Of a stretch of 64,000 bases of DNA, positions 1 to 64,000 are shown piece by piece. The stretch is from Syntrophaceae bacterium. GTDB taxonomy: Bacteria; Desulfobacterota; Syntrophia; Syntrophales; Smithellaceae. The position numbers and the translations under genes are program-made. The notes beneath the pieces were generated by a model. The model was not told the origin of the DNA and did not search any database. It saw nothing but the letters and a program-made list of their open reading frames with translations. Where the stretch lies: NCBI GenBank assembly GCA_018436925.1, contig JAHDKI010000014.1:62001-126000 (forward strand), in the 5' to 3' direction. Position 1 is the first letter of the stretch. Each line of letters starts with the position of its first letter.

Positions 1-581
1 AACACGCAGGGGGAATCGATATAGTCCAGGTCGAAGGCCGGGCCGACTTTGGCGTAAGATCCGCGTTGGGCGAAATCCAGCACTTCGTTGACCTGAATTT
101 CGTTGCAGGCCCGGATGCAGCGGCCGCAAAGAACGCATTTATTCAAATCTCGGGAAATCATTTTATTGGAGTCGTCCAATGCGTGCCCCGGCGACTGAAT
201 GGGGAATCGGGGCTGATCGATTTTCAGCGAATAGACGAGATTTTGCAATTCGCAGGCGCCGTTTTGTTCGCAGGTCAAACAGTTGTGGTCTCCGGAGGAC
301 CAAAGCAGTTCGACGATCATTTTTCTGGCCGCCACAACGGCGGGGGTGTTGGTTTTCACGACCATGCCGGGGCTGACCGGCATGCAGCAGGACGCAACCA
401 AAGACCGGGCGTTTTCGACCTCCACCACACACACCCGACAGGCGCCGACGTTGGTGGTGTTTTCCAGATGACAAAGCGTGGGAATGAAAATACCTATACT
501 TCTGGCAACATCCAGGATGGTTTGTCCCGGTTTGACCGAAACCTCCCGACCGTCAATTGTAACTGAAATCTTTTTTTCCAT
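1..581 (-). CDS. NuoG/HydA-type iron-sulfur oxidoreductase subunit (partial, C-terminus outside window)
   Basis: Only the first 193 residues are in the window; the frame is open to base 1. It starts at an ATG preceded by GGGAG. In order it shows an N-terminal [2Fe-2S] ferredoxin domain (PTLC, then GACRVC and VASC), a NuoG-type His/Cys segment (HNCLTCEQNGAC) and the first 4Fe-4S motif (CVLCGRCIRAC). This N-terminal arrangement is shared by NuoG, the alpha subunit of NAD-linked formate dehydrogenase, HoxU and the N-terminus of multidomain [FeFe] hydrogenases. The missing part decides which one it is, so only an electron-transferring NAD-linked dehydrogenase or hydrogenase subunit can be claimed. 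It resembles the N-terminus of the hydA at 60869-62629 but is clearly a different gene. Confidence 0.85.
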   Translation of the reverse strand, partial: MEKKISVTIDGREVSVKPGQTILDVARSIGIFIPTLCHLENTTNVGACRVCVVEVENARSLVASCCMPVSPGMVVKTNTPAVVAARKMIVELLWSSGDHNCLTCEQNGACELQNLVYSLKIDQPRFPIQSPGHALDDSNKMISRDLNKCVLCGRCIRACNEIQVNEVLDFAQRGSYAKVGPAFDLDYIDSPCV

Positions 582-663
582 ATTATTCTCCCGTTTGACG
601 AAATGAATCTCAATGCGGAGAAAGGATTCGGCGCATGAGAAAATCGATTTTTGAAAGCGAATT

Positions 664-692
664 TGTATAGGCGCAATTTGTCGGAAAGTCAA
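664..692 (-). promoter_or_regulatory. sigma70-type promoter for the iron-sulfur subunit gene
   Basis: On the minus strand TTGACT (687-692) and TATACA (664-669) are separated by 17 bases. The start codon at 581 lies about 75 nt downstream of the expected transcription start. Assigned by consensus only. Confidence 0.55.
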
Positions 693-817
693 TTATGTCA
701 ATAATGTCATAGACTAAAGTAAATCATGAGTTTCACTATTTTTCTGATAAAAGGGTTCAATGACCGGTAGTTTAAGCCATTTCAATTTACCCGGGAAGCA
801 ATGTCGAAGCTTAAAGG

Positions 818-847
818 TTGTCAAAACGGAAAAGATGTTTATATAAG
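818..847 (+). promoter_or_regulatory. sigma70-type promoter for the radical SAM gene
   Basis: TTGTCA (818-823) and TATAAG (842-847) are spaced 18 bases apart, 26 bases before the start codon at 874. It is divergent from the promoter at 664-692. The 292-bp divergent region (582-873) holds nothing else I can name. Confidence 0.45.
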
Positions 848-873
848 GGCAATGATATTTCGAAGGAGACGTT

Positions 874-1989
874 ATGACGGCACGCATCAATGGTGAATCT
901 TTAATGGGTCATGTAAAGAATTTGGGAAAACTTGAATTTGCCGTGGGCGTTTATAGGCCTCCGAGTGAGGGAGGGGCGGCCTCGCTCCTCTTGAGAATAA
1001 CGGAAAATTGTCCCTGGAATAAATGCACTTTTTGCGAGATGTACAAAGACGAGAAGTTCGTCTACCGCAGCGTGGAGGATGTGAAAAAGGATATCGACAC
1101 GGTGCGAAAAATATCAGACGAAATTCAAGCCGTTTCCTGGGAAATGGGCCTGGGCGGTCGAGTCACCCGCGATGTGGGAATGGCCATTTTAAAAGCGGAT
1201 CCATCTCTGAATATGAATCAGTGTTTTATAACCGTATTTAACTGGTTGTATTCAGGAGGGAAAACGGCTTTTTTACAAGACGCCAACAGTATGATCATGC
1301 GTCCTTCAGAATTTATTGAGGTTTTGAAGCATCTTCGTGAAACCTTGCCAAGCCTGATTCGTGTGACATCCTACACCCGCTCGAAAACATTGGCCCAGAG
1401 AAAAATTGAGGAACTCATTGCCATTCGGGAAGCCGGCCTTGATCGCATACATGTCGGTCTGGAAACCGGTGACGACGAATTGCTCAAAATCGTTCGCAAA
1501 GGGGTCACCAGCGCCGAACAAATCGAAGGCGGCAAAAAGGCCGTGGCCGCGGGATTTCAGCTCTCTGAATACTGGATGCCCGATCTGGGAGGACGCGAGC
1601 GCTGGCGTCAGCATGCCGAAAACACAGCCAGAGTGTTAAATGAGATCAACCCACACTATATCCGCTCGCGTCCCTTTGTCCCCCGACAGGGCACGGAGAT
1701 TTTTGAAGACTACGCGCAAGGCCGTTTGCACATTTCTTCGCCGCACGAGCGCTTGGAGGAGCTTCAGGTGATGATCGAAAATCTGAGGGTAACGTCCCGG
1801 GTTTGTTTCGACCACAATATGAATTCCTGGACCAATCGGCAAGGCGGGCTGCTTTTTTCGATGGATTACGAGGGCTACAAATTTCCCGAGGAGAAGCCGC
1901 ATGTTCTGGATCTGATCCGCGAAGGTCTGTCTGTTGATGAATCGCGGCACATCAACATCAAAGAACTCATTGCCATGGGATCGCTCTAA
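874..1989 (+). CDS. Radical SAM protein
   Basis: 371 residues, starting at an ATG behind a good AAGGAG. Cys46, Cys51 and Cys54 (CPWNKCTFC) make a CX4CX2C cluster motif, one residue longer in the first gap than the usual CX3CX2C. This form is seen in a COG1032-like group of radical SAM proteins. Downstream are a glycine-rich segment (EMGLGGR) and a conserved HVGLETGDDELL strand typical of the Elp3/MiaB-like TIM barrel. I see no B12-binding domain and no C-terminal SPASM cluster. The substrate is unknown. It stands alone on the plus strand with its own promoter, next to the small TM1266-like gene, 114 bp away. Confidence 0.85.
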   Translation: MTARINGESLMGHVKNLGKLEFAVGVYRPPSEGGAASLLLRITENCPWNKCTFCEMYKDEKFVYRSVEDVKKDIDTVRKISDEIQAVSWEMGLGGRVTRDVGMAILKADPSLNMNQCFITVFNWLYSGGKTAFLQDANSMIMRPSEFIEVLKHLRETLPSLIRVTSYTRSKTLAQRKIEELIAIREAGLDRIHVGLETGDDELLKIVRKGVTSAEQIEGGKKAVAAGFQLSEYWMPDLGGRERWRQHAENTARVLNEINPHYIRSRPFVPRQGTEIFEDYAQGRLHISSPHERLEELQVMIENLRVTSRVCFDHNMNSWTNRQGGLLFSMDYEGYKFPEEKPHVLDLIREGLSVDESRHINIKELIAMGSL

Positions 1990-2102
1990 ACGGAATTTAT
2001 GATTGTCCAACGCATAGACAAGTTCAGAAAACAAGTTGAATAAGCGCCGACGTTTGGGATAAGATCTGGGCTCAAATCACTCCGAAAAGGAGATCATGGT
2101 GT

Positions 2103-2360
2103 ATGACAAAACGAATTGTGTTGGGTGTCCAGGTAACCGATCGGGTCAAGGAAATTCCCGAGGTGCAGAAGGTCTTAACGGAATACGGCTGCAACATTCG
2201 AACGCGGCTGGGGTTGCACGAAGTTTCCAAAAAGATTTGCTCGGCCACAGGATTGCTGATTCTTGATACGTTCGGAGACGAAGCGGATATCTTGATGATG
2301 GAGAAAAAGCTCAAGAAGGTTAAGGGGCTGATCGTCCGGAAAATGGTTTTTGAGGCGTGA
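2103..2360 (+). CDS. TM1266-like small ACT/ferredoxin-fold protein (paralogue 1)
   Basis: 85 residues, start chosen at the ATG 10 nt after AAAAGGAG; the ATG at 2096 is in another frame. It aligns end to end with the TM1266-type protein at 4909-5157: both begin M-x-KRI, then TDR, a V-x-x-(V/I)L-x-(E/D)(Y/F)G block and R-(L/M)-GL, and both end in a beta strand rich in V and K. The family (iron-only hydrogenase system regulator) accompanies hydE/hydG in many anaerobes; its biochemical role is not established. This copy is convergent with hydE and lies on the other strand, so it is probably not part of the hydG-hydE transcript. Confidence 0.7.
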   Translation: MTKRIVLGVQVTDRVKEIPEVQKVLTEYGCNIRTRLGLHEVSKKICSATGLLILDTFGDEADILMMEKKLKKVKGLIVRKMVFEA

Positions 2361-2430
2361 TCATCATGCCGTTCCGGCAGGGAAAGGTGTCATTATTCCG
2401 CGCCGGGATAGCCCGCCTTAAGAATTGCTT

Positions 2431-3501
2431 TTAATGCAAGGTCGGTTCGGAATTCAGGGTCTTTGGCCGATTGCCGACCGATGTGCTGATCGTTCTGCCG
2501 ATCGATTCGAAATCCTTTTTCAGCCCCTTGATGATTTCTTCGGCTGAGCCCACATCCGCGCGTCCCGGATAAATGTCGTACCGGCGTTTGTAAGCCTCGG
2601 GCGTGAAATCCGGCATGACCACGTTGGCTCCGGCTGCAAGAGCAAGCAGGCGCCCCTGGGGATGCAGGGTGGCCAGCGCAGTCGTGGCGGGGATATTCGT
2701 GTTGCGCGTGAGAAGCCGGGCGATGGCGATGACTCGAAGCGTCATGTCGATGCCGTCGTTTTCAATGCCCGCAAGCGGCGTGTCCGGATGCGGCAGAAAC
2801 GGGCCGATGCCCAGCATGTCGGCATCGAGCATGCGCATCAGCAACAGATCATCGGCGAGGATTTCCGGCGTTTGCCCCGGGAGCCCGACCATGTTGCCCG
2901 TGCCCGTCTCGAAGCCCAGAGTTTTGAGCGTCTGAAGACAGGATACGCGCGCGTCCAGGCGGCAGCCGGGACGCAAATACTGATAAAGCTCCGTCGAAGC
3001 GGTTTCGTGTTTAAGCAGGTATCGGTTCGCGCCCGCTTCGGCAAACGCGCGATAATCGGAAGCCGGCCGCTCGCCGATTGAGAGCGTCAGAACCAGATCG
3101 GTTTCTTCTTTGATCGATTCCACAAGACGGCAGATTTTGTCCGCATTATAGAAGGAGTCCTCGCCGGATTGCAAAACGCAGGTGGCGATACCAGCCTTTT
3201 TGATGGTTGCGGCTGTTTCCAAAATCTCTTGGTCCGTCATACGGTACCGCTCCACCTTCGCATTCCCCTGGCGAAGCCCGCAATACAGGCAATTGCGCTG
3301 GCAGACATTGGAAAACTCGATAATGCCGCGCAGAAAAATTTCATTGCCCACGTCGTTGTGACGCACGCGGTCGGCCGTGGCGAAAAGATCCGAAAGAAGC
3401 TCCCCCGGCATTTTCAAAAGCACGATAATGTCCTCGCGGGTTAAAGGCTTGCCGATTTCGGCCTTCAACAGCAGTTTTTCAATCCGGTCAGATATAGACA
3501 T
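2431..3501 (-). CDS. hydE: [FeFe] hydrogenase maturase HydE (radical SAM)
   Basis: 356 residues, starting MSISDR behind AAGGAA; an upstream in-frame extension exists but lies inside hydG. HydE acts with HydG and HydF to build the diiron subcluster of the H-cluster. Cys67, Cys71 and Cys74 (CQRNCLYC) are the radical SAM cluster ligands, followed by CGLRQGN. The motifs TGTGNMVGLPGQT and IGIGPFLPHP-like (LGIGPFLPHP) and the ANVVMPDFTP strand are typical of HydE. The C-terminal cysteines that bind a second, dispensable [4Fe-4S] cluster in Thermotoga HydE are absent here. The start overlaps the hydG stop by 14 bp, indicating translational coupling. Confidence 0.95.
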   Translation of the reverse strand: MSISDRIEKLLLKAEIGKPLTREDIIVLLKMPGELLSDLFATADRVRHNDVGNEIFLRGIIEFSNVCQRNCLYCGLRQGNAKVERYRMTDQEILETAATIKKAGIATCVLQSGEDSFYNADKICRLVESIKEETDLVLTLSIGERPASDYRAFAEAGANRYLLKHETASTELYQYLRPGCRLDARVSCLQTLKTLGFETGTGNMVGLPGQTPEILADDLLLMRMLDADMLGIGPFLPHPDTPLAGIENDGIDMTLRVIAIARLLTRNTNIPATTALATLHPQGRLLALAAGANVVMPDFTPEAYKRRYDIYPGRADVGSAEEIIKGLKKDFESIGRTISTSVGNRPKTLNSEPTLH

Positions 3502-4882
3502 CGCGTTTTCCTTCTTTGATGGTCTCAAGTCGATCGGACACCATTTTTTTGCGTTTGGTTTTAAACGATTTTTCGAGCATTTCCGAAATGAGTTTTTCAC
3601 CGGCTTCGCGGGTTTTCGGGCTTGCGTAGTCCAGTAGGTATTCTTTGAATGAAAAGACCGCGTTGGTCTGGCAGAATTTCTGAATAAGCCCCGGTTTGGC
3701 CAGATCCATAAAGTCTTTGCCGGTGCGGCCCAGACGGTAACAGGCGGTACAGAAGCTGGGAATATGGCCGCGTTCGGTGATGTCATAGATGACTTCATCG
3801 AGCGTGCGGGTGTCGCCGAGGTTGAACTGGGCGGCGCGGAAACGGTCGCTGGTCGTATCCGAATAGCCGCCGGGATTGGTGCGCGAGCCGGCGCTGATCT
3901 GTGAGACGCCGTAGTTGAAAACTTCGGAGCGAAGCGCGGCGTTTTCCCGCGTGGTCAGGATGATTCCCGTGTAGGGAACCGCCATGCGCAAAATGGCGAC
4001 CAGCTTTTTGAAATCGGAATCCGAAACCGGCATGGGCGGGGCGATGGCCGCCGGCGCATTAAACGCCGGTTCCAGCCGCGGAATGGAAATCGTATGCGGG
4101 CCGACGCCGCAGTCTTTCTCCAACTGCCGGGCATGCAACAACAGCCCCAGAACGTCAAATTTATAATCATACAGGCCGAAAAGCGCGCCGATGCCCACGT
4201 CGTCGATGCCGGCTTCCTGCGCGCGATGCATGGCTCTCAAGCGATTGACGTAATCTTTTTTCGGGCCGGAGGGATGCATCTTTTTGTAGGTTTCGTGATG
4301 ATATGTTTCCTGAAAGAGCAGGTACGTGCCGATGCCGGTATTTTTCAGGCGCCGGAATTCGTCAACGTCCAGAGGCGCCAGCTCCACATTGATGCGGCGG
4401 ATTTCGCCGCCTTTTTCCGTTTTGGTGGCATAGGCCGTTTCGATGGCTTCAATGAAGTAATCCAGGCTCGATCGCGACGGATGTTCGCCGCACAGCATCA
4501 AAAGGCGCTTATGCCCTTCGCGCTGGAGAACTTCCACTTCTTTTTTGATCTGATCCATCGTCAGCGCAACGCGGTTGAGTTCGTGGTTATCTCGCCGGAA
4601 GCCGCAATACAGGCAGTTGTTGGAACAATGATTGGCCACGTAAAGCGGGGCGAACAGCACCAGCCGATTGCCGTAAATATCCTGCTTGATTCTGTGAGCC
4701 GCCTCAAGAATGGCGCCGATCAATTCTTCATCTTCCGTCTGAAGCAGGATGGCGACATCTTCAGGCGTCAGGCCTCTGAGCTCGTAAGCTTTGTCGATGA
4801 TCTCGCGGACGTTGAGCGGGTCGGGATTCTTCGCCCGATACAGAATGTCCTCAATGGTATTGTCATCAATGAAATCTTGCAT
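3488..4882 (-). CDS. hydG: [FeFe] hydrogenase maturase HydG (tyrosine lyase)
   Basis: 464 residues, the normal length for HydG. HydG cleaves tyrosine to p-cresol and releases CO and cyanide as Fe(CO)2(CN) synthons. The radical SAM cluster is CX3CX2C at Cys86, Cys90 and Cys93 (CSNNCLYC). The C-terminal auxiliary cluster motif is complete: CTAC followed 22 residues later by Cys (CX2CX22C), the site of synthon assembly, so the enzyme should be fully functional. It starts at an ATG behind GAAGGA, 26 bp downstream of the TM1266-type gene, and overlaps hydE. It differs from the related ThiH by this C-terminal motif. Confidence 0.97.
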   Translation of the reverse strand: MQDFIDDNTIEDILYRAKNPDPLNVREIIDKAYELRGLTPEDVAILLQTEDEELIGAILEAAHRIKQDIYGNRLVLFAPLYVANHCSNNCLYCGFRRDNHELNRVALTMDQIKKEVEVLQREGHKRLLMLCGEHPSRSSLDYFIEAIETAYATKTEKGGEIRRINVELAPLDVDEFRRLKNTGIGTYLLFQETYHHETYKKMHPSGPKKDYVNRLRAMHRAQEAGIDDVGIGALFGLYDYKFDVLGLLLHARQLEKDCGVGPHTISIPRLEPAFNAPAAIAPPMPVSDSDFKKLVAILRMAVPYTGIILTTRENAALRSEVFNYGVSQISAGSRTNPGGYSDTTSDRFRAAQFNLGDTRTLDEVIYDITERGHIPSFCTACYRLGRTGKDFMDLAKPGLIQKFCQTNAVFSFKEYLLDYASPKTREAGEKLISEMLEKSFKTKRKKMVSDRLETIKEGKRDVYI

Positions 4883-4908
4883 GGTGTATTATTATCCTTC
4901 AATGAAAT

Positions 4909-5157
4909 TTAAATTTTTGTAAGCGATGCCTTGACGGAAACGCCGGGAAGCGCCCCCAGTTTGCCGGTCAGCGCCCCGATGTCGTCGGTCGAGGCATGAA
5001 CGATCAGCGCGATGATGTGCAGATCGCCCGGTGCGGAAGGCAGGCCCATGCGTCCGATAATCATTTCGCCGAAATCGCAAAGAATCTGGTTGACCTTCTG
5101 TGCCTGACGGGACCGGTCGGTGATGATAATCGTAATAGTTCCGATGCGCTTATCCAT
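4909..5157 (-). CDS. TM1266-type iron-only hydrogenase system regulator (paralogue 2)
   Basis: 82 residues, start fixed by AGGAGG six bases before the ATG at 5157. The sequence pattern (TIIITDR, then IIGRMGLP, then HIIALIVHAST) matches the TM1266 family, an ACT/NikR-C-like fold found with hydrogenase maturation genes. A regulatory role has been proposed for the family on gene context but has not been shown. It is the first gene of the operon TM1266-hydG-hydE, and its mRNA begins with the structured leader at 5314-5417. Confidence 0.85.
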   Translation of the reverse strand: MDKRIGTITIIITDRSRQAQKVNQILCDFGEMIIGRMGLPSAPGDLHIIALIVHASTDDIGALTGKLGALPGVSVKASLTKI

Positions 5158-5313
5158 ATTCCTCCTAGTCATTCCACTTTTTGCGCGTGAGACCGGCGCA
5201 TACTGGTGGAGGGGGTGAGGGCAGGAGAGGAGAAAACATCCCGCTTGGCTTCGCTGCGGAGATAATTCAACTAACCAACTCTGCTGCACTTCGTTTGCAT
5301 CGTTGGAGTTTCA

Positions 5314-5349
5314 TTAAAAAAGGTTTGATCCCGGAAGAATCAAACCTTT
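5314..5349 (-). terminator. Intrinsic terminator of leader A
   Basis: An 11-bp perfect stem (AAAGGTTTGAT with ATCAAACCTTT) around a 9-nt loop is followed on the minus strand by a run of T. It lies about 155 nt before the first gene of the operon, so it acts as an attenuator, not an end-of-operon signal. Confidence 0.75.
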
Positions 5350-5417
5350 AGTTGGCGCTGTAAAGACTTTCGACTCCCCTTAAGATCAGGACCACCCTCC
5401 CTCTCAGGTCAATGTTT
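5314..5417 (-). promoter_or_regulatory. Structured leader A (candidate riboswitch) upstream of TM1266-hydG-hydE
   Basis: Read on the minus strand: GACCTGAGAG (5410-5401), seven bases, GG, a hairpin (GGTCCT with AGGGGA), then CGAAAG, a 23-nt tail and finally the terminator stem that starts AAAGGT. The ACCT before the GAGAG box can pair with AGGT in the 5' arm of the terminator, giving mutually exclusive folds. The same layout occurs at three other loci in this window. The ligand is unknown and I do not recognise the class. This copy is the most diverged of the four; its tail is longer. Confidence 0.6.
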
Positions 5418-5423
5418 GAAAGC

Positions 5424-5453
5424 TTAATACCTGCATGCCCGGATATTTGTCAA
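5424..5453 (-). promoter_or_regulatory. sigma70-type promoter of the TM1266-hydG-hydE operon
   Basis: TTGACA (5448-5453) and TATTAA (5424-5429) on the minus strand are 18 bases apart. The expected start falls immediately before leader A, which supports the leader being transcribed. Confidence 0.6.
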
Positions 5454-5464
5454 TGAAAATATTC

Positions 5465-5494
5465 TTGACAAAAAGGTAATACTATTTATATATT
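5465..5494 (+). promoter_or_regulatory. sigma70-type promoter of the metal-uptake (tonB) operon
   Basis: A consensus TTGACA (5465-5470) and TATATT (5489-5494) with 18 bases between (or TATATA with 16). It is back to back with the hyd operon promoter at 5424-5453. The first gene starts at 5609. Confidence 0.6.
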
Positions 5495-5495
5495 C

Positions 5496-5538
5496 GTGCC
5501 ACGCAAGCCGGGGCGCCCTGATTCTCATATAGTGGCAT
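5496..5538 (+). repeat. Inverted repeat just downstream of the tonB-operon promoter
   Basis: GTGCCAC (5496-5502) and GTGGCAT (5532-5538) are complementary with one G-T and flank about 29 bases. The position at the start of the transcript would suit either an operator half-site pair or an RNA hairpin. It does not match the spacing of the known NikR operators, so I leave the binding factor open. Confidence 0.35.
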
Positions 5539-5608
5539 GCACTCCGGCAAGACTCCGTCAGTTATGAGGATTGACGGTCATCGCCTTTGGCCATAGCGAA
5601 GCAATCAT

Positions 5609-6418
5609 ATGAACAATTACAATGTATCCTCAACCGCGACAGCAACCACATCGCATCACAAGAAAGCCGTCTTGTTTTCGATCGCTTTGCATCTGGTTGT
5701 CTTTTTGTTTTTTATGCTGACGCCATCGGCTGCGCGCATTCCCGGCCATGACGTCTTATTCGTTTCGCTCCATAGTGAAGCGGCGATTCCCATGGGATCA
5801 AATGGGCCTGATGTTCGGATGCAGGAGTCCCCGCCTGTCAAGATGGTTGGCGACAATCCCCCCGTCGCCGCTTTGCCCGCCGATGTTGCCAGTCGGAATC
5901 AGCGTGTAGTTCCGGAGGAAAAACAACAGGTCGCGATGGTCGAAAAGGCCCCCTCGCAAGATAGTCCTGATGAGATAAAAGACGACAACAGCAGCCCTTT
6001 TGCAGCGCCTGCATCGGACAGTATTCCATCCGGAGCTTCTGTAGCGACCGCAACGGACACGCTGTTGCCCGGGGCTTCTTTAGCCGGCATTGAAGACGTC
6101 AAGATGTCGGGGGGAAACTCGGCATCGCCGGTCGTAAGCCGGTTTGGAGATCGCGGCGCGCCTGCCTTCGTTTATCAGAAAATTCCGGATTATCCGGCGC
6201 TGGCGAGGCGTCTTGGAAAAGAGGGCAGGGTTTTGCTGAAACTGCTGATCGACGCCAATGGAAAATTGTTGAATGTCGAGGTGGTCGAAGCGGCGGGATA
6301 CGGCTTTACGGAGGCCGCCGTCGCCGCGGTTCAAAAATCAACCTACGCGCCGGGAATTCGAGACGGTGTCAGGGTGACAACTTGGGCGCTTCTGCCCATC
6401 AGTTTCCGTTTCCTTTAA
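5609..6418 (+). CDS. tonB: TonB energy transducer
   Basis: 269 residues. A short cytoplasmic N-terminus is followed by one membrane helix (about residues 20-40), a long variable periplasmic linker with little structure, and a C-terminal TonB domain with the signature YPALARRLGKEGRVLLK and ending SFRFL. It transmits proton-motive force to the outer-membrane receptor encoded next. The ATG has no strong ribosome site, and in-frame alternatives upstream are closed by a TAG. Being first in an operon with its own receptor suggests a dedicated TonB. Confidence 0.9.
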   Translation: MNNYNVSSTATATTSHHKKAVLFSIALHLVVFLFFMLTPSAARIPGHDVLFVSLHSEAAIPMGSNGPDVRMQESPPVKMVGDNPPVAALPADVASRNQRVVPEEKQQVAMVEKAPSQDSPDEIKDDNSSPFAAPASDSIPSGASVATATDTLLPGASLAGIEDVKMSGGNSASPVVSRFGDRGAPAFVYQKIPDYPALARRLGKEGRVLLKLLIDANGKLLNVEVVEAAGYGFTEAAVAAVQKSTYAPGIRDGVRVTTWALLPISFRFL

Positions 6419-6425
6419 GAAAAAA

Positions 6426-6512
6426 GAGGCAGGGCATAACCTTGGGCGAGGACGCCCTGCCCCGGATGAAGGGTAAAAAACATCAAGAAAATCACCCCTC
6501 AGGCGTTTTTTT
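6426..6512 (+). promoter_or_regulatory. Possible attenuator between tonB and the receptor gene
   Basis: A strong hairpin (GGCAGGGC with GCCCTGCC, 6430-6462) is followed by GGGT...ACCC and CAGGCG running into seven T. CGCCCTG, part of the first hairpin, could instead pair with CAGGCG to form a terminator ending in the T run. The two folds exclude each other. A near-perfect anti-SD match (6520-6530) follows, then a second GGAGG before the receptor start. Evidence is by eye only. Confidence 0.35.
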
Positions 6513-6555
6513 ATAGCAGAAAGGAGGTGAAAAGTAAAATCAAAGGAGGAAGATA

Positions 6556-8685
6556 ATGGTAAGGAGATGTTGTTTGATCGTCATATTTCTTTTTGCGGTT
6601 TCATTTTCCTGGGCGTTTGCGCAAGAGCGCGATTTGTCCGCTTCGAAGACAGCCTCAGATAAAGCAACCCAAGAGAAAAGTGTGACAGCCCCTGCGAATC
6701 AAGAGATCACACAACTGCAAGAAATTATTGTGACGACCACGCCTTTGCCCAATCCGGTGACGCCGGTCACCACGAGATACGCAACGCAACATAATGTCGT
6801 TTCACAGGAGCAGATTAAAGAACAACACGGTCTGGACTTTCAGTCCGCATTGCGCAATGTGCCCGGTGTGATGTTTCAAAGCAAGAATCTGATGGGCAGC
6901 CAAACCAGCCATAGTTTGTATATTCGCGGACGCGGTGCCAGCCATCCCAGTTCCGATTTTGCGATTTTATATGACGATGTGCCGCGTTTCGGCGCTCTTT
7001 TCGGGCAGGTGTTGGGCGACGGAATGGCCTTGCCCACAATAGGAAGCATCGAAATATTCAAAAGCCCCCAGCCGTCCGAGTTCGGCAGCGGTTACGCTTC
7101 CGTGAGTGTGAAACCGAAATATTTGAAGGATGAGGGTCGGGAAGCCGTGTTAGACTTAAGCGGCGGAAGTTTTAATACATTCGCGCAGAGTCTGTCTGCG
7201 GGGATCAAGAAAGGGGCTTATGATGTCTATATGTCGCAAAGTTGGGCGTCCACGGATGGTCATGTCCGGCATTCCCGGGCCCAGCAACAGAGTTATTACG
7301 CCAATGCGGGATATGATCTGACTCCGAACTGGAGTGTCCGCGTTTTGGCCAATTATGTTGAAAGCCAGACGCTGGCGCCGATGCCGGAAACCAGTCCCGC
7401 AATCAACAGCGCCGTCAGATGGCCTATGGCTGAGCGATTTGATACGGCGACGTTTCTTTCCACGGTCAGCCTGAACCATCGATATGAGAAGGTCGAAGGG
7501 TATCTCAAGGCCTATGTCAACGATACGGACTTTGATCTCCTGCAGGAACTCAATAATGGGGTCCGTTACGGAAACGGAACCGGCGGTTTATGGTCGCGGC
7601 AGCACATCCGGCTTTACGGCCTCCGAATGAAGGAAAGACTATCTTTATGGGAGGGCGGCGAAATCGTTGCCGGCATCGATGCGGATTTGTCCGATATGAG
7701 AAATACGCAACGAACTTACAGTGGACTTGCCGCTCCGGGGATCAACGGCGGTCTCGCCGAACGCGTCTGGGAATTTCCGCAGACCACGATTTTGTCCCCC
7801 TATGTCGCCGTCAGTCAGCTTTTCGGTCGGATGGAAGGATTTCATATAACGCCTTCGGCGTCATACAGATACATGCATCATAACCGGTTTCAATCTGAAT
7901 CCTCCTGGCAGGCGGGACTTGTGACCGGATACGCTCACACGCACCTGAATGTGAATTACGCTCGGGGCTTGAATTACCCCTCGCCCATCATCCTCATGAA
8001 CATGGTTCTGGCCAGCAATCCGGCGATCAATCCCGACGCGCTCTGGGAGACCATCAAACCGGAAACGGTGGATCATTATGAAATCGGTTTAACGCACACC
8101 TGGCCCCGCAAGGCGTCTCTCGGCGCGACGGCTTTTTATGACAAAGGGAAAAACCGTTATCAGGCATACATGTTCGGCCCCATTCCCATTTCATTCAATG
8201 ATCCGATCGGCGAATACGAGATTCGCGGTTTGGAATTGACCGGAACATTTTTCCCGCTTAAAACGCTCGAATGTTTCGCCGGCGCCACGTTCATGGCAGC
8301 CAAAGCTAAAGGCAGCGACGGCCTGGAGCGCAAAGACATGCCCTACACGCCCGGTTTTCAGTTTCAGGCGGGAGTTCACTGGTCGTTTCTGGAGCATTTC
8401 AAACTGCGAGTGGATATGCAGTATTTGAAGGACGTCTATTCCGCGACCAGCATGAGAACCGGCAACTTTAATTTCGCATTGCTTAACGACAATAACAAAC
8501 TGGAGGATTTCGCCCTGGTCAACGGACGTCTGGGGTATACGTTTGACTATAAACCCCTTCATATCAGCGATTCGGAAGTGTATGTGGCGGTGAACAATAT
8601 TTTCAACCGTCACTATGAATATGCAAAGGGCTACAGTATGCCCGGGATTACGGCTTTTGCGGGGTTGACGCTCAGGTTTATGTAG
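6556..8685 (+). CDS. TonB-dependent outer-membrane receptor
   Basis: 709 residues with an N-terminal signal peptide (hydrophobic to about residue 21, cleavage near AFAQ). A plug domain follows (EIIVTTTPLP as a TonB-box-like stretch, then QSALRNVPGVMF and SLYIRGRG) and a long beta-barrel rich in alternating aromatic residues. It ends LTLRFM, so the usual terminal aromatic is second to last. The start has GGAGG. Receptors of this type take up siderophores, cobalamin or metal chelates. Here the ABC importer behind it and nikR at the end of the cluster point to nickel or another divalent metal. Confidence 0.9.
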   Translation: MVRRCCLIVIFLFAVSFSWAFAQERDLSASKTASDKATQEKSVTAPANQEITQLQEIIVTTTPLPNPVTPVTTRYATQHNVVSQEQIKEQHGLDFQSALRNVPGVMFQSKNLMGSQTSHSLYIRGRGASHPSSDFAILYDDVPRFGALFGQVLGDGMALPTIGSIEIFKSPQPSEFGSGYASVSVKPKYLKDEGREAVLDLSGGSFNTFAQSLSAGIKKGAYDVYMSQSWASTDGHVRHSRAQQQSYYANAGYDLTPNWSVRVLANYVESQTLAPMPETSPAINSAVRWPMAERFDTATFLSTVSLNHRYEKVEGYLKAYVNDTDFDLLQELNNGVRYGNGTGGLWSRQHIRLYGLRMKERLSLWEGGEIVAGIDADLSDMRNTQRTYSGLAAPGINGGLAERVWEFPQTTILSPYVAVSQLFGRMEGFHITPSASYRYMHHNRFQSESSWQAGLVTGYAHTHLNVNYARGLNYPSPIILMNMVLASNPAINPDALWETIKPETVDHYEIGLTHTWPRKASLGATAFYDKGKNRYQAYMFGPIPISFNDPIGEYEIRGLELTGTFFPLKTLECFAGATFMAAKAKGSDGLERKDMPYTPGFQFQAGVHWSFLEHFKLRVDMQYLKDVYSATSMRTGNFNFALLNDNNKLEDFALVNGRLGYTFDYKPLHISDSEVYVAVNNIFNRHYEYAKGYSMPGITAFAGLTLRFM

Positions 8686-8742
8686 GATGATCACAAGCGG
8701 TTGCTGGAAAATTGCCGCGAATAATCGAGATGGTTCTGGACG

Positions 8743-9570
8743 ATGAGAATTAAAACAATCTTCATACGGGTTCTTCTTTTTTTAACGGCGATGTTGGGCG
8801 CATTTTCAGTTGGCGGCCATGCAGGCGCCGTAGAGACGAGGACTCTGGTGGTGACTTCCGATACGATCCTGTCGGGAATGGCCGGCGCTCTTCTTCCCCC
8901 CGACAGATATCGCATTGAAGCGATTCTTCCCCCCGGTCAGTGTCCCGGCCATTATGACGTCAAGCTCTCGGATATCGAGAAAATGCAAAAAGCCGCACTG
9001 GTCATTTCTTTCCGGAGCTTGCCGTTTATGGAAAAAGCAAAAACCGACACCCCCAGGAGGTTGAAGATCGACAACGGCGGACGAAACTGGATGGCGCCCG
9101 ATTCCTATATTTTCGGTCTCGATCGTCTGGCGCAGGAACTGATCGGGGTTTTTCCGGATGAACGAAAAGAAATAGAAATAAGAAAAGAAGCGACTGTCCG
9201 CCATGTGCGAGAAGAAGCGCGAATGCTCAAAGATATGGCGCTGACCGCCGGGATTTCAGGCAGCGCGGTGTTGAGTTCCTCCATGCAAAAGGAGCCGCTC
9301 GAGTGGATGGGATTTCGCGTGGTCGGCGTGTACGGCAGGCCCGAAGCCCTTTCGGTCAGAGAAGTGTCGCGTTTGCTCAGGCTCGGCAAGGAGAAACGGA
9401 TTGTTGCCGTCGTGGATAATCTCCAATCCGGTCCGGACGCGGGAAAAAGCATTGCCGAAACACTGGGCAAGCCGCATATCGTGCTCAATAATTTTCCTTC
9501 AGAGTCCGGCTATCTGACCACGCTTCGGAAAAATGTGGAAGCCGTTTTGAAGGCTCTGGAGCATCCATGA
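8743..9570 (+). CDS. Metal ABC transporter substrate-binding protein (ZnuA/TroA-like, atypical ligands)
   Basis: 275 residues with a signal peptide (about residues 1-29) and a diverged cluster A-I (TroA-like) fold. The first metal His of ZnuA is matched by PGHYDVKLSDIEKM, here preceded by Cys. The usual second ligand segment (a His followed by WLDP) reads APDSYIFGLDRL, so that His is gone. The C-terminal half keeps a rigid helix and the segment VAVVDNLQSG. The specificity may therefore differ from zinc; nickel is my inference from nikR and the hydrogenase genes nearby. Its stop overlaps the ATPase start (ATGA). Confidence 0.75.
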   Translation: MRIKTIFIRVLLFLTAMLGAFSVGGHAGAVETRTLVVTSDTILSGMAGALLPPDRYRIEAILPPGQCPGHYDVKLSDIEKMQKAALVISFRSLPFMEKAKTDTPRRLKIDNGGRNWMAPDSYIFGLDRLAQELIGVFPDERKEIEIRKEATVRHVREEARMLKDMALTAGISGSAVLSSSMQKEPLEWMGFRVVGVYGRPEALSVREVSRLLRLGKEKRIVAVVDNLQSGPDAGKSIAETLGKPHIVLNNFPSESGYLTTLRKNVEAVLKALEHP

Positions 9571-10343
9571 CAGATCATTATCTGACCTTAAAACAGGTAT
9601 CCGTGAGACGGCATCAATCGCTTTTGCTCTCCGGCATAGACCTTCGTGTTTCAAAAAATGAATTTGTGGGAGTCATTGGTCCCAACGGAGCCGGGAAAAC
9701 CACACTGCTGAATGTGATTGCCGGGTTTGAAAAGTTTTCCGGCGCGCTTAGCCTCTTCGGAGAGGCCCAGACCTGGCGACGGCCACGGCAAACGCGCCTG
9801 CGCGTGGGCTATGTGCCGCAACTTCTGCAGATCGATCCCGGATTTCCGATTCTTGCCCGGCAGGCCGTGATGACAGGCGCCGTCGGCCGGTTGGGCCTTT
9901 TCCGGAAACCGGGGAAACAAGAATATGAGAATACGCTTCGGTTGATGGACATGATGCGCGTGGCGCATCTGGCTGACCGCCCGCTGGGGCAACTCTCCGG
10001 CGGGGAAAGGCAGAAAGTGTCGCTGGCCCGCGCCATTGTCCAGAAGCCGGATTTACTGCTTCTGGATGAACCGACCGCCAATCTGGATATTGCCGTTCAA
10101 AAAGAGGTGTTGAAGCTGATCGATGAAATATCCGAACGCGAAGCTCTGACGATTTTGTTTGTTACGCACGATTTCAACATGCTGCCCGAGCGTATGCGCC
10201 GGGCGGTCATGCTCAAAGGCGGTCTGAAAGTTTTTGACGGCAAAATTTCAGCAGCGCTCACGGGCAATGAGCTGAGCCGTGTTTTTGAGTACCCACTGGA
10301 AACTTTTGAAAGAAACGGAAAGCGTTTTATCTGCTATGGTTGA
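9567..10343 (+). CDS. Metal ABC transporter ATP-binding protein (ZnuC-like)
   Basis: 258 residues. Walker A is GPNGAGKTT, the Q-loop lies around YVPQ, the signature is LSGGE, and Walker B is LLLLDEPTAN followed by the H-loop VTHDFN. It powers the importer formed with the flanking permease and binding protein. It overlaps both neighbours by a few bases, as expected for a coupled operon. Confidence 0.9.
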   Translation: MTDHYLTLKQVSVRRHQSLLLSGIDLRVSKNEFVGVIGPNGAGKTTLLNVIAGFEKFSGALSLFGEAQTWRRPRQTRLRVGYVPQLLQIDPGFPILARQAVMTGAVGRLGLFRKPGKQEYENTLRLMDMMRVAHLADRPLGQLSGGERQKVSLARAIVQKPDLLLLDEPTANLDIAVQKEVLKLIDEISEREALTILFVTHDFNMLPERMRRAVMLKGGLKVFDGKISAALTGNELSRVFEYPLETFERNGKRFICYG

Positions 10344-11199
10344 ATCGATTCTGCAAACGCTGAGCTATGCGCCCATTCAGCGCGCGCTGGCGGCCTGTAT
10401 CCTGTGCGGCGCCAGTTGCGCGCTTCTGTCCGTTTTTGTCGTGCTGATGAAAATGCCGCTGATCGGCGTCTCCATGTCCCATGCGGCCTTTGCCGGAGCG
10501 GTATTGGGCATGCTTCTGGACATCAATCCCTTTGTGAGCGGCTTCATTTTGTGCCTGCTGACGGCCGCCGTTTTGGGGCCTCTGTCCGATCGGGCGGATA
10601 TGGCTCCGGAGAACCTGCTGGGCATTTTGTTTTCTTTTCTGATGGGGGTCGCTTTTCTGGGCATGGGCATTCTCACGCAGACCAAAGCGGGGGCGCTTAA
10701 CTTGATGTGGGGAAGCCTTTTAACGCTTTCGAATAATGATCTTTACGTCCTGGCGCTGGTCACGCTTGTGTTGACGGTTTTCATCGTGCTGTTTTTCAAG
10801 GAGATCCGCGTCGTGCTGTTCAGCCGCCGCCTAGCCGCGTCAAGCGGCGTTCCGGAGCGGGTTATTTATTATATCCTCTTATTTATGACGGGCGCCGTGG
10901 TGTCGTCGAATCTGGCCACGGTCGGCGGACTGCTCATTTTTGCGCTGCTGGTTCAACCGGGCGCCGTAGCGCTGCAGTTAACCTATAATTTGAAATCCTT
11001 TTTTCTCATATCCGCTGCGACAGGCATCCTCGCCTGCTTTTTGGGCCTGGTGGCTTCTTATGTATTTGACATTCCCTCCGGCGCATCGGTGGTTCTGGCG
11101 GCGACGGTTTTGTTTGCGTTGGCCTTCGTCTTTTCTCCCAAGCGCCGGGTCGTCAGACCTATTGAAAGGAAAATCCAAGATGAAAATGACAGACGCTGA
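10336..11199 (+). CDS. Metal ABC transporter permease (ZnuB-like)
   Basis: 287 residues from the ATG overlapping the ATPase stop; the same frame is open further upstream, but that stretch lies inside the ATPase gene. Eight or so hydrophobic helices and the family pattern (SHAAFAGAVLG early, then SSNLATVGGLLIFALLVQPGA) identify an ABC-3 family inner-membrane permease for Zn, Mn or related ions. Confidence 0.9.
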   Translation: MVESILQTLSYAPIQRALAACILCGASCALLSVFVVLMKMPLIGVSMSHAAFAGAVLGMLLDINPFVSGFILCLLTAAVLGPLSDRADMAPENLLGILFSFLMGVAFLGMGILTQTKAGALNLMWGSLLTLSNNDLYVLALVTLVLTVFIVLFFKEIRVVLFSRRLAASSGVPERVIYYILLFMTGAVVSSNLATVGGLLIFALLVQPGAVALQLTYNLKSFFLISAATGILACFLGLVASYVFDIPSGASVVLAATVLFALAFVFSPKRRVVRPIERKIQDENDRR

Positions 11200-11821
11200 A
11201 ATCTACGACGCCAGAAAACAATTTTTCAACGATTCCGCGGGAAAGTGGATCGACATGTGGTACCGCGATCCGGAAACCGGGGAACAAAAGAAGCACGAAA
11301 AGGACTTTAATCGTCTTTTTGCCCTGATGCCGCTTGCGCCCGGCCATTGTGTTCTCGACGCGGGATGCGGAACGGGTGTTCTGGTGCCCTATATCCTTGA
11401 CGCGATCGGAGATCAGGGAACGCTGTATGAACTGGATTTTGCCGAAAACATGATTGACTTAAATCGGTCGCTCCATCCGATGAAGAATATCCGCTTCCTG
11501 TTATCCGACGTGGAGCACGCGCCGATCGAAGAGGCGTCTTGTGATATTGCCGTGTGTTTTTCCTGTTTTCCGCATTTTCAGGATAAGGGCCAGGCGATTG
11601 GCGCGCTGGCGCGCATCTTAAAGGCAAGCGGAATCTTGATTATCGCGCATTTCGATTCTTCGGATGGAATCAATCATCATCATAAATCCTGCCATGCCGT
11701 CATGCACGATCATCTGCCTGACGAAGCCGTCATGCGGACCATGATCGCCGATGCCGGCTTTGATATTGAATCCTTTATCGATGAGAAAGGTTTTTATTAC
11801 ATTCAGGCGAGAAAAAAATAG
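11180..11821 (+). CDS. Class I SAM-dependent methyltransferase in the metal-uptake operon
   Basis: 213 residues from the ATG behind AAAGGA, overlapping the permease end by 20 bp. The SAM-binding motif is DAGCGTG (residues 60-66), followed by an acidic strand end (LYELDFAENM) and SDVEHAP. Residues 166-178 hold a His/Cys-rich segment (HHHKSCHAVMHDH). The family keeps one or two His there, but this many suggest a metal contact. The substrate is unknown; modification of a metallophore taken up or made by the cell is one possibility given the operon. Confidence 0.8.
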   Translation: MKMTDAEIYDARKQFFNDSAGKWIDMWYRDPETGEQKKHEKDFNRLFALMPLAPGHCVLDAGCGTGVLVPYILDAIGDQGTLYELDFAENMIDLNRSLHPMKNIRFLLSDVEHAPIEEASCDIAVCFSCFPHFQDKGQAIGALARILKASGILIIAHFDSSDGINHHHKSCHAVMHDHLPDEAVMRTMIADAGFDIESFIDEKGFYYIQARKK

Positions 11822-11823
11822 TC

Positions 11824-11853
11824 TTGACCTTCGGGCCGTCAGTTCAATATAGT
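11824..11853 (+). promoter_or_regulatory. sigma70-type promoter of nikR
   Basis: TTGACC (11824-11829) and TATAGT (11848-11853) are 18 bases apart, starting directly after the methyltransferase stop. nikR can thus be expressed separately from the uptake operon. Confidence 0.5.
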
Positions 11854-11885
11854 TTGTCCCACCAGAAAATAAGGAGGGCGCAATC

Positions 11886-12302
11886 ATGTCTAATCTTGTC
11901 CGTTTCGGCGTGTCGCTGGAAGACGATCTGCTGACGAAATTCGACGCTCATATCAAAAAACAAAAATATACCAATCGCTCTGAAGCGATTCGCGACTTGA
12001 TTCGGGAAGAACTGGTTAAAAAGGAATGGTCGGAGAACAAAGAAGTGACCGGTGCAATCACCATCGTCTATGATCATCACGCCCGCGAGTTGGTGACCAA
12101 AGTGCTGGATATCCAGCACGATTATCATACCTGCATTTTATCCAGCCAGCATATTCATCTGGATCATCACAACTGCTTTGAAATTATCGTGACCAAGGGC
12201 AAAGCCAAAGAAATTGAAGTCCTCTACGAGAAACTCAAGGCCGTCAAAAACGTCAAACATGCAGGGATCATGATGGCAACTCGAGGAAAAGATCTGCCTT
12301 GA
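11886..12302 (+). CDS. nikR: Nickel-responsive transcriptional regulator NikR
   Basis: 138 residues, the normal NikR size, starting at an ATG behind AAGGAGG. The N-terminal ribbon-helix-helix (VRFGVSLEDDLLTKFD, then NRSEAIRDLIR) binds DNA. The C-terminal ACT-like domain carries His78, His89, His91 and Cys97, which is the square-planar nickel site of Escherichia coli NikR (His76, His87, His89, Cys95) shifted by two. It should repress nickel uptake when nickel is sufficient. Its place between the uptake operon and the [NiFe]-hydrogenase operon fits. Confidence 0.95.
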   Translation: MSNLVRFGVSLEDDLLTKFDAHIKKQKYTNRSEAIRDLIREELVKKEWSENKEVTGAITIVYDHHARELVTKVLDIQHDYHTCILSSQHIHLDHHNCFEIIVTKGKAKEIEVLYEKLKAVKNVKHAGIMMATRGKDLP

Positions 12303-12416
12303 CGATCCGGTATTTCCAACCACAGGGAAATGCCGTGCGGTTGTCCGCCGAAGGCGCTAAACAGTCGTGGACAGGGGCTTCAAAGCGGATTCACGAGCCG
12401 AAAAATTCCACATCAG

Positions 12417-13043
12417 TTAAACAGCAATCAAATTAAGGCGGCAAGGAATACAAACACGCCGGCCGTCCGGCAGCACCTCCATTTTGCCGGTCATCGTCAT
12501 CTCACCGCACAGCGCGCAGGGTTCCGACGGTTGAAGCGGGGCGAAAAGAGGATCATCATAATTCATTTCTTTCGTCGTGAAAATATCACGAAAGGGTCTC
12601 GACAGAAGGTCATTTATTTTCATTTGCTTGAGGGCCGTTTGGTCTTCTTTGCTCGCAATTCCCTTGTCGAGAGCGCCGCTGAGCTGATCATAGATCTGTT
12701 GATCGCTTCCCTGATACGCATAACGTTCGGTCCGGCTGAAACGAAAAGATCGGCGTTTCGTCCGGCTGATAATCGTATAGGCGTTCTTTCCGTAATCTTT
12801 GATGATCAGATTGCCTTTTCCGGCTGCCGTGCCCAGCAGAACCTGAAGCGCGTCGATGGCGCAGGAATCGTTTTCACAAATCGCAACAATTTCCTCATCG
12901 ACGGCCCGGCGCAAATCCATCAAACCGATCGCTTCAAGGGCCACTCTGTAACCATAAATCAAACCGGGGCAGATATGCCCGTGAAAATCCACGCATCGCT
13001 TTAAGTCATCGGGCCATTCTCTTTGATCCTGTGTTGGGGTCAT
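12417..13043 (-). CDS. FmdE/FwdE-like zinc-ribbon protein at the end of the hyp operon
   Basis: 208 residues behind GGAGA. The N-terminal FmdE domain shows the HGHICPGL motif (about residues 20-27) and the CENDSCAIDALQ strand, with AAGKGNL after it. A C-terminal zinc ribbon has CALC and CIPC. FmdE is named after formylmethanofuran dehydrogenase, but in bacteria such proteins occur near molybdenum, tungsten and hydrogenase genes without a proven role. Here it is the last gene of the [NiFe]-hydrogenase/hyp operon, 50 bp after hypE, which suggests a link to metal-cofactor handling. Confidence 0.85.
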   Translation of the reverse strand: MTPTQDQREWPDDLKRCVDFHGHICPGLIYGYRVALEAIGLMDLRRAVDEEIVAICENDSCAIDALQVLLGTAAGKGNLIIKDYGKNAYTIISRTKRRSFRFSRTERYAYQGSDQQIYDQLSGALDKGIASKEDQTALKQMKINDLLSRPFRDIFTTKEMNYDDPLFAPLQPSEPCALCGEMTMTGKMEVLPDGRRVCIPCRLNLIAV

Positions 13044-13093
13044 GCATTATCTCCTGTGATCTGCGCCTGCCAGGGTTCGGGATCTTTCGTCGA

Positions 13094-14104
13094 TCAGCAA
13101 ATCCTCGGCACGAGTTCTCCCGTCGGCAGATCGATCATCCGCTCGCCGCCAATGATTGTTTTCAATACGACCCGGCCAGGGGTGGACGAACCGACCCGGC
13201 CGATGAGGGCGGCGTTTCGGCCGTAGGGGTGTTGTTGCATGGTCTGCAAAACGGTTCGGGCGTCGCTTTCGGCGCAGAAGACAACGATTTTTCCTTCGTT
13301 GGCCAGATAAAGCGGGTCGAATCCCAGAATTTCGCAGATGCCCCGGACGTTATCCTGTATGGGCATATTCTTTTCATCGATATCAATGCGCATCTGCGCG
13401 GCTTGGGCGATTTCCGCAAGAATCGCGCCCAGGCCTCCGCGCGTCGCGTCGCGCATGCAATGGACATGGGGACTGACCTGAAGAATCCCGGCAATCAAAC
13501 CGTTGAGCGGGGCGGTATCGGAAAGCAGATCAGAGGAAAGCGATAGCTTTTCTCTTGCGGCGATGACGGCCGCTCCGTGATCTCCCAGCGTTCCGTTGAC
13601 GATGATGACGTCGCCGGGCGAAATGCTTTTAACGGATAACGGGGAAGGGTACTCAATCACGCCGATGCCGGAGGTGTTGATGAAAATGCCGTCGGCTGCG
13701 CCGCGCGCGACGACTTTGGTGTCTCCCGTGACGATTTGCACGCCGGCTTGGGCGGCTTTTTCGGCCATCGTGTCGCAAATCGTCTCCAGAGAGGCCATCG
13801 GAAAGCCTTCTTCCACAATGACGCCGCAGCTTAAGAAAAGGGGATTGCCGCCGCAGACGGCCAGATCATTGACGGTGCCGCAAACGGCGAGCGACCCGAT
13901 ATTGCCGCCGGGAAAGAAGGCGGGGCTCACGACGTAGGAATCGGTGGTGAAACAAAACTTCCGATGGTCGACATTCAAAACGGCGCTGTCTTCGAGCCGC
14001 TCCAGATAAGGGTTTCGAAAACGGGGCACGAAAAGCTGCGCAATCAGGTCATGGGATAAAAGCCCGCCCCCGCCGTGTTCCAGAAGTATTTTGTCGTGTT
14101 TCAT
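13094..14104 (-). CDS. hypE: Hydrogenase maturation protein HypE
   Basis: 336 residues, full length. HypE takes the carbamoyl group from HypF on its C-terminal cysteine and dehydrates it with ATP to a thiocyanate, the source of the CN ligands of the [NiFe] centre. The essential C-terminus is intact (ends PRIC). The N-terminal ATP-binding motif HGGGG and the DTKVV and ATRGG segments are present. It starts with the ATGA overlap at the hypF stop. Confidence 0.97.
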   Translation of the reverse strand: MKHDKILLEHGGGGLLSHDLIAQLFVPRFRNPYLERLEDSAVLNVDHRKFCFTTDSYVVSPAFFPGGNIGSLAVCGTVNDLAVCGGNPLFLSCGVIVEEGFPMASLETICDTMAEKAAQAGVQIVTGDTKVVARGAADGIFINTSGIGVIEYPSPLSVKSISPGDVIIVNGTLGDHGAAVIAAREKLSLSSDLLSDTAPLNGLIAGILQVSPHVHCMRDATRGGLGAILAEIAQAAQMRIDIDEKNMPIQDNVRGICEILGFDPLYLANEGKIVVFCAESDARTVLQTMQQHPYGRNAALIGRVGSSTPGRVVLKTIIGGERMIDLPTGELVPRIC

Positions 14105-16389
14105 ATGATTCCATTCTTAGTCATTGCCGCAGCGATGATCGCCTGTCCCAGAGAAATGCCGCCGTCGTTGGTGGGGATCAGGCTGTGGCTGTAAACGTCG
14201 AATCCGTCTTTTGTAAGCCTGTCAATGCCGCCCTCCAGCAGAATTCTGTTCTGGAAGCAACCGCCGGAGAGGACCACACGGTTTAATCCGGTCGATTTTC
14301 GCATTTCGCCCGCCATGGCCGCAAAGATGTCAATCAGTGTCATGTGGAATGAAGCGGCGATCATGGCTTTGTCGCGGCCTGCCGTCAAATCGTCCACCAT
14401 GGCGCGGATCGCAAAATCGGTATCGACTCTATACGGTTCGCCGTCTTTTCGCAAGATGTCAAAAGGGTAGGGAGGTGCAGACGTTGTAGTTGCCAGGGCT
14501 TCGAGCTCCATGGCGGCCTGGCCTTCAAAACTGACCCTGTGGCGCAAACCCGCGAGCGCCGCCACACCGTCGAAAAGCCGTCCCAGTCCGGAAGACAAAG
14601 GCGATGCAATTTTTCCTTCGAGCATTCTATCGAGAAGATCCATCTGAACCTTTTCGGGAATCAGATTGAATCGTCCGGCGATTTCGCGCCAGGATGGGCC
14701 GTATGCGCTTTTAAGCAGGCTTGCGGCAATCCGCCAGGGCTCGCGCACGGCCTTTTCGCCGCCCGGCAGGACGAGATATTGCAAATGTCCGAAGCGCTGA
14801 AAACTGGTTTCGGACGCGATCAGAAACTCTCCGCCCCAGGCTGTTCCGTCCGGTCCGTAGCCTGTTCCGTCCATGGCCAGGCCGATCACATCGCCGTCGA
14901 TTTGATTTTCCGCCATGCAGCTGACAATATGGGCGTGGTGATGCTGAACCTGGATGATCCTTTCCGCTTTCAGCTCGCGCGCCGCCTGCGTGGAGAAATA
15001 AGCCGGGTGAAGATCGCAGGCGAGAATGGACGGATCGGTTTGGGTGATGCGTTTCATCAGCGCCAGGCTTTCGGAGAAAAAGTCGCGCCCCTGCGGCGTT
15101 TCCAGATCGCCGATATGGGGGCTGATAAAGGCAAAATTGTTTTTGACAATACATTGGGTGGTTTTAAGTTCTGCGCCCAGGGCCAGGACCGTCGTATAGC
15201 TTTGTTTCAAAGGCAGCGGCTGGGGGACGAAACCGCGCGACCGCCGCATCAGCCTTGTTTTTCCGGAAGCCGAAAAGGCGATGGAATCGTCGCAGCGCAC
15301 AAGAATGTCTCGGTTGTGCATCAGAAAGTAATCGGCGATGCCGGAAAGACGGGTAAGCGCTTCGCGATTGCCGATGCAGATGGGTTCGTCCACCTGGTTG
15401 GCGCTGGTCATGACAAGAGCCTTGAAATGCTTCTCCAGAAGCAGATGATGCAGGGGCGTGTAAGGCAGCATGATGCCGAGATTAGTCACGCCGGGGGCAA
15501 CGGATTCCGAAATGCGGCGGCTGTCATTTTTTTTAAGCAAGGCAATCGGCCGCTGAGGTGAAATCAGCATCGTTTCTTCCTCCTGGCTGATGACGGCAAT
15601 TTGCCTTGCCTGTGCGATATCGCGCACCATGACGGCCAGGGGTTTTTCTTCCCGGTATTTGCGTGCGCGCAGTATTCTGACGGCTTCGTCGTTTGCCGCA
15701 TCGACGCACAGGTGGAAACCGCCCAACCCTTTAATGGCAAGCACCTGGCCCGATAGAAGCAGATCGATGGCGGTTTGCACAGGATCATCCGTTGTTACCG
15801 AAGCACCGTCGCGATTCAGCAAGGTCAGGTGCGGGCCGCAAACCGGGCAGGCGTTGGGTTCGGCATGAAAGCGGCGGTCGGCCGGATTTTCATATTCCTT
15901 GCTGCATTCGGGACAAAGATCAAAACAGGCCATGGATGTATTGGCGCGATCATAGGGGACGGTATTGATGATGGTCAGTCGCGGTCCGCAGTTGGTGCAG
16001 TTGATAAACGGATACCGGTAGCGCCGGTTTGAGGGATCGAAAAGTTCGGCCAGGCAGTCGGGGCAGGTGGCCGCATCCGGCGGAATGTGCACATCCGCCC
16101 GGCCCTGATCATCGCTGGGGATAATCTGGAAGACCTGATCATTACGGATGTCGAGCATCGCTGATTCAATGCGTGTGATATTGGACAGAGGAGGCAGTTC
16201 CTCGCGGACCCGGAGGGCAAATGCATCGACAACCGGCGCCGGGCCTTCCACCTCCACGGTGACGCCTTCGGGGCGGTTTTGAACAAAGCCTGCAAGACCA
16301 TTTTGAACGGCAAGGCGATAGAGGAAGGGCCGGAAACCGACCCCCTGGACCACACCGTAAAAGCGATATTGAACTCTTTTGAGGTTCAC
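14101..16389 (-). CDS. hypF: Carbamoyltransferase HypF
   Basis: 762 residues, standard length, with a GTG start 4 bp after the hypB stop. Domains in order: acylphosphatase (FYGVVQGVGFRPF), two zinc fingers with paired CXXC motifs (CPDC/CTNC and CPEC/CPVC), a YrdC-like domain (ALKGLGGFHLC) and a Kae1-like C-terminal domain with the metal-binding HHHAH. It converts carbamoyl phosphate and ATP to carbamoyladenylate and passes the group to HypE. Carbamoyl phosphate would come from the carAB genes encoded 7 kb away. Confidence 0.97.
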   Translation of the reverse strand: MNLKRVQYRFYGVVQGVGFRPFLYRLAVQNGLAGFVQNRPEGVTVEVEGPAPVVDAFALRVREELPPLSNITRIESAMLDIRNDQVFQIIPSDDQGRADVHIPPDAATCPDCLAELFDPSNRRYRYPFINCTNCGPRLTIINTVPYDRANTSMACFDLCPECSKEYENPADRRFHAEPNACPVCGPHLTLLNRDGASVTTDDPVQTAIDLLLSGQVLAIKGLGGFHLCVDAANDEAVRILRARKYREEKPLAVMVRDIAQARQIAVISQEEETMLISPQRPIALLKKNDSRRISESVAPGVTNLGIMLPYTPLHHLLLEKHFKALVMTSANQVDEPICIGNREALTRLSGIADYFLMHNRDILVRCDDSIAFSASGKTRLMRRSRGFVPQPLPLKQSYTTVLALGAELKTTQCIVKNNFAFISPHIGDLETPQGRDFFSESLALMKRITQTDPSILACDLHPAYFSTQAARELKAERIIQVQHHHAHIVSCMAENQIDGDVIGLAMDGTGYGPDGTAWGGEFLIASETSFQRFGHLQYLVLPGGEKAVREPWRIAASLLKSAYGPSWREIAGRFNLIPEKVQMDLLDRMLEGKIASPLSSGLGRLFDGVAALAGLRHRVSFEGQAAMELEALATTTSAPPYPFDILRKDGEPYRVDTDFAIRAMVDDLTAGRDKAMIAASFHMTLIDIFAAMAGEMRKSTGLNRVVLSGGCFQNRILLEGGIDRLTKDGFDVYSHSLIPTNDGGISLGQAIIAAAMTKNGII

Positions 16390-16392
16390 AAG

Positions 16393-17049
16393 CTACTTCT
16401 TGAAGGCATCAATCTGCCGGTCCAGCCAGGCGACCCAGGCGTCCAGTCCCGCGCCGGTTTTACACGATACTTCAAAAATATTCAGATCCTTGTTCAACGC
16501 CAGCGAATCGCGCCTGGCTTTTTCCAGATCGAAATCGACATACGCCATCAGGTCCATCTTGTTGATCAGCAGCGCCGACGATTCCTGGAACATCAACGGG
16601 TACTTGGCTGGCTTGTCCGCGCCTTCGGGCGTGGAAAGCAGCATGACCTTGATGTTTTCACCCACTTTGAATTCGGCTGGGCAGACCAGATTGCCGACGT
16701 TTTCGACAATCAGAAGATCGATTTTGCTGAAATCGAAAGAAGGAAAGGTTTCCCGGATCATGTTGCCGTCGATATGGCAGGCGCCGCCGGTGTTGATCTG
16801 AACCACGGGAATGCCCAGTTTGGCAATGCGGTCGGCGTCGAAAGTGTCCTGAATGTCGCCTTCGATGACGGCGATGCCGTATTTGTCGCGCAATGCGGTG
16901 ATGGTGCGCTCCACAAGCGACGTCTTTCCCGCGCCGGGCGAGCTCATCAGGTTGATCACAAACATTTTATGCCCGTCAAAGAGTTTGCGGTTGTCATCCG
17001 CGATGCGATTATTGGCGTCCAGTACGTTTTTAACCACGGTTACTTTCAC
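16393..17049 (-). CDS. hypB: Nickel-insertion GTPase HypB
   Basis: 218 residues with a GTG start behind GGAGG. The G1 loop is SSPGAGKTS, and the metal site at the dimer interface is present (GGACH and NLVCP). The N-terminal CXXCGC nickel site and any His-rich storage tail are absent, so this is the short form that depends on HypA and imported nickel. It hydrolyses GTP during nickel delivery to the large subunit. Placed between hypD and hypF. Confidence 0.97.
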   Translation of the reverse strand: MKVTVVKNVLDANNRIADDNRKLFDGHKMFVINLMSSPGAGKTSLVERTITALRDKYGIAVIEGDIQDTFDADRIAKLGIPVVQINTGGACHIDGNMIRETFPSFDFSKIDLLIVENVGNLVCPAEFKVGENIKVMLLSTPEGADKPAKYPLMFQESSALLINKMDLMAYVDFDLEKARRDSLALNKDLNIFEVSCKTGAGLDAWVAWLDRQIDAFKK

Positions 17050-17063
17050 TGATCAAACCTCCA

Positions 17064-18152
17064 TTAATAGTATTTATAGTAAGCCGAACACGTCCCTTCC
17101 GACGAAACCATGCAGGGCCCCACGGGATTCACCGGGGTGCAGACTTTTCTAAACAGGGGGCAGTCATGCGGCAGCTTGATGCCGCGCAAAATATCACCGC
17201 AACCGCAGCCGGGAATATCCTGAGAATGAATATCCGGTATCGCAAATTTTTTCAATGCATCAAAGGCCGCAAATTCTGCGCGCATCACCAGGCCGCTTTG
17301 GGGAATGACACCCAGGCCCCGCCACGAAGCGTCGGTAATTTCAAAAACGGATTCCAGAAGGGCCATGGCCCGCACGTTGCCTTCGGGGCGAACGCCTCGG
17401 CTGTATTGAATGGCAACATCCGTTTGCCTGTTTTCAATCTGCTGCAGTATGAGCCAGATCCCTTCGACGATATCCACCGGCTCAAAGCCGGTGATGGCGG
17501 CGGCGAGGCCTGCATCGGCGATCATCCGGTAAGCCTCCGCGCCGATCATGGTGCTGACATGGCCGGGGCATAAAAAGCCGTCAATATTGAGTTGAAGATC
17601 GGCCAGAAGAGCGGAAATAGCCGGTGGGACAATTTTGTGGACGGAAAAAACGGAAAAGTTGTTGATAGCCTTTTTCCGACAGGCCGTGACGACGGCGGCG
17701 ATAGTCGGAGCCGTCGTTTCAAAACCAATGCCCATCATGACCACTTCCTTTTGAGGGTGGGAAAGCGCCATGCCGATGCATTCATCGGCGGATGAAACCA
17801 CGCGCACATCCGCCCCTTCGGCTCTTTTCTTTTGCAGACTGTCGCCGCCCGTTCCGGGAACTCTGAGCATATCGCCAAAGGTGGCAAAGATGACATTGGG
17901 TTGAGACGCAAGGTACAAAGCCAGCTCCACATCCCGCGCGGAGGTGACGCACACCGGGCAGCCGGGTCCGGAAATCAGCCGGATGCTGTCCGGCAGCAGC
18001 TTACGGATGCCGAAGCGGCCGATGGCGTATGTATGGCTCCCGCAGATTTCCATGATCGTCACGGGACGGGCCAGTCGTTTTGCGGCGGATGAAATATGGT
18101 TTAAAAAACCCGCCACAAGAGCCGGATCGCGGTATTCGTCAATAAATTTCAT
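17064..18152 (-). CDS. hypD: Hydrogenase maturation scaffold HypD
   Basis: 362 residues. With HypC it holds the Fe(CN)2CO unit during assembly. The conserved motifs are ICGSHT, GPGCPVCVT and GFETTAPT, and C-terminal cysteines (CGCGD, then further single Cys) bind a [4Fe-4S] cluster. It overlaps hypC by 14 bp, indicating coupled translation of the two partners. Confidence 0.97.
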   Translation of the reverse strand: MKFIDEYRDPALVAGFLNHISSAAKRLARPVTIMEICGSHTYAIGRFGIRKLLPDSIRLISGPGCPVCVTSARDVELALYLASQPNVIFATFGDMLRVPGTGGDSLQKKRAEGADVRVVSSADECIGMALSHPQKEVVMMGIGFETTAPTIAAVVTACRKKAINNFSVFSVHKIVPPAISALLADLQLNIDGFLCPGHVSTMIGAEAYRMIADAGLAAAITGFEPVDIVEGIWLILQQIENRQTDVAIQYSRGVRPEGNVRAMALLESVFEITDASWRGLGVIPQSGLVMRAEFAAFDALKKFAIPDIHSQDIPGCGCGDILRGIKLPHDCPLFRKVCTPVNPVGPCMVSSEGTCSAYYKYY

Positions 18153-18369
18153 TGTCGATGATCTCTTGCAGGCATTTGAGCTTTTCCCGGGCGGCTTCGG
18201 GATCGATTTTGTGGATGGCGTAACCTGCGTGCGTAATCACATAATCGCCGAGCGTCGCCTCTTCATCGATAATATCCAGGCAGACCTCGCGGCGTGTGCC
18301 GGCAATGTCGATGAGGGCGTAATTATCCTTGTCGATGGAAAGTATCTTTCCGGGAAATCCGATGCACAT
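18139..18369 (-). CDS. hypC: HypC/HybG chaperone
   Basis: 76 residues beginning MCIGFPGKI; the N-terminal Cys2 is the ligand that carries the iron unit between HypD and the large-subunit precursor. The start follows GGAAT, 9 bp after hypA. Confidence 0.95.
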   Translation of the reverse strand: MCIGFPGKILSIDKDNYALIDIAGTRREVCLDIIDEEATLGDYVITHAGYAIHKIDPEAAREKLKCLQEIIDNEIY

Positions 18370-18378
18370 AAAAAATTC

Positions 18379-18723
18379 CTAATCTACGTCCAGTTCTAGA
18401 ATCTGCAATTCCTCCGTGCCGGCGGTGAGCAATACGTCTGCGCCGCCGCAGGCGGGACAGATGCCTGTATGCGCGTCCACCGTCATGTCTTTCTGACAGG
18501 AAAAACAATGGATGGCGGCGGGCAAAATCCTGAAATGAAGCGCCGCGCCCCGGGCCGGCGTATTCTGGGACTGCACGTCAAAGGCGAATTGCAACGTTTT
18601 GGATTCGATGCAGGAGAGCCTGCCGTAGGAAAGCAACACGCTGTTGACTTTTTTGAAACCGTCACGAGCGGCGTAATCGCTGACGATCTGAATGATGGAT
18701 TCAGCAAGATACAATTCATGCAT
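18379..18723 (-). CDS. hypA: Nickel metallochaperone HypA
   Basis: 114 residues from the ATG giving MHELYLAE; the family requires the N-terminal Met-His-Glu for nickel binding, so this start is preferred to one 8 codons upstream. A zinc-binding module with two CXXC pairs (CFSC and CPAC) is in the C-terminal half. It overlaps the protease gene by 8 bp. Confidence 0.93.
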   Translation of the reverse strand: MHELYLAESIIQIVSDYAARDGFKKVNSVLLSYGRLSCIESKTLQFAFDVQSQNTPARGAALHFRILPAAIHCFSCQKDMTVDAHTGICPACGGADVLLTAGTEELQILELDVD

Positions 18724-19213
18724 CGGGCAGCCGCTCCGGATAAACACCTATTTGATTCAGTTCGGCAAGCAACCGTTTTTCCACATCTGCGAATTTATCA
18801 AACAGGAAGGCGGACATGTCCATGTCCAGTTCTTTGTATTGCTCGGGCACGATGCAAAGAAAAATCGTTTCCGGCGCTTCTCCCAAAAGTTCGCTTTTGA
18901 CCAGGACGTCGGGAAAGGTGACTTCATGGGCGGTGGTCGGCGGCGGCATGTGCAGTTCCATCTCTTGCTTGGTGAAACGGTAAAGAGAGCCGGGCGCGTC
19001 GTCGAGCTTCAAAACATCCACGACGATCAGATGATCGCAACGGCAAATCATATCCAGAAGTTTGTATCCCAGCGTTCCACCGTCAACGATATGCAAATCG
19101 CTTGAGTCGGCATAACGCCCGGCAAACCAGCGGACAAAATGAACGCCGAAGCCTTCATCACCCATTAATATATTCCCGATGCCCAGGACGGTAACTTTGT
19201 TTCTTTCCATCAT
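18716..19213 (-). CDS. [NiFe] hydrogenase maturation protease (HyaD/HycI type)
   Basis: 165 residues from the first ATG of a TTG-ATG-ATG run (start uncertain by one or two codons). The N-terminal GIGNILMGDEGFGVH motif carries the nickel-sensing Glu, with further family residues at VDGGTLG and a C-terminal His region. It removes the C-terminal peptide of the large subunit after nickel insertion. The substrate is encoded two genes upstream. Confidence 0.92.
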   Translation of the reverse strand: MMERNKVTVLGIGNILMGDEGFGVHFVRWFAGRYADSSDLHIVDGGTLGYKLLDMICRCDHLIVVDVLKLDDAPGSLYRFTKQEMELHMPPPTTAHEVTFPDVLVKSELLGEAPETIFLCIVPEQYKELDMDMSAFLFDKFADVEKRLLAELNQIGVYPERLPDA

Positions 19214-19221
19214 CAATCAAT

Positions 19222-19277
19222 GTCGTAGGGAACGGTCTTGTGTGACCTTCAGGTTATTTGAAACCGTTCCCTACGAC
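19222..19277. repeat. 15-bp inverted repeat between cytochrome b and protease genes
   Basis: Arms 19222-19236 (GTCGTAGGGAACGGT) and 19263-19277 are perfectly complementary around a 26-nt loop, filling the only real gap in the operon. There is no T run, so it could be an mRNA processing or stability stem between structural and maturation genes, or a small repeat element. Confidence 0.6.
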
Positions 19278-19298
19278 GTCGTGAAATTATTTTACGAC

Positions 19299-19967
19299 CT
19301 ATTCTTTAACCTTCTTGAAAATGTTGCCGCTGATCATGGACGACACGGTGCCTTTTTTCAGGACAAAATCGTACCAGAAGGCCATGTAAATATGCACCAC
19401 GATAAACAGGATGAAAAACCAGGTGAATATGTGGTGAATGGTCCGAACCATAGCCAGTCCGCCCAGCAGGGTTTCAACGGGGCGCAGGATCGTGTAGGCC
19501 ACCGATGAAAATCCTGCATCGTACCCGGCGCCCATCAGAATCAAGCCGGTGACGCAGATGACGAACACCATGAACAGCAATCCCAGATAAGCCAAAGACT
19601 GCAGCGGCCCGTAGAGGGTTTTGTATTGCGGTCCTTCCTTAGTGACTAGCAGATAAAACTTGATCTGATGGATGAAGTTTTTAATGTTGGTGAAGGCCAG
19701 GAAATCCTTCCAGTCCGCATGAAAGCGGGAAAAGAGGGCCAGGTAAATTCTCCAGATGAACAAAAACACGAGAATCACGCCGAAGAGCAGATGGACAAAC
19801 CGTACATGGCCCATGAAAAACTTATCCACCGTCTCGCCTTGCCCGATGGTGAAAGGGGTGGCGATATAAAACCCTGTGACAATCAGGATGAAAATCGAGC
19901 AAGCCATGGCCCAGTGGTTTAGACGGATGGCCAGCGACCACTCTTTAACGCTGATGATTTTTTCCAT
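19299..19967 (-). CDS. Ni/Fe-hydrogenase b-type cytochrome subunit
   Basis: 222 residues with at least four hydrophobic helices and heme-ligand histidines (RLNHW in helix 1, HLLFG, HHIFTW and VVHIYMAFWYD). It belongs to the HyaC/HupC family that accepts electrons from the small subunit and passes them to quinone. It starts behind GGGAGG, 18 bp after the large subunit. It makes the enzyme a membrane-bound respiratory uptake (or reversible) hydrogenase. Confidence 0.92.
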   Translation of the reverse strand: MEKIISVKEWSLAIRLNHWAMACSIFILIVTGFYIATPFTIGQGETVDKFFMGHVRFVHLLFGVILVFLFIWRIYLALFSRFHADWKDFLAFTNIKNFIHQIKFYLLVTKEGPQYKTLYGPLQSLAYLGLLFMVFVICVTGLILMGAGYDAGFSSVAYTILRPVETLLGGLAMVRTIHHIFTWFFILFIVVHIYMAFWYDFVLKKGTVSSMISGNIFKKVKE

Positions 19968-19985
19968 AGTGACCTCCCTCCCGGC

Positions 19986-21662
19986 TTAAGCCACTTTGAA
20001 TTTTCGGATCTCATCGGTCTTCGGATCAATGATATGCACAGCGCAGGCCATGCAGGGATCGAAGGAATGAATCGTCCGGATGATTTCCAGCGGCTGATCC
20101 ACATTGGCCAGCCTGGTGCCGATGAGAGATTCTTCATAGGGGCCGCGCAGGCCGGCCTTATCGCGCGGCGAACAGTTCCAGGTGGAGGGGACCACGGCCT
20201 GATAGTTGGAGATCACGCCGTTTTCAATCTTGATCCAGTGTCCCAAAGCGCCCCGCGGCGGTTCAGTCATGCCGCGGCCCTGCGCCGGTTTTTTGGGAAC
20301 ATCGCATCGCGTCCAGGTGCGGGTGTCGCCTTTTTTGATGTTGCCGATGAGTTCGTTGACCCATCCTTCGGTATGATCCGCAATGTACTTGGTTTCCAGC
20401 GCGCGGGCGGCTGTGCGCCCCAGCGTGGAGAACAAGACGGATGCGGGCAGTCCCGCGGCTTTCAGGGTTGAGTCGATCAGGGGTTTGATTTCTTCGTGAC
20501 CCTGAGCGTAGGCGACGACCATGCGGGCCAGCGGTCCGACTTCGTGCGGCTGATCGTCATAACGCGGCGCCTTGCACCAGGTGTATTTTTCATCGCCCTT
20601 GAGGTGGCCGTTTTTGTCGTAGCCTGTATATTGAGGATCGGTTGTTCCCTCATAGGGGTGCTGCGCGTCTTTGGCGTCATACCAGGCGTGCGTGACTTCT
20701 TCCGTAATTTTTGCCTCATCGAGCTCAAGCGGTTTGGCAAGATTTCGGTTTTTGACGACGCCGCGCGGGAACAGCAGCTTATGCCAATCGTCATCGAGCG
20801 GGAAGCCGCCGTAGGACAGATAATTTTTCACACCGCCGCCGATGCCTTTGAGGCCTTCATCTTTATAATACGTTGCGGCCAGGAGAATATCGGGCAGATA
20901 AGCCGTTTCCAGGAAGTTTTTCATTTCCTTGAAACGGAACAGAAATTGTCCAAGCCGATCGGCGTCGAACAAATCCATGCCGGAGGTGATGCCGCCGACC
21001 ACCAGGGACTGCGGATGCGGATTTTTTCCGCCCAGAATGGCCATCATCTGCGCGCCCACCTTGGAGACTTGCAGCGCATCAAGGTAATGAGACAGAATAA
21101 TCAAATTGGCCTCAGGCGGCAGTTTGTAAGAGGTGTTTCCCCAGTAGGCGTTGGCAAACGGCCCCAGACGGCCGGATTTCACGAACTTGGTGATGCGTTC
21201 CTGGACGGCCTTGTAATGGGTGGCCGAGCAGTTGTAAGGGTTGTCGGAATAGCCTCTGGCCATATCGACGGCTTTCTTCGGATCGGCGGACAGAGCGCTG
21301 ACGATATCGACCCAATCCAGCCCATGCAGATGATAGAAATGCATGATGTGATCGACCAGATACTGAGAGGCGCTGATCAAATTGCGGGCGATCCGGGCGT
21401 TGGGCGGGGGTTTGATGCCGAAGGCGTCTTCACAGGCCAGGATACTGGCTTCATAATGGACGAAGGTGCACACCCCGCAGAAGCGCTGCACGATCAAACC
21501 GGCGTCGCGCGGATCGCGGCCTTTCAGAATGGTTTCAATGCCTCGCCAGAGTGTAATGCTGCTCCAGGCGTCTTGAATAACGTTTTTTTCATCCACTTCT
21601 ACTTCAATGCGTAAATGTCCCTCAATCCTGGTGATCGGGTCGACAACAATTCTTTTAGTCAT
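19986..21662 (-). CDS. [NiFe] hydrogenase large subunit
   Basis: 558 residues, catalytic subunit. The N-terminal L1 motif is RFCGVCT and the C-terminal L2 motif is DPCMACAVH, together providing the four Cys ligands of the NiFe centre. Fifteen residues follow the conserved His and would be cut off by the protease encoded at 18716-19213. The start follows AGGAGG and overlaps the small subunit by 8 bp. The family is group 1 (membrane-bound, periplasm-facing) by its partners. Confidence 0.95.
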   Translation of the reverse strand: MTKRIVVDPITRIEGHLRIEVEVDEKNVIQDAWSSITLWRGIETILKGRDPRDAGLIVQRFCGVCTFVHYEASILACEDAFGIKPPPNARIARNLISASQYLVDHIMHFYHLHGLDWVDIVSALSADPKKAVDMARGYSDNPYNCSATHYKAVQERITKFVKSGRLGPFANAYWGNTSYKLPPEANLIILSHYLDALQVSKVGAQMMAILGGKNPHPQSLVVGGITSGMDLFDADRLGQFLFRFKEMKNFLETAYLPDILLAATYYKDEGLKGIGGGVKNYLSYGGFPLDDDWHKLLFPRGVVKNRNLAKPLELDEAKITEEVTHAWYDAKDAQHPYEGTTDPQYTGYDKNGHLKGDEKYTWCKAPRYDDQPHEVGPLARMVVAYAQGHEEIKPLIDSTLKAAGLPASVLFSTLGRTAARALETKYIADHTEGWVNELIGNIKKGDTRTWTRCDVPKKPAQGRGMTEPPRGALGHWIKIENGVISNYQAVVPSTWNCSPRDKAGLRGPYEESLIGTRLANVDQPLEIIRTIHSFDPCMACAVHIIDPKTDEIRKFKVA

Positions 21663-22872
21663 GTTTTTCCTCCTGTAAGTCCTCCGGCTTGTTCACCCGG
21701 TCATCGTTTCTGTGGCGAATGACACTGGCTGCGGCATGGACGGCGATTCCCGCCGCCGTCGCAGCGGTGAGCGCGATGCCGACCTTATCAGCGGTTGCGT
21801 CAGTGAAGCCCAATGATTTGTCGGGCAGAGGTTTTTCCAGCGGCGCCATCGTATCCCAGAAATCCGGTTCGGTGCAGCCGATGCAGCCATGGCCGGCCAT
21901 GATCGGCCAGGAGATGCCGTCATTGAAGCGAACCTTGCCGCAGTTGGCATAAGTGTAAGGGCCTTTGCACCCGACTTTGTAGAGGCACCAGCCTTTGAGG
22001 GCGCCTGCGTCGCCCCATTCTTCCACGAATTCGGAGGCATCGTAGTGCGGGCGTCTTTCGCAATAATCATGAATCCTTTTGCCGTAGGCCCAAATGGGTC
22101 GTCCCAGGCCATCGAGCGCGGGCAGACCGCCGAACATCAGATAATGCAGGAGTGTGCCGGTGAAATTGACGGCGTTGGGAGGACAGCCGGCAATATTGAC
22201 CGTTGAGATGCCCAGCGCTTTGCTGATGCTGACGGAATCGGTTGGATTGGGATTTGCGGACTGAATGTTGCCGAAAGCGGAGCAGGAGCCGATACAGATG
22301 ACGGCGCCTGCTTTGGACGTGACCTCTTTGGCGATCTCAATGCCGGTTTTTCCTTTTGGCCCAATTCTCAGGTATTGACCATTGAGTCCGCGGGGCAGCG
22401 CTCCTTCAATCACACAGATGAACTTGCCTTCGAAATCATGAATGGCTTTTTCCAGGCAGGCTTCGGCCTGGTCGCCTGAGGCGGCCATCAGGGTTTCGTG
22501 GTATTCCAGTGAAATGGTTTCGAGTAAAATGTCGTCCACATTCGGATAGGATGCCCTAAGGAATGCTTCAGAACAACCGGTGCATTCCGCAAAATGCAAC
22601 CATACAACCGGCAGGCGGCTGAAGTTTTCCGCCGCTTTGGCGACGAGCGGCTTGAAGATTGGAGGGAGCATCAATGCAACCGTCATCGCGGATGTCCATT
22701 TGACAAAATCTCTTCGGCTGACGCCTCTTTTCTCCAGGAGTTCATGTAGATTCTCTCTGGGTTCCGGCAATTCTTTTTCGACCTGTTCCATGTGCGATTG
22801 ACAATGCTTCATAAGATCACGATACTGCTTGTCAATCATCTTTTTGTATTCGGAATTCATTCCCTTGGCCAT
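21655..22872 (-). CDS. [NiFe] hydrogenase small subunit with Tat signal and C-terminal anchor
   Basis: 405 residues from the ATG behind AAGGGGG. The twin-arginine motif SRRDFVKW starts at residue 52, so the n-region is unusually long and charged, followed by a hydrophobic stretch. The proximal cluster begins ECTGCSE; further Cys/His (DYCERRPHYD, CLYKVGCKG, CIGCTEPDFWD) make the medial and distal clusters. A hydrophobic helix near the C-terminus (VGIALTAATAAG) anchors it to the membrane next to the cytochrome. The mature dimer should sit on the periplasmic face. Confidence 0.95.
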   Translation of the reverse strand: MAKGMNSEYKKMIDKQYRDLMKHCQSHMEQVEKELPEPRENLHELLEKRGVSRRDFVKWTSAMTVALMLPPIFKPLVAKAAENFSRLPVVWLHFAECTGCSEAFLRASYPNVDDILLETISLEYHETLMAASGDQAEACLEKAIHDFEGKFICVIEGALPRGLNGQYLRIGPKGKTGIEIAKEVTSKAGAVICIGSCSAFGNIQSANPNPTDSVSISKALGISTVNIAGCPPNAVNFTGTLLHYLMFGGLPALDGLGRPIWAYGKRIHDYCERRPHYDASEFVEEWGDAGALKGWCLYKVGCKGPYTYANCGKVRFNDGISWPIMAGHGCIGCTEPDFWDTMAPLEKPLPDKSLGFTDATADKVGIALTAATAAGIAVHAAASVIRHRNDDRVNKPEDLQEEKHD

Positions 22873-22900
22873 ATATCCCCCTTTCGGTATTTTAAGGCAG

Positions 22901-22915
22901 GTCACTTTAAGTGAC
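22901..22915. promoter_or_regulatory. Perfect palindrome upstream of the [NiFe] hydrogenase operon
   Basis: GTCACTTTAAGTGAC has two perfect 7-base arms around one T and lies 29 bp before the small-subunit start. It looks like an operator for a dimeric regulator. The 396-bp gene-free stretch (22873-23268) also holds two hairpins (22982-23010 and 23182-23202). No convincing promoter could be assigned there. Confidence 0.4.
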
Positions 22916-22981
22916 TTTTGCCAATGACTCCCGTACAAATCTATGCCAAAAAGACATATGTTGCAATTAACACATACTTTT

Positions 22982-23010
22982 ATTATTCGTCAACTTGAAA
23001 AACGAATAAT
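22982..23010. repeat. 9-bp inverted repeat (ATTATTCGT) between carB and the hydrogenase operon
   Basis: Arms 22982-22990 and 23002-23010 are perfect complements around an 11-nt loop. It is AT-rich and may be an operator or a weak terminator of the carB transcript. There is no proper T run on the minus strand. Confidence 0.4.
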
Positions 23011-23181
23011 CCAATTCAGCATCATGGCCTGCGCTTGTAAAGATCGTTTGAAGAAATCGGTTCTTCAAAACGAGGTTTAAAAGAGTAAAGTCATAAAAGC
23101 GTTTTACTATGGTGCAATCTGATTCTGATTGTGCATGATTTGAGTTGACTTGTCCGATATGAAAGTCATGTAAAGAGCATA

Positions 23182-23202
23182 GTACGAATCGTGAATTCGT
23201 AC
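23182..23202. repeat. 8-bp inverted repeat (GTACGAAT) downstream of carB
   Basis: GTACGAAT and ATTCGTAC surround five bases, about 70 bp after the carB stop. No T run follows. Function unknown. Confidence 0.4.
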
Positions 23203-23268
23203 CGTGTCGAGTGGGTTTGCCTATACCATTCCAGAAAGGAATAAGCAATATGAAAATTCCAATATGAT

Positions 23269-26200
23269 TCATTTCGTCAAAATCTGTGTCATTTGTTGAA
23301 AATGCTCCTGAAGACATTTCACGGTTCGATTGTCGAAGCGCATACTCTCAATCGCCAGGCACATCGCCAGAGCTCCGGAAAGCGTTGTGGCGTAGGGAAT
23401 ATTCTGCGAAAGCGCCGCACGGCGGATGGCATAGCCGTCGCGTAACGCATCGCGGCCGCCTTCGGTGTTGATGATCAATCGGATGTCGTTGTTTTTGATT
23501 GCATCCACCACGTTGGGTCTGCCTTCGGAGAGCTTTTTAACAACACCGCAGACGATGCCCAGGCTGCTCAAATACCGGGCCGTGCCGGCCGTCGCGACAA
23601 GCTCGAATCCAGAGGCGGCAAGCGATCGGGCAATGACATCCGCCTGCGGTTTGTCCTTATCGGCCAGAGACACAAAGACGCGGCCGGAAGCGGGAAGCCG
23701 GTGACCCGCGGCAAGCTGGGCTTTGGCAAACGACGGTCCGAAATGATCGGCCATCCCCATGACTTCGCCTGTGGATTTCATTTCCGGCCCCAAGACGGGA
23801 TCGACGTCGGGAAATTTTTTGAAGGGGAGCACCGCCTCCTTCACGCTGATATGCCGGGGAGTGGGGATGCCGTGCGCCAGTCCCAGATCGGGAATCGTTT
23901 TGCCCAGCATGATTTTGACGGCGAGTTTGCAAAGCGGCACGCCCGTGGCCTTGCTGACGAACGGAACAGTACGCGATGCCCGCGGATTGGCCTCCAGCAC
24001 ATAAAGCCTGCCTTGGCGCACAGCGAACTGAATATTGATGAGCCCCACAGTTTGCAGCTCGAGCGCAATGTCGCGCGTGGCGGCCTCGATTTGAGCAAGC
24101 ATCGCGGGATCGATGGTTTGCGGAGGAAGGACGCAGGCCGAATCGCCGGAATGAATTCCCGCCGCTTCGATATGCTCCATCACGCCGGCTACGATGGCGT
24201 CTGTTCCGTCGGACAGACCATCCACATCCACTTCCAGCGCGTCGTCAAGAAACTGGTCGATCAGCACCGGATGGCCGTCAGACGCCTCGAATGCCGCGGC
24301 GGCGAAGTGTTCCAGTTCGGAAGGCGTTTGAACGATCTTCATGGCGCGTCCGCCTAGGACGAAGGAGGGGCGAACCAGCACCGGATAACCGATGCGGGCT
24401 GCGATTTTTAAAGCTTCGGGAAGAGACATCGCCGCGTCGCTTGCCGGTTGAAGCAATTTCAGTTTATTAAGAAGCGACTGGAACAGTCCCCGGTCTTCCG
24501 CCCGGGCGATCTGTTCGGGCTTCGTGCCCAGAATGGGAACGCCCGCGCGTGCGAGGGGCATGGCCAGATTCAGAGGCGTCTGCCCGCCCAGTTGAACGAT
24601 GACGCCTTGAGGTTTCTCCACGGCGACGATGTGCAAAACGTCTTCAAGTGTCAGCGGCTCGAAGTAGAGCTTGTCGGAGGTGTCGTAATCCGTGCTGACG
24701 GTTTCGGGATTCGAGTTGATCATGATGCTTTCCATGCCTTCCTCACGGATGGCCTGGGAGGCGTGGACGCAGCAATAATCGAATTCGATGCCCTGGCCGA
24801 TGCGGTTGGGGCCGCCGCCGATGACGATCACTTTCGGCCGGTCTGACGGGCGGGCCTCGCATTCGGTTTCATAAGTGGAATAGTAGTAGGGGGTTTGTGC
24901 CTCGAACTCGCCGGCGCAGGTGTCCACGAGCTTATAGGTGGGGGTGACGCCCAGCTCAAGCCTGCGGCGGGCCACATCCTCTTCGGTTGACGCCGAAAGA
25001 TGCGCGATCTGCCGGTCTGAATAGCCGAAGGTTTTGGCCAGACGCAGCGAATCTTCATTCAAAGGACGCGGGAAGTGCGCAAGGACTTCTTCCAGTTCGA
25101 CAATATCCCGGATCTGCTCGATGAACCAGAGGTCGATGCCGGATAGCTCGTGTATTCTTTGCGCGGACAGCCCCAGTTTGACGGCGTCGCGCAGCGCGAA
25201 AATTCGCCGGGAATGGGGGATGGATAGTTTTTCAAGAATCGTCTCCCGTGTGGGCTCGGGCTCTGATAAAGAAGGTCTGCCGTCCGCGCCCAGGCCAAAG
25301 CGCCCTGTTTCCAGGGAACGCAAACCCTTTTGAAGGGCTTCCTTGAACGTGCGGCCGATGGACATGGCTTCTCCCACCGATTTCATGGCGGTGGTCAGGC
25401 TGTCTGGCGATTCGGGAAATTTTTCAAACGCGAAACGCGGAATTTTCACCACGCAGTAATCGAGCGCCGGTTCGAAAGCGGCCAGCGTTTTTCCCGTGAT
25501 GTCGTTGGGGATTTCGTCGAGCGTATAGCCCACGGCCAGAAGCGCCGCGACCTTGGCGATGGGAAAGCCGGTGGCCTTGGAAGCCAGCGCCGAACTGCGC
25601 GACACGCGCGGATTCATCTCCACCACCAGCAGGCGGCCATTTTTCGGGTTCACGGCAAACTGCACGTTGGAGCCGCCCGTATCCACGCCGATTTCGCGGA
25701 TGATGGCGATAGCCGCGTCACGCATGGTTTGATACTCGCGGTCAGTCAGCGTTTGGACGGGCGCCACGGTGATGCTGTCGCCCGTGTGCACGCCCATCGG
25801 GTCGAGATTTTCAATCGAGCAGACAATAATGACATTGTCCCTGGCATCGCGCACTACTTCCAGTTCAAATTCCTTCCAGCCCAGAAGAGATTCTTCCACC
25901 AGAATCTGGCCGATGAGGCTCGCTTCCAGACCGGCCGTGGCGATGGCGTCGAATTCTTCCGGATTGTAGGCCACGCCGCCGCCCGTGCCGCCCAGGGTAA
26001 AGGCGGGGCGGATGATAACGGGATAGCCGAGCGTTGAGGCCACAGCGCGAGCCTCTGCAAGGCTTTTAGCGACTGCGCTTTGGGCCATGGACAGACCGAT
26101 GCGCTCCATGGCCTGGCGGAAAAGCTCGCGGTCTTCGGCTTTGTGGATGGCGGGCAAAGATGCGCCGATCAGCTCCACGCCGAAGGTTTTGAGCGTGCCC

Positions 26201-26514
26201 ATGCGGTCGAGTTCCACCGCCACGTTGAGCGCGGTTTGTCCGCCCATCGTGGGCAATAGCGCGTCGGGGCGCTCTCGCGCGATGATGTCCGCCACCACAT
26301 CCGCCGTGACCGGTTCAATGTAAGTGCGGTCGGCCATCTCCGGGTCCGTCATGATCGTTGCCGGGTTGCTGTTGACCAGCACCACGCGATAACCATGGGA
26401 CCGAAGCGCCTTGCAGGCCTGAACGCCCGAATAGTCGAACTCGCAGGCCTGTCCGATGACGATGGGCCCGGCGCCGATGATCAAAATGGTCTGAAGGTCG
26501 TCTCTTCGCGGCAT
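23269..26514 (-). CDS. carB: Carbamoyl phosphate synthase large subunit
   Basis: 1081 residues, full length, with the duplicated ATP-grasp halves (N-terminal [19 protein letters not shown] and its repeat [17 protein letters not shown]) and a C-terminal MGS-like allosteric domain. It makes carbamoyl phosphate from bicarbonate, ammonia (channelled from CarA) and two ATP, feeding pyrimidine and arginine synthesis and, here, HypF. It is last in a long operon, two bases after porB, and separated from carA by four oxidoreductase genes. Confidence 0.97.
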
Positions 26515-26516
26515 GA

Positions 26517-27464
26517 TCAGTTACCAGAAGCCTCGCACGCTTGTGTCGCCTGCAAAGCGGCCCACTCCGCGTCGATCTGGCGCTGGGCGTCTTCAAGCAT
26601 CCAGGCATTATCCGGCCTGAACAGGTGCGCGAATCGGCCCTGCGGTTTGAGAAAATCGGCCACAGGCAGCTTTTCCTTCGGGACGTGCGTGAGTTTCATT
26701 TTGCCGTTTTCAATTTCATAAAGCGGCCAGAAGCAGGTGTTGACGGCAAGCTTTGAGATGGTAATCGCGTCGTCCGCTTTAGAGCGCCAGCCGCGGTGGC
26801 ACGGAGACAGGATGTTGATGAACTTCGGCCCGGAAATTGAAACGGCTTTTTGAACTTTTCGCATCAGATCCAGATGATGACTGGGGGAGGCCTGCGCGAC
26901 GTAGGGAATGTTGTGCGCGGCCATGATTTTGACGATGTCCTTGCGCAACTGGAGTTTTCCCGGCACGGCGCTTCCCGCGGGCGACGTCGTGGTCGATGCG
27001 CCGAACGGCGTCGCGCCGGAGCGTTGCGTGCCGGTGTTCATGTAGGCGCCGTTGTCGTAGCAGATGTAAAGCAGGTCATGACCGCGTTCCATGACGCCCG
27101 AGAGGCTTTGCAGGCCGATGTCGTAGGTGCCTCCGTCTCCCGCAAAAACGACAAATGTCATATCCTGCGAGATTTTGCCGCGCTTTTTGAGCGCGCGGTA
27201 CATGGTCTCCACGCCGGCGAGCGTAACGGCGGCATTTTCAAAGGCGGAATGAATCCAGGGAATTTTCCAGGCCGTGGAATCGGAAATGCAGGTGGTGACT
27301 TCGAGGCAGCCGGTAGGCGAACAGGCCACCACAGGCTTGTCAATGGCCAGAAGCGCCATCTTCACGACAATGGCCGCGCCGCATCCCTGGCACATGCGGT
27401 GCCCCGGCGCCAGACGAATGTCTTTATTCACCAGATCTTTTAGTTTGAGTGAGGAAGTTGTCAT
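26517..27464 (-). CDS. porB: Pyruvate:ferredoxin oxidoreductase beta subunit (TPP-binding)
   Basis: 315 residues. [10 protein letters not shown] and SPTGC provide cluster cysteines; the TPP motif begins GDGGTYDIG and ends in [23 protein letters not shown] is typical of pyruvate synthase beta subunits rather than 2-ketoisovalerate or 2-oxoglutarate enzymes. It oxidatively decarboxylates pyruvate to acetyl-CoA with ferredoxin, or runs in reverse to fix CO2. Confidence 0.92.
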
Positions 27465-27473
27465 AAATCTCCT

Positions 27474-28658
27474 TTAGTAATACTGACGCAAACTGATGTA
27501 TTTTTTGGGCGTCGCGGCGATCCTGCGGCTGACGATGTCCGTCATTTCGTTGATGACCGCCTCGACGTGCTCCGGCATGAAGTCGCGCCCGCCGAGACCG
27601 TAAATCCGGTTGAGAAGCACCGGTCTTTGTTCGCGGGGGTAAAGGCTTGCCGCGATTTCGACGTACAGAGGGGCAAAAGCGCCGAAGGAGTCGGAACGGT
27701 CCAAAACGCAGACCACCTTCAGGTGCGACAGCGCTTCGGCCACGGCGGCATAAGGGAAAGGGCGGAAAAGCCGGGGCTTGAGCAAGCCCACTTTCACGCC
27801 GTTTTCGCGCGCCTCGTCGATGATGTCCTTGCAGGTTCCCGCGGCGGAGTTGAGCACAACGATGCCGATTTCCGCGTCCTCCAGACGGTAGCTTTCGAAG
27901 AGTCCGTAACGGCGTCCGGAAAGGTATTCAAACTCCGAGGCCACCGCTTCGGTCACGGCGAAGACGGAATCCATAATCTCGTTTTGCGCCTTTTTGTATT
28001 CGTGATACTGGTCGGTCACAATCAGCGGCCCGTAGCTGACAGGACGCTCGACGTCCAGAAGCGCGTCCTGCGGCGTAAAGTTCCCCACAAAGCGCTGCAC
28101 CTTGTCGTCGGCGAGAAAATCCATCACGCCCACGGAATGGCTGATGATGAACCCGTCCATGCAGACCATGACGGGCAGCCGAATGCCCGGATGCTCGGCG
28201 ATGCGAAACGCCATAATGAAGTTGTCGTAGGCCTCCTGCGCGTTTTCCGACCACAACTGAATCCAGCCTGAATCCCGCGCGCCCATCGCGTCGGAATGAT
28301 CGCAGTGAATGTTGAGCGGCGCGGAAAGCGCCCGGTTCACCACGGCCATGACGATCGGGCAGCGCATGCCGGAGGCGACATAAAGCATCTCCCACATGAG
28401 CGCAAGGCCCGGGCCGCTCGTGGCCGTGGCCACGCGTCCGCCGCCTGCGGATGCGCCGATGCAGGCGCTCATGGCGCTGTGCTCGCTCTCCACGAGCATC
28501 ATTTCCGTATCCACCAGGCCGTCGGCCACAAAATCCGAAAACCGCTGCATCATGTCGGTCTGCGGGGTGATGGGGTAGGCGGCGCATACGTCGGGATTGA
28601 TCTGCCTTAAGGCTTCCGCCAGGGCTTCATTGCCGGTGACGGCGGTCATTTTTTTCAT
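27474..28658 (-). CDS. porA: Pyruvate:ferredoxin oxidoreductase alpha subunit
   Basis: 394 residues from the ATG behind GGAGG; a longer frame upstream lies in porD and is discarded. It begins TAVTGNEALAEAL, then AAYPITPQTDMM, VESEHSAMSACIGASAGGGR and TSGPGLALMWEM, all landmarks of the alpha domains that bind TPP with porB. It overlaps the porD stop (ATGA). Confidence 0.93.
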   Translation of the reverse strand: MKKMTAVTGNEALAEALRQINPDVCAAYPITPQTDMMQRFSDFVADGLVDTEMMLVESEHSAMSACIGASAGGGRVATATSGPGLALMWEMLYVASGMRCPIVMAVVNRALSAPLNIHCDHSDAMGARDSGWIQLWSENAQEAYDNFIMAFRIAEHPGIRLPVMVCMDGFIISHSVGVMDFLADDKVQRFVGNFTPQDALLDVERPVSYGPLIVTDQYHEYKKAQNEIMDSVFAVTEAVASEFEYLSGRRYGLFESYRLEDAEIGIVVLNSAAGTCKDIIDEARENGVKVGLLKPRLFRPFPYAAVAEALSHLKVVCVLDRSDSFGAFAPLYVEIAASLYPREQRPVLLNRIYGLGGRDFMPEHVEAVINEMTDIVSRRIAATPKKYISLRQYY

Positions 28659-28951
28659 AGAATATCCTCCTTCACCATCGTGATGGCTTTCTCTCCTTTT
28701 TTGCCGGGACATTCCAGGGCGCAGATGCCGCATCCCTTGCAGTAATCCAGGTCGAATCCCTCCATCTTGCCGTCGTGCACGATCACGGACATATCCGGGC
28801 AATACAGCCAGCACAACAGACAGGAACTGCAATGCGCGGCTTCAAAAACCGGTTTGAGCGACCGCCAGGCGCCGGTTTTGTAAACGGCGGAGTTCCCCGG
28901 TTCGGAAATGACGGGTTTGCAGGTCGATTTAGTGATGATTCGTGTTTTCAT
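28655..28951 (-). CDS. porD: Pyruvate:ferredoxin oxidoreductase delta subunit (2[4Fe-4S] ferredoxin)
   Basis: 98 residues from the ATG overlapping the porG stop; an upstream in-frame ATG lacks a ribosome site. Two CX2CX2CX3C motifs (CSSCLLCWLYC and CKGCGICALEC) mark the ferredoxin that carries electrons out of the alpha-beta core. Confidence 0.92.
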   Translation of the reverse strand: MKTRIITKSTCKPVISEPGNSAVYKTGAWRSLKPVFEAAHCSSCLLCWLYCPDMSVIVHDGKMEGFDLDYCKGCGICALECPGKKGEKAITMVKEDIL

Positions 28952-29523
28952 ACCTGGGTCACCTCGTTCCAACTTCGTCGAACGGCTTCGAGATTCCCTT
29001 CAATAACTTTCGGGGCGAACTTTTTGCCGAAGCTTCTTTCCACGTCTTTGAGGAGCGCATCGAGTTCAACCATGCCGGATATGCGTCCCAGCGCGCCGAC
29101 CATTGCGGAATTGGGAAACGGCTGGCCGAACGAGGCCAGGGCGATTCCCGTGGCATCAATGCAGTAGAGCTTTTGCTTGGGCTTGAGTTGGAGGTTCTTT
29201 TTCACATCGTCAAAGTGATTGGAGGTGTTGACGAGAAACATGCCTTCATTGCAAAGGCCAGCGCACACATTCACCAGACCGATGAGGCTGGCGTCCACAA
29301 TGGCGACGATGTCCGGCTGAGAGACCGGGCAGTGGCGCTGCAGTTTCTTGGGGCTGATGCGGTTGTAGGCCTGAAGCGGAGCGCCGGAGCGCTCCGGTCC
29401 GTATTCGGGGAAGGCCTGGACGTAGCGTCCGCTGTGCAGGCAGGCATCGGCGAATGTTTTCGCCGCTGTGACGGTCCCCTGACCGCCGCGGCCATGCCAG
29501 CGGATTTCAATGGTTTGATACAT
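28948..29523 (-). CDS. porG: Pyruvate:ferredoxin oxidoreductase gamma subunit
   Basis: 191 residues behind AAGGAG. IRWHGRGGQGTVTAAK near the N-terminus is the gamma-subunit signature, followed by AFPEYGPERSGAPLQAYNRIS. It supplies the CoA-binding domain. It is the first of the four por genes, 21 bp after carA. Confidence 0.93.
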   Translation of the reverse strand: MYQTIEIRWHGRGGQGTVTAAKTFADACLHSGRYVQAFPEYGPERSGAPLQAYNRISPKKLQRHCPVSQPDIVAIVDASLIGLVNVCAGLCNEGMFLVNTSNHFDDVKKNLQLKPKQKLYCIDATGIALASFGQPFPNSAMVGALGRISGMVELDALLKDVERSFGKKFAPKVIEGNLEAVRRSWNEVTQV

Positions 29524-29544
29524 ATTGTGCTCTCCTTATCTTGA

Positions 29545-30705
29545 TCAATAATTTCTCATCAGTTTATAAAACGCCGCAAACAGATCCGCCGCGTCGTTCG
29601 GTCCGGGCGACGCTTCCGGATGATACTGAACCGAAAAAACGCGGTGACGCCTGGAGCGAAAGCCTTCGACCGTCTTGTCGTTGAGGTTGATTTGCGTAAT
29701 TTCCACATCCGCGCTTTTGAGACTATCGCCGTCAACGGCGAATCCGTGATTTTGCGATGTGATGTAAACGCGCCCCGAATGCGTGTCATAGACCGGCTGA
29801 TTGGCGCCGCGGTGGCCGAATTTCAGCTTGTAGGTTTTTCCGCCCAGCGCGAGCGCCAGCAGCTGATGGCCCAGGCAGATGCCGAACATCGGAATTACTC
29901 CCAGGAGTGACTCAATCGTGCGGACGGCGAAATCGACAGGTTCCGGGTCGCCCGGGCCGTTGGATAAAAGCAGTCCGTCAGGCGATAGGTCGGCAATCGT
30001 TTGTGCATCCGTCGATGCGGGAAGCACCAAAACGTCGCATCCTGAAGCCTCCAGCATGCGGAGAATATTGAACTTGACGCCAAAATCGAGAACCGCCACG
30101 CGGGGGACATTGTCCTTGCGTGTCCAGAGGTCACGATGGATGCTCTCTTTCGGCAAATCCTGAACGCCTCCGTTTTGCCACAGATAGGGACGAGGTGTCG
30201 TGGCTGCCGAGGCAAGGTTTTGTCCCGCCATGGAAGGCAGGGATCTCGCCTGCGCGATCAGTCGGCTTTCATCGCGCTCGGTTGTGGAGTAAAAGGCGCG
30301 CATGGCGCCGTGGTTACGGATGCGCAATGTCAGCGCGCGCGTATCGAGATCGCAAAGACCGGGCGTTCGGTGGCGCGTCAAATAGCACGCAAGGGTTTCC
30401 GATGCGCGATGATTGCTGGGATGGTGGCTGTATTCTTTCATGACCATGGCTTTGGCCTGGATGCGGCGGGATTCCTCGTCTTCGGGCGGAATGCCGTAGT
30501 TGCCGATCATCGGATAGGTCATCACCACGATCTGCTCGCTGTAGGACGGATCCGTCAGGATTTCCTGATAGCCGGTCATGGCCGTGTTGAAGACGATTTC
30601 GCCTCCGCCTTCGGCATGGCCGGTAAAAGACCGGCAGCGAAATACGCTTCCGTCTTCAAGCGCCAAGAGAGCAGGAAGACTATGGTTCGGCGAAGATCCG
30701 ATCAT
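29545..30705 (-). CDS. carA: Carbamoyl phosphate synthase small subunit
   Basis: 386 residues. The N-terminal CPSase domain (ALEDGSVFRCRSF, NTAMTGYQEILTDPSY) precedes a class I glutamine amidotransferase with the nucleophile in GICLGHQ and the catalytic pair in YHPEASPGP. It releases ammonia from glutamine for CarB. It starts in an ATGA overlap with the iorB stop. Confidence 0.97.
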   Translation of the reverse strand: MIGSSPNHSLPALLALEDGSVFRCRSFTGHAEGGGEIVFNTAMTGYQEILTDPSYSEQIVVMTYPMIGNYGIPPEDEESRRIQAKAMVMKEYSHHPSNHRASETLACYLTRHRTPGLCDLDTRALTLRIRNHGAMRAFYSTTERDESRLIAQARSLPSMAGQNLASAATTPRPYLWQNGGVQDLPKESIHRDLWTRKDNVPRVAVLDFGVKFNILRMLEASGCDVLVLPASTDAQTIADLSPDGLLLSNGPGDPEPVDFAVRTIESLLGVIPMFGICLGHQLLALALGGKTYKLKFGHRGANQPVYDTHSGRVYITSQNHGFAVDGDSLKSADVEITQINLNDKTVEGFRSRRHRVFSVQYHPEASPGPNDAADLFAAFYKLMRNY

Positions 30706-31319
30706 TTGAAGCCTCCGGTTCTGGCCGTGGTCTGATCAACGGCGAAAACCCCCGCTTCAAAAGCGCGAAGGTTGACATCGATCAACGCGGGCTTTGTTTT
30801 TTCACGAATCGCGTTTAAAAAATCTTCTTTTTGCAGGTGGGGGGCAAGATGCGCGACGAGCGCGCCCATCATCACGATATTGACAGACACGGCCGATCCC
30901 GCCTCTTGTGCCAGCGCCGTCGCGTCAAAAGAAACGAGCTTCCCGACGCGCGGTGCAAGCGCCGTTAAAGCGCCCTGAACATCGGGATAAGGGGATCCGC
31001 CGAGCGAAACGGTGAAAGGCGGCACGGGAGCGGTATTGGTGATCACAATGGTTTTCGGCGAACACTTGCCCGCGGCGCGAAGCGTCTCGCAGGGTTCAAA
31101 CCCGACCAGAAAATCCGCCTCGCCGTTAGCGATACAATAGCCTTTGCCGTCTCCCAGAAGCACCATGGATTCCACCACGCCGCCGCGCTGGGCCATGCCG
31201 TGAAATTCGGACATGCGAACATCCAGGCCGCGGGACAGTCCCGCTTCGCCCAGAAGTTTTGCGGCCAGAATGTTGCCCTGGCCGCCTACCGCGACAATCA
31301 TCACGCGAAGCGTCTTCAT
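30702..31319 (-). CDS. iorB: Indolepyruvate:ferredoxin oxidoreductase beta subunit
   Basis: 205 residues from the ATG overlapping the iorA stop. VAVGGQGNILAAKLLGEAG is the nucleotide/CoA-type N-terminal motif, followed by SEFHGMAQRGGVVES. With iorA it oxidises aryl pyruvates from aromatic amino acids to aryl acetyl-CoAs, giving reduced ferredoxin. Confidence 0.92.
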   Translation of the reverse strand: MKTLRVMIVAVGGQGNILAAKLLGEAGLSRGLDVRMSEFHGMAQRGGVVESMVLLGDGKGYCIANGEADFLVGFEPCETLRAAGKCSPKTIVITNTAPVPPFTVSLGGSPYPDVQGALTALAPRVGKLVSFDATALAQEAGSAVSVNIVMMGALVAHLAPHLQKEDFLNAIREKTKPALIDVNLRAFEAGVFAVDQTTARTGGFK

Positions 31320-33193
31320 GGTGTCTTGATCTCCCTGGCAAGAGGCGCAATGGCTTTTTCCGGACACAACTGGGCGCAAAGCGAACAACCGGCGCAGCGC
31401 AGCGCGTCGATTTCGACGCCCGCGGATGTGACCGAGAAAGCCGGACAGCCGGTCTTGTCCACGCATACGCGGTGATCTTTACAGCGGTCATGCCGGACGA
31501 CGTAAGGCGTTTTGGGTTTCTGTCCGGGGAGCGTTTTTGCGTAAAGCGGGCACAAGGCTTTGGCGATCAGGACGGATGGTCCGGTGCAGGCGGACGCCTG
31601 TTTCACGGCGTCAACCGTTTTTCGGAAATGCAGCGGATTGACCGTGAAGACGTTTTGGACGCCCAGGCCGCGGACAACGGACTCCATATCAATGGGAGAG
31701 CGCTCGATGTTCAAATGCGAGACATCGACGCCCGGGTGGGGCTGGTGGCCGGTCATGCCCGTCGTGCCGTTGTCCAGAATGACCAGCAGAAAATCGTGCC
31801 GATTATACACGGCGTTCGCCAGCGGCGACAGGCCGCTGTGGAAAAACGTGGAATCGCCGATGAAGGCGACCACCTTGCGTCCGGTGGCTTTGGCAAAACC
31901 GCCGGCCGATCCTACGCCCGCGCCCATGGCGATCAGAAAATCGCCCATGTTCAAAGGCGCGTGCAGACCCAGCGTGTAGCAGCCGATATCGGTCGGGTAG
32001 ATGGCCGAATCGCCCAGAACCTCGCGAATGGCCGTGTAAGCGCCGCGATGCGGGCAACCGGGGCACAGATTCGGTGGTCTGTCCGGAAGCGGGGGCAGGC
32101 CCTGCGTTCCGATGGGCTTAGCAATCGCAAGCGCAAGCCCGAAATAATGATTCAGGGCGTTTTTGACGATAGCCGGATCGAACTCATACAGGCGTGAAAA
32201 AAGATCCGTTCGCTTGCCGGCAATCGGCGTCGTCAGTCCCGCCTGCTGGGCGACACAGCGGATCGCTTCCTCCATGAAGGGTTCGCCTTCCTCGACGACC
32301 AGAACTTTTTCCAGGCCTGAAAGAAACTGTAAAACGCGTTTTTCCGAGATGGGGTAAGACATGCCCAATCGCAGAATTCGAAAACGGTTTTTGAAGCCGC
32401 CCTCGGCAATCGCATCGGATACATACCCGTAGCTTGCGCCGTTGCAGGCCACACCCCAGGGACCCTCTCCTTCGATGATATTCCAACGGCTTTCTTCCGC
32501 GATGTTTTCGGCCTGCGCCATGCGTTTGAGCAGGAGCGGGTGAAGCGTGCGCGAAACGGACGGAATACAGACATACGAAAAGGGGGCTTTTTGGAAGGAC
32601 CCGGCCGTGTTGCGGGCTCTCAGATGACCGAACTCCACCACACCGCTTGCGTGATTGATGCGGGTTGTGGTGCGAAGAATCACAGGCAGCTTCAGCATCT
32701 CGGACAGGTCAAAGGCATAGCGCGCCATGTCTTTGGCTTCGGCAACCGATGAAGGCTCCAGCACAGGAAGCGAAGCGAGCTTCGCGTAATAGCGGCTGTC
32801 CTGCTCGTTCTGGCTGGAATACATGAAGGGGTCGTCGGCAACCGCCACGACCAGCGCGCCCGGAATGCCGGTGTAGGCGAGAGTCATCAGGGCATCCGAG
32901 GCGACATTCAGACCGACATGTTTCATGCTGACGATGGCGCGAAGGCCGCACATGGCGGCGCCCGCCGCGACTTCGAGCGAGACCTTCTCATTGGCGCTGT
33001 ATTCGAAATACAGGTCGGTTTCCCTGGCGATTTGAAAAAACTGCAGGGCGATTTCCGACGAAGGCGTGCCGGGATACGCGCTGGCGAACGCCACACCCGC
33101 CTCGAGCGCGCCACGCGCGATGGCTTCATTGCCCAGAAGTAGCGCTTTTTGGCCGGTTTGCGCAGAAAGGAGTGGATGGGTCAAGGCAATCAC
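31316..33193 (-). CDS. iorA: Indolepyruvate:ferredoxin oxidoreductase alpha subunit
   Basis: 625 residues from a GTG; a TTG three codons in (33184) has a better-placed GAGGTG and may be the true start. Motifs in order: LLGNEAIARGALEAG and YPGTPSSEI (N-terminal), CPGCPHRG, the TPP motif GDSTFFHSG with DNGTTGMTG, and two C-terminal 4Fe-4S motifs (the second CAGCSLCAQLCP). It ends at the iorB start and begins one base after the carboxylase alpha gene. Confidence 0.92.
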   Translation of the reverse strand: MIALTHPLLSAQTGQKALLLGNEAIARGALEAGVAFASAYPGTPSSEIALQFFQIARETDLYFEYSANEKVSLEVAAGAAMCGLRAIVSMKHVGLNVASDALMTLAYTGIPGALVVAVADDPFMYSSQNEQDSRYYAKLASLPVLEPSSVAEAKDMARYAFDLSEMLKLPVILRTTTRINHASGVVEFGHLRARNTAGSFQKAPFSYVCIPSVSRTLHPLLLKRMAQAENIAEESRWNIIEGEGPWGVACNGASYGYVSDAIAEGGFKNRFRILRLGMSYPISEKRVLQFLSGLEKVLVVEEGEPFMEEAIRCVAQQAGLTTPIAGKRTDLFSRLYEFDPAIVKNALNHYFGLALAIAKPIGTQGLPPLPDRPPNLCPGCPHRGAYTAIREVLGDSAIYPTDIGCYTLGLHAPLNMGDFLIAMGAGVGSAGGFAKATGRKVVAFIGDSTFFHSGLSPLANAVYNRHDFLLVILDNGTTGMTGHQPHPGVDVSHLNIERSPIDMESVVRGLGVQNVFTVNPLHFRKTVDAVKQASACTGPSVLIAKALCPLYAKTLPGQKPKTPYVVRHDRCKDHRVCVDKTGCPAFSVTSAGVEIDALRCAGCSLCAQLCPEKAIAPLAREIKTP

Positions 33194-33194
33194 C

Positions 33195-35207
33195 TCATTT
33201 CGAGAAAGTCATCAGGATGCTTCCCGCTTCGACCGTTTGTCCCGGTTTCACGCGGATGTCCGAAACGGTGGCGTCAATGGGAGACGGCACGCCGCTTTCG
33301 AGTTTCATCGATTCCAGAAGGATCAGGTTTTGTCCCCGATAAACCCGCTCACCGGCTCCCACCAGAACATCCACCACCATGCCCGGCATGGGACAAATCA
33401 ATTGATTGTCCGGTATCTTTGCGGTTCTGCAAGGCATGAAATGCATCAGAAAATATTCCCGAGGCGTCAGAACGTCAAACAGTCGGGTCATCCCGTTGAA
33501 TGCGACACGCAGACAGGGGGGCTCAACGACGATACGAAATCTGCGCGTGCGGCCGTCAATGTCGAGTTTGAGTCTTCGGCGGTACAGTTCAAAAGGCGGC
33601 GCTTCAACATCGTAGTTGCGTCCGTTGACTGAAAAAATCCAGTGGTTGTCTTTGAGCGTTCCGGTCAGGCGAATGTCAAAAACGTCGTCTTCGGATTTCA
33701 CTTTATAACGACTGGTATTGGGCCGCGGACGCGACGTGCCGAAGTCTGTATCCGGCGGGTGGATGGATTTTCGAACGGCGATCGTGCGCACATGGTAAAT
33801 GAGCGTCGCGGCCAGCGCCGTGAGCGAAAGCGCTTCGGGGTCCGGTGGGTATTTAGAAGCGGCGCCGTCATAATGATCTTCAAGAAAATTTGTCGAGAGC
33901 TCTCCACGGATGAAAGCCGGCTGACACAAAATGGAATTGACGAAATCCAGATTCGTGACGACGCCTTCAATGTGATAGCCGTTTAACGCCTCCATAAGCA
34001 ACGCGCGCGCCTCGTCGCGCGTCTTTCCCCTAGCGATGACCTTCGCAAGGAGTGAATCATAGTGAATGCCGATTTTCGATCCCATCTGAATGCCGCTGTC
34101 CACGCGGACAGTTTCGCCGCGCGGTTCGGCGTATCTCGTGATCATTCCGGTGGCGGGAAGAAAGGCGCGCTGCGGGTCCTCCGCGCAGATGCGCGCTTCC
34201 ATGGCCCAGCTTGTCCGGATAATATCGTCTTGTGAAAAGGACAGGGGCTCAAGCGAAGCGATGCGAATCTGCTGCTCAACCAGGTCCAGGCCCGTGACGG
34301 CTTCAGTCACCGGGTGTTCGACCTGAAGACGCGTGTTCATTTCCAGAAAATAGAACGCTCCGTTGTGATCGTAGATAAATTCGACGGTTCCCGCGTTGAC
34401 GTAGCCCGCCTTTGAGGCCAGATCGCAGGCGGCCTTGCAGATGGCCGATCTCTGAGCGTCGGAAAGCACGGGCGAGGGGCTCTCTTCAATAATTTTCTGA
34501 TGCCTGCGTTGAATGGAGCACTCGCGTTCACCAAGATGAACGATGTTTCCATGGGCGTCGGCCAGAATCTGAACTTCAATATGGCGGGGGGATTCGATGT
34601 AGCGCTCGACAAAAATCCGGGCGTCTCCGAAGGCCTTGCGCGTTTCCTGACGGCAGGCGCCAAAGGCCGCTTCGACATCGCCTGCCGCTTTTACGACGCG
34701 CATGCCTTTTCCGCCGCCGCCCGCGGCCGGTTTGAACAAGACGGGAAAGCCGATGGACTGCGCGACGGCAAGCGCTTCGTCTTCGTTGGCGAGCGCTTCC
34801 ATATGCCCCGGAATGACGGGGAGGCCGGCGGAAATGGCCAGTTCCTTGGCGGCGATTTTATCGCCCATCAACGCGATGATCTCGGCCGGCGGGCCGATGA
34901 AAATGAGACCGGAGGATGTAATCTGTCGGGCAAAGGCCGCGTTTTCGGATAAAAACCCGTAACCCGGATGGATGGCCTGACAGCCGGTGGAGAGGGCCGC
35001 TTCAATGATCTTGCCCGCATGGAGATAGGAGTCCACCACCGCCGCTTTACCGATATAAACGGCTTCGTCCGCCAGCTGTTTGTGCAGGCTGTTTTTGTCC
35101 GCGTCGGAATACACCGCGACCGTGGCGATTTGAAGCTTTTTGCAGGCGCGGATGATGCGGCAAGCAATTTCTCCGCGATTGGCAATGAGAATTTTATCAA
35201 TCATCAT
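33195..35207 (-). CDS. Acyl-CoA (acetyl/propionyl) carboxylase alpha subunit: biotin carboxylase plus biotin carrier
   Basis: 670 residues. The N-terminal biotin carboxylase (ILIANRGEIACRII, AGGGGKGMRVV, EMNTRLQVEHPVTE) joins a BT-like linker and a C-terminal biotinyl domain whose Lys is in ESMKLES, a variant of the usual EAMKM. It carboxylates biotin with bicarbonate and ATP. The partner is the carboxyltransferase gene 6 bp upstream. The acyl specificity cannot be read directly; the beta subunit suggests propionyl-CoA. Confidence 0.93.
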   Translation of the reverse strand: MMIDKILIANRGEIACRIIRACKKLQIATVAVYSDADKNSLHKQLADEAVYIGKAAVVDSYLHAGKIIEAALSTGCQAIHPGYGFLSENAAFARQITSSGLIFIGPPAEIIALMGDKIAAKELAISAGLPVIPGHMEALANEDEALAVAQSIGFPVLFKPAAGGGGKGMRVVKAAGDVEAAFGACRQETRKAFGDARIFVERYIESPRHIEVQILADAHGNIVHLGERECSIQRRHQKIIEESPSPVLSDAQRSAICKAACDLASKAGYVNAGTVEFIYDHNGAFYFLEMNTRLQVEHPVTEAVTGLDLVEQQIRIASLEPLSFSQDDIIRTSWAMEARICAEDPQRAFLPATGMITRYAEPRGETVRVDSGIQMGSKIGIHYDSLLAKVIARGKTRDEARALLMEALNGYHIEGVVTNLDFVNSILCQPAFIRGELSTNFLEDHYDGAASKYPPDPEALSLTALAATLIYHVRTIAVRKSIHPPDTDFGTSRPRPNTSRYKVKSEDDVFDIRLTGTLKDNHWIFSVNGRNYDVEAPPFELYRRRLKLDIDGRTRRFRIVVEPPCLRVAFNGMTRLFDVLTPREYFLMHFMPCRTAKIPDNQLICPMPGMVVDVLVGAGERVYRGQNLILLESMKLESGVPSPIDATVSDIRVKPGQTVEAGSILMTFSK

Positions 35208-35213
35208 CCGGCC

Positions 35214-36767
35214 TCACAAAGGAATGTTTCCATGTTTGCGTTTCGGACCGCCGACGGTTTTGCCTTCCAGCATGCTCAGGGCGCGGATCAGATGACGCCG
35301 TGTATCCCGCGGATAAATGACATCATCGAGATACCCGCGTCTGGCTGCCCAGAACGGATTGACAAAGTGTTTCCTGTATTCGGACATTTTTTCGGCAAGC
35401 ATCTCCTCCGGGTCGGTCGCAGCCTGTATTTCCCGACGGTAGATTAACTCCGATGCGCCTTTGGGTCCCATCACGGCGATTTCCGCCGTCGGCCAGGCAT
35501 AGTTGACGTCCGCATGGATATGTTTGGAATTCATGACCAGATACGCACCGCCATAGGCCTTGCGGACAATGACGGTGATCCGGGGCACGGTGGCCTCCGT
35601 AAAGGCGTAAAGCAGTTTCGCGCCATGGCGGATGATGCCGCCATGTTCCTGCTGAGGGCCGGGCATGAATCCCGGAACATCCACCAGCGTGACCAGCGGA
35701 ATATTGAACGCATCGCAAAAGCGCACGAACCGTCCCGCCTTGACGGACGCGTCATTGTCGAGCACACCCGCCAGCACAGCCGGTTGATTGGCCACCAGCC
35801 CCACGGTCCGGCCGCCCAGGCGTCCGAAGCCGCAGATGATGTTTCGAGCGAAGCCCGCGGAAACCTCCATGAACTCCGCGCCGTCGAGAATGCTGTAGAT
35901 GAGCGTGTTCATGTCGTAGGTTTCCTGCGGATTATCCGGCACCAGATAATCGAGTGACGGATCAACGCGATCGGCCGGATCGAGCAAATCCAGATACGGG
36001 GGCATCTGCGTGCGGTTTGACGGCAGATAGCTGAAGAGTCTGCGGACGTCGCGCAGACACAGAATGTCGTTATCGGCGATGAAATGGGCGACGCCGCTCG
36101 TTTGCGCATGCATGCCCGCGCCGCCGAGTTCTTCGGACGTGATGTCCTGATGCGTGACGGTCTTGACGATTTTCGGGCCGGTGACGAACATGAAGGACGA
36201 TTCCCGAACCATGAAAACAAAATCGGTCATGGACGGGCTGTAAACCGCGCCGCCCGCGCAGGGCCCCATGATGCAGGAGATTTGCGGCACCACGCCGCTG
36301 GCGCGGACATTGCGGTGAAAGATTTCGCCGTAAGCGGCCAGAGCATCCACGCCTTCCTGCACCCGCGCGCCGCCGGAGTCGTTCAGCCCAATGAGCGGCA
36401 CGCCCACCTTGACGGCCATGTCCATCACCTTGCAGATCTTCTGTGAGTGCGCCTCGCCCAGCGATCCGCCCACGACGGTGAAGTCCTGACTGAAAATAAA
36501 AACCTGGCGGCCGTCGATCAGACCATGGCCTGTGACCACGCCGTCGCCGGCAAAGCTTTTTTCGTCACCGGTGGGGCCGCCTCGTCCTTTTTTCAAAACG
36601 TCGAATTCCTCAAAAGAATCCTCATCGAGTAAAAGATCGATCCGCTCGCGCGCGGTGAGTTTTCCCAGGGAATGCTGAAATTCTTTCTTCTCCAGGCCGC
36701 CCGCCTCAAAGGCTTCTTCACGCAGCTTGTCGAGCATCTCCCGTGTTTCGATATTGTAGTCTTTCAT
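35214..36767 (-). CDS. Acyl-CoA carboxylase carboxyltransferase (beta) subunit, propionyl-CoA type
   Basis: 517 residues from the ATG at 36767; a GTG two codons upstream is too close to its ribosome site. Crotonase-like halves carry the two oxyanion segments (CIMGPCAGGAVYSP and the FMPGPQQEHGGIIRHGAK region). The C-terminus KRKHGNIPL is usual for propionyl-CoA carboxylase beta and methylmalonyl-CoA decarboxylase alpha chains. It moves CO2 from biotin to the acyl-CoA (or the reverse if coupled to a membrane decarboxylase, whose other subunits are not here). Confidence 0.92.
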   Translation of the reverse strand: MKDYNIETREMLDKLREEAFEAGGLEKKEFQHSLGKLTARERIDLLLDEDSFEEFDVLKKGRGGPTGDEKSFAGDGVVTGHGLIDGRQVFIFSQDFTVVGGSLGEAHSQKICKVMDMAVKVGVPLIGLNDSGGARVQEGVDALAAYGEIFHRNVRASGVVPQISCIMGPCAGGAVYSPSMTDFVFMVRESSFMFVTGPKIVKTVTHQDITSEELGGAGMHAQTSGVAHFIADNDILCLRDVRRLFSYLPSNRTQMPPYLDLLDPADRVDPSLDYLVPDNPQETYDMNTLIYSILDGAEFMEVSAGFARNIICGFGRLGGRTVGLVANQPAVLAGVLDNDASVKAGRFVRFCDAFNIPLVTLVDVPGFMPGPQQEHGGIIRHGAKLLYAFTEATVPRITVIVRKAYGGAYLVMNSKHIHADVNYAWPTAEIAVMGPKGASELIYRREIQAATDPEEMLAEKMSEYRKHFVNPFWAARRGYLDDVIYPRDTRRHLIRALSMLEGKTVGGPKRKHGNIPL

Positions 36768-36829
36768 CGTCACTTCTTTCCCGGTTGCATCAAAAGGGTC
36801 TTTGAAAAATCAAAAACCGGTGCAACGCA

Positions 36830-37351
36830 TCAGACCTGCTCGTTTTGAATATTTGCGTCTGCTTTTCTGACGTCATCCGCCATCCGGGTTCTGTATTGTT
36901 CGAGTTTCTCCGCAAGCGACGGATCGGACAGGCCGAGAATCGCCACGGCAAGCAAGGCAGCGTTTTTCGATCCTGCTTCGCCGATGGCGACCGTGCCCAC
37001 CGGAATGCCGGCCGGCATCTGAACCATGGACAGCAGGGAATCGAGCCCGCCGAGGTCGGATGTTTTCATCGGTACGCCGATCACCGGGAGGATGGTGGAA
37101 GCGGCCAAAACGCCGGCCAGATGGGCGGATTTCCCTGCTGCGGCAAGAATCACCTTGAGTCCGCGTTGTTTCGCCGTGCGCGAGAATTCGTGCGCGACAT
37201 CCGGCGTCCGGTGAGCCGAGATCACACGAACCTCATGAGGAATGCCGAATTCTTTCAGTGTGGAGGCGGCGCCTTTCATCACATCGTAGTCCGAGGAACT
37301 GCCCATCACAATGGCGACAAGAGGTGTTGTCTGGTTGGATTGTTGTGTCAT
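36830..37351 (-). CDS. purE: N5-carboxyaminoimidazole ribonucleotide mutase PurE
   Basis: 173 residues. MGSSSDYDVM and SAHRTPD at the N-terminus and GKSAHLAG and the MPAGIPVGTVAIG stretch mark class I PurE. It interconverts carboxylated AIR in purine synthesis. It is 19 bp after purC. Confidence 0.95.
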   Translation of the reverse strand: MTQQSNQTTPLVAIVMGSSSDYDVMKGAASTLKEFGIPHEVRVISAHRTPDVAHEFSRTAKQRGLKVILAAAGKSAHLAGVLAASTILPVIGVPMKTSDLGGLDSLLSMVQMPAGIPVGTVAIGEAGSKNAALLAVAILGLSDPSLAEKLEQYRTRMADDVRKADANIQNEQV

Positions 37352-37370
37352 GTTGTGACCTCCTTTGGCT

Positions 37371-38246
37371 CTATCTGTCTTTTGTCAATCGCTGGAACGC
37401 TTCTTGATATTTCTCAGCCGTCTTTAAAATGATTTGCTCAGGCAATGACGGCGCCGGAGGTTTTTTGTTCCAGGTCGTCGATTCCAGGTAATCGCGGATG
37501 AACTGCTTGTCGAAGCTGGGTGGAGACGATCCGGGGCGGTAAGAGCTGACCGGCCAAAAGCGTGACGAGTCGGGTGTGAAAAGCTCATCGATCAGAATCA
37601 GTCCTCCATCGGCCAGGCCGAATTCGAATTTCGTGTCGGCGATGATGATGCCGCGCTGTCTGGCGTAGGCTTCGGCAAAATTGTATAGCTCCAGGGAGAC
37701 GTCCCGGACCTGTCGGGCCATATCCGATCCGACGATATTTTCGGCATCGGCAAATGAAATGTTTTCGTCGTGCGCACCGGCGTCGGCCTTGGTCGAGGGG
37801 GTAAAGATGGCCTGCGGCAATTTTGCGCCTTCGATGAGACCCTTCGGAAGGGCGATGCCGCAGACATTGCCTGTTTTTTGATAATCTTTCCAGCCGGAGC
37901 CGGCCAGATACCCCCGGACGATCGCTTCAATTTTAAGCGGTTGTGCTTTTTTAACCAGCACGCTGCGGCCTTGCAGATCACTTTGGCTCCAGCGCTGCGT
38001 GTCGACCCAAGAATCAATCAGTGGCTCGGTGCTCACCAGATGGTTGTCAATGACATGCCTTGTCTTTTCAAACCAGAAATTAGAGAGCTTTGTTAATATC
38101 CGGCCTTTTTCCGGAATCGTATTGGGCAAAACATGGTCGAAGGCCGATATCCGGTCGCTGGCCACAATCAGAAGCTGATCAGGCTCTGGCGCCGCATAGA
38201 CATCGCGCACCTTGCCCTGGCGGATAAACTGGTACGTCTTTGTCAT
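37371..38246 (-). CDS. purC: SAICAR synthase PurC
   Basis: 291 residues. It shows GKVRDVY, SDRISAFDHVLPN, IVRGYLAGSGWKDY and DTKFEFG, all SAICAR synthetase landmarks; the length is that of the eukaryote-like long form. It is the first gene of the 15-kb operon and follows leader B by about 20 nt. Confidence 0.96.
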   Translation of the reverse strand: MTKTYQFIRQGKVRDVYAAPEPDQLLIVASDRISAFDHVLPNTIPEKGRILTKLSNFWFEKTRHVIDNHLVSTEPLIDSWVDTQRWSQSDLQGRSVLVKKAQPLKIEAIVRGYLAGSGWKDYQKTGNVCGIALPKGLIEGAKLPQAIFTPSTKADAGAHDENISFADAENIVGSDMARQVRDVSLELYNFAEAYARQRGIIIADTKFEFGLADGGLILIDELFTPDSSRFWPVSSYRPGSSPPSFDKQFIRDYLESTTWNKKPPAPSLPEQIILKTAEKYQEAFQRLTKDR

Positions 38247-38265
38247 TGCGTGTATCCTTTCGGGA

Positions 38266-38430
38266 ATAAAAAAGGCCGGGAGAAATCTTCAACAAGATTT
38301 CTCCCGGCCTTACTTTTCTTTCGCACCCTTGTTTTGAAGAAAGGGTCCGCTCAAACTCTCAGGCGTTTATGTTAAAGCCGCTTTCCCGGAAGGTATTGTT
38401 GTCAAGCAACCGAAAACTCAGCTTTTAATG
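38266..38430 (-). promoter_or_regulatory. Structured leader B (candidate riboswitch) upstream of purC
   Basis: Read on the minus strand: GCCTGAGAG (38364-38356), seven bases, GG, a hairpin (ACCCTT with AAGGGT), CGAAAGAAAAGTAAGGC, then the terminator stem. GCCT pairs with the AGGC that starts the terminator's 5' arm, and TTCCGG upstream (38392-38387) can extend this pairing to CCGGGA. A possible weak promoter lies at 38437-38465. It would control the whole purC-carB operon. Confidence 0.65.
38268..38311 (-). terminator. Intrinsic terminator of leader B
   Basis: An 18-bp perfect stem (AAGGCCGGGAGAAATCTT and its complement) with a CAAC-type loop, followed by six T on the minus strand, only 22 nt before the purC start codon. 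Acting on every transcript it would silence the operon, so it must be conditional. Confidence 0.8.
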
Positions 38431-38436
38431 CATGGC

Positions 38437-38465
38437 AAACTACAAAATATTAACTTCTATGTCAA
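38437..38465 (-). promoter_or_regulatory. Possible sigma70-type promoter of the purC operon
   Basis: TTGACA (38460-38465) is perfect, with TAGTTT (38437-38442) 17 bases on, a weak -10. Supported mainly by its position ahead of leader B. Confidence 0.35.
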
Positions 38466-38476
38466 GATCAATTTCA

Positions 38477-38746
38477 TCAGTCGAACAGCTCATGAAGAAA
38501 CGATTTTTTCTTTTTATAGTATTGTCCGTAGTAGCGGTCGCGATTTTTGTCATAATGATGTTCGTGCCGCTCCTCCTGGCGCTCGTGTTTGGGTGGGCGG
38601 GACGTCATTTCAGCCGATGCACGCTCGATGATCTTATCCAATTCGCCGCGATCCAGCCAGACGCCGCGGCATTTCGAACAGTAATCGATTTCCACTCCCT
38701 GTCGTTCCGACATCGTCAATGCTATATTACATACCGGACAATTCAT
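38477..38746 (-). CDS. Small zf-TFIIB domain protein (copy 1)
   Basis: 89 residues from an ATG behind AAAGGAGG. The N-terminus is a zinc ribbon (MNCPVC, then CSKCRGVWLDRGEL), the signature of the zf-TFIIB family; the rest is a charged His/Lys-rich tail ending KKKKSFLHELFD. Function unknown. It overlaps the leader B promoter region at its end. It is a paralogue of the next gene. Confidence 0.8.
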   Translation of the reverse strand: MNCPVCNIALTMSERQGVEIDYCSKCRGVWLDRGELDKIIERASAEMTSRPPKHERQEERHEHHYDKNRDRYYGQYYKKKKSFLHELFD

Positions 38747-38841
38747 GATTGGAATTTCCTCCTTTTCTATCCACCTTAAAAGGGTCAATAGCCTTTACTC
38801 GCATGGGGGCTCTTTTCGTGTCGATGGACCGAAATCCGCCG

Positions 38842-39141
38842 TTACTTCTTGAAAACGGAAAACAGTTTATCGAGACCCGATTTTTCCATTTTGGCGACAG
38901 ACTCCATTTCTCCGGCGTCGAGCCAGACGCCCTCGCATTCGGAGCATTTATCGATTTTGATGTCTTTGTAGTCAATCTCAATGAGCTCCATGCCGCATTT
39001 CGGACAACGCATGAAGTGCATCGCCTTTATTTTCTGGCGTTCTTCAGCTTTTAGTTTTTCATGTTTTTCACGTTCGATTTTCTGCTTTTTTTCATACTCC
39101 AGACGCGCAAAATGTTCTTCTTCTTTTTCACTAGGAATCAC
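38842..39141 (-). CDS. Small zf-TFIIB domain protein (copy 2)
   Basis: 99 residues from a GTG placed nine bases after AAGGAGG. A charged coiled-coil-like N-terminus (about residues 5-40, rich in E and K) precedes the zinc ribbon with MRCPKC and CSECEGVWLDAGEM. The ribbon matches that of copy 1 closely, with the extra region at the other end, so the two differ in domain order. Function unknown. Confidence 0.8.
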   Translation of the reverse strand: MIPSEKEEEHFARLEYEKKQKIEREKHEKLKAEERQKIKAMHFMRCPKCGMELIEIDYKDIKIDKCSECEGVWLDAGEMESVAKMEKSGLDKLFSVFKK

Positions 39142-39204
39142 GGCAATACCTCCTTAGGGTTGTTTTTTGGTTTGTTTCAACTGGCCGAAATAGCCTTCGG
39201 TCCA

Positions 39205-41940
39205 CTAACATTTCAGGCTGAATTTTTTATCCCGGCGTGCGGACATGCGCTGACGCAGCCACTTCTCCGTTCCAATAATGGCGTAAACCGCCAGAGAGAC
39301 GAAGATGACGATGATCCAGTCCTGCCCGGATATCGGCGCACTGGAAAAAAGACGGTTCATGAAAGGCGCGTATGTAAACAGAACCTGCAAAATAATCATC
39401 AGGCCGCAGCCCAGAAGCAACCAGGGATTCGTAAACACGCCCAGTCGAAACATGGACTTGGTCAAAGACCGGGAGTTGAAAAGATAAGCCATACTGGCCA
39501 TGACCAAAATGTTGACCGCCACTGTTCGCGCGACTTCCAGGGAATACCCATTGGCTTTCTGCCAGGCAAAGACGGAAAATACCGCAATCAGCAGCAGCAC
39601 GGAAACGAGCGCAATCCGGCCGACGACAACGCCTGACAGGATCGGACTCGCCGGATGCCGCGGCGGATATTTCATCGTGTCCGTTTCGCCCGGCTCAAAA
39701 GCCAGCATCAACCCCAGAAAAACGGCCGTAGTCATGTTGATCCAGAGGATTTGCACCGGCAGGATGGGAAGCGTTGTGCCGCTGAAAATAGAGGCGAGGA
39801 TGACCAGCCCCTGGCCGCCGTTGGTTGGCAACGTCCAGGCAATGAACTTGACCAGGTTGTCGAATATCCGGCGCCCCTCCTCTACGGCGGCTGTAATGGA
39901 GGCGAAATTATCGTCGGTGAGCACCATATCCGCAGCCTCTTTGGACACATCCGTGCCGGTGATGCCCATGGCCACGCCGATATTGGCCTGCTTCAGCGCA
40001 GGCGCATCATTGACGCCGTCGCCGGTCATCGCCACGATATGATTACGCGATTGAAGCGCCTCCACGAGGCGCAGTTTTTGTTCCGGCGCCACGCGGGCAA
40101 AGACGCTGGTGCTTTCGGCGGCTTGAATCAGTTCTTCATCCGTCAGCGCTTCGAGTTCGGCGCCGGTCATCGCGGCGGGTCTCTGATTAGGGACATCGGT
40201 ATGTATGCCGATGCCCAGCTGCCGGGCGATTTCGGAGGCGGTCGCGGCGTGATCGCCGGTAATCATCTTCACTTGAACGCCTGCTTCGCGGCAGACGATG
40301 ACGGCGCGGATGGCTTCCTTGCGCGGCGGATCGATCATGCCCTGCAGACCTAAAAACGTCAGACCGGAGAGGCAATCTTCGGTTTCAATACGGTCCTTTG
40401 CGCAGATCTTGCGGGCAAAAATCAGCACGCGCAGGCCTTCGGAGGCAAGCCGGTTTGCTTCCGAAAGAAGGGCGGTCCTGTCGATGGAAACGGTGTCGCC
40501 GTCCGACGCCATGGCGTCGGAACAGGCCGCCAAAACCTTTTCAAGGGCGCCTTTCACGTATATGACGTTTTTGCCGCTTGCCGAGTGATGCAATGTTGCC
40601 ATGAACTGCCGCTCGGACTCAAAAGGCACGACATCCACACGAGGCAGCGTTGCGTGAATGGTATGGCTGTCAAACCTCGCCTTGCCTGCGGCGGAAAGCA
40701 GAGCGCCTTCCGTCGGATCGCCTTCCACTCTCCAGAGATTCCCGGTGTTCACCAGGCGCGAATCGTTGCACAAAAGACCGGCCAAAAGTGTTTCGTAAAG
40801 CGCGGCGGGAAGCGTATTTAACGGCGCCTTTCCGGAAAGAATATCGCCTGTGGGGGCATAACCGTTGCCTTCAACGCTGTAAACCGAGTCGCCCGCATAG
40901 ACCTTGCGCACGGTCATCTGGTTTTCTGTGAGGGTTCCCGTTTTATCCGAGCAGATCACGGTCGTGCTGCCCAGCGTTTCCACGGCGGGCAGTTTCCGGA
41001 TGATGGCTTTTTTTCTGGCCAGGCGGTTGACGCCGATGGCCAGTGTGATGGTCACGGCGGCAGGCAGTCCTTCCGGAATAGCGCCCACGGCCAGAGCGAC
41101 GGCGGCCATGAACATGTCGATTGCCGTTTCGCCGCGGATCATGCCGACGGCGAAGGTTACGGCAGCCAGCGCCAGAATAACGATCAGGAGAACCTTGCTG
41201 AAGGCCGCAATTTTTTTGGTGAGCGGCGTGGCGAGATCCGCTGCGGAAGCCAGCATTTCGGAGATTCGGCCGATTTCCGTTTTGTCCCCGGTGCTGACGA
41301 TAAGCGCCTGGGCCTGTCCGTAAGTCACCAGCGTGCCCGCATACACCATGTTATGCCGGTCGGCGAGAACAGTTTCCGGCGGGAGCGTGTCCGTTTTTTT
41401 GAGAACCGGGACGGATTCACCGGTCAGGGCGGACTCGTCAACTTGGAGTTCGCGGCAGTTGAACAACCTTGCGTCGGCCGGAACTTTGTCGCCGGACTGG
41501 AGTTTGATGATGTCTCCGACGACCAGCTGCGTCGAGTCGCAGGAGATCCATTTTCCGTCTCGAAGCACGTTGGCCTGGGTGGTCATCATCTGTTTGAGCG
41601 ATTCAATGGCCCGCTCGGCTTTGGCTTCCTGGACATAGCCGATGATAGCATTGAGCATCACCACGCCGAAAATCACGGAGGAATCGACCCATTCGCGAAG
41701 AAACAGCGTGATGAGGCCGGCCAGAAGGAGAATATAAACCAGCGGCTGGTTAAACTGCTGCAGAAACTGCACGATGCGGCTTTTTTGTTTTTTGGCGCTG
41801 ACCCTGTTGGGACCGAATTTATCCAAACGATGTTTGGCCTCAAACAGGGACAGGCCTTTGGTCGTGTTGCTGCCCAGCAGCGTTGCCACTTCGTCGGCCG
41901 GGCAGTGATGCCAGTGTTTGCTGATGAGTTGTTCTATCAA
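39205..41940 (-). CDS. P-type cation-transporting ATPase (type IIA, Ca2+/Na+ pump-like)
   Basis: 911 residues from a TTG behind GGTAGGAA. The N-terminal cation ATPase domain (HWHHCPADEVATLLG) precedes the actuator loop TGES, the phosphorylation site DKTGTLTEN, the hinge GDGVNDAPAL, and about ten membrane helices. The helix 4 motif PEGLPAAVTI is that of type II Ca2+, Na+/K+ or H+ pumps. The transported ion is not certain. It has its own leader (C) and terminator. Confidence 0.9.
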   Translation of the reverse strand: MIEQLISKHWHHCPADEVATLLGSNTTKGLSLFEAKHRLDKFGPNRVSAKKQKSRIVQFLQQFNQPLVYILLLAGLITLFLREWVDSSVIFGVVMLNAIIGYVQEAKAERAIESLKQMMTTQANVLRDGKWISCDSTQLVVGDIIKLQSGDKVPADARLFNCRELQVDESALTGESVPVLKKTDTLPPETVLADRHNMVYAGTLVTYGQAQALIVSTGDKTEIGRISEMLASAADLATPLTKKIAAFSKVLLIVILALAAVTFAVGMIRGETAIDMFMAAVALAVGAIPEGLPAAVTITLAIGVNRLARKKAIIRKLPAVETLGSTTVICSDKTGTLTENQMTVRKVYAGDSVYSVEGNGYAPTGDILSGKAPLNTLPAALYETLLAGLLCNDSRLVNTGNLWRVEGDPTEGALLSAAGKARFDSHTIHATLPRVDVVPFESERQFMATLHHSASGKNVIYVKGALEKVLAACSDAMASDGDTVSIDRTALLSEANRLASEGLRVLIFARKICAKDRIETEDCLSGLTFLGLQGMIDPPRKEAIRAVIVCREAGVQVKMITGDHAATASEIARQLGIGIHTDVPNQRPAAMTGAELEALTDEELIQAAESTSVFARVAPEQKLRLVEALQSRNHIVAMTGDGVNDAPALKQANIGVAMGITGTDVSKEAADMVLTDDNFASITAAVEEGRRIFDNLVKFIAWTLPTNGGQGLVILASIFSGTTLPILPVQILWINMTTAVFLGLMLAFEPGETDTMKYPPRHPASPILSGVVVGRIALVSVLLLIAVFSVFAWQKANGYSLEVARTVAVNILVMASMAYLFNSRSLTKSMFRLGVFTNPWLLLGCGLMIILQVLFTYAPFMNRLFSSAPISGQDWIIVIFVSLAVYAIIGTEKWLRQRMSARRDKKFSLKC

Positions 41941-42031
41941 AATATTCCTACCTTACCCGAACACGATGCCCGGAATATGGGCAAACGAGCGTTCATTTAT
42001 TGCCGCATCCTTTGCCTATGCATTCAGGCAA

Positions 42032-42070
42032 AGAAAAAAAGCCAGGACTGATCAACCGATCATTCCTGGC
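42032..42070 (-). terminator. Intrinsic terminator of leader C
   Basis: Stem GCCAGGA with TCCTGGC plus an inner GATC/GATC pairing, followed by seven T on the minus strand. It lies about 90 nt before the ATPase start, as a conditional terminator would. Confidence 0.75.
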
Positions 42071-42181
42071 CAGACATTTTTTCCGATCTCTTTGCGTGTG
42101 AAGCAAAGACCCCGTTTAAACTCTCAGGCTGTGGGTCTGCCATTTCGAAGGCGGCTTAATCAAACCCCCGTTGAACTGACT
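42032..42181 (-). promoter_or_regulatory. Structured leader C (candidate riboswitch) upstream of the P-type ATPase
   Basis: Read on the minus strand: GCCTGAGAG (42129-42121), seven bases, GG, a hairpin (GTCTTTGC with GCAAAGAG), CGGAAA, then GTCTGGC leading into the terminator stem. GCC can pair with GGC at the start of the terminator's 5' arm. The hairpin sequence is different from that of B and D, but its position is kept. Confidence 0.6.
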
Positions 42182-42187
42182 TCGTGC

Positions 42188-42216
42188 AAGCTATCTAAGC
42201 CGCGAAGTTTTGTCAA
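42188..42216 (-). promoter_or_regulatory. sigma70-type promoter of leader C and the ATPase
   Basis: TTGACA (42211-42216) with TAGCTT (42188-42193) 17 bases downstream; the -10 is weak. It sits between the DUF2294 stop and leader C. Confidence 0.4.
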
Positions 42217-42257
42217 GATAAAAGTCGCCGGATATGGGACATCAGGCTAAATCTGAA

Positions 42258-42647
42258 CTACGTCGGCTGAGTTTTTGTTTTCTCCGGAAAATCAGGCGGT
42301 TGTTCCAATGTAAAGAGAATGATCCGCTCTCCCGTTGCGGTGCTGATGTCGGTGTGCAGACTGATGATTTTTACCCCAAGAATCTTTTCCAGGGCGTTTT
42401 CCAAAAGGGGCCGACCTTGCTCCATCAGGGTGATGCGCACGCGCTTGATCAACTCGCGTCCATCCTTACGGTCGGTATGCGTTGCCAGGCGCAGTTCAGC
42501 CGGCGTGAGCACCTTTTTCAACCGGACAAGCACCATATCTTCAATCATGTATGCTTTCGTTTCCAGCGGGCCTCGGCCCATATAGTCTTTCTCAAATTTG
42601 GTCACAGCCTCGCATATCTCCGATTCGATTTGCCCTTTGGTTTTCAT
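42258..42647 (-). CDS. DUF2294 domain protein
   Basis: 129 residues. YMIEDMVLVRLKKVLTPAE, DGRELIKRVR and HTDISTATGERIILFTLE match DUF2294, a small family without known function found in several anaerobes and Firmicutes. It follows the kinase-like gene by 38 bp on the same strand and is probably the last gene of the DUF4914 operon. Confidence 0.75.
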   Translation of the reverse strand: MKTKGQIESEICEAVTKFEKDYMGRGPLETKAYMIEDMVLVRLKKVLTPAELRLATHTDRKDGRELIKRVRITLMEQGRPLLENALEKILGVKIISLHTDISTATGERIILFTLEQPPDFPEKTKTQPT

Positions 42648-42685
42648 AAATCATCCTGTCTGCGTTTTGTAGAATCGCTCGGATG

Positions 42686-43546
42686 CTATAACAAATCCCC
42701 TCGGAATTCCAGCATTTCAAAATCGACCAGCGCATAGGCCGGCTTTCCCCTGTATGAGAGCAAACCGTCTTTTTTCCGGCGGAGAATGATGTGCTGCGGT
42801 TTGTGGTCCGGCACACGAAACGATGCTTGTGCGAGATCGTTTTGAACTCGCAGTGTGATTTCATTTACCTGTTCATGCGTCAAGACCCCCTGGCAATGAA
42901 GATCCCATGCATTTTCGCCGGTGACCCATTGAAAAATCAGAATGTATTCGCGGGAGATGTCCAGATCGATGCGGGAGTCGCCGGAGATATTGCGCTGGTC
43001 GCGGGCCAGTGACTCGCGGCAGCGTTCAAAGCGCCAGCTTGAGCGGTCGAGCTGGTCGGGTGGCCATCGGCGCTCGGGTGAAAAAATGGCCAGCGGTCTT
43101 TTGGTGAGAAGCGATGTTGCGCCCCGAAGTGACGCGCGACGACGCAGTTGAAATAAGAGACCGAATTCCTCAAATGGATTATTGATATGCAGCGCGGCCA
43201 ATGAGCTGCAGGACATGCCGTCCGGAGGACAACTCGCGGTATAGTGCAGGGTCTTTTGTCCCAGGCGGCTGAATTTGACGACAAGATTTAGCAGGCGATG
43301 GTTGCGGTAAACCGCAACACGGTAAACGGTCCCGATTCCGGCCGATTGGCGTTGGCCGTCAAGCCGGTACCGGTCATGATCATACCAGGATTCAGGGTGA
43401 AGCCAATCCAGCCAGGGTTCCCCAAGTTGCGTGACGAAAAGATCTCCCGAGTTTTCAACGGAAATCCATTGGTAGTCCACACCATAAGCGTTTGCTTTTT
43501 TCACCCTGATCGGTGAGGAATCAAGCGGAGTCGCAGCCCAATTCAT
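42686..43546 (-). CDS. Uncharacterised protein with kinase-like C-terminal motif
   Basis: 286 residues, start overlapping the previous stop (ATGA). No family is recognised with certainty. The C-terminal part reads VPDHKPQHIILR, then a short insert and YALVDFEML. This resembles the catalytic loop (D-x-K-P-x-N/H) and the DFE/DFG segment of protein-kinase-like or Kdo-kinase-like folds. There is no clear glycine-rich loop. It could phosphorylate a small molecule or protein; the similarity is by eye. Confidence 0.5.
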   Translation of the reverse strand: MNWAATPLDSSPIRVKKANAYGVDYQWISVENSGDLFVTQLGEPWLDWLHPESWYDHDRYRLDGQRQSAGIGTVYRVAVYRNHRLLNLVVKFSRLGQKTLHYTASCPPDGMSCSSLAALHINNPFEEFGLLFQLRRRASLRGATSLLTKRPLAIFSPERRWPPDQLDRSSWRFERCRESLARDQRNISGDSRIDLDISREYILIFQWVTGENAWDLHCQGVLTHEQVNEITLRVQNDLAQASFRVPDHKPQHIILRRKKDGLLSYRGKPAYALVDFEMLEFRGDLL

Positions 43547-45093
43547 GAGAATCTCCTTCCAGCAGAGCTATTTGCAGAATTTGTCGATTGGAAACCTCCT
43601 TTGCAGGCGGCCTTCCGAAGGCGATCATTAATGGCGATTCCAATGCCGGATTCTTCCGGAGGTATGGCAATAATGGCGGCAAGACCGATGGCATCGAGTC
43701 TGCGCATGGCCGCATAAAGGTTGGCCGCCGCCTCGTTCAGATCGCCCGACAAACTGAGAATCTCGACCGGGCCTTTAAGCGCCTGTTTCGCCGGCGAAAA
43801 AAGAAGCGCTCCGATATCGGGTCTGTTGGAAAAGCCATCGAATCTGTCGACCAGGTATAACGGGGTTTTCGTTGCGTAATGAGAAGACAGCATCCCGGGA
43901 CTTTCACGCGGCTTTTCCTGATCGTTCAGAGCCGATGAAATTGCAATCGGGCCCGCAAGCCGCTTGATGTCGCTGGGTGAGACGGCCCCGGGGCGCAGGA
44001 GGCGCGGAATATCGTCGGTGAGGGACAAAACGGTGGATTCGAGACCGATCCGACACGCGCCTCCGTCGATCACGGCATCGCAAAGGTTTTGCAATTGCGT
44101 CATGACATGTGCCGCCGACGTGGCGCTGGTGCGTCCGAAAAGATTGGCGCTGGGCGCCGCAATGGGGGTTTCCGACAGACGAATGAGTCCGGCGGCAAGC
44201 GGGTTGGCAGGCATGCGCACCGCCACGGTGGAAAGGCCGGCGGTGACAATGTCCGGGACGGTATGCTTTTTGTTAAAAATGAGTGTGAGGGGGCCGGGCC
44301 AGAACCGGTTGATGAGCGGCCAAGCGGCATCCGGAATATCGGCCGCCAAGGAAGCGAGTTGTTCAATGTCTGCAATGTGGACGATCAGCGGGTTGTATAG
44401 CGGACGGCCCTTGGATTCAAAGATCTTTGCAATGGCTTTCGTGTTGAACGTGTCCGCGCCTAATCCGTAAACGGTTTCGGTGGGAAAGGCCACAAGCCCC
44501 CCTTTTTTGACAACAGCTGCTGCGCGCCGAACGGAATCCTCAAGTTGCAAGGCAGGTTTTGGATGTTTGCCGATCCAGTGGGCGGCATCCGAAAGAGAAT
44601 GAAAGACAAGGCGATCTGAGGGAAGGTTGGTCAGATGGCGGGCGCCTTCGCCGCTTAAGAGATACAGTCCGAACACACCGAGAGATTCGCCGCAGCGGAC
44701 GGTGTCGGGATGATTGCCGATCATGAAGGATTGAGATAAATCGATGTCGTAACGCGAGGCTGCTTCCCGTAGAAAAATGGAGTTGGGGCTCAGGCAGTCG
44801 CATGATTTTTTGTCGCGATGGGAGCAGACAAACCCCGTTTTGATTTGAATGGACTTTGTCCTTAATGGATTGTCGGCTGACAGGTTGACTCCGCCAATAT
44901 GACGGGATGGTGACCGATCGTCCGGGATGCCGGATTCATGGACGAGTCCGAAGAGGTCATAATGCCGGCTCAGGATTTCCAAGGATGCAATTGTGTCGGC
45001 ATCAAGCCGGACCGGATCTTTGCCGCTGAATGACTCTTCCATATCCATGATGGCGTCGCGATCCAAGAAGATCGCCGGCTTGCGGTTATCCAT
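43543..45093 (-). CDS. Fusion: GmhB-like HAD phosphatase + Sua5/TsaC threonylcarbamoyl-AMP synthase
   Basis: 516 residues from the ATG overlapping the DUF4914 stop. Residues 1-180 are HAD-like: FLDRDA (DxD nucleophile), a zinc-site-like CSHRDKKSCDC, and a variant acid motif GNHPDTV where Asp is expected first. Residues from about 190 are Sua5/YrdC: AFPTETVYGLGAD, SKGRPLYNPLIVH and APSANLFGRTSATS, plus the Sua5 C-terminal SSHYAT. TsaC/Sua5 makes threonylcarbamoyl-AMP for tRNA t6A. The fusion with a HAD phosphatase is unusual and raises the possibility of a different nucleotide substrate. Confidence 0.75.
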   Translation of the reverse strand: MDNRKPAIFLDRDAIMDMEESFSGKDPVRLDADTIASLEILSRHYDLFGLVHESGIPDDRSPSRHIGGVNLSADNPLRTKSIQIKTGFVCSHRDKKSCDCLSPNSIFLREAASRYDIDLSQSFMIGNHPDTVRCGESLGVFGLYLLSGEGARHLTNLPSDRLVFHSLSDAAHWIGKHPKPALQLEDSVRRAAAVVKKGGLVAFPTETVYGLGADTFNTKAIAKIFESKGRPLYNPLIVHIADIEQLASLAADIPDAAWPLINRFWPGPLTLIFNKKHTVPDIVTAGLSTVAVRMPANPLAAGLIRLSETPIAAPSANLFGRTSATSAAHVMTQLQNLCDAVIDGGACRIGLESTVLSLTDDIPRLLRPGAVSPSDIKRLAGPIAISSALNDQEKPRESPGMLSSHYATKTPLYLVDRFDGFSNRPDIGALLFSPAKQALKGPVEILSLSGDLNEAAANLYAAMRRLDAIGLAAIIAIPPEESGIGIAINDRLRKAACKGGFQSTNSANSSAGRRFS

Positions 45094-46954
45094 CAGACAG
45101 TCCGAGAAGTTGTTCGTAATCATAGACGCTCCCGTCCGAGAGACAGCATTCGATGATTTGGCGGCCGATCGCGTCCAGGTCCGGTTCGAGAAAGGTTGCG
45201 AGCTGTTCATGAAAGAATTGGCGCAGCCGGCGCGCGCCTTCATCGTAAGCGGCCGGGCCGACTTCGGGCTGCAAATCAACTTGCAAAAGCCATGGCGGAA
45301 TCAGCGCGCCTTCAATCCGCATGCTTTTGAGCGCGTATCCGAGAAGCGGGGAGCGCGCGGGAGCGAGCTGGTCGCTCAAAAAGCGGGCGTGACCCCGCCT
45401 GGCCAGGTAATCGCGCGCCAGCCATTGAGGTGTGAATCCGGTTTCCCACGCCCCCACATGCTGATTGGGAATCAAGATGTAGCGCGTTTTCAAGGTTTGT
45501 TGAAACTGGCGCAAAAGGAGATTGGCCTGATCTACACGGCGTCCTGTGGCGAAAGGCCAGTAACTGCCGACGCCTTCGCTTTCCAGTTCGTCACCGCCGA
45601 CGATGCTGGGGTTGGAATATCCGCGCGGCGCGACCAAACGCCACAACCAGGCAAGGGATGCAGGCAGAACATGAAAAAGCCCGAGAATACCGTAACTGGG
45701 TTGCTCGGCCGTGCAGGGAGGCGTTCGCACGCCGAACGATCGGATATCCACGGCGACCTTGTCGTACACCGCGTTGGGAACGATGCTGCGTGGAATGATC
45801 ACGCGCGGATTGGGGCAGGGAATGCCCGGCGCGTCGGAAATGTGTTCCCAGATCAGAGCCGTGGCACCCGGCGCCGCGTCAATATTCAGAAACAGCAATG
45901 ATCGGCCGGGATGAATCGAGAGTTTTTCAATGTCGTGATCCGTTCCATAACTCTTGATATGATTGACGCGAATGAACCATCCATCTTCGGCGTCCGTCAG
46001 AAAAAGCTTGCCGTTGTCTTCCTGGAAATCGGGATGGCAAAGGCCCATATCGTCACAGACGGGATGGAGCTCGCAGGTGCGCTGAATTTCAATGTGTCTT
46101 TCTTCTCCCGAAAGAATGTTTTTGCCGATGGGCAGTCGCCCGTCGGGGAGGCGGTGCGGTTGCTGGAGCATTTCACTTTTTCCGCCGCCGCTGGCTCCTT
46201 CATGCATGAAGGTCACGATGTTATCGTAAGGCGTGACCACCTGGACGGCAGAGCAATGGGCCGTTACCCATCCCTGATTGGCTCCGACGTTGATCAAAGC
46301 GCCATAAACGCCCTTTTTGGCGCTGGGACCCGGGTACAGGTTATAAGAAAAAATCTCATGTGTATCCACTCTGTGATGGACGACGACCTGCTTGCCCTGA
46401 AAATGGGTGTGGCGGAAAGGAGGCGCGATAAATAAAATGGTCGATGGACGGTAAGGCTTGTCCAGGGCGTCAAGATCCAGGACACCCTGGAGAAGGCCCA
46501 GGCCGAAAGCGAAGAATCCGGCGTTGGCGGGGCATATGGCCAGCGCCGTGGCGCCGGCCCCGGGGCGGCCCATATCAAAGGCGAAAACAGCCAGGGGTTG
46601 CTGCGCAAGCCATTGAAATGTTTCGAGGCGGAGGGGAGCGAAGTCATAACCGAATCGCTCGGCAAAAAGAGGTTTGTCGGTCCGTCCGCCATCCGCAATG
46701 ACCATGCAGTCCGGGTCTCTTCGTCTCATGTAGGGATCGCTGTAATTGGCGCTGATGCCGTTTTTAACCCGGACAACGGACGCTTCGTGAAGGGTTCTTC
46801 CGTCGGGAAGCGTGTAGCAGACATCATAGGCTTGCACGCCTTTACCGCCGCAGGCCAGATCTTCAAGCTCTGAAATGCTGCCTGCAAAAGCCACACGCGG
46901 GGCTTTGGCAAGCAATGCGACGATCTCGCCGGGTAATATCAGTTTGTCAATCAT
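45086..46954 (-). CDS. DUF4914 family PEPCK-like protein
   Basis: 622 residues. It carries a kinase-type P-loop, EGASGGGKSEM, where ATP-PEPCK has GxxGxGKTT. Other landmarks are MVIADGGRTDKPLF near the N-terminus, YDNIVTFMHEG before the P-loop and SEGVGSYWPFATGRRVDQANLL near the C-terminus, the last typical of DUF4914 proteins as I remember them. It lacks the GTP-PEPCK motifs, so phosphoenolpyruvate carboxykinase activity is doubtful. Likely a PEPCK-fold ATP/GTP-dependent enzyme of unknown substrate. It is the first gene of the DUF4914 operon, with leader D just upstream. Confidence 0.7.
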   Translation of the reverse strand: MIDKLILPGEIVALLAKAPRVAFAGSISELEDLACGGKGVQAYDVCYTLPDGRTLHEASVVRVKNGISANYSDPYMRRRDPDCMVIADGGRTDKPLFAERFGYDFAPLRLETFQWLAQQPLAVFAFDMGRPGAGATALAICPANAGFFAFGLGLLQGVLDLDALDKPYRPSTILFIAPPFRHTHFQGKQVVVHHRVDTHEIFSYNLYPGPSAKKGVYGALINVGANQGWVTAHCSAVQVVTPYDNIVTFMHEGASGGGKSEMLQQPHRLPDGRLPIGKNILSGEERHIEIQRTCELHPVCDDMGLCHPDFQEDNGKLFLTDAEDGWFIRVNHIKSYGTDHDIEKLSIHPGRSLLFLNIDAAPGATALIWEHISDAPGIPCPNPRVIIPRSIVPNAVYDKVAVDIRSFGVRTPPCTAEQPSYGILGLFHVLPASLAWLWRLVAPRGYSNPSIVGGDELESEGVGSYWPFATGRRVDQANLLLRQFQQTLKTRYILIPNQHVGAWETGFTPQWLARDYLARRGHARFLSDQLAPARSPLLGYALKSMRIEGALIPPWLLQVDLQPEVGPAAYDEGARRLRQFFHEQLATFLEPDLDAIGRQIIECCLSDGSVYDYEQLLGLSDG

Positions 46955-46973
46955 GAAATCTCCTTTCAGGTAA

Positions 46974-47017
46974 TAAAAAAAGGCTTGAATCCGTGAATAT
47001 TCACGGATTCAAGCCTT
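46974..47017 (-). terminator. Intrinsic terminator of leader D
   Basis: A perfect 19-bp palindrome (AAGGCTTGAATCCGTGAAT and its complement, 46980-47017) followed by seven T on the minus strand, 20 nt before the start codon at 46954. Confidence 0.8.
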
Positions 47018-47118
47018 ACTTTTCTTTCGTTCCCAGACAGCCGGGGCCCGATAAAACGCTCAGACTTTATGATGGATCCCTTCGGGAAAAACAAAAGTCA
47101 TATTTTTCCCGACCGGAT
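46974..47118 (-). promoter_or_regulatory. Structured leader D (candidate riboswitch) upstream of the DUF4914 operon
   Basis: Read on the minus strand: GTCTGAGCG (47065-47057), seven bases, GG, a hairpin with GGCCCC and CTGGGA, CGAAAGAAAAGTAAGGC, then the terminator stem. The 17-nt block is identical to that in leader B. GTCT can pair (with one wobble) to AGGC of the terminator arm. Further upstream, CGGGAAAAA and TTTTTCCCG form an extra hairpin. It would govern the DUF4914-HAD/Sua5-kinase-like-DUF2294 operon. Confidence 0.65.
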
Positions 47119-47124
47119 TTGTGC

Positions 47125-47153
47125 TCAATATTGGAGAACGGAGTTATTGTCAA
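47125..47153 (-). promoter_or_regulatory. sigma70-type promoter of the DUF4914 operon
   Basis: TTGACA (47148-47153) and TATTGA (47125-47130) are spaced 17 bases on the minus strand. The start of transcription would be about 55 nt ahead of the CUGAG box of leader D. Confidence 0.6.
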
Positions 47154-47227
47154 GAAAAAACGGAAATGCGTTTTAATCGACAACCGGCCGGCATTGACAT
47201 TGGACGAGAAGAGATTTAATACTTCAC

Positions 47228-47527
47228 ATGCCGATAACGAATGACCTCAATATAACCGGACGTTTTTTACGGACTTCATCCGCTTGTCTGCATCATGATG
47301 GTCTTGCGCGGGTGTTTGGCCCGGACATGATTCGGGTGCCGGCCGCAGACGGCTATGTGTTGAGCCCCGGAGCCCTGTTTCCCTTTGAATACATCCTGGC
47401 GCGCGAAGGGTCATTCGTGTCGCACAAAGAGGCGGCGGATGGGAACGTGAAAAAGCTCCGCCCGCTGACCAAAGCGTGCCAAATGGCGTTTGCCAAATCG
47501 ATTAAAAGTTCGGGAATGGATGGATGA
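47228..47527 (+). CDS. Hypothetical protein
   Basis: 99 residues, no recognised family. The sequence is mixed alpha/beta-looking, without signal peptide or helices in the membrane. It begins near the divergent DUF4914 promoter with only a weak ribosome site and ends inside the start of the permease gene. It may be a real small gene of the permease operon. Confidence 0.4.
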   Translation: MPITNDLNITGRFLRTSSACLHHDGLARVFGPDMIRVPAADGYVLSPGALFPFEYILAREGSFVSHKEAADGNVKKLRPLTKACQMAFAKSIKSSGMDG

Positions 47528-48341
47528 GACATCCTTAACCGGGGAAGGTTCACAGAAAGTGGAATATCTCGTGGTTTGTGTGATTGCGCTCGTGGCTTCG
47601 GGTCTGACGCTGTTTTCGGGTTTTGGTCTGGGAACGGTTCTGATGCCGGCGTTCGCTTTGTTTTTCCCGCTGCCGGTGGCGATTGCCGCCACAGCGGTTG
47701 TGCATCTGGCCAATAACCTCTTTAAAGTCGGCCTGGTGGGAAGAAATGCAAACTGGAGCGTGGTTTTGCGGTTCGCGCTTCCGGCAGCCCTGGCCGCTTT
47801 TATCGGAGCGGGCATGCTTCACGTCTTTGCATCCGGATCACCGTTATTCACATATAGCCTTGCCGGCAGGACGATGGACGTGACGCTTTTGAAACTGGTC
47901 ATCGGTTTTCTGATCGTGGGGTTCGCCTTGCTCGAGCTTTGGCCTGCATTTAACGCGCTGAGTTTGGATCGAAAGTATCTGTCCGTGGGAGGGCTGCTGT
48001 CCGGTTTTTTCGGGGGGCTTTCCGGCAATCAGGGCGCGTTGCGATCCGCCTTTCTCATCAAGTCGGGTCTGACCAAAGAGGCCTTCATCGGAACCGGAGC
48101 GGTTTCCACCGTGATCGTGGATACGACCCGCCTGATGGTTTACGGCATCGGTTTTTACAGGGTGCATTTTTCGAGCGTAAGCGACATTTGGCCTCTGGTG
48201 CTTGCCGCCTGCGCAGCCGCGTTTGGAGGCGCGTTTATCGGCAAGCGACTGATTGACAAGGTCACCCTCAAGAGTGTTCAGGTTCTGGTGGGAGTGCTTC
48301 TGGTGATGGTCGGCGTGGGGATGATGGCCGGAGTGATTTGA
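47520..48341 (+). CDS. TauE/SafE family sulfite/anion permease
   Basis: 273 residues from the ATG at 47520 (a GTG at 47559 with GGGGAAGG upstream is an alternative). It has about eight hydrophobic helices with the family pattern TLFSGFGLGTVLMPAFALFFP in helix 1 and GGLLSGFFGGLSGNQGALRSAFL in the second repeat. TauE/SafE proteins export or import sulfur anions or organic acids; the substrate is not evident. Confidence 0.85.
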   Translation: MDETSLTGEGSQKVEYLVVCVIALVASGLTLFSGFGLGTVLMPAFALFFPLPVAIAATAVVHLANNLFKVGLVGRNANWSVVLRFALPAALAAFIGAGMLHVFASGSPLFTYSLAGRTMDVTLLKLVIGFLIVGFALLELWPAFNALSLDRKYLSVGGLLSGFFGGLSGNQGALRSAFLIKSGLTKEAFIGTGAVSTVIVDTTRLMVYGIGFYRVHFSSVSDIWPLVLAACAAAFGGAFIGKRLIDKVTLKSVQVLVGVLLVMVGVGMMAGVI

Positions 48342-48343
48342 AG

Positions 48344-48742
48344 ATGAAAGACCCTTTGCGGAAAAAAGCTGTCTGCAATAGCTGTACGGTGCGGCTGGTG
48401 GAAGCCGCATATCGCCGGGCGCCCTGGTTTCGCCTCGTGCGCGAACCGCTCAAATGGGGCATGAAGGCCATGGCTGTCATGCTCCGGATTGACCCGGTGC
48501 AATATGAGGTTAAAACACCCGACTGCCGGGGCTGCATGCGCTTCTACAAACTGGCCCTCAAAGAGGAGTCCGGTGCGTTTCGCATGCTTAATGCGGTGTT
48601 GAATCCTGTGTTTGACCGGCTGATTGCCATACTCGTCACGCCCGAGGAGATGCGTGAGGCAAAAGATGTCGCCAAACAGGCGATGATCCGGGAGGGGGGC
48701 AATCATAGTGATGAGCGTTCGCGATCTTCGGGAATAAAGTAG
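48344..48742 (+). CDS. Hypothetical protein with two CXXC pairs
   Basis: 132 residues from the ATG 3 bp after the permease stop, behind GGAGTGA. CNSC near residue 14 and CRGC near residue 62 suggest a metal or disulfide site. I recognise no family. It is probably co-transcribed with the permease. Confidence 0.6.
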   Translation: MKDPLRKKAVCNSCTVRLVEAAYRRAPWFRLVREPLKWGMKAMAVMLRIDPVQYEVKTPDCRGCMRFYKLALKEESGAFRMLNAVLNPVFDRLIAILVTPEEMREAKDVAKQAMIREGGNHSDERSRSSGIK

Positions 48743-48782
48743 CAATGGAGAAATCCAACTTCTGACCGGCCTGTTTTGTAGT

Positions 48783-49505
48783 TTATTTTCTCTTTGGGGC
48801 AGGACGGCTGCGCAACAGAATGTAGGTCGCGCCCGCGCCTCCGTCGTGAGACTGGGCGCTGGCATACGCCATGACCCGCCTTCGCCAGTAGCTTTGTCCC
48901 AGCCATTCGCGGACCTTGTTTTTCAAAACCGCGTCACCTTGAGACGATAGCCCACGCCCGTGAATCACAAGTACGGCGCCTTTTCCCCCAAGATACGAAG
49001 CTTTGAGAAACGACTCGAAGGCTTCGTGCGCCACCGGAACCGTCATCCCGTGCAAATCGATGTGGTCGGAAATGGAAAAATCGCCGCGATGCAAGCGTCC
49101 GGCAATGTCTTTTCGCACGTTGTAGCCCACACCTTCCATATATTCCGGCGTATCCGAAACGACAAAACCTTCGCCTCGATCAAGAAGCCTCTCCAGACAC
49201 AAAAGAGCGTCGTCATCTGCAGGCGGCATTTGTTCATTCGGCAAGACGGAAGAGGGGGGCGCGGGAACCGGGGCGGCAAGGTTTTGATCAAGACGCGACA
49301 CGCCCGTCATGGCCTCGGAAAACAGTTGCTCTTCGGAGAGCTCCTGATCGATTTGTTGTGGTTTGGGCGAAGCGCTTATAGCATTAGAGGATGAGGGCGC
49401 AAGCGTCTTGCTCTCGGCCAGATCTTTGAGTCCTCCAAACGGGTTGTGTCCCAGCGGCGTGTCTCCGGCCAGGATGGATGCGGGCTTCTTTTTGTGTCCT
49501 GCCAT
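48783..49505 (-). CDS. Smr domain protein
   Basis: 240 residues. The N-terminal two thirds are low complexity and variable. The C-terminal Smr domain has DLHGMTV and VIHGRG, the nuclease or nucleic-acid-binding signature of MutS2-type Smr proteins. The likely role is in DNA/RNA transactions; there is no functional hint from neighbours. Confidence 0.85.
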   Translation of the reverse strand: MAGHKKKPASILAGDTPLGHNPFGGLKDLAESKTLAPSSSNAISASPKPQQIDQELSEEQLFSEAMTGVSRLDQNLAAPVPAPPSSVLPNEQMPPADDDALLCLERLLDRGEGFVVSDTPEYMEGVGYNVRKDIAGRLHRGDFSISDHIDLHGMTVPVAHEAFESFLKASYLGGKGAVLVIHGRGLSSQGDAVLKNKVREWLGQSYWRRRVMAYASAQSHDGGAGATYILLRSRPAPKRK

Positions 49506-49718
49506 GGATTCTTCTCCGTTAAAATCAAAACGTTGTCTGTAGTTTACAGTTCATTTTCGTGGTTGTAAATAGTTCGACGATTCAGGCAGTCTTCATTCTC
49601 ATTTTGCCTTCATGATTACAATCATTCTAATTGATATTGATTTTATGCTTTCATTTTGCGAAAGAAAGGCTTCAAGAATAAAAAAATTCGCGCCTATATG
49701 ATCGTGAAGGGGGTCATC

Positions 49719-49910
49719 ATGGACGAACCAAAATTATCCGATAAAGACAAGAACATGGCAAAGCGTTGCCTGGAATGCCCGGTTTGCAATCATGCGCGTA
49801 AAAAACAACGCGGCATAGCTTACTGGTTTGTCAAACATGTCGAAGACGCTGTTTGTCCATACTGTGCAGCCTATGAACGCGTGTATGGGAAAAAAGCGCA
49901 TGAACTATAA
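49719..49910 (+). CDS. Small zinc-ribbon protein
   Basis: 63 residues from the ATG behind GAAGGGGG; a longer frame upstream starts without a ribosome site. CLECPVC and CPYC form a probable zinc ribbon, and KHVEDAVCPYCAAYERVYGKKAHE is a well-kept C-terminus in similar small proteins of related anaerobes as I recall. Function unknown. Confidence 0.65.
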   Translation: MDEPKLSDKDKNMAKRCLECPVCNHARKKQRGIAYWFVKHVEDAVCPYCAAYERVYGKKAHEL

Positions 49911-49926
49911 GTGATGGAGTGCTGCA

Positions 49927-50247
49927 ATGATAAATCTTGAGACGATATTTCTGGTATTGATTATGGTGTTGCTGGCCTTCAGTATTCGTATGGTCGGTGA
50001 ACATCAGCGCATCGCGCTTTTTCGATTTGGACGTTTTGCGGGGCTCAAAGGTCCCGGTGTTGTTATGGTAGTTCCATTCATGGATCGAGAATGCAAAGTC
50101 ACTCTTGGAGATCATGGCGAACTTCTGGCAGGAGGGATGGGCAAGTTTCGGGGATTCCAAATGCCTGTTGTTGTCTCAACAGCTATACAGATCGGCGCGT
50201 CGATTACCGTGGTTGGCTTTACGAAAGAGGGGCTGCTTGTCGCGTAA
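49927..50247 (+). CDS. Short SPFH/slipin-like N-terminus joined to an NfeD-like OB domain
   Basis: 106 residues. A membrane helix (residues 5-22) leads into a stomatin/slipin start (EHQRIALFRFGRFAGLKGPGVVMVVPFMDR). It then switches to a segment like the NfeD C-terminal OB fold (GKFRGFQMPVVVST, IGASITVVGFTKEGLLVA). Slipin and NfeD are usually two adjacent genes that work together; here a mini-fusion lacks most of the SPFH domain. It could be a natural short protein or the remnant of a deletion fusing the two. Confidence 0.6.
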   Translation: MINLETIFLVLIMVLLAFSIRMVGEHQRIALFRFGRFAGLKGPGVVMVVPFMDRECKVTLGDHGELLAGGMGKFRGFQMPVVVSTAIQIGASITVVGFTKEGLLVA

Positions 50248-50653
50248 GAGTTGCGTGTTTCAGGCTGCAAAAACGGATGCCCTGCCTTTTGCCTGTCAGA
50301 TCATTGCCGTCTCACGCGGATATCCGTATTTTTGATATGTTCAGTTTCCCGAAAAAGGATTAAACAACACGGTGAAAATCCGTTTCGATCAACAAACTTT
50401 GAGGCGAAGGAAGGCCATACAACTTGCAAAATCGGAGGCATATATAGCCGTCGACAAGGCTGCAGAAATAAAATTGTTGCAAAAGCGGTGCTTTCTCCGA
50501 TTGCCAGCCAAAACGGGCTTGTTCTGACCATGGACGACAAACAGGTCATAATCATATAAAAAATTGGAAACCTGATCTCCCGGAGGGAGATGCGAGCCGC
50601 TAACCCCCAAAATACCTTAAACAAAAAGACGGCGTCAGTGGCGGATCTTCTTT
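50248..50653. other. Gene-poor stretch with possible decayed coding sequence
   Basis: 406 bp without a convincing gene. Two short frames around 50371-50559 (a GTG-started KIRFDQQTLRRRK-type peptide and, in another frame, AVLSPIASQNGLVL) look like pieces of one protein broken by a frameshift. A perfect hairpin (ATCTCCC with GGGAGAT) lies at 50575-50591. Confidence 0.35.
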
Positions 50654-50947
50654 TCAATTAATTTTTGTTTTTGTTTTATAAACAAGCAGATAAACCAGCG
50701 GCGAGAAAACGCCGATGGCCAGCGTAGCGATAATCCAACCCCACGGGTTACGGCCTGAGGCTTTTGCGTCGTGCCACATCCAGATGATTACCAGAACAAG
50801 AGCAATGACGAGATCTGCAAAAATTTGTAACGATCCCCAGGAGCTGAAAATCGATCCGAATATGCCGGTCAGGCCATCGTTGATCACGGCAATAACAGTC
50901 AGAATCGTAAAAGCCAGCAAAGTCACGACGATCAAAGCTCTTTTCAT
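50654..50947 (-). CDS. Small membrane protein, TetR-regulated
   Basis: 97 residues from the ATG behind AAAGGAGA. Three hydrophobic helices, the middle one with ALVLVIIWMWHDAK and the last with PLVYLLVYKT, suggest a small inner-membrane protein of the DUF2834-like kind. It is divergent from the TetR gene and its promoter carries the same operator. Confidence 0.7.
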   Translation of the reverse strand: MKRALIVVTLLAFTILTVIAVINDGLTGIFGSIFSSWGSLQIFADLVIALVLVIIWMWHDAKASGRNPWGWIIATLAIGVFSPLVYLLVYKTKTKIN

Positions 50948-50965
50948 AAAAAATCTCCTTTCGGG

Positions 50966-50994
50966 TTGACATGATTTCAGCCATACAATACAAT
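50966..50994 (+). promoter_or_regulatory. sigma70-type promoter of the TetR gene
   Basis: TTGACA (50966-50971) and TACAAT (50989-50994) are 17 bases apart. The start of transcription falls at the operator pair. Confidence 0.6.
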
Positions 50995-51032
50995 GTAGCA
51001 CGTGTTACGGTTGTAATGTAGCGAACGCTACA
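50994..51032. promoter_or_regulatory. Operators of the TetR regulator
   Basis: A perfect palindrome TGTAGCGAACGCTACA (51017-51032, 7-base arms around AA) and an imperfect copy TGTAGCACGTGTTACG (50994-51009) lie in the divergent region. The perfect one fills the spacer of the minus-strand promoter, and both lie at the start of the plus-strand transcript. This is the layout for autorepression and repression of the membrane-protein gene. Confidence 0.65.
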
Positions 51033-51043
51033 CTTTTTGTCAA
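51015..51043 (-). promoter_or_regulatory. sigma70-type promoter of the small membrane protein gene
   Basis: TTGACA (51038-51043) and TACATT (51015-51020) on the minus strand are 17 bases apart, with the TetR palindrome inside the spacer. Confidence 0.65.
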
Positions 51044-51054
51044 GAGGAAAGAAA

Positions 51055-51597
51055 ATGAATAAAACCGATGAGAAACGACAGATAATTATAGAAATGGCTG
51101 CCGATCACCTGCTTGAGCGCGGGATGCAGGAGGCCACACTTCGAAAACTCGCAAAATCGGTCGGCGTCAGCGACCGGATGCTGATGCATTATTTCTCGAA
51201 CAAGGAAGAATTGCTGCAGGCGATTCTAACGGTGATCACCGCGCGGCTTGTTCATTTGCTGGAGAGTGCGAAAACCGAGCAAATGCCGTTTGAAAAATTT
51301 CTTTTCTATCTGGCTTCGATGATGAAGGCGCCTCAGGTCAGGCCCTTTCTCAGGTTGTCGCTTGAACTGGCCGCCATGTCCTCGCAGGGGGAGTCGTTTT
51401 ATACCGCCATTGCAAAACAAATCTGCGATGATTTTTTCCGCTGGATGGCCCGGACCCTGAAGGTCGATTGCGAAGAACAGCGAATTCCGCTTGCTGCGCT
51501 GGCTTTTGCGACGACGGAAGGCCTGATGGTGCTAGACGCTTTGGGAAGCGCTTCCATTGTCGAAAAAGCCCTTGCGGGAATTGAACTGAAGAATTGA
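51055..51597 (+). CDS. TetR/AcrR family transcriptional regulator
   Basis: 180 residues from the ATG behind GAGGAAAG. The N-terminal helix-turn-helix is recognisable (ATLRKLAKSVGVSDRMLMHYFSNKEELLQAIL). The C-terminal ligand-binding helices are not assignable to a known effector. It likely represses itself and the divergent membrane-protein gene through the palindromes at 50994-51032. Confidence 0.9.
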   Translation: MNKTDEKRQIIIEMAADHLLERGMQEATLRKLAKSVGVSDRMLMHYFSNKEELLQAILTVITARLVHLLESAKTEQMPFEKFLFYLASMMKAPQVRPFLRLSLELAAMSSQGESFYTAIAKQICDDFFRWMARTLKVDCEEQRIPLAALAFATTEGLMVLDALGSASIVEKALAGIELKN

Positions 51598-51658
51598 TAC
51601 TTCGGCGCCTGAGACGATAGTCAGCGGCAATACCTGTTTCATGCCGGGCATCGGCCTA

Positions 51659-51687
51659 TTGACAGAAAGCCGCATCTTGCCTATGTT
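51659..51687 (+). promoter_or_regulatory. sigma70-type promoter of clpS-clpA
   Basis: TTGACA (51659-51664) and TATGTT (51682-51687) have a 17-base spacer, ending 31 bases before the clpS start. Confidence 0.6.
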
Positions 51688-51717
51688 TGCTATCAGATCG
51701 ACTGAAAGTAGGATGTG

Positions 51718-52032
51718 ATGAGTCAGGAAAAAGAGAAGTTCGGTGAGCAGATTGCCGAAAAAGAGCATCTGGAAACCAAAGAGCCGTCGCTTTACCGTGT
51801 GCTTTTGCTCAACGACGATTACACCACTATGGATTTCGTTGTCCATGTGCTGGAAATCATTTTTCATAAAACGCCGGGCGAGGCGACAAGAATCATGCTT
51901 AATGTCCATAAACAAGGCTCAGGTCTTTGCGGAGTCTATACCCGTGAAATTGCCGAGACGAAAATAGCCGCGGTTCACGATCTTGCCGCGAACCATCAAT
52001 TTCCGCTTAAATGTGCGATGGAGAAAGAATGA
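51718..52032 (+). CDS. clpS: ATP-dependent Clp protease adaptor ClpS
   Basis: 104 residues. The ClpS core is clear: [20 protein letters not shown], then [19 protein letters not shown]. It hands N-degron substrates to ClpA. The stop overlaps the clpA start (ATGA). Confidence 0.95.
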
Positions 52033-54290
52033 TCAACAAAGAACTCAGTCTGGCGCTTGACGCCATCATTCGTGACGCGACAAAACGGCGTCATGAATAT
52101 CTGACCGCCGAGCATATTCTGTTTGCGCTTTTACACGATGACGCGGGAAGCGACATTATCATCGGCTGCGGCGGGGATGTGGAACGTCTCAAACATGCCG
52201 TGGAATCGTATTATGCCAATCATATTCCTCTTGTGCCGGCGGGAAAGCGCGTCAACCCGCAGCCGGCTGTGGGATTCCAGCGCGTCATCGAACGCGCGGT
52301 TCATCATGTGCATGCCGCCGAAAAAACCGAGGTCGAAGCCGGCGATCTCCTGGCCGCCCTTTACGGAGAACCGGAATCGTTTGCCGCGCATTATCTGGAG
52401 ATGGAAGGCATCACACGCCTTGACGTGCTGAATTATATCTCTCATGGTGTTTCTGATCCGGGCGCGAAAGATTTTCCGTTTCAGTCCTCTCCACAGCAGG
52501 GGGGCAGTGGCGATGATGAAGCAAAAAAGGCCGCCGCAAAAGATCCGCTAAAGCTTTACGCGGTCAATTTAAATGAAAAGGCCGCTCAGGGAGACATCGA
52601 CCCGCTTGTCGGACGAGTTGATGAACTGCAGCGCACCGTCCAGGTTTTATGCCGCAGGCGGAAGAACAACATTGTGTTCGTCGGGGAGCCGGGTGTCGGC
52701 AAGACTGCGCTGGCTGAAGGCCTTGCGCTGCAGATTTCACAAGGATCGGTTCCCGAGCCCCTGAAAGCCGCAACGATCTATGCGCTGGATATGGGCGCGC
52801 TTCTGGCGGGCACAAAGTATCGCGGCGATTTCGAAGCCAGGCTCAAGGCCACGTTGCGCGAGTTGGAAAAGATTCCCGGTGTGATTCTTTTTATCGATGA
52901 AATTCACACGGTGGTCGGGGCCGGCGCGACAAGCGGCGGATCAATGGACGCGTCTAATCTGCTCAAACCCGCGCTCAATTCCGGACGTCTGCGTTGTATC
53001 GGCGCGACCACTTACGAGGAATACAAAAACAACTTCGACAAGGACCGGGCGCTGTCGCGCCGGTTTCAGAAAATCGACATTTCCGAACCCACGGTTTCCG
53101 AAACAATTGACATTCTAAAAGGTCTGCAGTCGTATTATGAAGCGTTTCATTGTGTGCGTTATACCCAAGCGGCCATCCGCCAGGCGGCGGAGCTTTCGGC
53201 TAAATACATCAACGACAAGTTTCTGCCGGACAAGGCCATCGATGTGATCGACGAAGCCGGCGCAACGAAGAAGCTGGCCGCCTGCGGTTCGAAGAAGGCC
53301 ATCATCGGAGTGAAGGATGTGGGCCGCATCGTCGCGCACATTGCCCGAATTCCATCCCTGACGGTTTCCGCCTCCGATACGGAAAAACTGCAAAGCCTTG
53401 AAGCGGGTCTCAAAAACGCCGTTTTCGGCCAGGATCAAGCCATTGAGACGCTCGTTTCCGCGATCAAACGTTCACGCGCGGGGCTTGGCGCTCCGGAGCG
53501 GCCCATCGGTTCATTTCTTTTTACAGGACCGACCGGCGTGGGTAAAACCGAGGTATCAAAACAGATGGCCAAAGTATTGGGCGTGTCTTTTATCCGTTTC
53601 GATATGAGCGAATACATGGAAAAGCACGCGGTGGCCCGTTTGATCGGCGCGCCACCCGGGTATGTCGGATTCGATCAGGGAGGACAGCTCACCGACGCGA
53701 TCCGCAAGCATCCCTATTCGGTTGTGCTGCTCGACGAGATCGAAAAAGCGCATCCCGATATTTTCAGCATCTTATTGCAAGTGATGGACTACGCCACGCT
53801 GACCGACAACAACGGCAAAAAGGCGGATTTTCGAAACGTGATTCTCATTATGACCTCCAACGCCGGGGCAAAAGAAATGGACAGAGCAACCATCGGCTTT
53901 GGCGACAGACGAAATGACGCTAAGTCCAAAGGTCCCGACGCCGTCAAAAAGCTCTTCAATCCGGAGTTTCGCAATCGTCTCGACGCGATGGTGACTTTTA
54001 ATCCGCTTGCTCCGGAAACCATGAAGAAGGTAGTGGATAAATTTATCGATGATCTGGGCAGGCAGCTTGGCGCCAAAAAGGTCAGACTGGATGTCACAAA
54101 TGCAGCCAGGGATTGGCTTGCCGAACATGGTTATGACGACAAGTTCGGCGCAAGACCGCTTGCCCGTTTGATTTCAACCGAAATCAGAGACGCGCTCGCC
54201 GAAGAGCTTCTTTTCGGGCGGCTGATCAAGGGAGGAAGCGTCAAAGCCGCGCTTCGACAAGGCAAGATCGTCTTTGACTACGACGCTTGA
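52029..54290 (+). CDS. clpA: Clp protease ATPase subunit ClpA
   Basis: 753 residues from the ATG overlapping clpS. The Clp N-domain is followed by two AAA+ modules with Walker A GEPGVGKT (first) and GPTGVGKT (second) and Walker B FIDEIH and [10 protein letters not shown]. It unfolds substrates for ClpP. ClpP itself is not in the window. Confidence 0.96.
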
Positions 54291-54300
54291 ACGCTTTTGC

Positions 54301-54957
54301 ATGCCGATTTACCGTCTGACCCGAAAACTCGCTTTCCCCAATCCGTCTCATGCTGAAGACGACGGCCTATTAGCCGTGGGTGGCGATCTCAGTGTCGAGC
54401 GTCTGGTTCTGGCGTATTCGCAGGGCATTTTCCCCTGGTATAGCGAAGATCAGCCGATCCTGTGGTGGTCACCCGATCCCCGTTTGGTCTTATTTCCGGA
54501 AGAACTGCGCGTTTCCAAAACCCTTCGGCAAACTCTTCGAAAAGGTGTTTACCGCGTAACGTATAATCAAGCCTTTGACGCGGTAATTCGCGGTTGCGCG
54601 AACGCCAAACGCAAGGGCGATGCCGGAACCTGGATAACCGATGAAATGATCGACGCGTATATCCGTCTGCATCAAAGCGGCTGGGCCCACTCCGTGGAAG
54701 CATGGGACGGCGATGAGCTCGCGGGCGGACTCTACGGCGTCATGATCGGCAGGGCGTTTTTCGGCGAATCGATGTTTGCGATAAAAACCGACGCGTCCAA
54801 AGTCGCCTTTGTCGAGTGTGTCGGAAATCTCGTCAAAAAAGGGATTGAACTCATCGATTGCCAGGTGTCCACCGAACACCTCAAACGCTTTGGCGCGAAA
54901 GAAATTCCACGCGATGAGTTTGCAAAGAGGCTTCACCAGGCGCTGAAAACCTTGTAA
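54301..54957 (+). CDS. aat: Leucyl/phenylalanyl-tRNA-protein transferase
   Basis: 218 residues from MPIYRL; an in-frame ATG at 54274 overlaps clpA and is less typical. GGDLSVERLVLAYSQGIFPWY, the WWSPDPR block, and GGLYGVMIGRAFFGESMF are Aat landmarks. It adds Leu or Phe to N-terminal Arg/Lys, creating the N-degrons recognised by ClpS. Confidence 0.95.
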   Translation: MPIYRLTRKLAFPNPSHAEDDGLLAVGGDLSVERLVLAYSQGIFPWYSEDQPILWWSPDPRLVLFPEELRVSKTLRQTLRKGVYRVTYNQAFDAVIRGCANAKRKGDAGTWITDEMIDAYIRLHQSGWAHSVEAWDGDELAGGLYGVMIGRAFFGESMFAIKTDASKVAFVECVGNLVKKGIELIDCQVSTEHLKRFGAKEIPRDEFAKRLHQALKTL

Positions 54958-55017
54958 CCCGATATAACACGATATTCCGTAGTTAAAGCTGGCAAAGATC
55001 TCGCCAAGTCTTTCGTT

Positions 55018-55806
55018 TCAGAATATTTTAAATTGGGCGATCTGACGTGAAATGGCCGCGAGATTGCCCTCTTCGTCCCAGACTTCACCGTCGGCCTCCA
55101 GAAGCCCGCAGGTGATGAAGCGCGTGCGCAGGCTGCACTTCAGGCGAGGGGTCACAGGCAGATTGCGGATGTTGACGGAAAGCTCGATAGTCGGGACCCA
55201 GGCGGTCATACCCTGTGTGGCCATAGCCGCGGGCGGCATGGCATCGATAAACAGAAACAGGGAAAGAAGGTCTGCCGGTCGTCCGTCGCGAAAGCTGAAA
55301 TAGCCTTTGTTTTGGGAGATATCCGTCAGCTTTCCCGTCATCCAGCCGGCGCAGACGGGATCGAGCAGGAGTTCCAGGTTGTGAAAAAGCGTGTATTTGG
55401 GCATTCGCGGCATGGGCACGCACTCGGATGGGGCAGGCAGAACAGGCGGACCTGCTTCGTAGCGTGCGGCGGTGCAACCGGGATCGGCTTGGGCAAAGGT
55501 GCCCAGCGCTCGGATTTTTTCTGTTCCATGTTGAAAAAGGCCCGCTTCAAAGCGGGTAAATTGTCTGGAGCGTCCCATCTCGGCGACGCGGATTTCCGCT
55601 TCACCCGGCACAACACGCGACAGATAATTGGCCGTCAGCGTCGGGGTGTCTTTCTTATCGCTGCGATAAAGCATGGCCTTGGCGAGCATGGCCATGAGGT
55701 AACCGCCGTTGGGATTGCCGTTAACCGACCAGTTGTCCGTGACTGTGGCGCCATAGCGCGAGCCGCCCAGATCCTGAAGCGCAATGTCGTTGTCAAAAAG
55801 ATGCAT
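55018..55806 (-). CDS. Acyl-CoA thioesterase-like (double hot-dog) protein
   Basis: 262 residues from the ATG behind AAAGGA; a TTG six codons upstream is not used. WSVNGNPNGGYLMAML and ANYLSRVVPGEAEIRVAEMGRSRQFTRFEAGLFQ match the TesB-like/4HBT_3 thioesterase superfamily, with a second hot-dog half in the C-terminal part. It would hydrolyse an acyl-CoA of unknown chain length. Confidence 0.8.
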   Translation of the reverse strand: MHLFDNDIALQDLGGSRYGATVTDNWSVNGNPNGGYLMAMLAKAMLYRSDKKDTPTLTANYLSRVVPGEAEIRVAEMGRSRQFTRFEAGLFQHGTEKIRALGTFAQADPGCTAARYEAGPPVLPAPSECVPMPRMPKYTLFHNLELLLDPVCAGWMTGKLTDISQNKGYFSFRDGRPADLLSLFLFIDAMPPAAMATQGMTAWVPTIELSVNIRNLPVTPRLKCSLRTRFITCGLLEADGEVWDEEGNLAAISRQIAQFKIF

Positions 55807-55878
55807 GAGATGATGTCCTTTCAATGGGGCAATATCGGAAACGAATCGATTGTGTCAAGCACAAAGGGAGCAGGGTCA

Positions 55879-57708
55879 TCAGGATTCCAAAATGACGGAC
55901 ATCGTGCAACGGTCGCAATCGAAATGCAAACGGTAGGTATGATGTGCGTCCCGGATCCGGAGAGGCTCTTGAATGGTTTGTCCGGGGCTGGAGCGAGAGC
56001 AAAGATCAAGTTGATATCGAATGCAATAACGTGTGGTCATAACGGTTTTTCCTGTGTGATCAGAAAGATATTCGAAAGCCGGTTCGATCACCATCGCACC
56101 GTGGCGTTTGTAAAACGCATGGGCACGGCTGTTGGCGACATTGGCGCGATAGTCAAGGGTTTTTTCCGGGTAGGCTACGCTGTTGGGGACGAAAGGGATC
56201 GTTTGTCGGAGATCACTTTCTTGTCGAATCCGGGTGAGCTGATCCAGAACATTTCGTCGAAGCGAATTGAGCATGCCGACAGGGATAAAGCCCGGGGATT
56301 TCGGCACAACCTCGATCTTCAATACGATATAAGGTGTGTTGCCGGAGCGGGCCAGTTGCTTTTCAATGCGTTTAACGCGTTTAACGCAATCGACAGGATT
56401 GCGTGACAGCGCAAAAGGAAGGGCGACGGATGCGCGCACCTGATGTTCGTCTTCATCGGTTGCGAAAAGCCGAATGTTATTTTCGTCTTGCTCAAATCGC
56501 ATCAAGACACGAATGCGACGCTCGCCGGTTGATTGATTCAGAACTTTTTCAAAGGCTTGATCCGCGTTGCGATACACCGTGAGACCCGCGGCCAGACCCC
56601 GCATCGTATTCGGAATGATTTTTGGGCCGTCAGCGCGTTGAACACGACATCCGGAAAGCTTTCCATCTTTTGTGAAAAAACATAAACCGTCTCCGTTGTG
56701 AATTTCGGGAGTGTCGATCAGAAAATGATTTTTGCCAACAGCTGTGATTGTCCCCAATCGTTTTCCAATGGATTTTTGTGTGGCTAAAGAAGCGATTTTA
56801 GCTTGTGTCTCTGAAAGGTAATAATCCGTATAGCCGCGATTGAAGGTGCGTTCGACATCCGGTTCGAATGAAAAGGCATTGATTCCGGAGCTGGCTTTGC
56901 TGTAGCCGTGATGTGTCGCGATGAAGCGGTCAATTGCCAGACGGTAGGCGGCCGTCACGTTTTTTACATAATGGATGCTCTTGTAGCGTCCTTCAATTTT
57001 AAAGGAGGTTACTCCGGCCGAAATCAGATCGGGAATTGCAGACAGCCGGTTCATGTCCCTGAGCGACAACAGATATTGGTCTTTTGACACCATGTTGCCG
57101 TCGGCATCGAAAAGCGTGTAATGAGACCGGCAGGGCTGAACACACCTGCCGCGATTGCCGCTGCGGCCGGCCACGGCCTGACTCATGTAGCATTGTCCGC
57201 TGTATGAGACGCATAAAGCGCCGTGAACAAAGGCTTCCAACCCGATGGCGGTTATTTTGCGGATCCCGGCAATCTCGGCAAGTGATAATTCCCTGGCCAG
57301 AATGACGCGCCAAAAGCCTATGTCTTGCAGAAATTTTATTTTTTCAGGCGTGGTGTTGTGCATTTGCGTGCTGGCAATCAGCGGAATCGGAGGAAGGTCA
57401 AGCTCCAGAATGCCCATATCCTGAATGATCAGGCCGTCAGCTCCCGCATCATAAACCTGATGGATCATCTCGCGGGATTCAGACAGTTCCGCGTCAGTGA
57501 GCATGGTGTTGAGCGCCACATAAACTTTCGCGCGATAAAAATGCGCATGACGGATGAGACGGGAAATGTCCTTAAGATCCGCGCCGGCCTGGGCACGAGC
57601 GGAAAATTTCGGCGCCCCGATGTAAACGGCGTCCGCACCGTGGTTGATGGCCGCGATGCCGATCTCGGCGCTGCCGGCAGGTGACAGAAGTTCCAGGTCC
57701 GTGGACAT
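55879..57708 (-). CDS. Peptidase U32 family protein (RlhA/TrhP-like)
   Basis: 609 residues. LLSPAGSAEIGIAAINHGADAVYIG opens a TIM barrel, followed by the family signature region FVHGALCVSYSGQCYMSQAVAGRSGNRG and cysteines CVQPC; two more Cys are at the C-terminus (CDRC). In known members the Cys set binds an iron-sulfur cluster and the protein takes part in prephenate-dependent hydroxylation of rRNA or tRNA. Which RNA is modified here is not evident. It starts just after the deoxyribosyltransferase gene, behind GGAACC. Confidence 0.85.
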   Translation of the reverse strand: MSTDLELLSPAGSAEIGIAAINHGADAVYIGAPKFSARAQAGADLKDISRLIRHAHFYRAKVYVALNTMLTDAELSESREMIHQVYDAGADGLIIQDMGILELDLPPIPLIASTQMHNTTPEKIKFLQDIGFWRVILARELSLAEIAGIRKITAIGLEAFVHGALCVSYSGQCYMSQAVAGRSGNRGRCVQPCRSHYTLFDADGNMVSKDQYLLSLRDMNRLSAIPDLISAGVTSFKIEGRYKSIHYVKNVTAAYRLAIDRFIATHHGYSKASSGINAFSFEPDVERTFNRGYTDYYLSETQAKIASLATQKSIGKRLGTITAVGKNHFLIDTPEIHNGDGLCFFTKDGKLSGCRVQRADGPKIIPNTMRGLAAGLTVYRNADQAFEKVLNQSTGERRIRVLMRFEQDENNIRLFATDEDEHQVRASVALPFALSRNPVDCVKRVKRIEKQLARSGNTPYIVLKIEVVPKSPGFIPVGMLNSLRRNVLDQLTRIRQESDLRQTIPFVPNSVAYPEKTLDYRANVANSRAHAFYKRHGAMVIEPAFEYLSDHTGKTVMTTRYCIRYQLDLCSRSSPGQTIQEPLRIRDAHHTYRLHFDCDRCTMSVILES

Positions 57709-57711
57709 CGC

Positions 57712-58158
57712 TTAGGTTCCGGAAGCTTCGACGCGTCTTTCGGCGACGCGTTTAATAAAGTCTTCGATAAAGGGCAGAGCGTCTTCGACACAGGAATAAT
57801 AAATCGTCGAGATGGCGGGGCTGCCTGCGATCATGGCCGAAAGCATTCTGCCCGTTGCGCTGCGGTAGAGACACAAGACCGGCTTGTCGAGCGCCGCGGC
57901 CCATCCCAGTTCATAGCCCACACCCAGAGACGGGGTGGTCACTTCCGCTACAACACAGTTGCAGGATTGAAGCCAGGCCATGTCACGGGTGTGAATGGAC
58001 CGGTCACTGGGGCCGTCATCGCCTGTCTGAAGCAAGGTTTTGTCTCCGACATGTTCGGTCAGGACGTCGCCATATTTTTTCAGTTTGTCGATCAGGCTTG
58101 CATAGATCGGCGTGTCGTCGCGTCCGGCCCGAATGGAACCGGCGAAGTAGATTTTCAT
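57712..58158 (-). CDS. Nucleoside 2-deoxyribosyltransferase-like protein (DNPH1/RCL type)
   Basis: 148 residues from the ATG behind AGGTGA; the longer upstream frame lies in hydF. MKIYFAGSIRAGRDD, the Asp after ARD-like (TRDMAW) and VVAEVTTPSLGVGYELGWA carry the catalytic Glu of the family. It may cleave deoxynucleoside monophosphates. It sits between hydF and the U32 gene. Confidence 0.85.
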   Translation of the reverse strand: MKIYFAGSIRAGRDDTPIYASLIDKLKKYGDVLTEHVGDKTLLQTGDDGPSDRSIHTRDMAWLQSCNCVVAEVTTPSLGVGYELGWAAALDKPVLCLYRSATGRMLSAMIAGSPAISTIYYSCVEDALPFIEDFIKRVAERRVEASGT

Positions 58159-58160
58159 GT

Positions 58161-59408
58161 TCACCTGTCTTTCATGCTCCGCTCGAAGGCTGAAAGTGCG
58201 CCGGGGAAGGGGGCGAGACTGCGTTTTAAGACACCTTGTAAAAACGAGATGGCTACGCCGTAATTGGTGACGGGAACGCCGGCGTCTTTGGCCTTGCGAA
58301 GCCTTGTCAGCATTTCGCGGCGGTTCATCATGCAGGCGCCGCAATGGAAAATCAGTTTGAAATCTTTAAGGTTATCGGGATAGTCCCGTCCGCAGGCCGT
58401 ATCAATCTGCAGGTCACCGCCGACATATTGCCGAAGCCAGCGCGGGATTTTCACCCGGCCGATGTCGTCTTCGAGGGCGTGATGAGAGCAGGCCTCTGCA
58501 ATCAGGACGCGATCGCCGGGCTTGAGCCGATCAATGGCTGCCGCACCTGCGGCCATCTCGGCAAGATCGCCTTTTTGTCTTGCAAACAAAATGGAAAAAG
58601 TCGTGATCGGTACAGACTTGGGTACATCCGCAGTCACTTTCAGAATCGCCTGGGAATCCGTCACGACAATGGCTGGCGGAGTTTTCAGATTGGCCAGCGC
58701 GGCGGCGAGTTCCCTTTCCTTGACGACAAGCGCTTGCGCGTCGTTGTCAAGGATGTCGCGAAGCGTCTGAACCTGGGGAAGAATCAGACGGCCTTTCGGA
58801 GCCTGAAGATCGATCGGCACGACCAGAACCGCCGTGGAGCCGGGAGGCAGCAGATCTCCAATGAGAGAAGGGGTGGAAATGAAGTCGGCCGGCGCCATTT
58901 CCAGGAGATGTCGCTTCAAATCATCCAGATACCGGCGTCGTCCGTTAATATCGCTGCAAGAGACGGACAGGACGCGGCCGAATTTAGCGGCCAGCGTCTT
59001 CAGATAATCGGGGGACGGGGGCTGAAGATCAATTTTATTGACAACCGTCAGAACAGGAATGTTGCGCTTTATGGTTTCGATCAGAACCGATTCTTCATAA
59101 TCGGTCCAGACGTCCGCTTCGGTCACTAAGATGACCACATCCGCGCGGTCGTAAACTTTCGCTGTTTTTTCCAGACGCTTGCCGGAAAGCTCCGATACAT
59201 CATCAAGACCCGCTGTGTCCAGAAACAAAACAGGGCCCAGAGGCAGAAGTTCCATCGCTTTCTCAACGATATCGGTTGTCGTTCCGGCCACAGGCGAGGT
59301 GATGGCGATGTCCTGGCCCAGCATCAAATTCAGCAAACTCGATTTGCCGACATTGGTTCGCCCCAGAAGCGCGATGTGCAGGCGGTTGGCTTTCGGCGTT
59401 TTATCCAT
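58161..59408 (-). CDS. hydF: [FeFe] hydrogenase maturation GTPase HydF
   Basis: 415 residues. The G domain has GRTNVGKS (residues 16-23), DTAG and NKID. The C-terminal cluster domain has Cys307, His309, and HCGAC with Cys356 and Cys359: the CxH and HCxxC motifs that bind the [4Fe-4S] cluster. HydF is the scaffold that receives the HydE/HydG products and loads HydA. It overlaps aspA by 8 bp and precedes the deoxyribosyltransferase gene by 2 bp. Confidence 0.96.
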   Translation of the reverse strand: MDKTPKANRLHIALLGRTNVGKSSLLNLMLGQDIAITSPVAGTTTDIVEKAMELLPLGPVLFLDTAGLDDVSELSGKRLEKTAKVYDRADVVILVTEADVWTDYEESVLIETIKRNIPVLTVVNKIDLQPPSPDYLKTLAAKFGRVLSVSCSDINGRRRYLDDLKRHLLEMAPADFISTPSLIGDLLPPGSTAVLVVPIDLQAPKGRLILPQVQTLRDILDNDAQALVVKERELAAALANLKTPPAIVVTDSQAILKVTADVPKSVPITTFSILFARQKGDLAEMAAGAAAIDRLKPGDRVLIAEACSHHALEDDIGRVKIPRWLRQYVGGDLQIDTACGRDYPDNLKDFKLIFHCGACMMNRREMLTRLRKAKDAGVPVTNYGVAISFLQGVLKRSLAPFPGALSAFERSMKDR

Positions 59409-60783
59409 GGTTTTTATACCCCAAAGCAGTCAAGGCGGAAGGCGAGAGATACGCTTCGAGTGTCTCCTTGCCGAGTTTATTTTCCAGAAAGGATTTCATG
59501 TTCTTTTCCGGTGTGGAGAAAAATTCTTTTAGGAAATCCGCCGCACGATCGTAGCCGATCACGGGTAAAAGCGCGGTTATAATCATCGGGCTATGGTCGA
59601 AATGAAAAGCGCAACGTTCGGCATTGACTTGAATACCCCGGATGTAATCGCAAAGCAGCGTATTGACGGCGCAAAGCAGGTCCAGCGATTCCAGAAGCGC
59701 GTGGGCCAGAAGCGGCAAAAACTCATTGATCTGGAAGGTGCCGCGTGTGGCGGTGTCTGTTACGATCGCGTCATTGGCGATGACCTTGATGCCTGCCTGA
59801 ATGGCTGTTTCGGCAAGCACCGGATTGATCTTGCCCGGCATGATCGATGAACCGGCTTGTAATTCCGGAAGACGAATTTCTCCCAGCAGGTTCATCCGGC
59901 GCAGATCGTCTGCGATCTTGATGAGGTTTGCGGCATGCGCTTTGAGGATGCCGGAGACTTCGACAAAACTATCGGCATTGGCCGTCTCTCCCATCAGATT
60001 CTCTCCTCGAGAAAGACCCAGTCCCGTGATCTCGCGCAGCGTCTCGATGACTGAAAAAATATAATCGCGAGGCGCGGCCAGACCTGTGCCGACCGCGGTT
60101 CCGCCGAGATTCACCACGCGCAGTCGTTCTTCGCATTTGAACGTGCGCCAACGGTCGCGTCCCAGTGCTTCGGCAAAAGCGGAAAATTCGGCGCCCAGCG
60201 TGATGGGAACGGCTTCCTGGAGCTCGGTTCGTCCGATTTTGACGATCGAGGCGAATTCTTTTTCTTTTTCCTGGAACGCGCCCTGCAGGGACGAAATGCC
60301 GTTTGCGAGATCCCGAAGCCTGAAGATGGCTGCGATCTTAACGGCAGTGGGAAAGACATCGTTGGTGGACTGATGGAGATTCACGTCTTCCAAGGGGTGA
60401 ATTAAGAAATAGTCTCCTTTCGCTCCGCCTAGAAACTCGATGGCGCGGTTGGCGATGACTTCATTGAGATTCATGTTGGTTGATGTGCCGGCGCCGCCCT
60501 GAAGGGCGTCAAGCGGAAAATGATCGGAAAGCTGTCCTGATGAGATTTCATCGCAAGCGCGAATAATGGCGGCGTACTTCTCTTCTGACAGGAAGCCGGT
60601 TTGCTGATTCGCCATCGCGCAGGCTTTCTTGATCTGCGCGATAGACCGGATGAGCAGCGGATTAAGCCGGGCGCCGTTTAATCGAAAATTGCGCAGCGCG
60701 CGAAGCGTATGAATGCCCCAGTAGGCGTCTGCGGGAACGTCCTCTTCGCCCAGGAAGTCTTTTTCTTTTCTGAAAGCAGTCAT
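59401..60783 (-). CDS. aspA: Aspartate ammonia-lyase
   Basis: 460 residues from the ATG at 60783; a longer frame upstream runs through the terminator and is not used. QGGAGTSTNMNLNEVIANRA, then HQSTNDVFPTA, then GSSIMPGKINP (residues 311-321) are the superfamily signatures. These fit AspA better than class II fumarase, although activity cannot be proven by eye. It deaminates aspartate to fumarate. In several anaerobes aspA lies among hyd maturation genes, as here with hydF (8-bp overlap). Supply of ammonia for the bridging dithiomethylamine of the H-cluster is one proposed reason. Confidence 0.88.
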   Translation of the reverse strand: MTAFRKEKDFLGEEDVPADAYWGIHTLRALRNFRLNGARLNPLLIRSIAQIKKACAMANQQTGFLSEEKYAAIIRACDEISSGQLSDHFPLDALQGGAGTSTNMNLNEVIANRAIEFLGGAKGDYFLIHPLEDVNLHQSTNDVFPTAVKIAAIFRLRDLANGISSLQGAFQEKEKEFASIVKIGRTELQEAVPITLGAEFSAFAEALGRDRWRTFKCEERLRVVNLGGTAVGTGLAAPRDYIFSVIETLREITGLGLSRGENLMGETANADSFVEVSGILKAHAANLIKIADDLRRMNLLGEIRLPELQAGSSIMPGKINPVLAETAIQAGIKVIANDAIVTDTATRGTFQINEFLPLLAHALLESLDLLCAVNTLLCDYIRGIQVNAERCAFHFDHSPMIITALLPVIGYDRAADFLKEFFSTPEKNMKSFLENKLGKETLEAYLSPSALTALGYKNHG

Positions 60784-60804
60784 ATGACGTTGCGTCACCC
60801 GAAA

Positions 60805-60846
60805 AAGAAAAGAGGTTTGTCCGAAGACGGGCAAACCTCTTTTTAT
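60805..60846. terminator. Bidirectional intrinsic terminator after hydA
   Basis: Stem AAGAGGTTTG with CAAACCTCTT (60810-60841) has T-rich runs on both sides (TTTTCTTTTT on the minus strand and TTTTATTCTT on the plus). It lies 24 nt after the hydA stop and before aspA, so aspA-hydF must have their own promoter or depend on read-through. Confidence 0.8.
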
Positions 60847-60868
60847 TCTTGTTTAAGCAATGAACCGT

Positions 60869-62629
60869 TTACTCATCTTGCTTATGGGGCATTTCCGTTC
60901 CCCGTTTCGTGTAGTGTGTGTGCAAAAGCTCGTGCGACTTGTGCCCCAATGGCTTTTTAAGGAACTTATCGTAGAGGTTCTTCACCGATTCGTTTTCGTG
61001 GGACTGGCGCTTCTTCTGAACCTGTCCGTCGTCGGCGTATAAAGCGGAGGAGCGTTTGATCCTGATTTCATTGTTTGTCGGGATCGGCTCGCCGCCGCCC
61101 GAGACACAGCCGCCGGGGCAGCACATCACTTCGATAAAGGCATAGTCGGCCTTGCCTTCGCGAATCTTGTCCATCAGCTTGCGCGCGTTGCCCAAGCCGT
61201 GGGCGACCGCCACTTTCACATCACCTAAAGGACCGACTTTCACGGCTGCTTCCTTCACGCCGTCCAGACCGCGAACGGGCGTAATATCGAGACTCGGCAG
61301 GTTCTCGCCGGTGACAACGGCGTAGACGGTGCGCAAAGCGGCTTCCATCACGCCGCCCGTAGCGCCGAAAATTGTGCCGGCGCCCGTGTATTCTCCCATC
61401 GGGGCGTCGTAATCTTCATCCGGCAGATTATCAAAATCAATGCCCGCTTCTCTGATCATACGCCCCAGCTCTCGCGTGGTGAGCACATAATCCACGTCGC
61501 GATATCCGCTGCTCGCCATTTCCGGACGCTGGGCTTCAAACTTCTTGGCCGTGCAAGGCATGATGGAGACGGAGACAATATCCTTCGGGTCGATGCCGGC
61601 TGTTTCGGCGTAATAGGTTTTGGCCAGAGCGCCGAACATCTGCTGAGGCGACTTGCAGGTGGACAGATGGTCAAGCAGATCCGGGTAGAAATGCTCACAG
61701 AACTTGATCCAGCCGGGGCTGCACGAGGTGATCATCGGCAGTGTGCCGCCTTCCTTCACGCGTTTTAACAACTCATTGCCTTCCTCGATGATGGTCAAGT
61801 CGGCGGTGAAATTGGTGTCGAAGACGCGATCAAAACCCAGGCGGCGAAGAGCTGCGATCATCTTTCCGGTGACGAGAGAGCCGGGCGGCATGCCGAATTC
61901 TTCGCCGAGCGCCGCGCGAATGGCCGGCGCTTCCTGAACGATCACATGCTTGGTCGGATCCTGAAGGGCTTTCCAGACGAGATCCACCTCGTCTTTCTCG
62001 TAAAGCGCGCCGACGGGGCAGACCAGAATACACTGTCCGCAGGTTACGCAGTTGGATTCGTTCAGAGGCAAGTTCATGGCGGGAACGACCTTGACATCGC
62101 TGCCGCGATGCGCAGGCGTCAACACACTTACGGTCTGAATTTGTTCGCAAACCGTCACGCAGCGATGGCAATCGATACACTTGCGCGAGTCGCGGACGAT
62201 GGAGGGGCTCGATCGGTCGATCAAACCTTCAGAAGGAAATTGCGTATAAGGGAAGCGCACTTCTTTGAGGCCGACGAATTCCGCGACTTTCTGAAGTTCG
62301 CAGCTTCCGTTGCGCACACAGTAGTTGCATTCCTGCGGGTGGTTGGCCAGAAGAAGTTCTACGACCATTTTTCTGGCTTTACGAACTTTTTCCGTATTGG
62401 TATGCACCACCATACCGTCCGAGACGGGGAAAACGCACGCTGCGATGAGCGATCTTTGTCCTTCAACTTCAGTCATGCAAACGCGGCAGGCACCGGGGGT
62501 GTGTTTGATTTCCGGCCAGGCGCAAAGCGTGGGGATCTTGATGCCTGCACTTTTGGCCGCTTCCAGGATGGTTGAGCCCGCAGGCGCCTCCACCGAACGA
62601 TTATCGATAGTCAGTTTTACCATTGACAT
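60869..62629 (-). CDS. hydA: [FeFe] hydrogenase catalytic subunit HydA (multidomain, NADH-linked type)
   Basis: 586 residues behind GGGAGG. Domain order: [2Fe-2S] ferredoxin (Cys36, 48, 51, 65 region), His/Cys [4Fe-4S] segment (HPQECNYC...C), two [4Fe-4S] motifs (CIDCHRC and CVTCGQC), then the H-cluster domain: L1 TSCSPGW (301-307), L2 MPCTAKKFE (357-365), L3 VMCCPGGC (501-508), and the small-subunit-like C-terminal end (LLHTHYTKR). All H-cluster cysteines are present. This form usually works with NADH-binding subunits in electron-confurcating complexes. Confidence 0.96.
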   Translation of the reverse strand: MSMVKLTIDNRSVEAPAGSTILEAAKSAGIKIPTLCAWPEIKHTPGACRVCMTEVEGQRSLIAACVFPVSDGMVVHTNTEKVRKARKMVVELLLANHPQECNYCVRNGSCELQKVAEFVGLKEVRFPYTQFPSEGLIDRSSPSIVRDSRKCIDCHRCVTVCEQIQTVSVLTPAHRGSDVKVVPAMNLPLNESNCVTCGQCILVCPVGALYEKDEVDLVWKALQDPTKHVIVQEAPAIRAALGEEFGMPPGSLVTGKMIAALRRLGFDRVFDTNFTADLTIIEEGNELLKRVKEGGTLPMITSCSPGWIKFCEHFYPDLLDHLSTCKSPQQMFGALAKTYYAETAGIDPKDIVSVSIMPCTAKKFEAQRPEMASSGYRDVDYVLTTRELGRMIREAGIDFDNLPDEDYDAPMGEYTGAGTIFGATGGVMEAALRTVYAVVTGENLPSLDITPVRGLDGVKEAAVKVGPLGDVKVAVAHGLGNARKLMDKIREGKADYAFIEVMCCPGGCVSGGGEPIPTNNEIRIKRSSALYADDGQVQKKRQSHENESVKNLYDKFLKKPLGHKSHELLHTHYTKRGTEMPHKQDE

Positions 62630-62662
62630 TGAGTGATTTTCCTCCCAAATTCTAAATTTCTT

Positions 62663-64000
62663 TTAAACAGCCGCATCGCATCGCAGACAGCGGCAGGCTT
62701 CTTTAATGGCATCTTCGCGACTGAAGCCCAATTCCACTTCGGCAAAATTCATTTTCCGAGTCGCATGATGCAGTTCCGGCATAAGTATCTGCGGGGCTTC
62801 CTGTGAATCATCGTCGATGACCAGAGGAACGAAAATATCTTCCAGCGCGGGCTTCACATACGCAGGTTCACCGTTGGCCACACGGATAGCTCCGTCAATA
62901 TCGTCAGCCGCCTGATGGCCGGCCGCGATGGCCGCGATAACTGTGTCGGGACCGGTTTCCGCATCCCCTCCCGCAAAATAGCGGGAATTGGTTGTGCGCG
63001 ATTTAAAGCCTTTGCCGACGGTATAACAATCCCATTTGTTGATCTCGACGCCGATCTTTTTGTCGATGAAGCTCATATCGGGCACCTGGCCGATCGCGGC
63101 GACCACCGCGTCAACCGCCAGGGAAAATTCGGAACCCTGAATGGAAACCGGTCTTTTCCGCCCGCTCGCGTCAAAATCGCCCAGCTTCATGCGCTGGCAG
63201 GAAATGGAGGACACCTTGCCTTTTTTGCCTTCAATTTTCAGAGGCGCCACCAGGTATTCGATTTTGATGCCTTCTTCTTCGGCGGCCTTGATTTCTTCTT
63301 CGGCCGCAGGCATATCCTGTCTCAGGCGGCGATACAGGATGGTGACTTCCGCGCCCAGACGCAGCGCGACGCGTGCCGCGTCGATGGCGGAGTTTCCGCC
63401 GCCGATGACGGCGACTTTCTTGCCCAGCGTTTTTTCGCCTTTGAGCCATTTATCTTCGTTGTTGTTGAAATCCCGCAGGAATTCCACGCCGCCGAAAACA
63501 TTGCCCAACTCTTCGCCTTCGACGCCCATTTTCGTGCTTTTATGCGCGCCGGTGGCCAGATAGAAGTAGTCGAAATCTTTTTCCAATTGATCGAACGAGA
63601 TGTCACGGCCCACGCGGGTGTTGAGGCGAATTTCAACGCCCAGCGAAGCGATGTCGTCGATTTCGGCCTGCAGGATGTTTCGCGGCAGACGATAGGCCGG
63701 AATGCCCCAGTAGAGCATACCGCCGGCTTTATTCAATTCTTCAAAGACGGTCACTTTGTAGCCGCGCAAAGCCAAGTCGCGTGCCGCAGTCAGTCCTGCA
63801 GGACCGCCGCCGATCACGGCGATTTTTTCTTTGCGGGTGACGGCAACCGGATCAGTCTTCGGACGGGGTGCATTGTCCGTGATGAATCGTTTCAGGAATT
63901 TGATGGCCAGAGGTTCATCCATGTTGCCGCGACGGCACTTGGACTGGCACTTGTGATCGCAGACACGGCCGCATACGGACGGGAAGGGGTTCGTCTGAAG
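62663..64000 (-). CDS. GltD-like FAD/NAD(P)-dependent oxidoreductase of the hydrogenase complex (partial, N-terminus outside window)
   Basis: At least 445 residues are visible; the frame is open at the right edge. The visible start (NPFPSVCGRVCDHKCQSKCRRG) is the cluster region of the glutamate synthase small-subunit fold, followed by the FAD-binding IGGGPAGLTAARDLALRG and the second nucleotide site IGGGNSAIDAARVALRLG. It ends EACRCLRCDAAV. Such proteins are fused to, or sit beside, NuoF-type subunits in NAD(P)H-linked hydrogenases. It is 33 bp upstream of hydA, so it probably delivers electrons from NAD(P)H to it. Confidence 0.85.
   Translation of the reverse strand, partial: LQTNPFPSVCGRVCDHKCQSKCRRGNMDEPLAIKFLKRFITDNAPRPKTDPVAVTRKEKIAVIGGGPAGLTAARDLALRGYKVTVFEELNKAGGMLYWGIPAYRLPRNILQAEIDDIASLGVEIRLNTRVGRDISFDQLEKDFDYFYLATGAHKSTKMGVEGEELGNVFGGVEFLRDFNNNEDKWLKGEKTLGKKVAVIGGGNSAIDAARVALRLGAEVTILYRRLRQDMPAAEEEIKAAEEEGIKIEYLVAPLKIEGKKGKVSSISCQRMKLGDFDASGRKRPVSIQGSEFSLAVDAVVAAIGQVPDMSFIDKKIGVEINKWDCYTVGKGFKSRTTNSRYFAGGDAETGPDTVIAAIAAGHQAADDIDGAIRVANGEPAYVKPALEDIFVPLVIDDDSQEAPQILMPELHHATRKMNFAEVELGFSREDAIKEACRCLRCDAAV

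Follow-up and report, generated by a model that had tools for sequence, protein, structure and literature searches.

TsaC consumes bicarbonate (PMC11648230, PMC5951830), and its coexistence with Sua5 in a single genome has been reported as rare (PMC10321239). In Staphylococcus aureus, MpsC is dispensable for bicarbonate transport (PMC6689103). ATP-PEPCK (PF01293) and GTP-PEPCK share a fold, an Mn site of Lys, His and Asp, and a P-loop that reads GTGKTT. In the literature searched, we found no mention of DUF4914 by name and no paper on a HAD-Sua5 fusion.

In this work, we analysed a window of 64,000 nucleotides from a Syntrophaceae bacterium (contig JAHDKI010000014.1, positions 62,001 to 126,000), in which genes of these kinds lie together (table). 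An ORF check placed all four on the minus strand between 46954 and 42258, and their families and close spacing were verified, with overlaps of 8 bp between the DUF4914 and HAD-Sua5 genes and of 4 bp between the HAD-Sua5 and kinase-like genes. The four genes form a genuine operon, conserved in part, with a probable role in CO2 and oxaloacetate metabolism. Our best explanation of the whole, with a probability of about 0.5, is an operon built around a branch of PEPCK at the CO2/oxaloacetate node, together with an attenuator RNA shared by three units.

Features of the DUF4914 locus (positions within the window)
Feature	Position	Strand	Basis
DUF4914 gene	45086..46954	-	622 aa; Pfam PF16260 E 9e-290
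HAD-Sua5 fusion gene	43543-45093	-	HAD-IIIA part and Sua5 part
HAD-IIIA (GmhB-like) domain, N-terminal	44530..45093	-	GmhB-type HAD-IIIA E 4e-14 (NCBIfam)
Sua5-type threonylcarbamoyl-AMP synthase part	43543..44514	-	TIGR00057 E 3e-61, PF01300, PF03481
Kinase-like gene	42686..43546	-	286 aa; unclassified protein-kinase fold
DUF2294/MpsC gene	42258..42647	-	129 aa; PF10057 E 1e-36
Leader RNA copy 1, DUF4914 operon	47013..47120	-	covariation; GUCU pairs with AGGC opening the terminator stem
Intrinsic terminator, DUF4914 leader	46980..47017	-	perfect 17-bp stem and T-run
Leader RNA copy 2, upstream of P-type ATPase, then terminator	42069..42182	-	model R1 E 1.3e-4
Leader RNA copy 3, upstream of purC, then terminator	38307..38424	-	exact AAGAAAAGTAAGG repeat
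P-type cation ATPase (Ca2+/PMR1-like), same leader	39205..41940	-	Pfam/NCBIfam
purC (SAICAR synthase), same leader	37371..38246	-	NCBIfam E 5e-130

The earlier note on this DNA had described DUF4914 as a PEPCK-fold protein with an altered P-loop, GASGGGKSE, and this description is borne out. The AF2 model (pLDDT 91) matched PEPCK over its full length in Foldseek (E 1e-23), the best matches all being PEPCK, and the P-loop occupies residues 253-261. Residues R78, Y207, K213/K214, H233, D301/D302 and R384 are invariant in an alignment of 39 homologues. Moreover, the KKG, HCS and GASGGGKS motifs align with E. coli Pck (hhalign) and the DD motif with the resident GTP-PEPCK, all four being invariant in the 39 sequences. 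With a two-lobe fold over its full length, a P-loop and the Lys, His and Asp of the Mn2+ site, DUF4914 is, judging from its modelled structure and its sequence, a branch of the PEPCK superfamily not previously characterised. It falls below the Pfam and NCBIfam PEPCK cut-offs (NCBIfam PEPCK models score it at 10.6 bits at best, where the cut-off is 806), its Pfam match being to DUF4914 only. Since the same genome encodes a canonical GTP-PEPCK elsewhere, and canonical PckA immediately adjoins DUF4914 in two flavobacteria, DUF4914 does not simply replace PEPCK. The family is spread over many phyla, one scan having listed 564 relatives among its candidate stretches, and Thermotoga maritima has a Pfam match to it.

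The neighbours of DUF4914 were compared at 105 loci, counting genes within 3.5 kb as near and those beyond as far. Twenty-seven bicarbonate or oxaloacetate/aspartate genes, from a query list partly picked after neighbours had been seen, were found 38 times near and 3 times far, against 2 near and 5 far for 44 housekeeping control genes at the same loci. Fifteen genes queried unseen gave 4 near (Ppc, carbonic anhydrase, AspC and MaeB) and 2 far, and about three quarters of the loci have none of the listed bicarbonate or oxaloacetate neighbours. Gene orders observed include Ppc-DUF4914-PurK-PurE-SbtA (L095), DUF4914-kinase-PurK-PurE-SbtA (L107), DUF4914-kinase-carbonic anhydrase (L117), citrate transporter-DUF4914-PckA (L104, L122), DUF4914-citrate synthase (L106, L133) and CarB-DUF4914-HAD-Sua5 (L057, L065). 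Based on the PEPCK fold and on these neighbours across phyla, DUF4914 probably acts at the PEP-oxaloacetate-bicarbonate node, and not in the pathway of nucleotides or carbamoyl compounds that had been proposed; with their carbamoyl chemistry, Sua5 and CarB fit in as neighbours that use bicarbonate. DUF4914 would then probably be an active metal-dependent phosphotransferase or carboxylase, and its simplest predicted reaction, direction included, would be PEP + CO2 -> oxaloacetate or a closely related one, in which a nucleotide or some other compound would accept the phosphate. To this the operon would add a bicarbonate-using Sua5 paralogue, a kinase-fold protein that may serve as a partner and whose occurrence tracks that of DUF4914, and MpsC/DUF2294.

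The kinase-like protein carries the HKP and DFE motifs noticed earlier, within a set formed by VVK (K91), EE (126-127), DHKPQH (D247, K249 and H252, the last replacing Asn) and DFE (D275). It has no match in Pfam or NCBIfam, and a sequence search of the PDB with its profile gave nothing useful. Its AF2 model (pLDDT 81) has a protein-kinase fold by Foldseek (probability 1.00, E 2e-4). The HRDxKxxN and DFG motifs of active Hanks-type kinases are replaced by D-x-K-x-x-H and D[FY]E in 10 of 10 sequences, an Asn-to-His change that presumably resembles the one in the WaaP/KdkA family. In the Verrucomicrobiota, where 14 of 195 genomes have DUF4914, it is present in all five genomes with a single-domain kinase-like gene, the two genes being unlinked in four. 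Double-domain kinase-like proteins mostly occur without DUF4914 and were ruled out as its partners.

The fusion of a HAD domain with a threonylcarbamoyl-AMP (TC-AMP) synthase is confirmed by profile matches, but its description as a phosphatase does not hold in this genome. The Sua5 part comprises a TsaC domain with KxR and SxN (K228, R230, S315 and N317, invariant in alignment A2) followed by Sua5_C (Sua5_yciO_yrdC E 5e-59, Sua5_C E 6e-22), and its TIGR00057 score of 206 bits exceeds the cut-off of 123. It does belong to a standard reaction, whereas the earlier note had placed no member of the cluster in a standard pathway. Of the DxDG, S/T, K and GDxxxD motifs of active phosphatases, the HAD part has lost most, reading LDRDA, VHES, CDCLSP and GNHPD, so that phosphatase activity of this domain is improbable in this genome. 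The motifs are also eroded in a relative (G005) and intact in three others (G024, G037, G049), and G146 retains a remnant; the HAD of locus L074 starts like an intact one. Three other genes with a Sua5 domain were found in the genome, one of them a canonical TsaC by sequence, which rules out the fusion as the sole TsaC. Ornatilinea (L108) has, apart from HypF, no TsaC/Sua5 other than the Sua5 adjacent to DUF4914, which must therefore carry out ordinary t6A synthesis there.

The fourth gene is indeed DUF2294, a family now named MpsC in Pfam. A role for it in a local MpsABC bicarbonate transporter is unsupported, as PF10070 (MpsB/DabA) is absent from the genome and MpsC is itself dispensable for such transport in S. 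aureus.

The earlier note would have regarded the cluster as incidental if gene order were not conserved and the Sua5 domain were the only TsaC. Pairwise order is kept across phyla, and the genome has a canonical TsaC besides the fusion, so neither is the case. The complete four-gene order was seen only in the window and in G005, where the kinase-like gene is decayed, and the fusion lies downstream of DUF4914 in 5 of 5 fusion-bearing genomes of the order. An accidental neighbourhood, in which a mobile DUF4914 gene had landed beside housekeeping genes and the four genes had unrelated functions, would explain why DUF4914 occurs so patchily (in 2 of the phylum's 395 genomes and 8 of the order's 155), why the majority of its loci have no common neighbour, and why the kinase-like gene has decayed in G005. 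We consider it improbable, because each of the three partners is again found beside DUF4914, at short intergenic distances, in several phyla, the kinase-like gene co-occurs with DUF4914 even when unlinked, and stops and starts overlap. Somewhat less probable still is the proposed nucleotide or carbamoyl pathway, in which Sua5 would make a carbamoylated product from that of DUF4914. The adjacency of Sua5 and CarB, the same leader before purC and the separate TsaC, which frees the Sua5 part from housekeeping in a combination reported as rare (PMC10321239), speak for such a pathway; the Ornatilinea case and the lack of Sua5 at most DUF4914 loci speak against it. The P-loop suggests yet another activity: its pattern GxSGxGKSE, ending in KSE, presumably resembles that of HPr kinase (HprK/P), which would allow DUF4914 to be a regulatory kinase/phosphorylase. 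Its target would be a protein, for example MpsC, a carboxylase or the kinase-like protein, and the HAD domain would serve as the opposing phosphatase. The kinase-fold protein encoded alongside and the intact HAD domains of relatives would suit this role. It is nevertheless unlikely, since the full-length Foldseek match is to PEPCK with none of the 50 best matches being HprK/P, the PEPCK substrate-site residues R78, Y207 and R384 are invariant, and the neighbours are metabolic.

The structured leader of the operon proved to be real and stronger than claimed. Its fold has a z of -6.3, and its terminator lies about 25 nt ahead of the DUF4914 start codon. It is conserved and covaries in two relatives, with 89.7% of cells paired and 12 pairs with double changes, values reached by 0-1 of 500 shuffles, while an unpaired core (UGAGAGUUU..CGG, AAGAAAAGUA) is conserved. 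As in transcription attenuators, a structured domain with covarying stems overlaps an intrinsic terminator ahead of a gene, and the element is repeated before two other genes. The second copy was recovered by model R1, built without it, in a search of 1.9 Mb, and has an orthologue in the same place in G005 (E 7e-7). A weak R2 match between DUF2294 and DUF4914 in L241 lacked the core sequence and was rejected. No Rfam 15 family reached its gathering threshold anywhere in the window, and permissive scans of the three leaders gave just scattered sub-threshold matches, so that no Rfam identity can be assigned. No further copies were found in the approximately 55% of the genome searched, window included; given this coverage, others may exist.

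According to the mechanism that we propose, the RNA would control the operon in this family through an aptamer-like domain closed by a stem (G[CU]CU with AGGC), and this stem would compete with the strong terminator, located just ahead of the ribosome binding site. Because the same RNA precedes all three units, the DUF4914 operon, the P-type cation pump and purC would probably form one regulon responding to one signal. The ATPase has a counterpart of 92% identity at the same place in the gene order of G005, and a 58% identical homologue lies directly downstream of DUF4914 in L105. P-type ATPases were also seen near DUF4914 in other genomes. On sequence grounds, the leader is a candidate for a new attenuator or riboswitch class. 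Only tentatively do we suggest that the leader represents a new riboswitch class. Its ligand would be a single metabolite or ion from the CO2/oxaloacetate/purine node, or else a metal that PEPCK-type enzymes have in common with the pump, and the RNA would jointly control a PEPCK of an undescribed kind, the kinase-fold partner of this enzyme, the ATPase and purC. That the leader is instead a terminator element, passive or bound by a protein, which local duplication has spread, is a serious possibility, if somewhat short of even odds: it was found in three genomes only, with all copies in one neighbourhood and none elsewhere in the part of the genome searched. Against this stand the core conserved while the stems covary, the unrelated nature of the purC and ATPase genes, and the competition between stem and terminator. 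If the RNA does bind a ligand, identifying it would reveal which signal links the supply of oxaloacetate with ion transport and purine synthesis.

Compared with the riboswitches and attenuators of Rfam, the leader matches no Rfam 15 family at threshold but, like them, combines several stems in an aptamer-like domain that overlaps an intrinsic terminator. It is a candidate new regulatory RNA class. The kinase-like protein shares the N-lobe Lys, the helix-C Glu, the catalytic Asp/Lys and the DFG-like Asp with protein-kinase-like folds such as FIKK13, ULK2 and Rio1, and differs in the catalytic-loop His, in DFE or DYE for DFG, in Arg for Lys in some members, in having no family match and in a TM of only ~0.35. 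The fusion resembles Sua5 (long TsaC) in its TsaC-like domain, Sua5_C and KxR/SxN residues, whereas its N-terminal HAD and its status as an extra copy besides a normal TsaC set it apart; this HAD matches the profile of GmhB/HAD-IIIA phosphatases and has their CxH...CxC pattern, unlike them having eroded motifs in this genome and in G005. With HprK/P, DUF4914 presumably shares a P-loop ending in KSE, but it is longer and retains PEPCK substrate residues. Its placement among PEPCKs, together with conserved catalytic residues and neighbours from bicarbonate and oxaloacetate metabolism, gives this orphan family, and the kinase-fold family that accompanies it, a directly testable enzyme function. 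At ~15% identity and with no PEPCK family match in Pfam, DUF4914 differs from ATP- and GTP-PEPCK in its GGGKSE P-loop, in an additional segment between P-loop and DD motif and in coexisting with a canonical PEPCK, yet it shares with them the whole fold (TM ~0.65 by query, at most 0.77 by target), a P-loop, the K/H/D of the Mn site and the positions of the substrate Arg and Tyr.

The four open reading frames lie on the minus strand of the window where an earlier note had placed them, and the gene set proved to be a real unit. The DUF4914 and HAD-Sua5 genes overlap by 8 bp and the HAD-Sua5 and kinase-like genes by 4 bp, with 38 bp between the latter and DUF2294. The unknown nucleotide or carbamoyl pathway guessed at in that note gives way here to a proposed PEPCK-type function close to bicarbonate and oxaloacetate. 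The structured leader, which it mentioned only in passing, proved to be what is most novel about the locus. In the related genome G005 the kinase-like gene has decayed, and DUF4914, HAD-Sua5, DUF2294 and the ATPase are kept.

Features of the DUF4914 operon, its surroundings and related loci (window coordinates unless a locus is named)
Feature	Location	Strand
DUF4914	46954-45086	-
HAD-Sua5	45093-43543	-
Kinase-like	43546-42686	-
DUF2294/MpsC	42647-42258	-
Leader RNA with terminator, DUF4914 operon	47013-47120	-
Leader RNA with terminator, P-type ATPase	42069-42182	-
Leader RNA with terminator, purC	38307-38424	-
P-type ATPase	39205-41940	-
purC	37371-38246	-
Biotin-carboxylase-like and carboxyltransferase-like genes	34001-36773	-
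TsaC-like domain of 763-aa HypF	15238-15762	-
Decayed kinase-like gene (G005)	L054 9407-9793	
Two-kinase-domain proteins	L006-L010, L013 (G036, G033, G039, G034, G001); Verrucomicrobiota loci, e.g. L171, L175, L181	

The neighbourhoods of 105 DUF4914 loci provide good but not conclusive indications that the protein works at the PEP-oxaloacetate-bicarbonate node. Twenty-seven genes for bicarbonate supply or use and for the PEP/oxaloacetate/aspartate node gave 38 matches within 3.5 kb and three beyond, in similar amounts of sequence (634 and 556 kb), the list having been partly drawn up after neighbours were seen and many matches coming from related genomes or from one operon. The 44 housekeeping controls gave two near and five far matches. 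For the 15 genes not seen as neighbours before the query, the matches were Ppc, carbonic anhydrase, AspC and MaeB near, and carA, twice, far. Neighbours confirmed by Pfam/NCBIfam are SbtA, PurK, PurE, Ppc, carbonic anhydrase, PckA, citrate synthase, Asd, PurA, PurC and a citrate/DASS transporter.

Other neighbours were noted by sequence reading only: [NiFe]-hydrogenase and hyp genes (L056/L057, in G037 and G049), a HydF-like GTPase (L054/L055, in G005 and G024) and, just past purC in the window, the biotin-carboxylase-like and carboxyltransferase-like genes, another bicarbonate-using activity. In Verrucomicrobia/Planctomycetes a regulator of the PocR-AraC type is oriented divergently from DUF4914 (L135, L107, L126, L224, L226, L227, L230-L232), with LysR regulators instead in L102, L113, L130, L091, L140 and L141. 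Next to DUF4914 in L079, L091, L102 and L105 are small proteins that belong to one cluster, that of L105 matching S30AE (ribosome hibernation type).

The second protein carries a GmhB-type HAD-IIIA domain, then a TsaC-like domain and Sua5_C (Pfam, NCBIfam). Full fusions occur in 5 of 155 genomes of the order, all five starting directly 3' of DUF4914, and the pair recurs in one Spirochaetales locus (L068). Unfused Sua5 takes the fusion's place in three Chloroflexi loci (L108, L125, L132), and HAD alone in L074 and L081. By alignment, HAD motifs are complete in G024, G037 and G049, eroded in the window and G005, and a remnant in G146. Sua5 fits a bicarbonate node, given that bicarbonate is consumed by TsaC (PMC11648230) and that t6A is CO2-responsive (PMC5951830). 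The window genome has three further Sua5-domain genes, typed by reading as TsaC, a YciO-like protein and HypF; TsaC (G000:C18) coexists with the Sua5 of the fusion, a combination reported to be rare (PMC10321239). In Ornatilinea (L108) the DUF4914-linked Sua5 is the sole one apart from HypF and must therefore be the ordinary TsaC.

The kinase-like protein has no Pfam or NCBIfam match, and Foldseek with its predicted structure returned a kinase fold (probability 1.00, E 2e-4, TM ~0.35). Family residues, in window protein numbering, are an N-lobe K or R, E127, D247-x-K249-x-x-H252 and D275-[FY]-E277. Relatives lie directly 3' of DUF4914 in Chromatiales, Verrucomicrobia and one planctomycete. Among 195 Verrucomicrobiota genomes, 14 have DUF4914 and five the single-domain form, all five with DUF4914, the two genes being unlinked in four; leaving out the seed genome, co-occurrence is 4/4 (hypergeometric probability ~1e-5, uncorrected for relatedness). 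Double-domain relatives (~560-640 aa), a family related to this orphan protein, showed no link to DUF4914 in those genomes.

The fourth protein is DUF2294, currently named MpsC (Pfam); besides the window, seven loci from several phyla have it no more than 3.3 kb from DUF4914. The name should not be over-read, since S. aureus can do without mpsC (PMC6689103) and a genome search found DabA absent here.

The DUF4914 leader (folding z -6.3) has at its end a terminator with a perfect 17-bp stem, ~25 nt ahead of the start codon. G005 and G024 carry the same leader, with stem sequences that differ yet pair. The purC leader contains the window's only other exact copy of AAGAAAAGTAAGG, there too before a terminator. 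RNAalifold pairs G[CU]CU of the leader with the AGGC that opens the terminator stem, which, as modelled, is antiterminator logic. A covariance model built from the three DUF4914 leaders and the purC leader found two unseen copies, both preceding the P-type ATPase gene: one in the window (E 1.3e-4), the other in G005 (E 7e-7). A terminator follows each of them. The alignment of all six sequences was fitted to the model and is hence biased towards structure; in it 89.7% of cells pair and 12 pairs changed on both sides, and sliding the partner by one base lowers pairing to about 55%. Rfam 15 has no match anywhere in the window, and no further copy was found in ~1.9 Mb of the window genome (window included) or at DUF4914 loci of other phyla. 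The leader is a candidate undescribed RNA, outside Rfam families.

PF16260 covers the full length of the DUF4914 protein (E 9e-290). Its AlphaFold2 model, from 39 sequences (pLDDT 91), matched PEPCK in Foldseek (E 1e-23), the leading matches having TM ~0.62-0.66 by query and 0.61-0.77 by target. Since the window genome has its own canonical GTP-type PEPCK elsewhere (type likewise read from sequence), DUF4914 is an additional PEPCK-fold protein. Aligned to E. coli Pck with hhalign, its NLYPGPSAKKG corresponds to WYGGEMKKG, TAHCS to SMHCS and GASGGGKSE to GLSGTGKTT, and its later DDM aligns to DD of the resident GTP-PEPCK; the residues in these KKG, HCS, P-loop and DD segments are invariant in the 39 sequences. 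By hand alignment, R78 and R384 would occupy the positions of E. coli R65 and R333.
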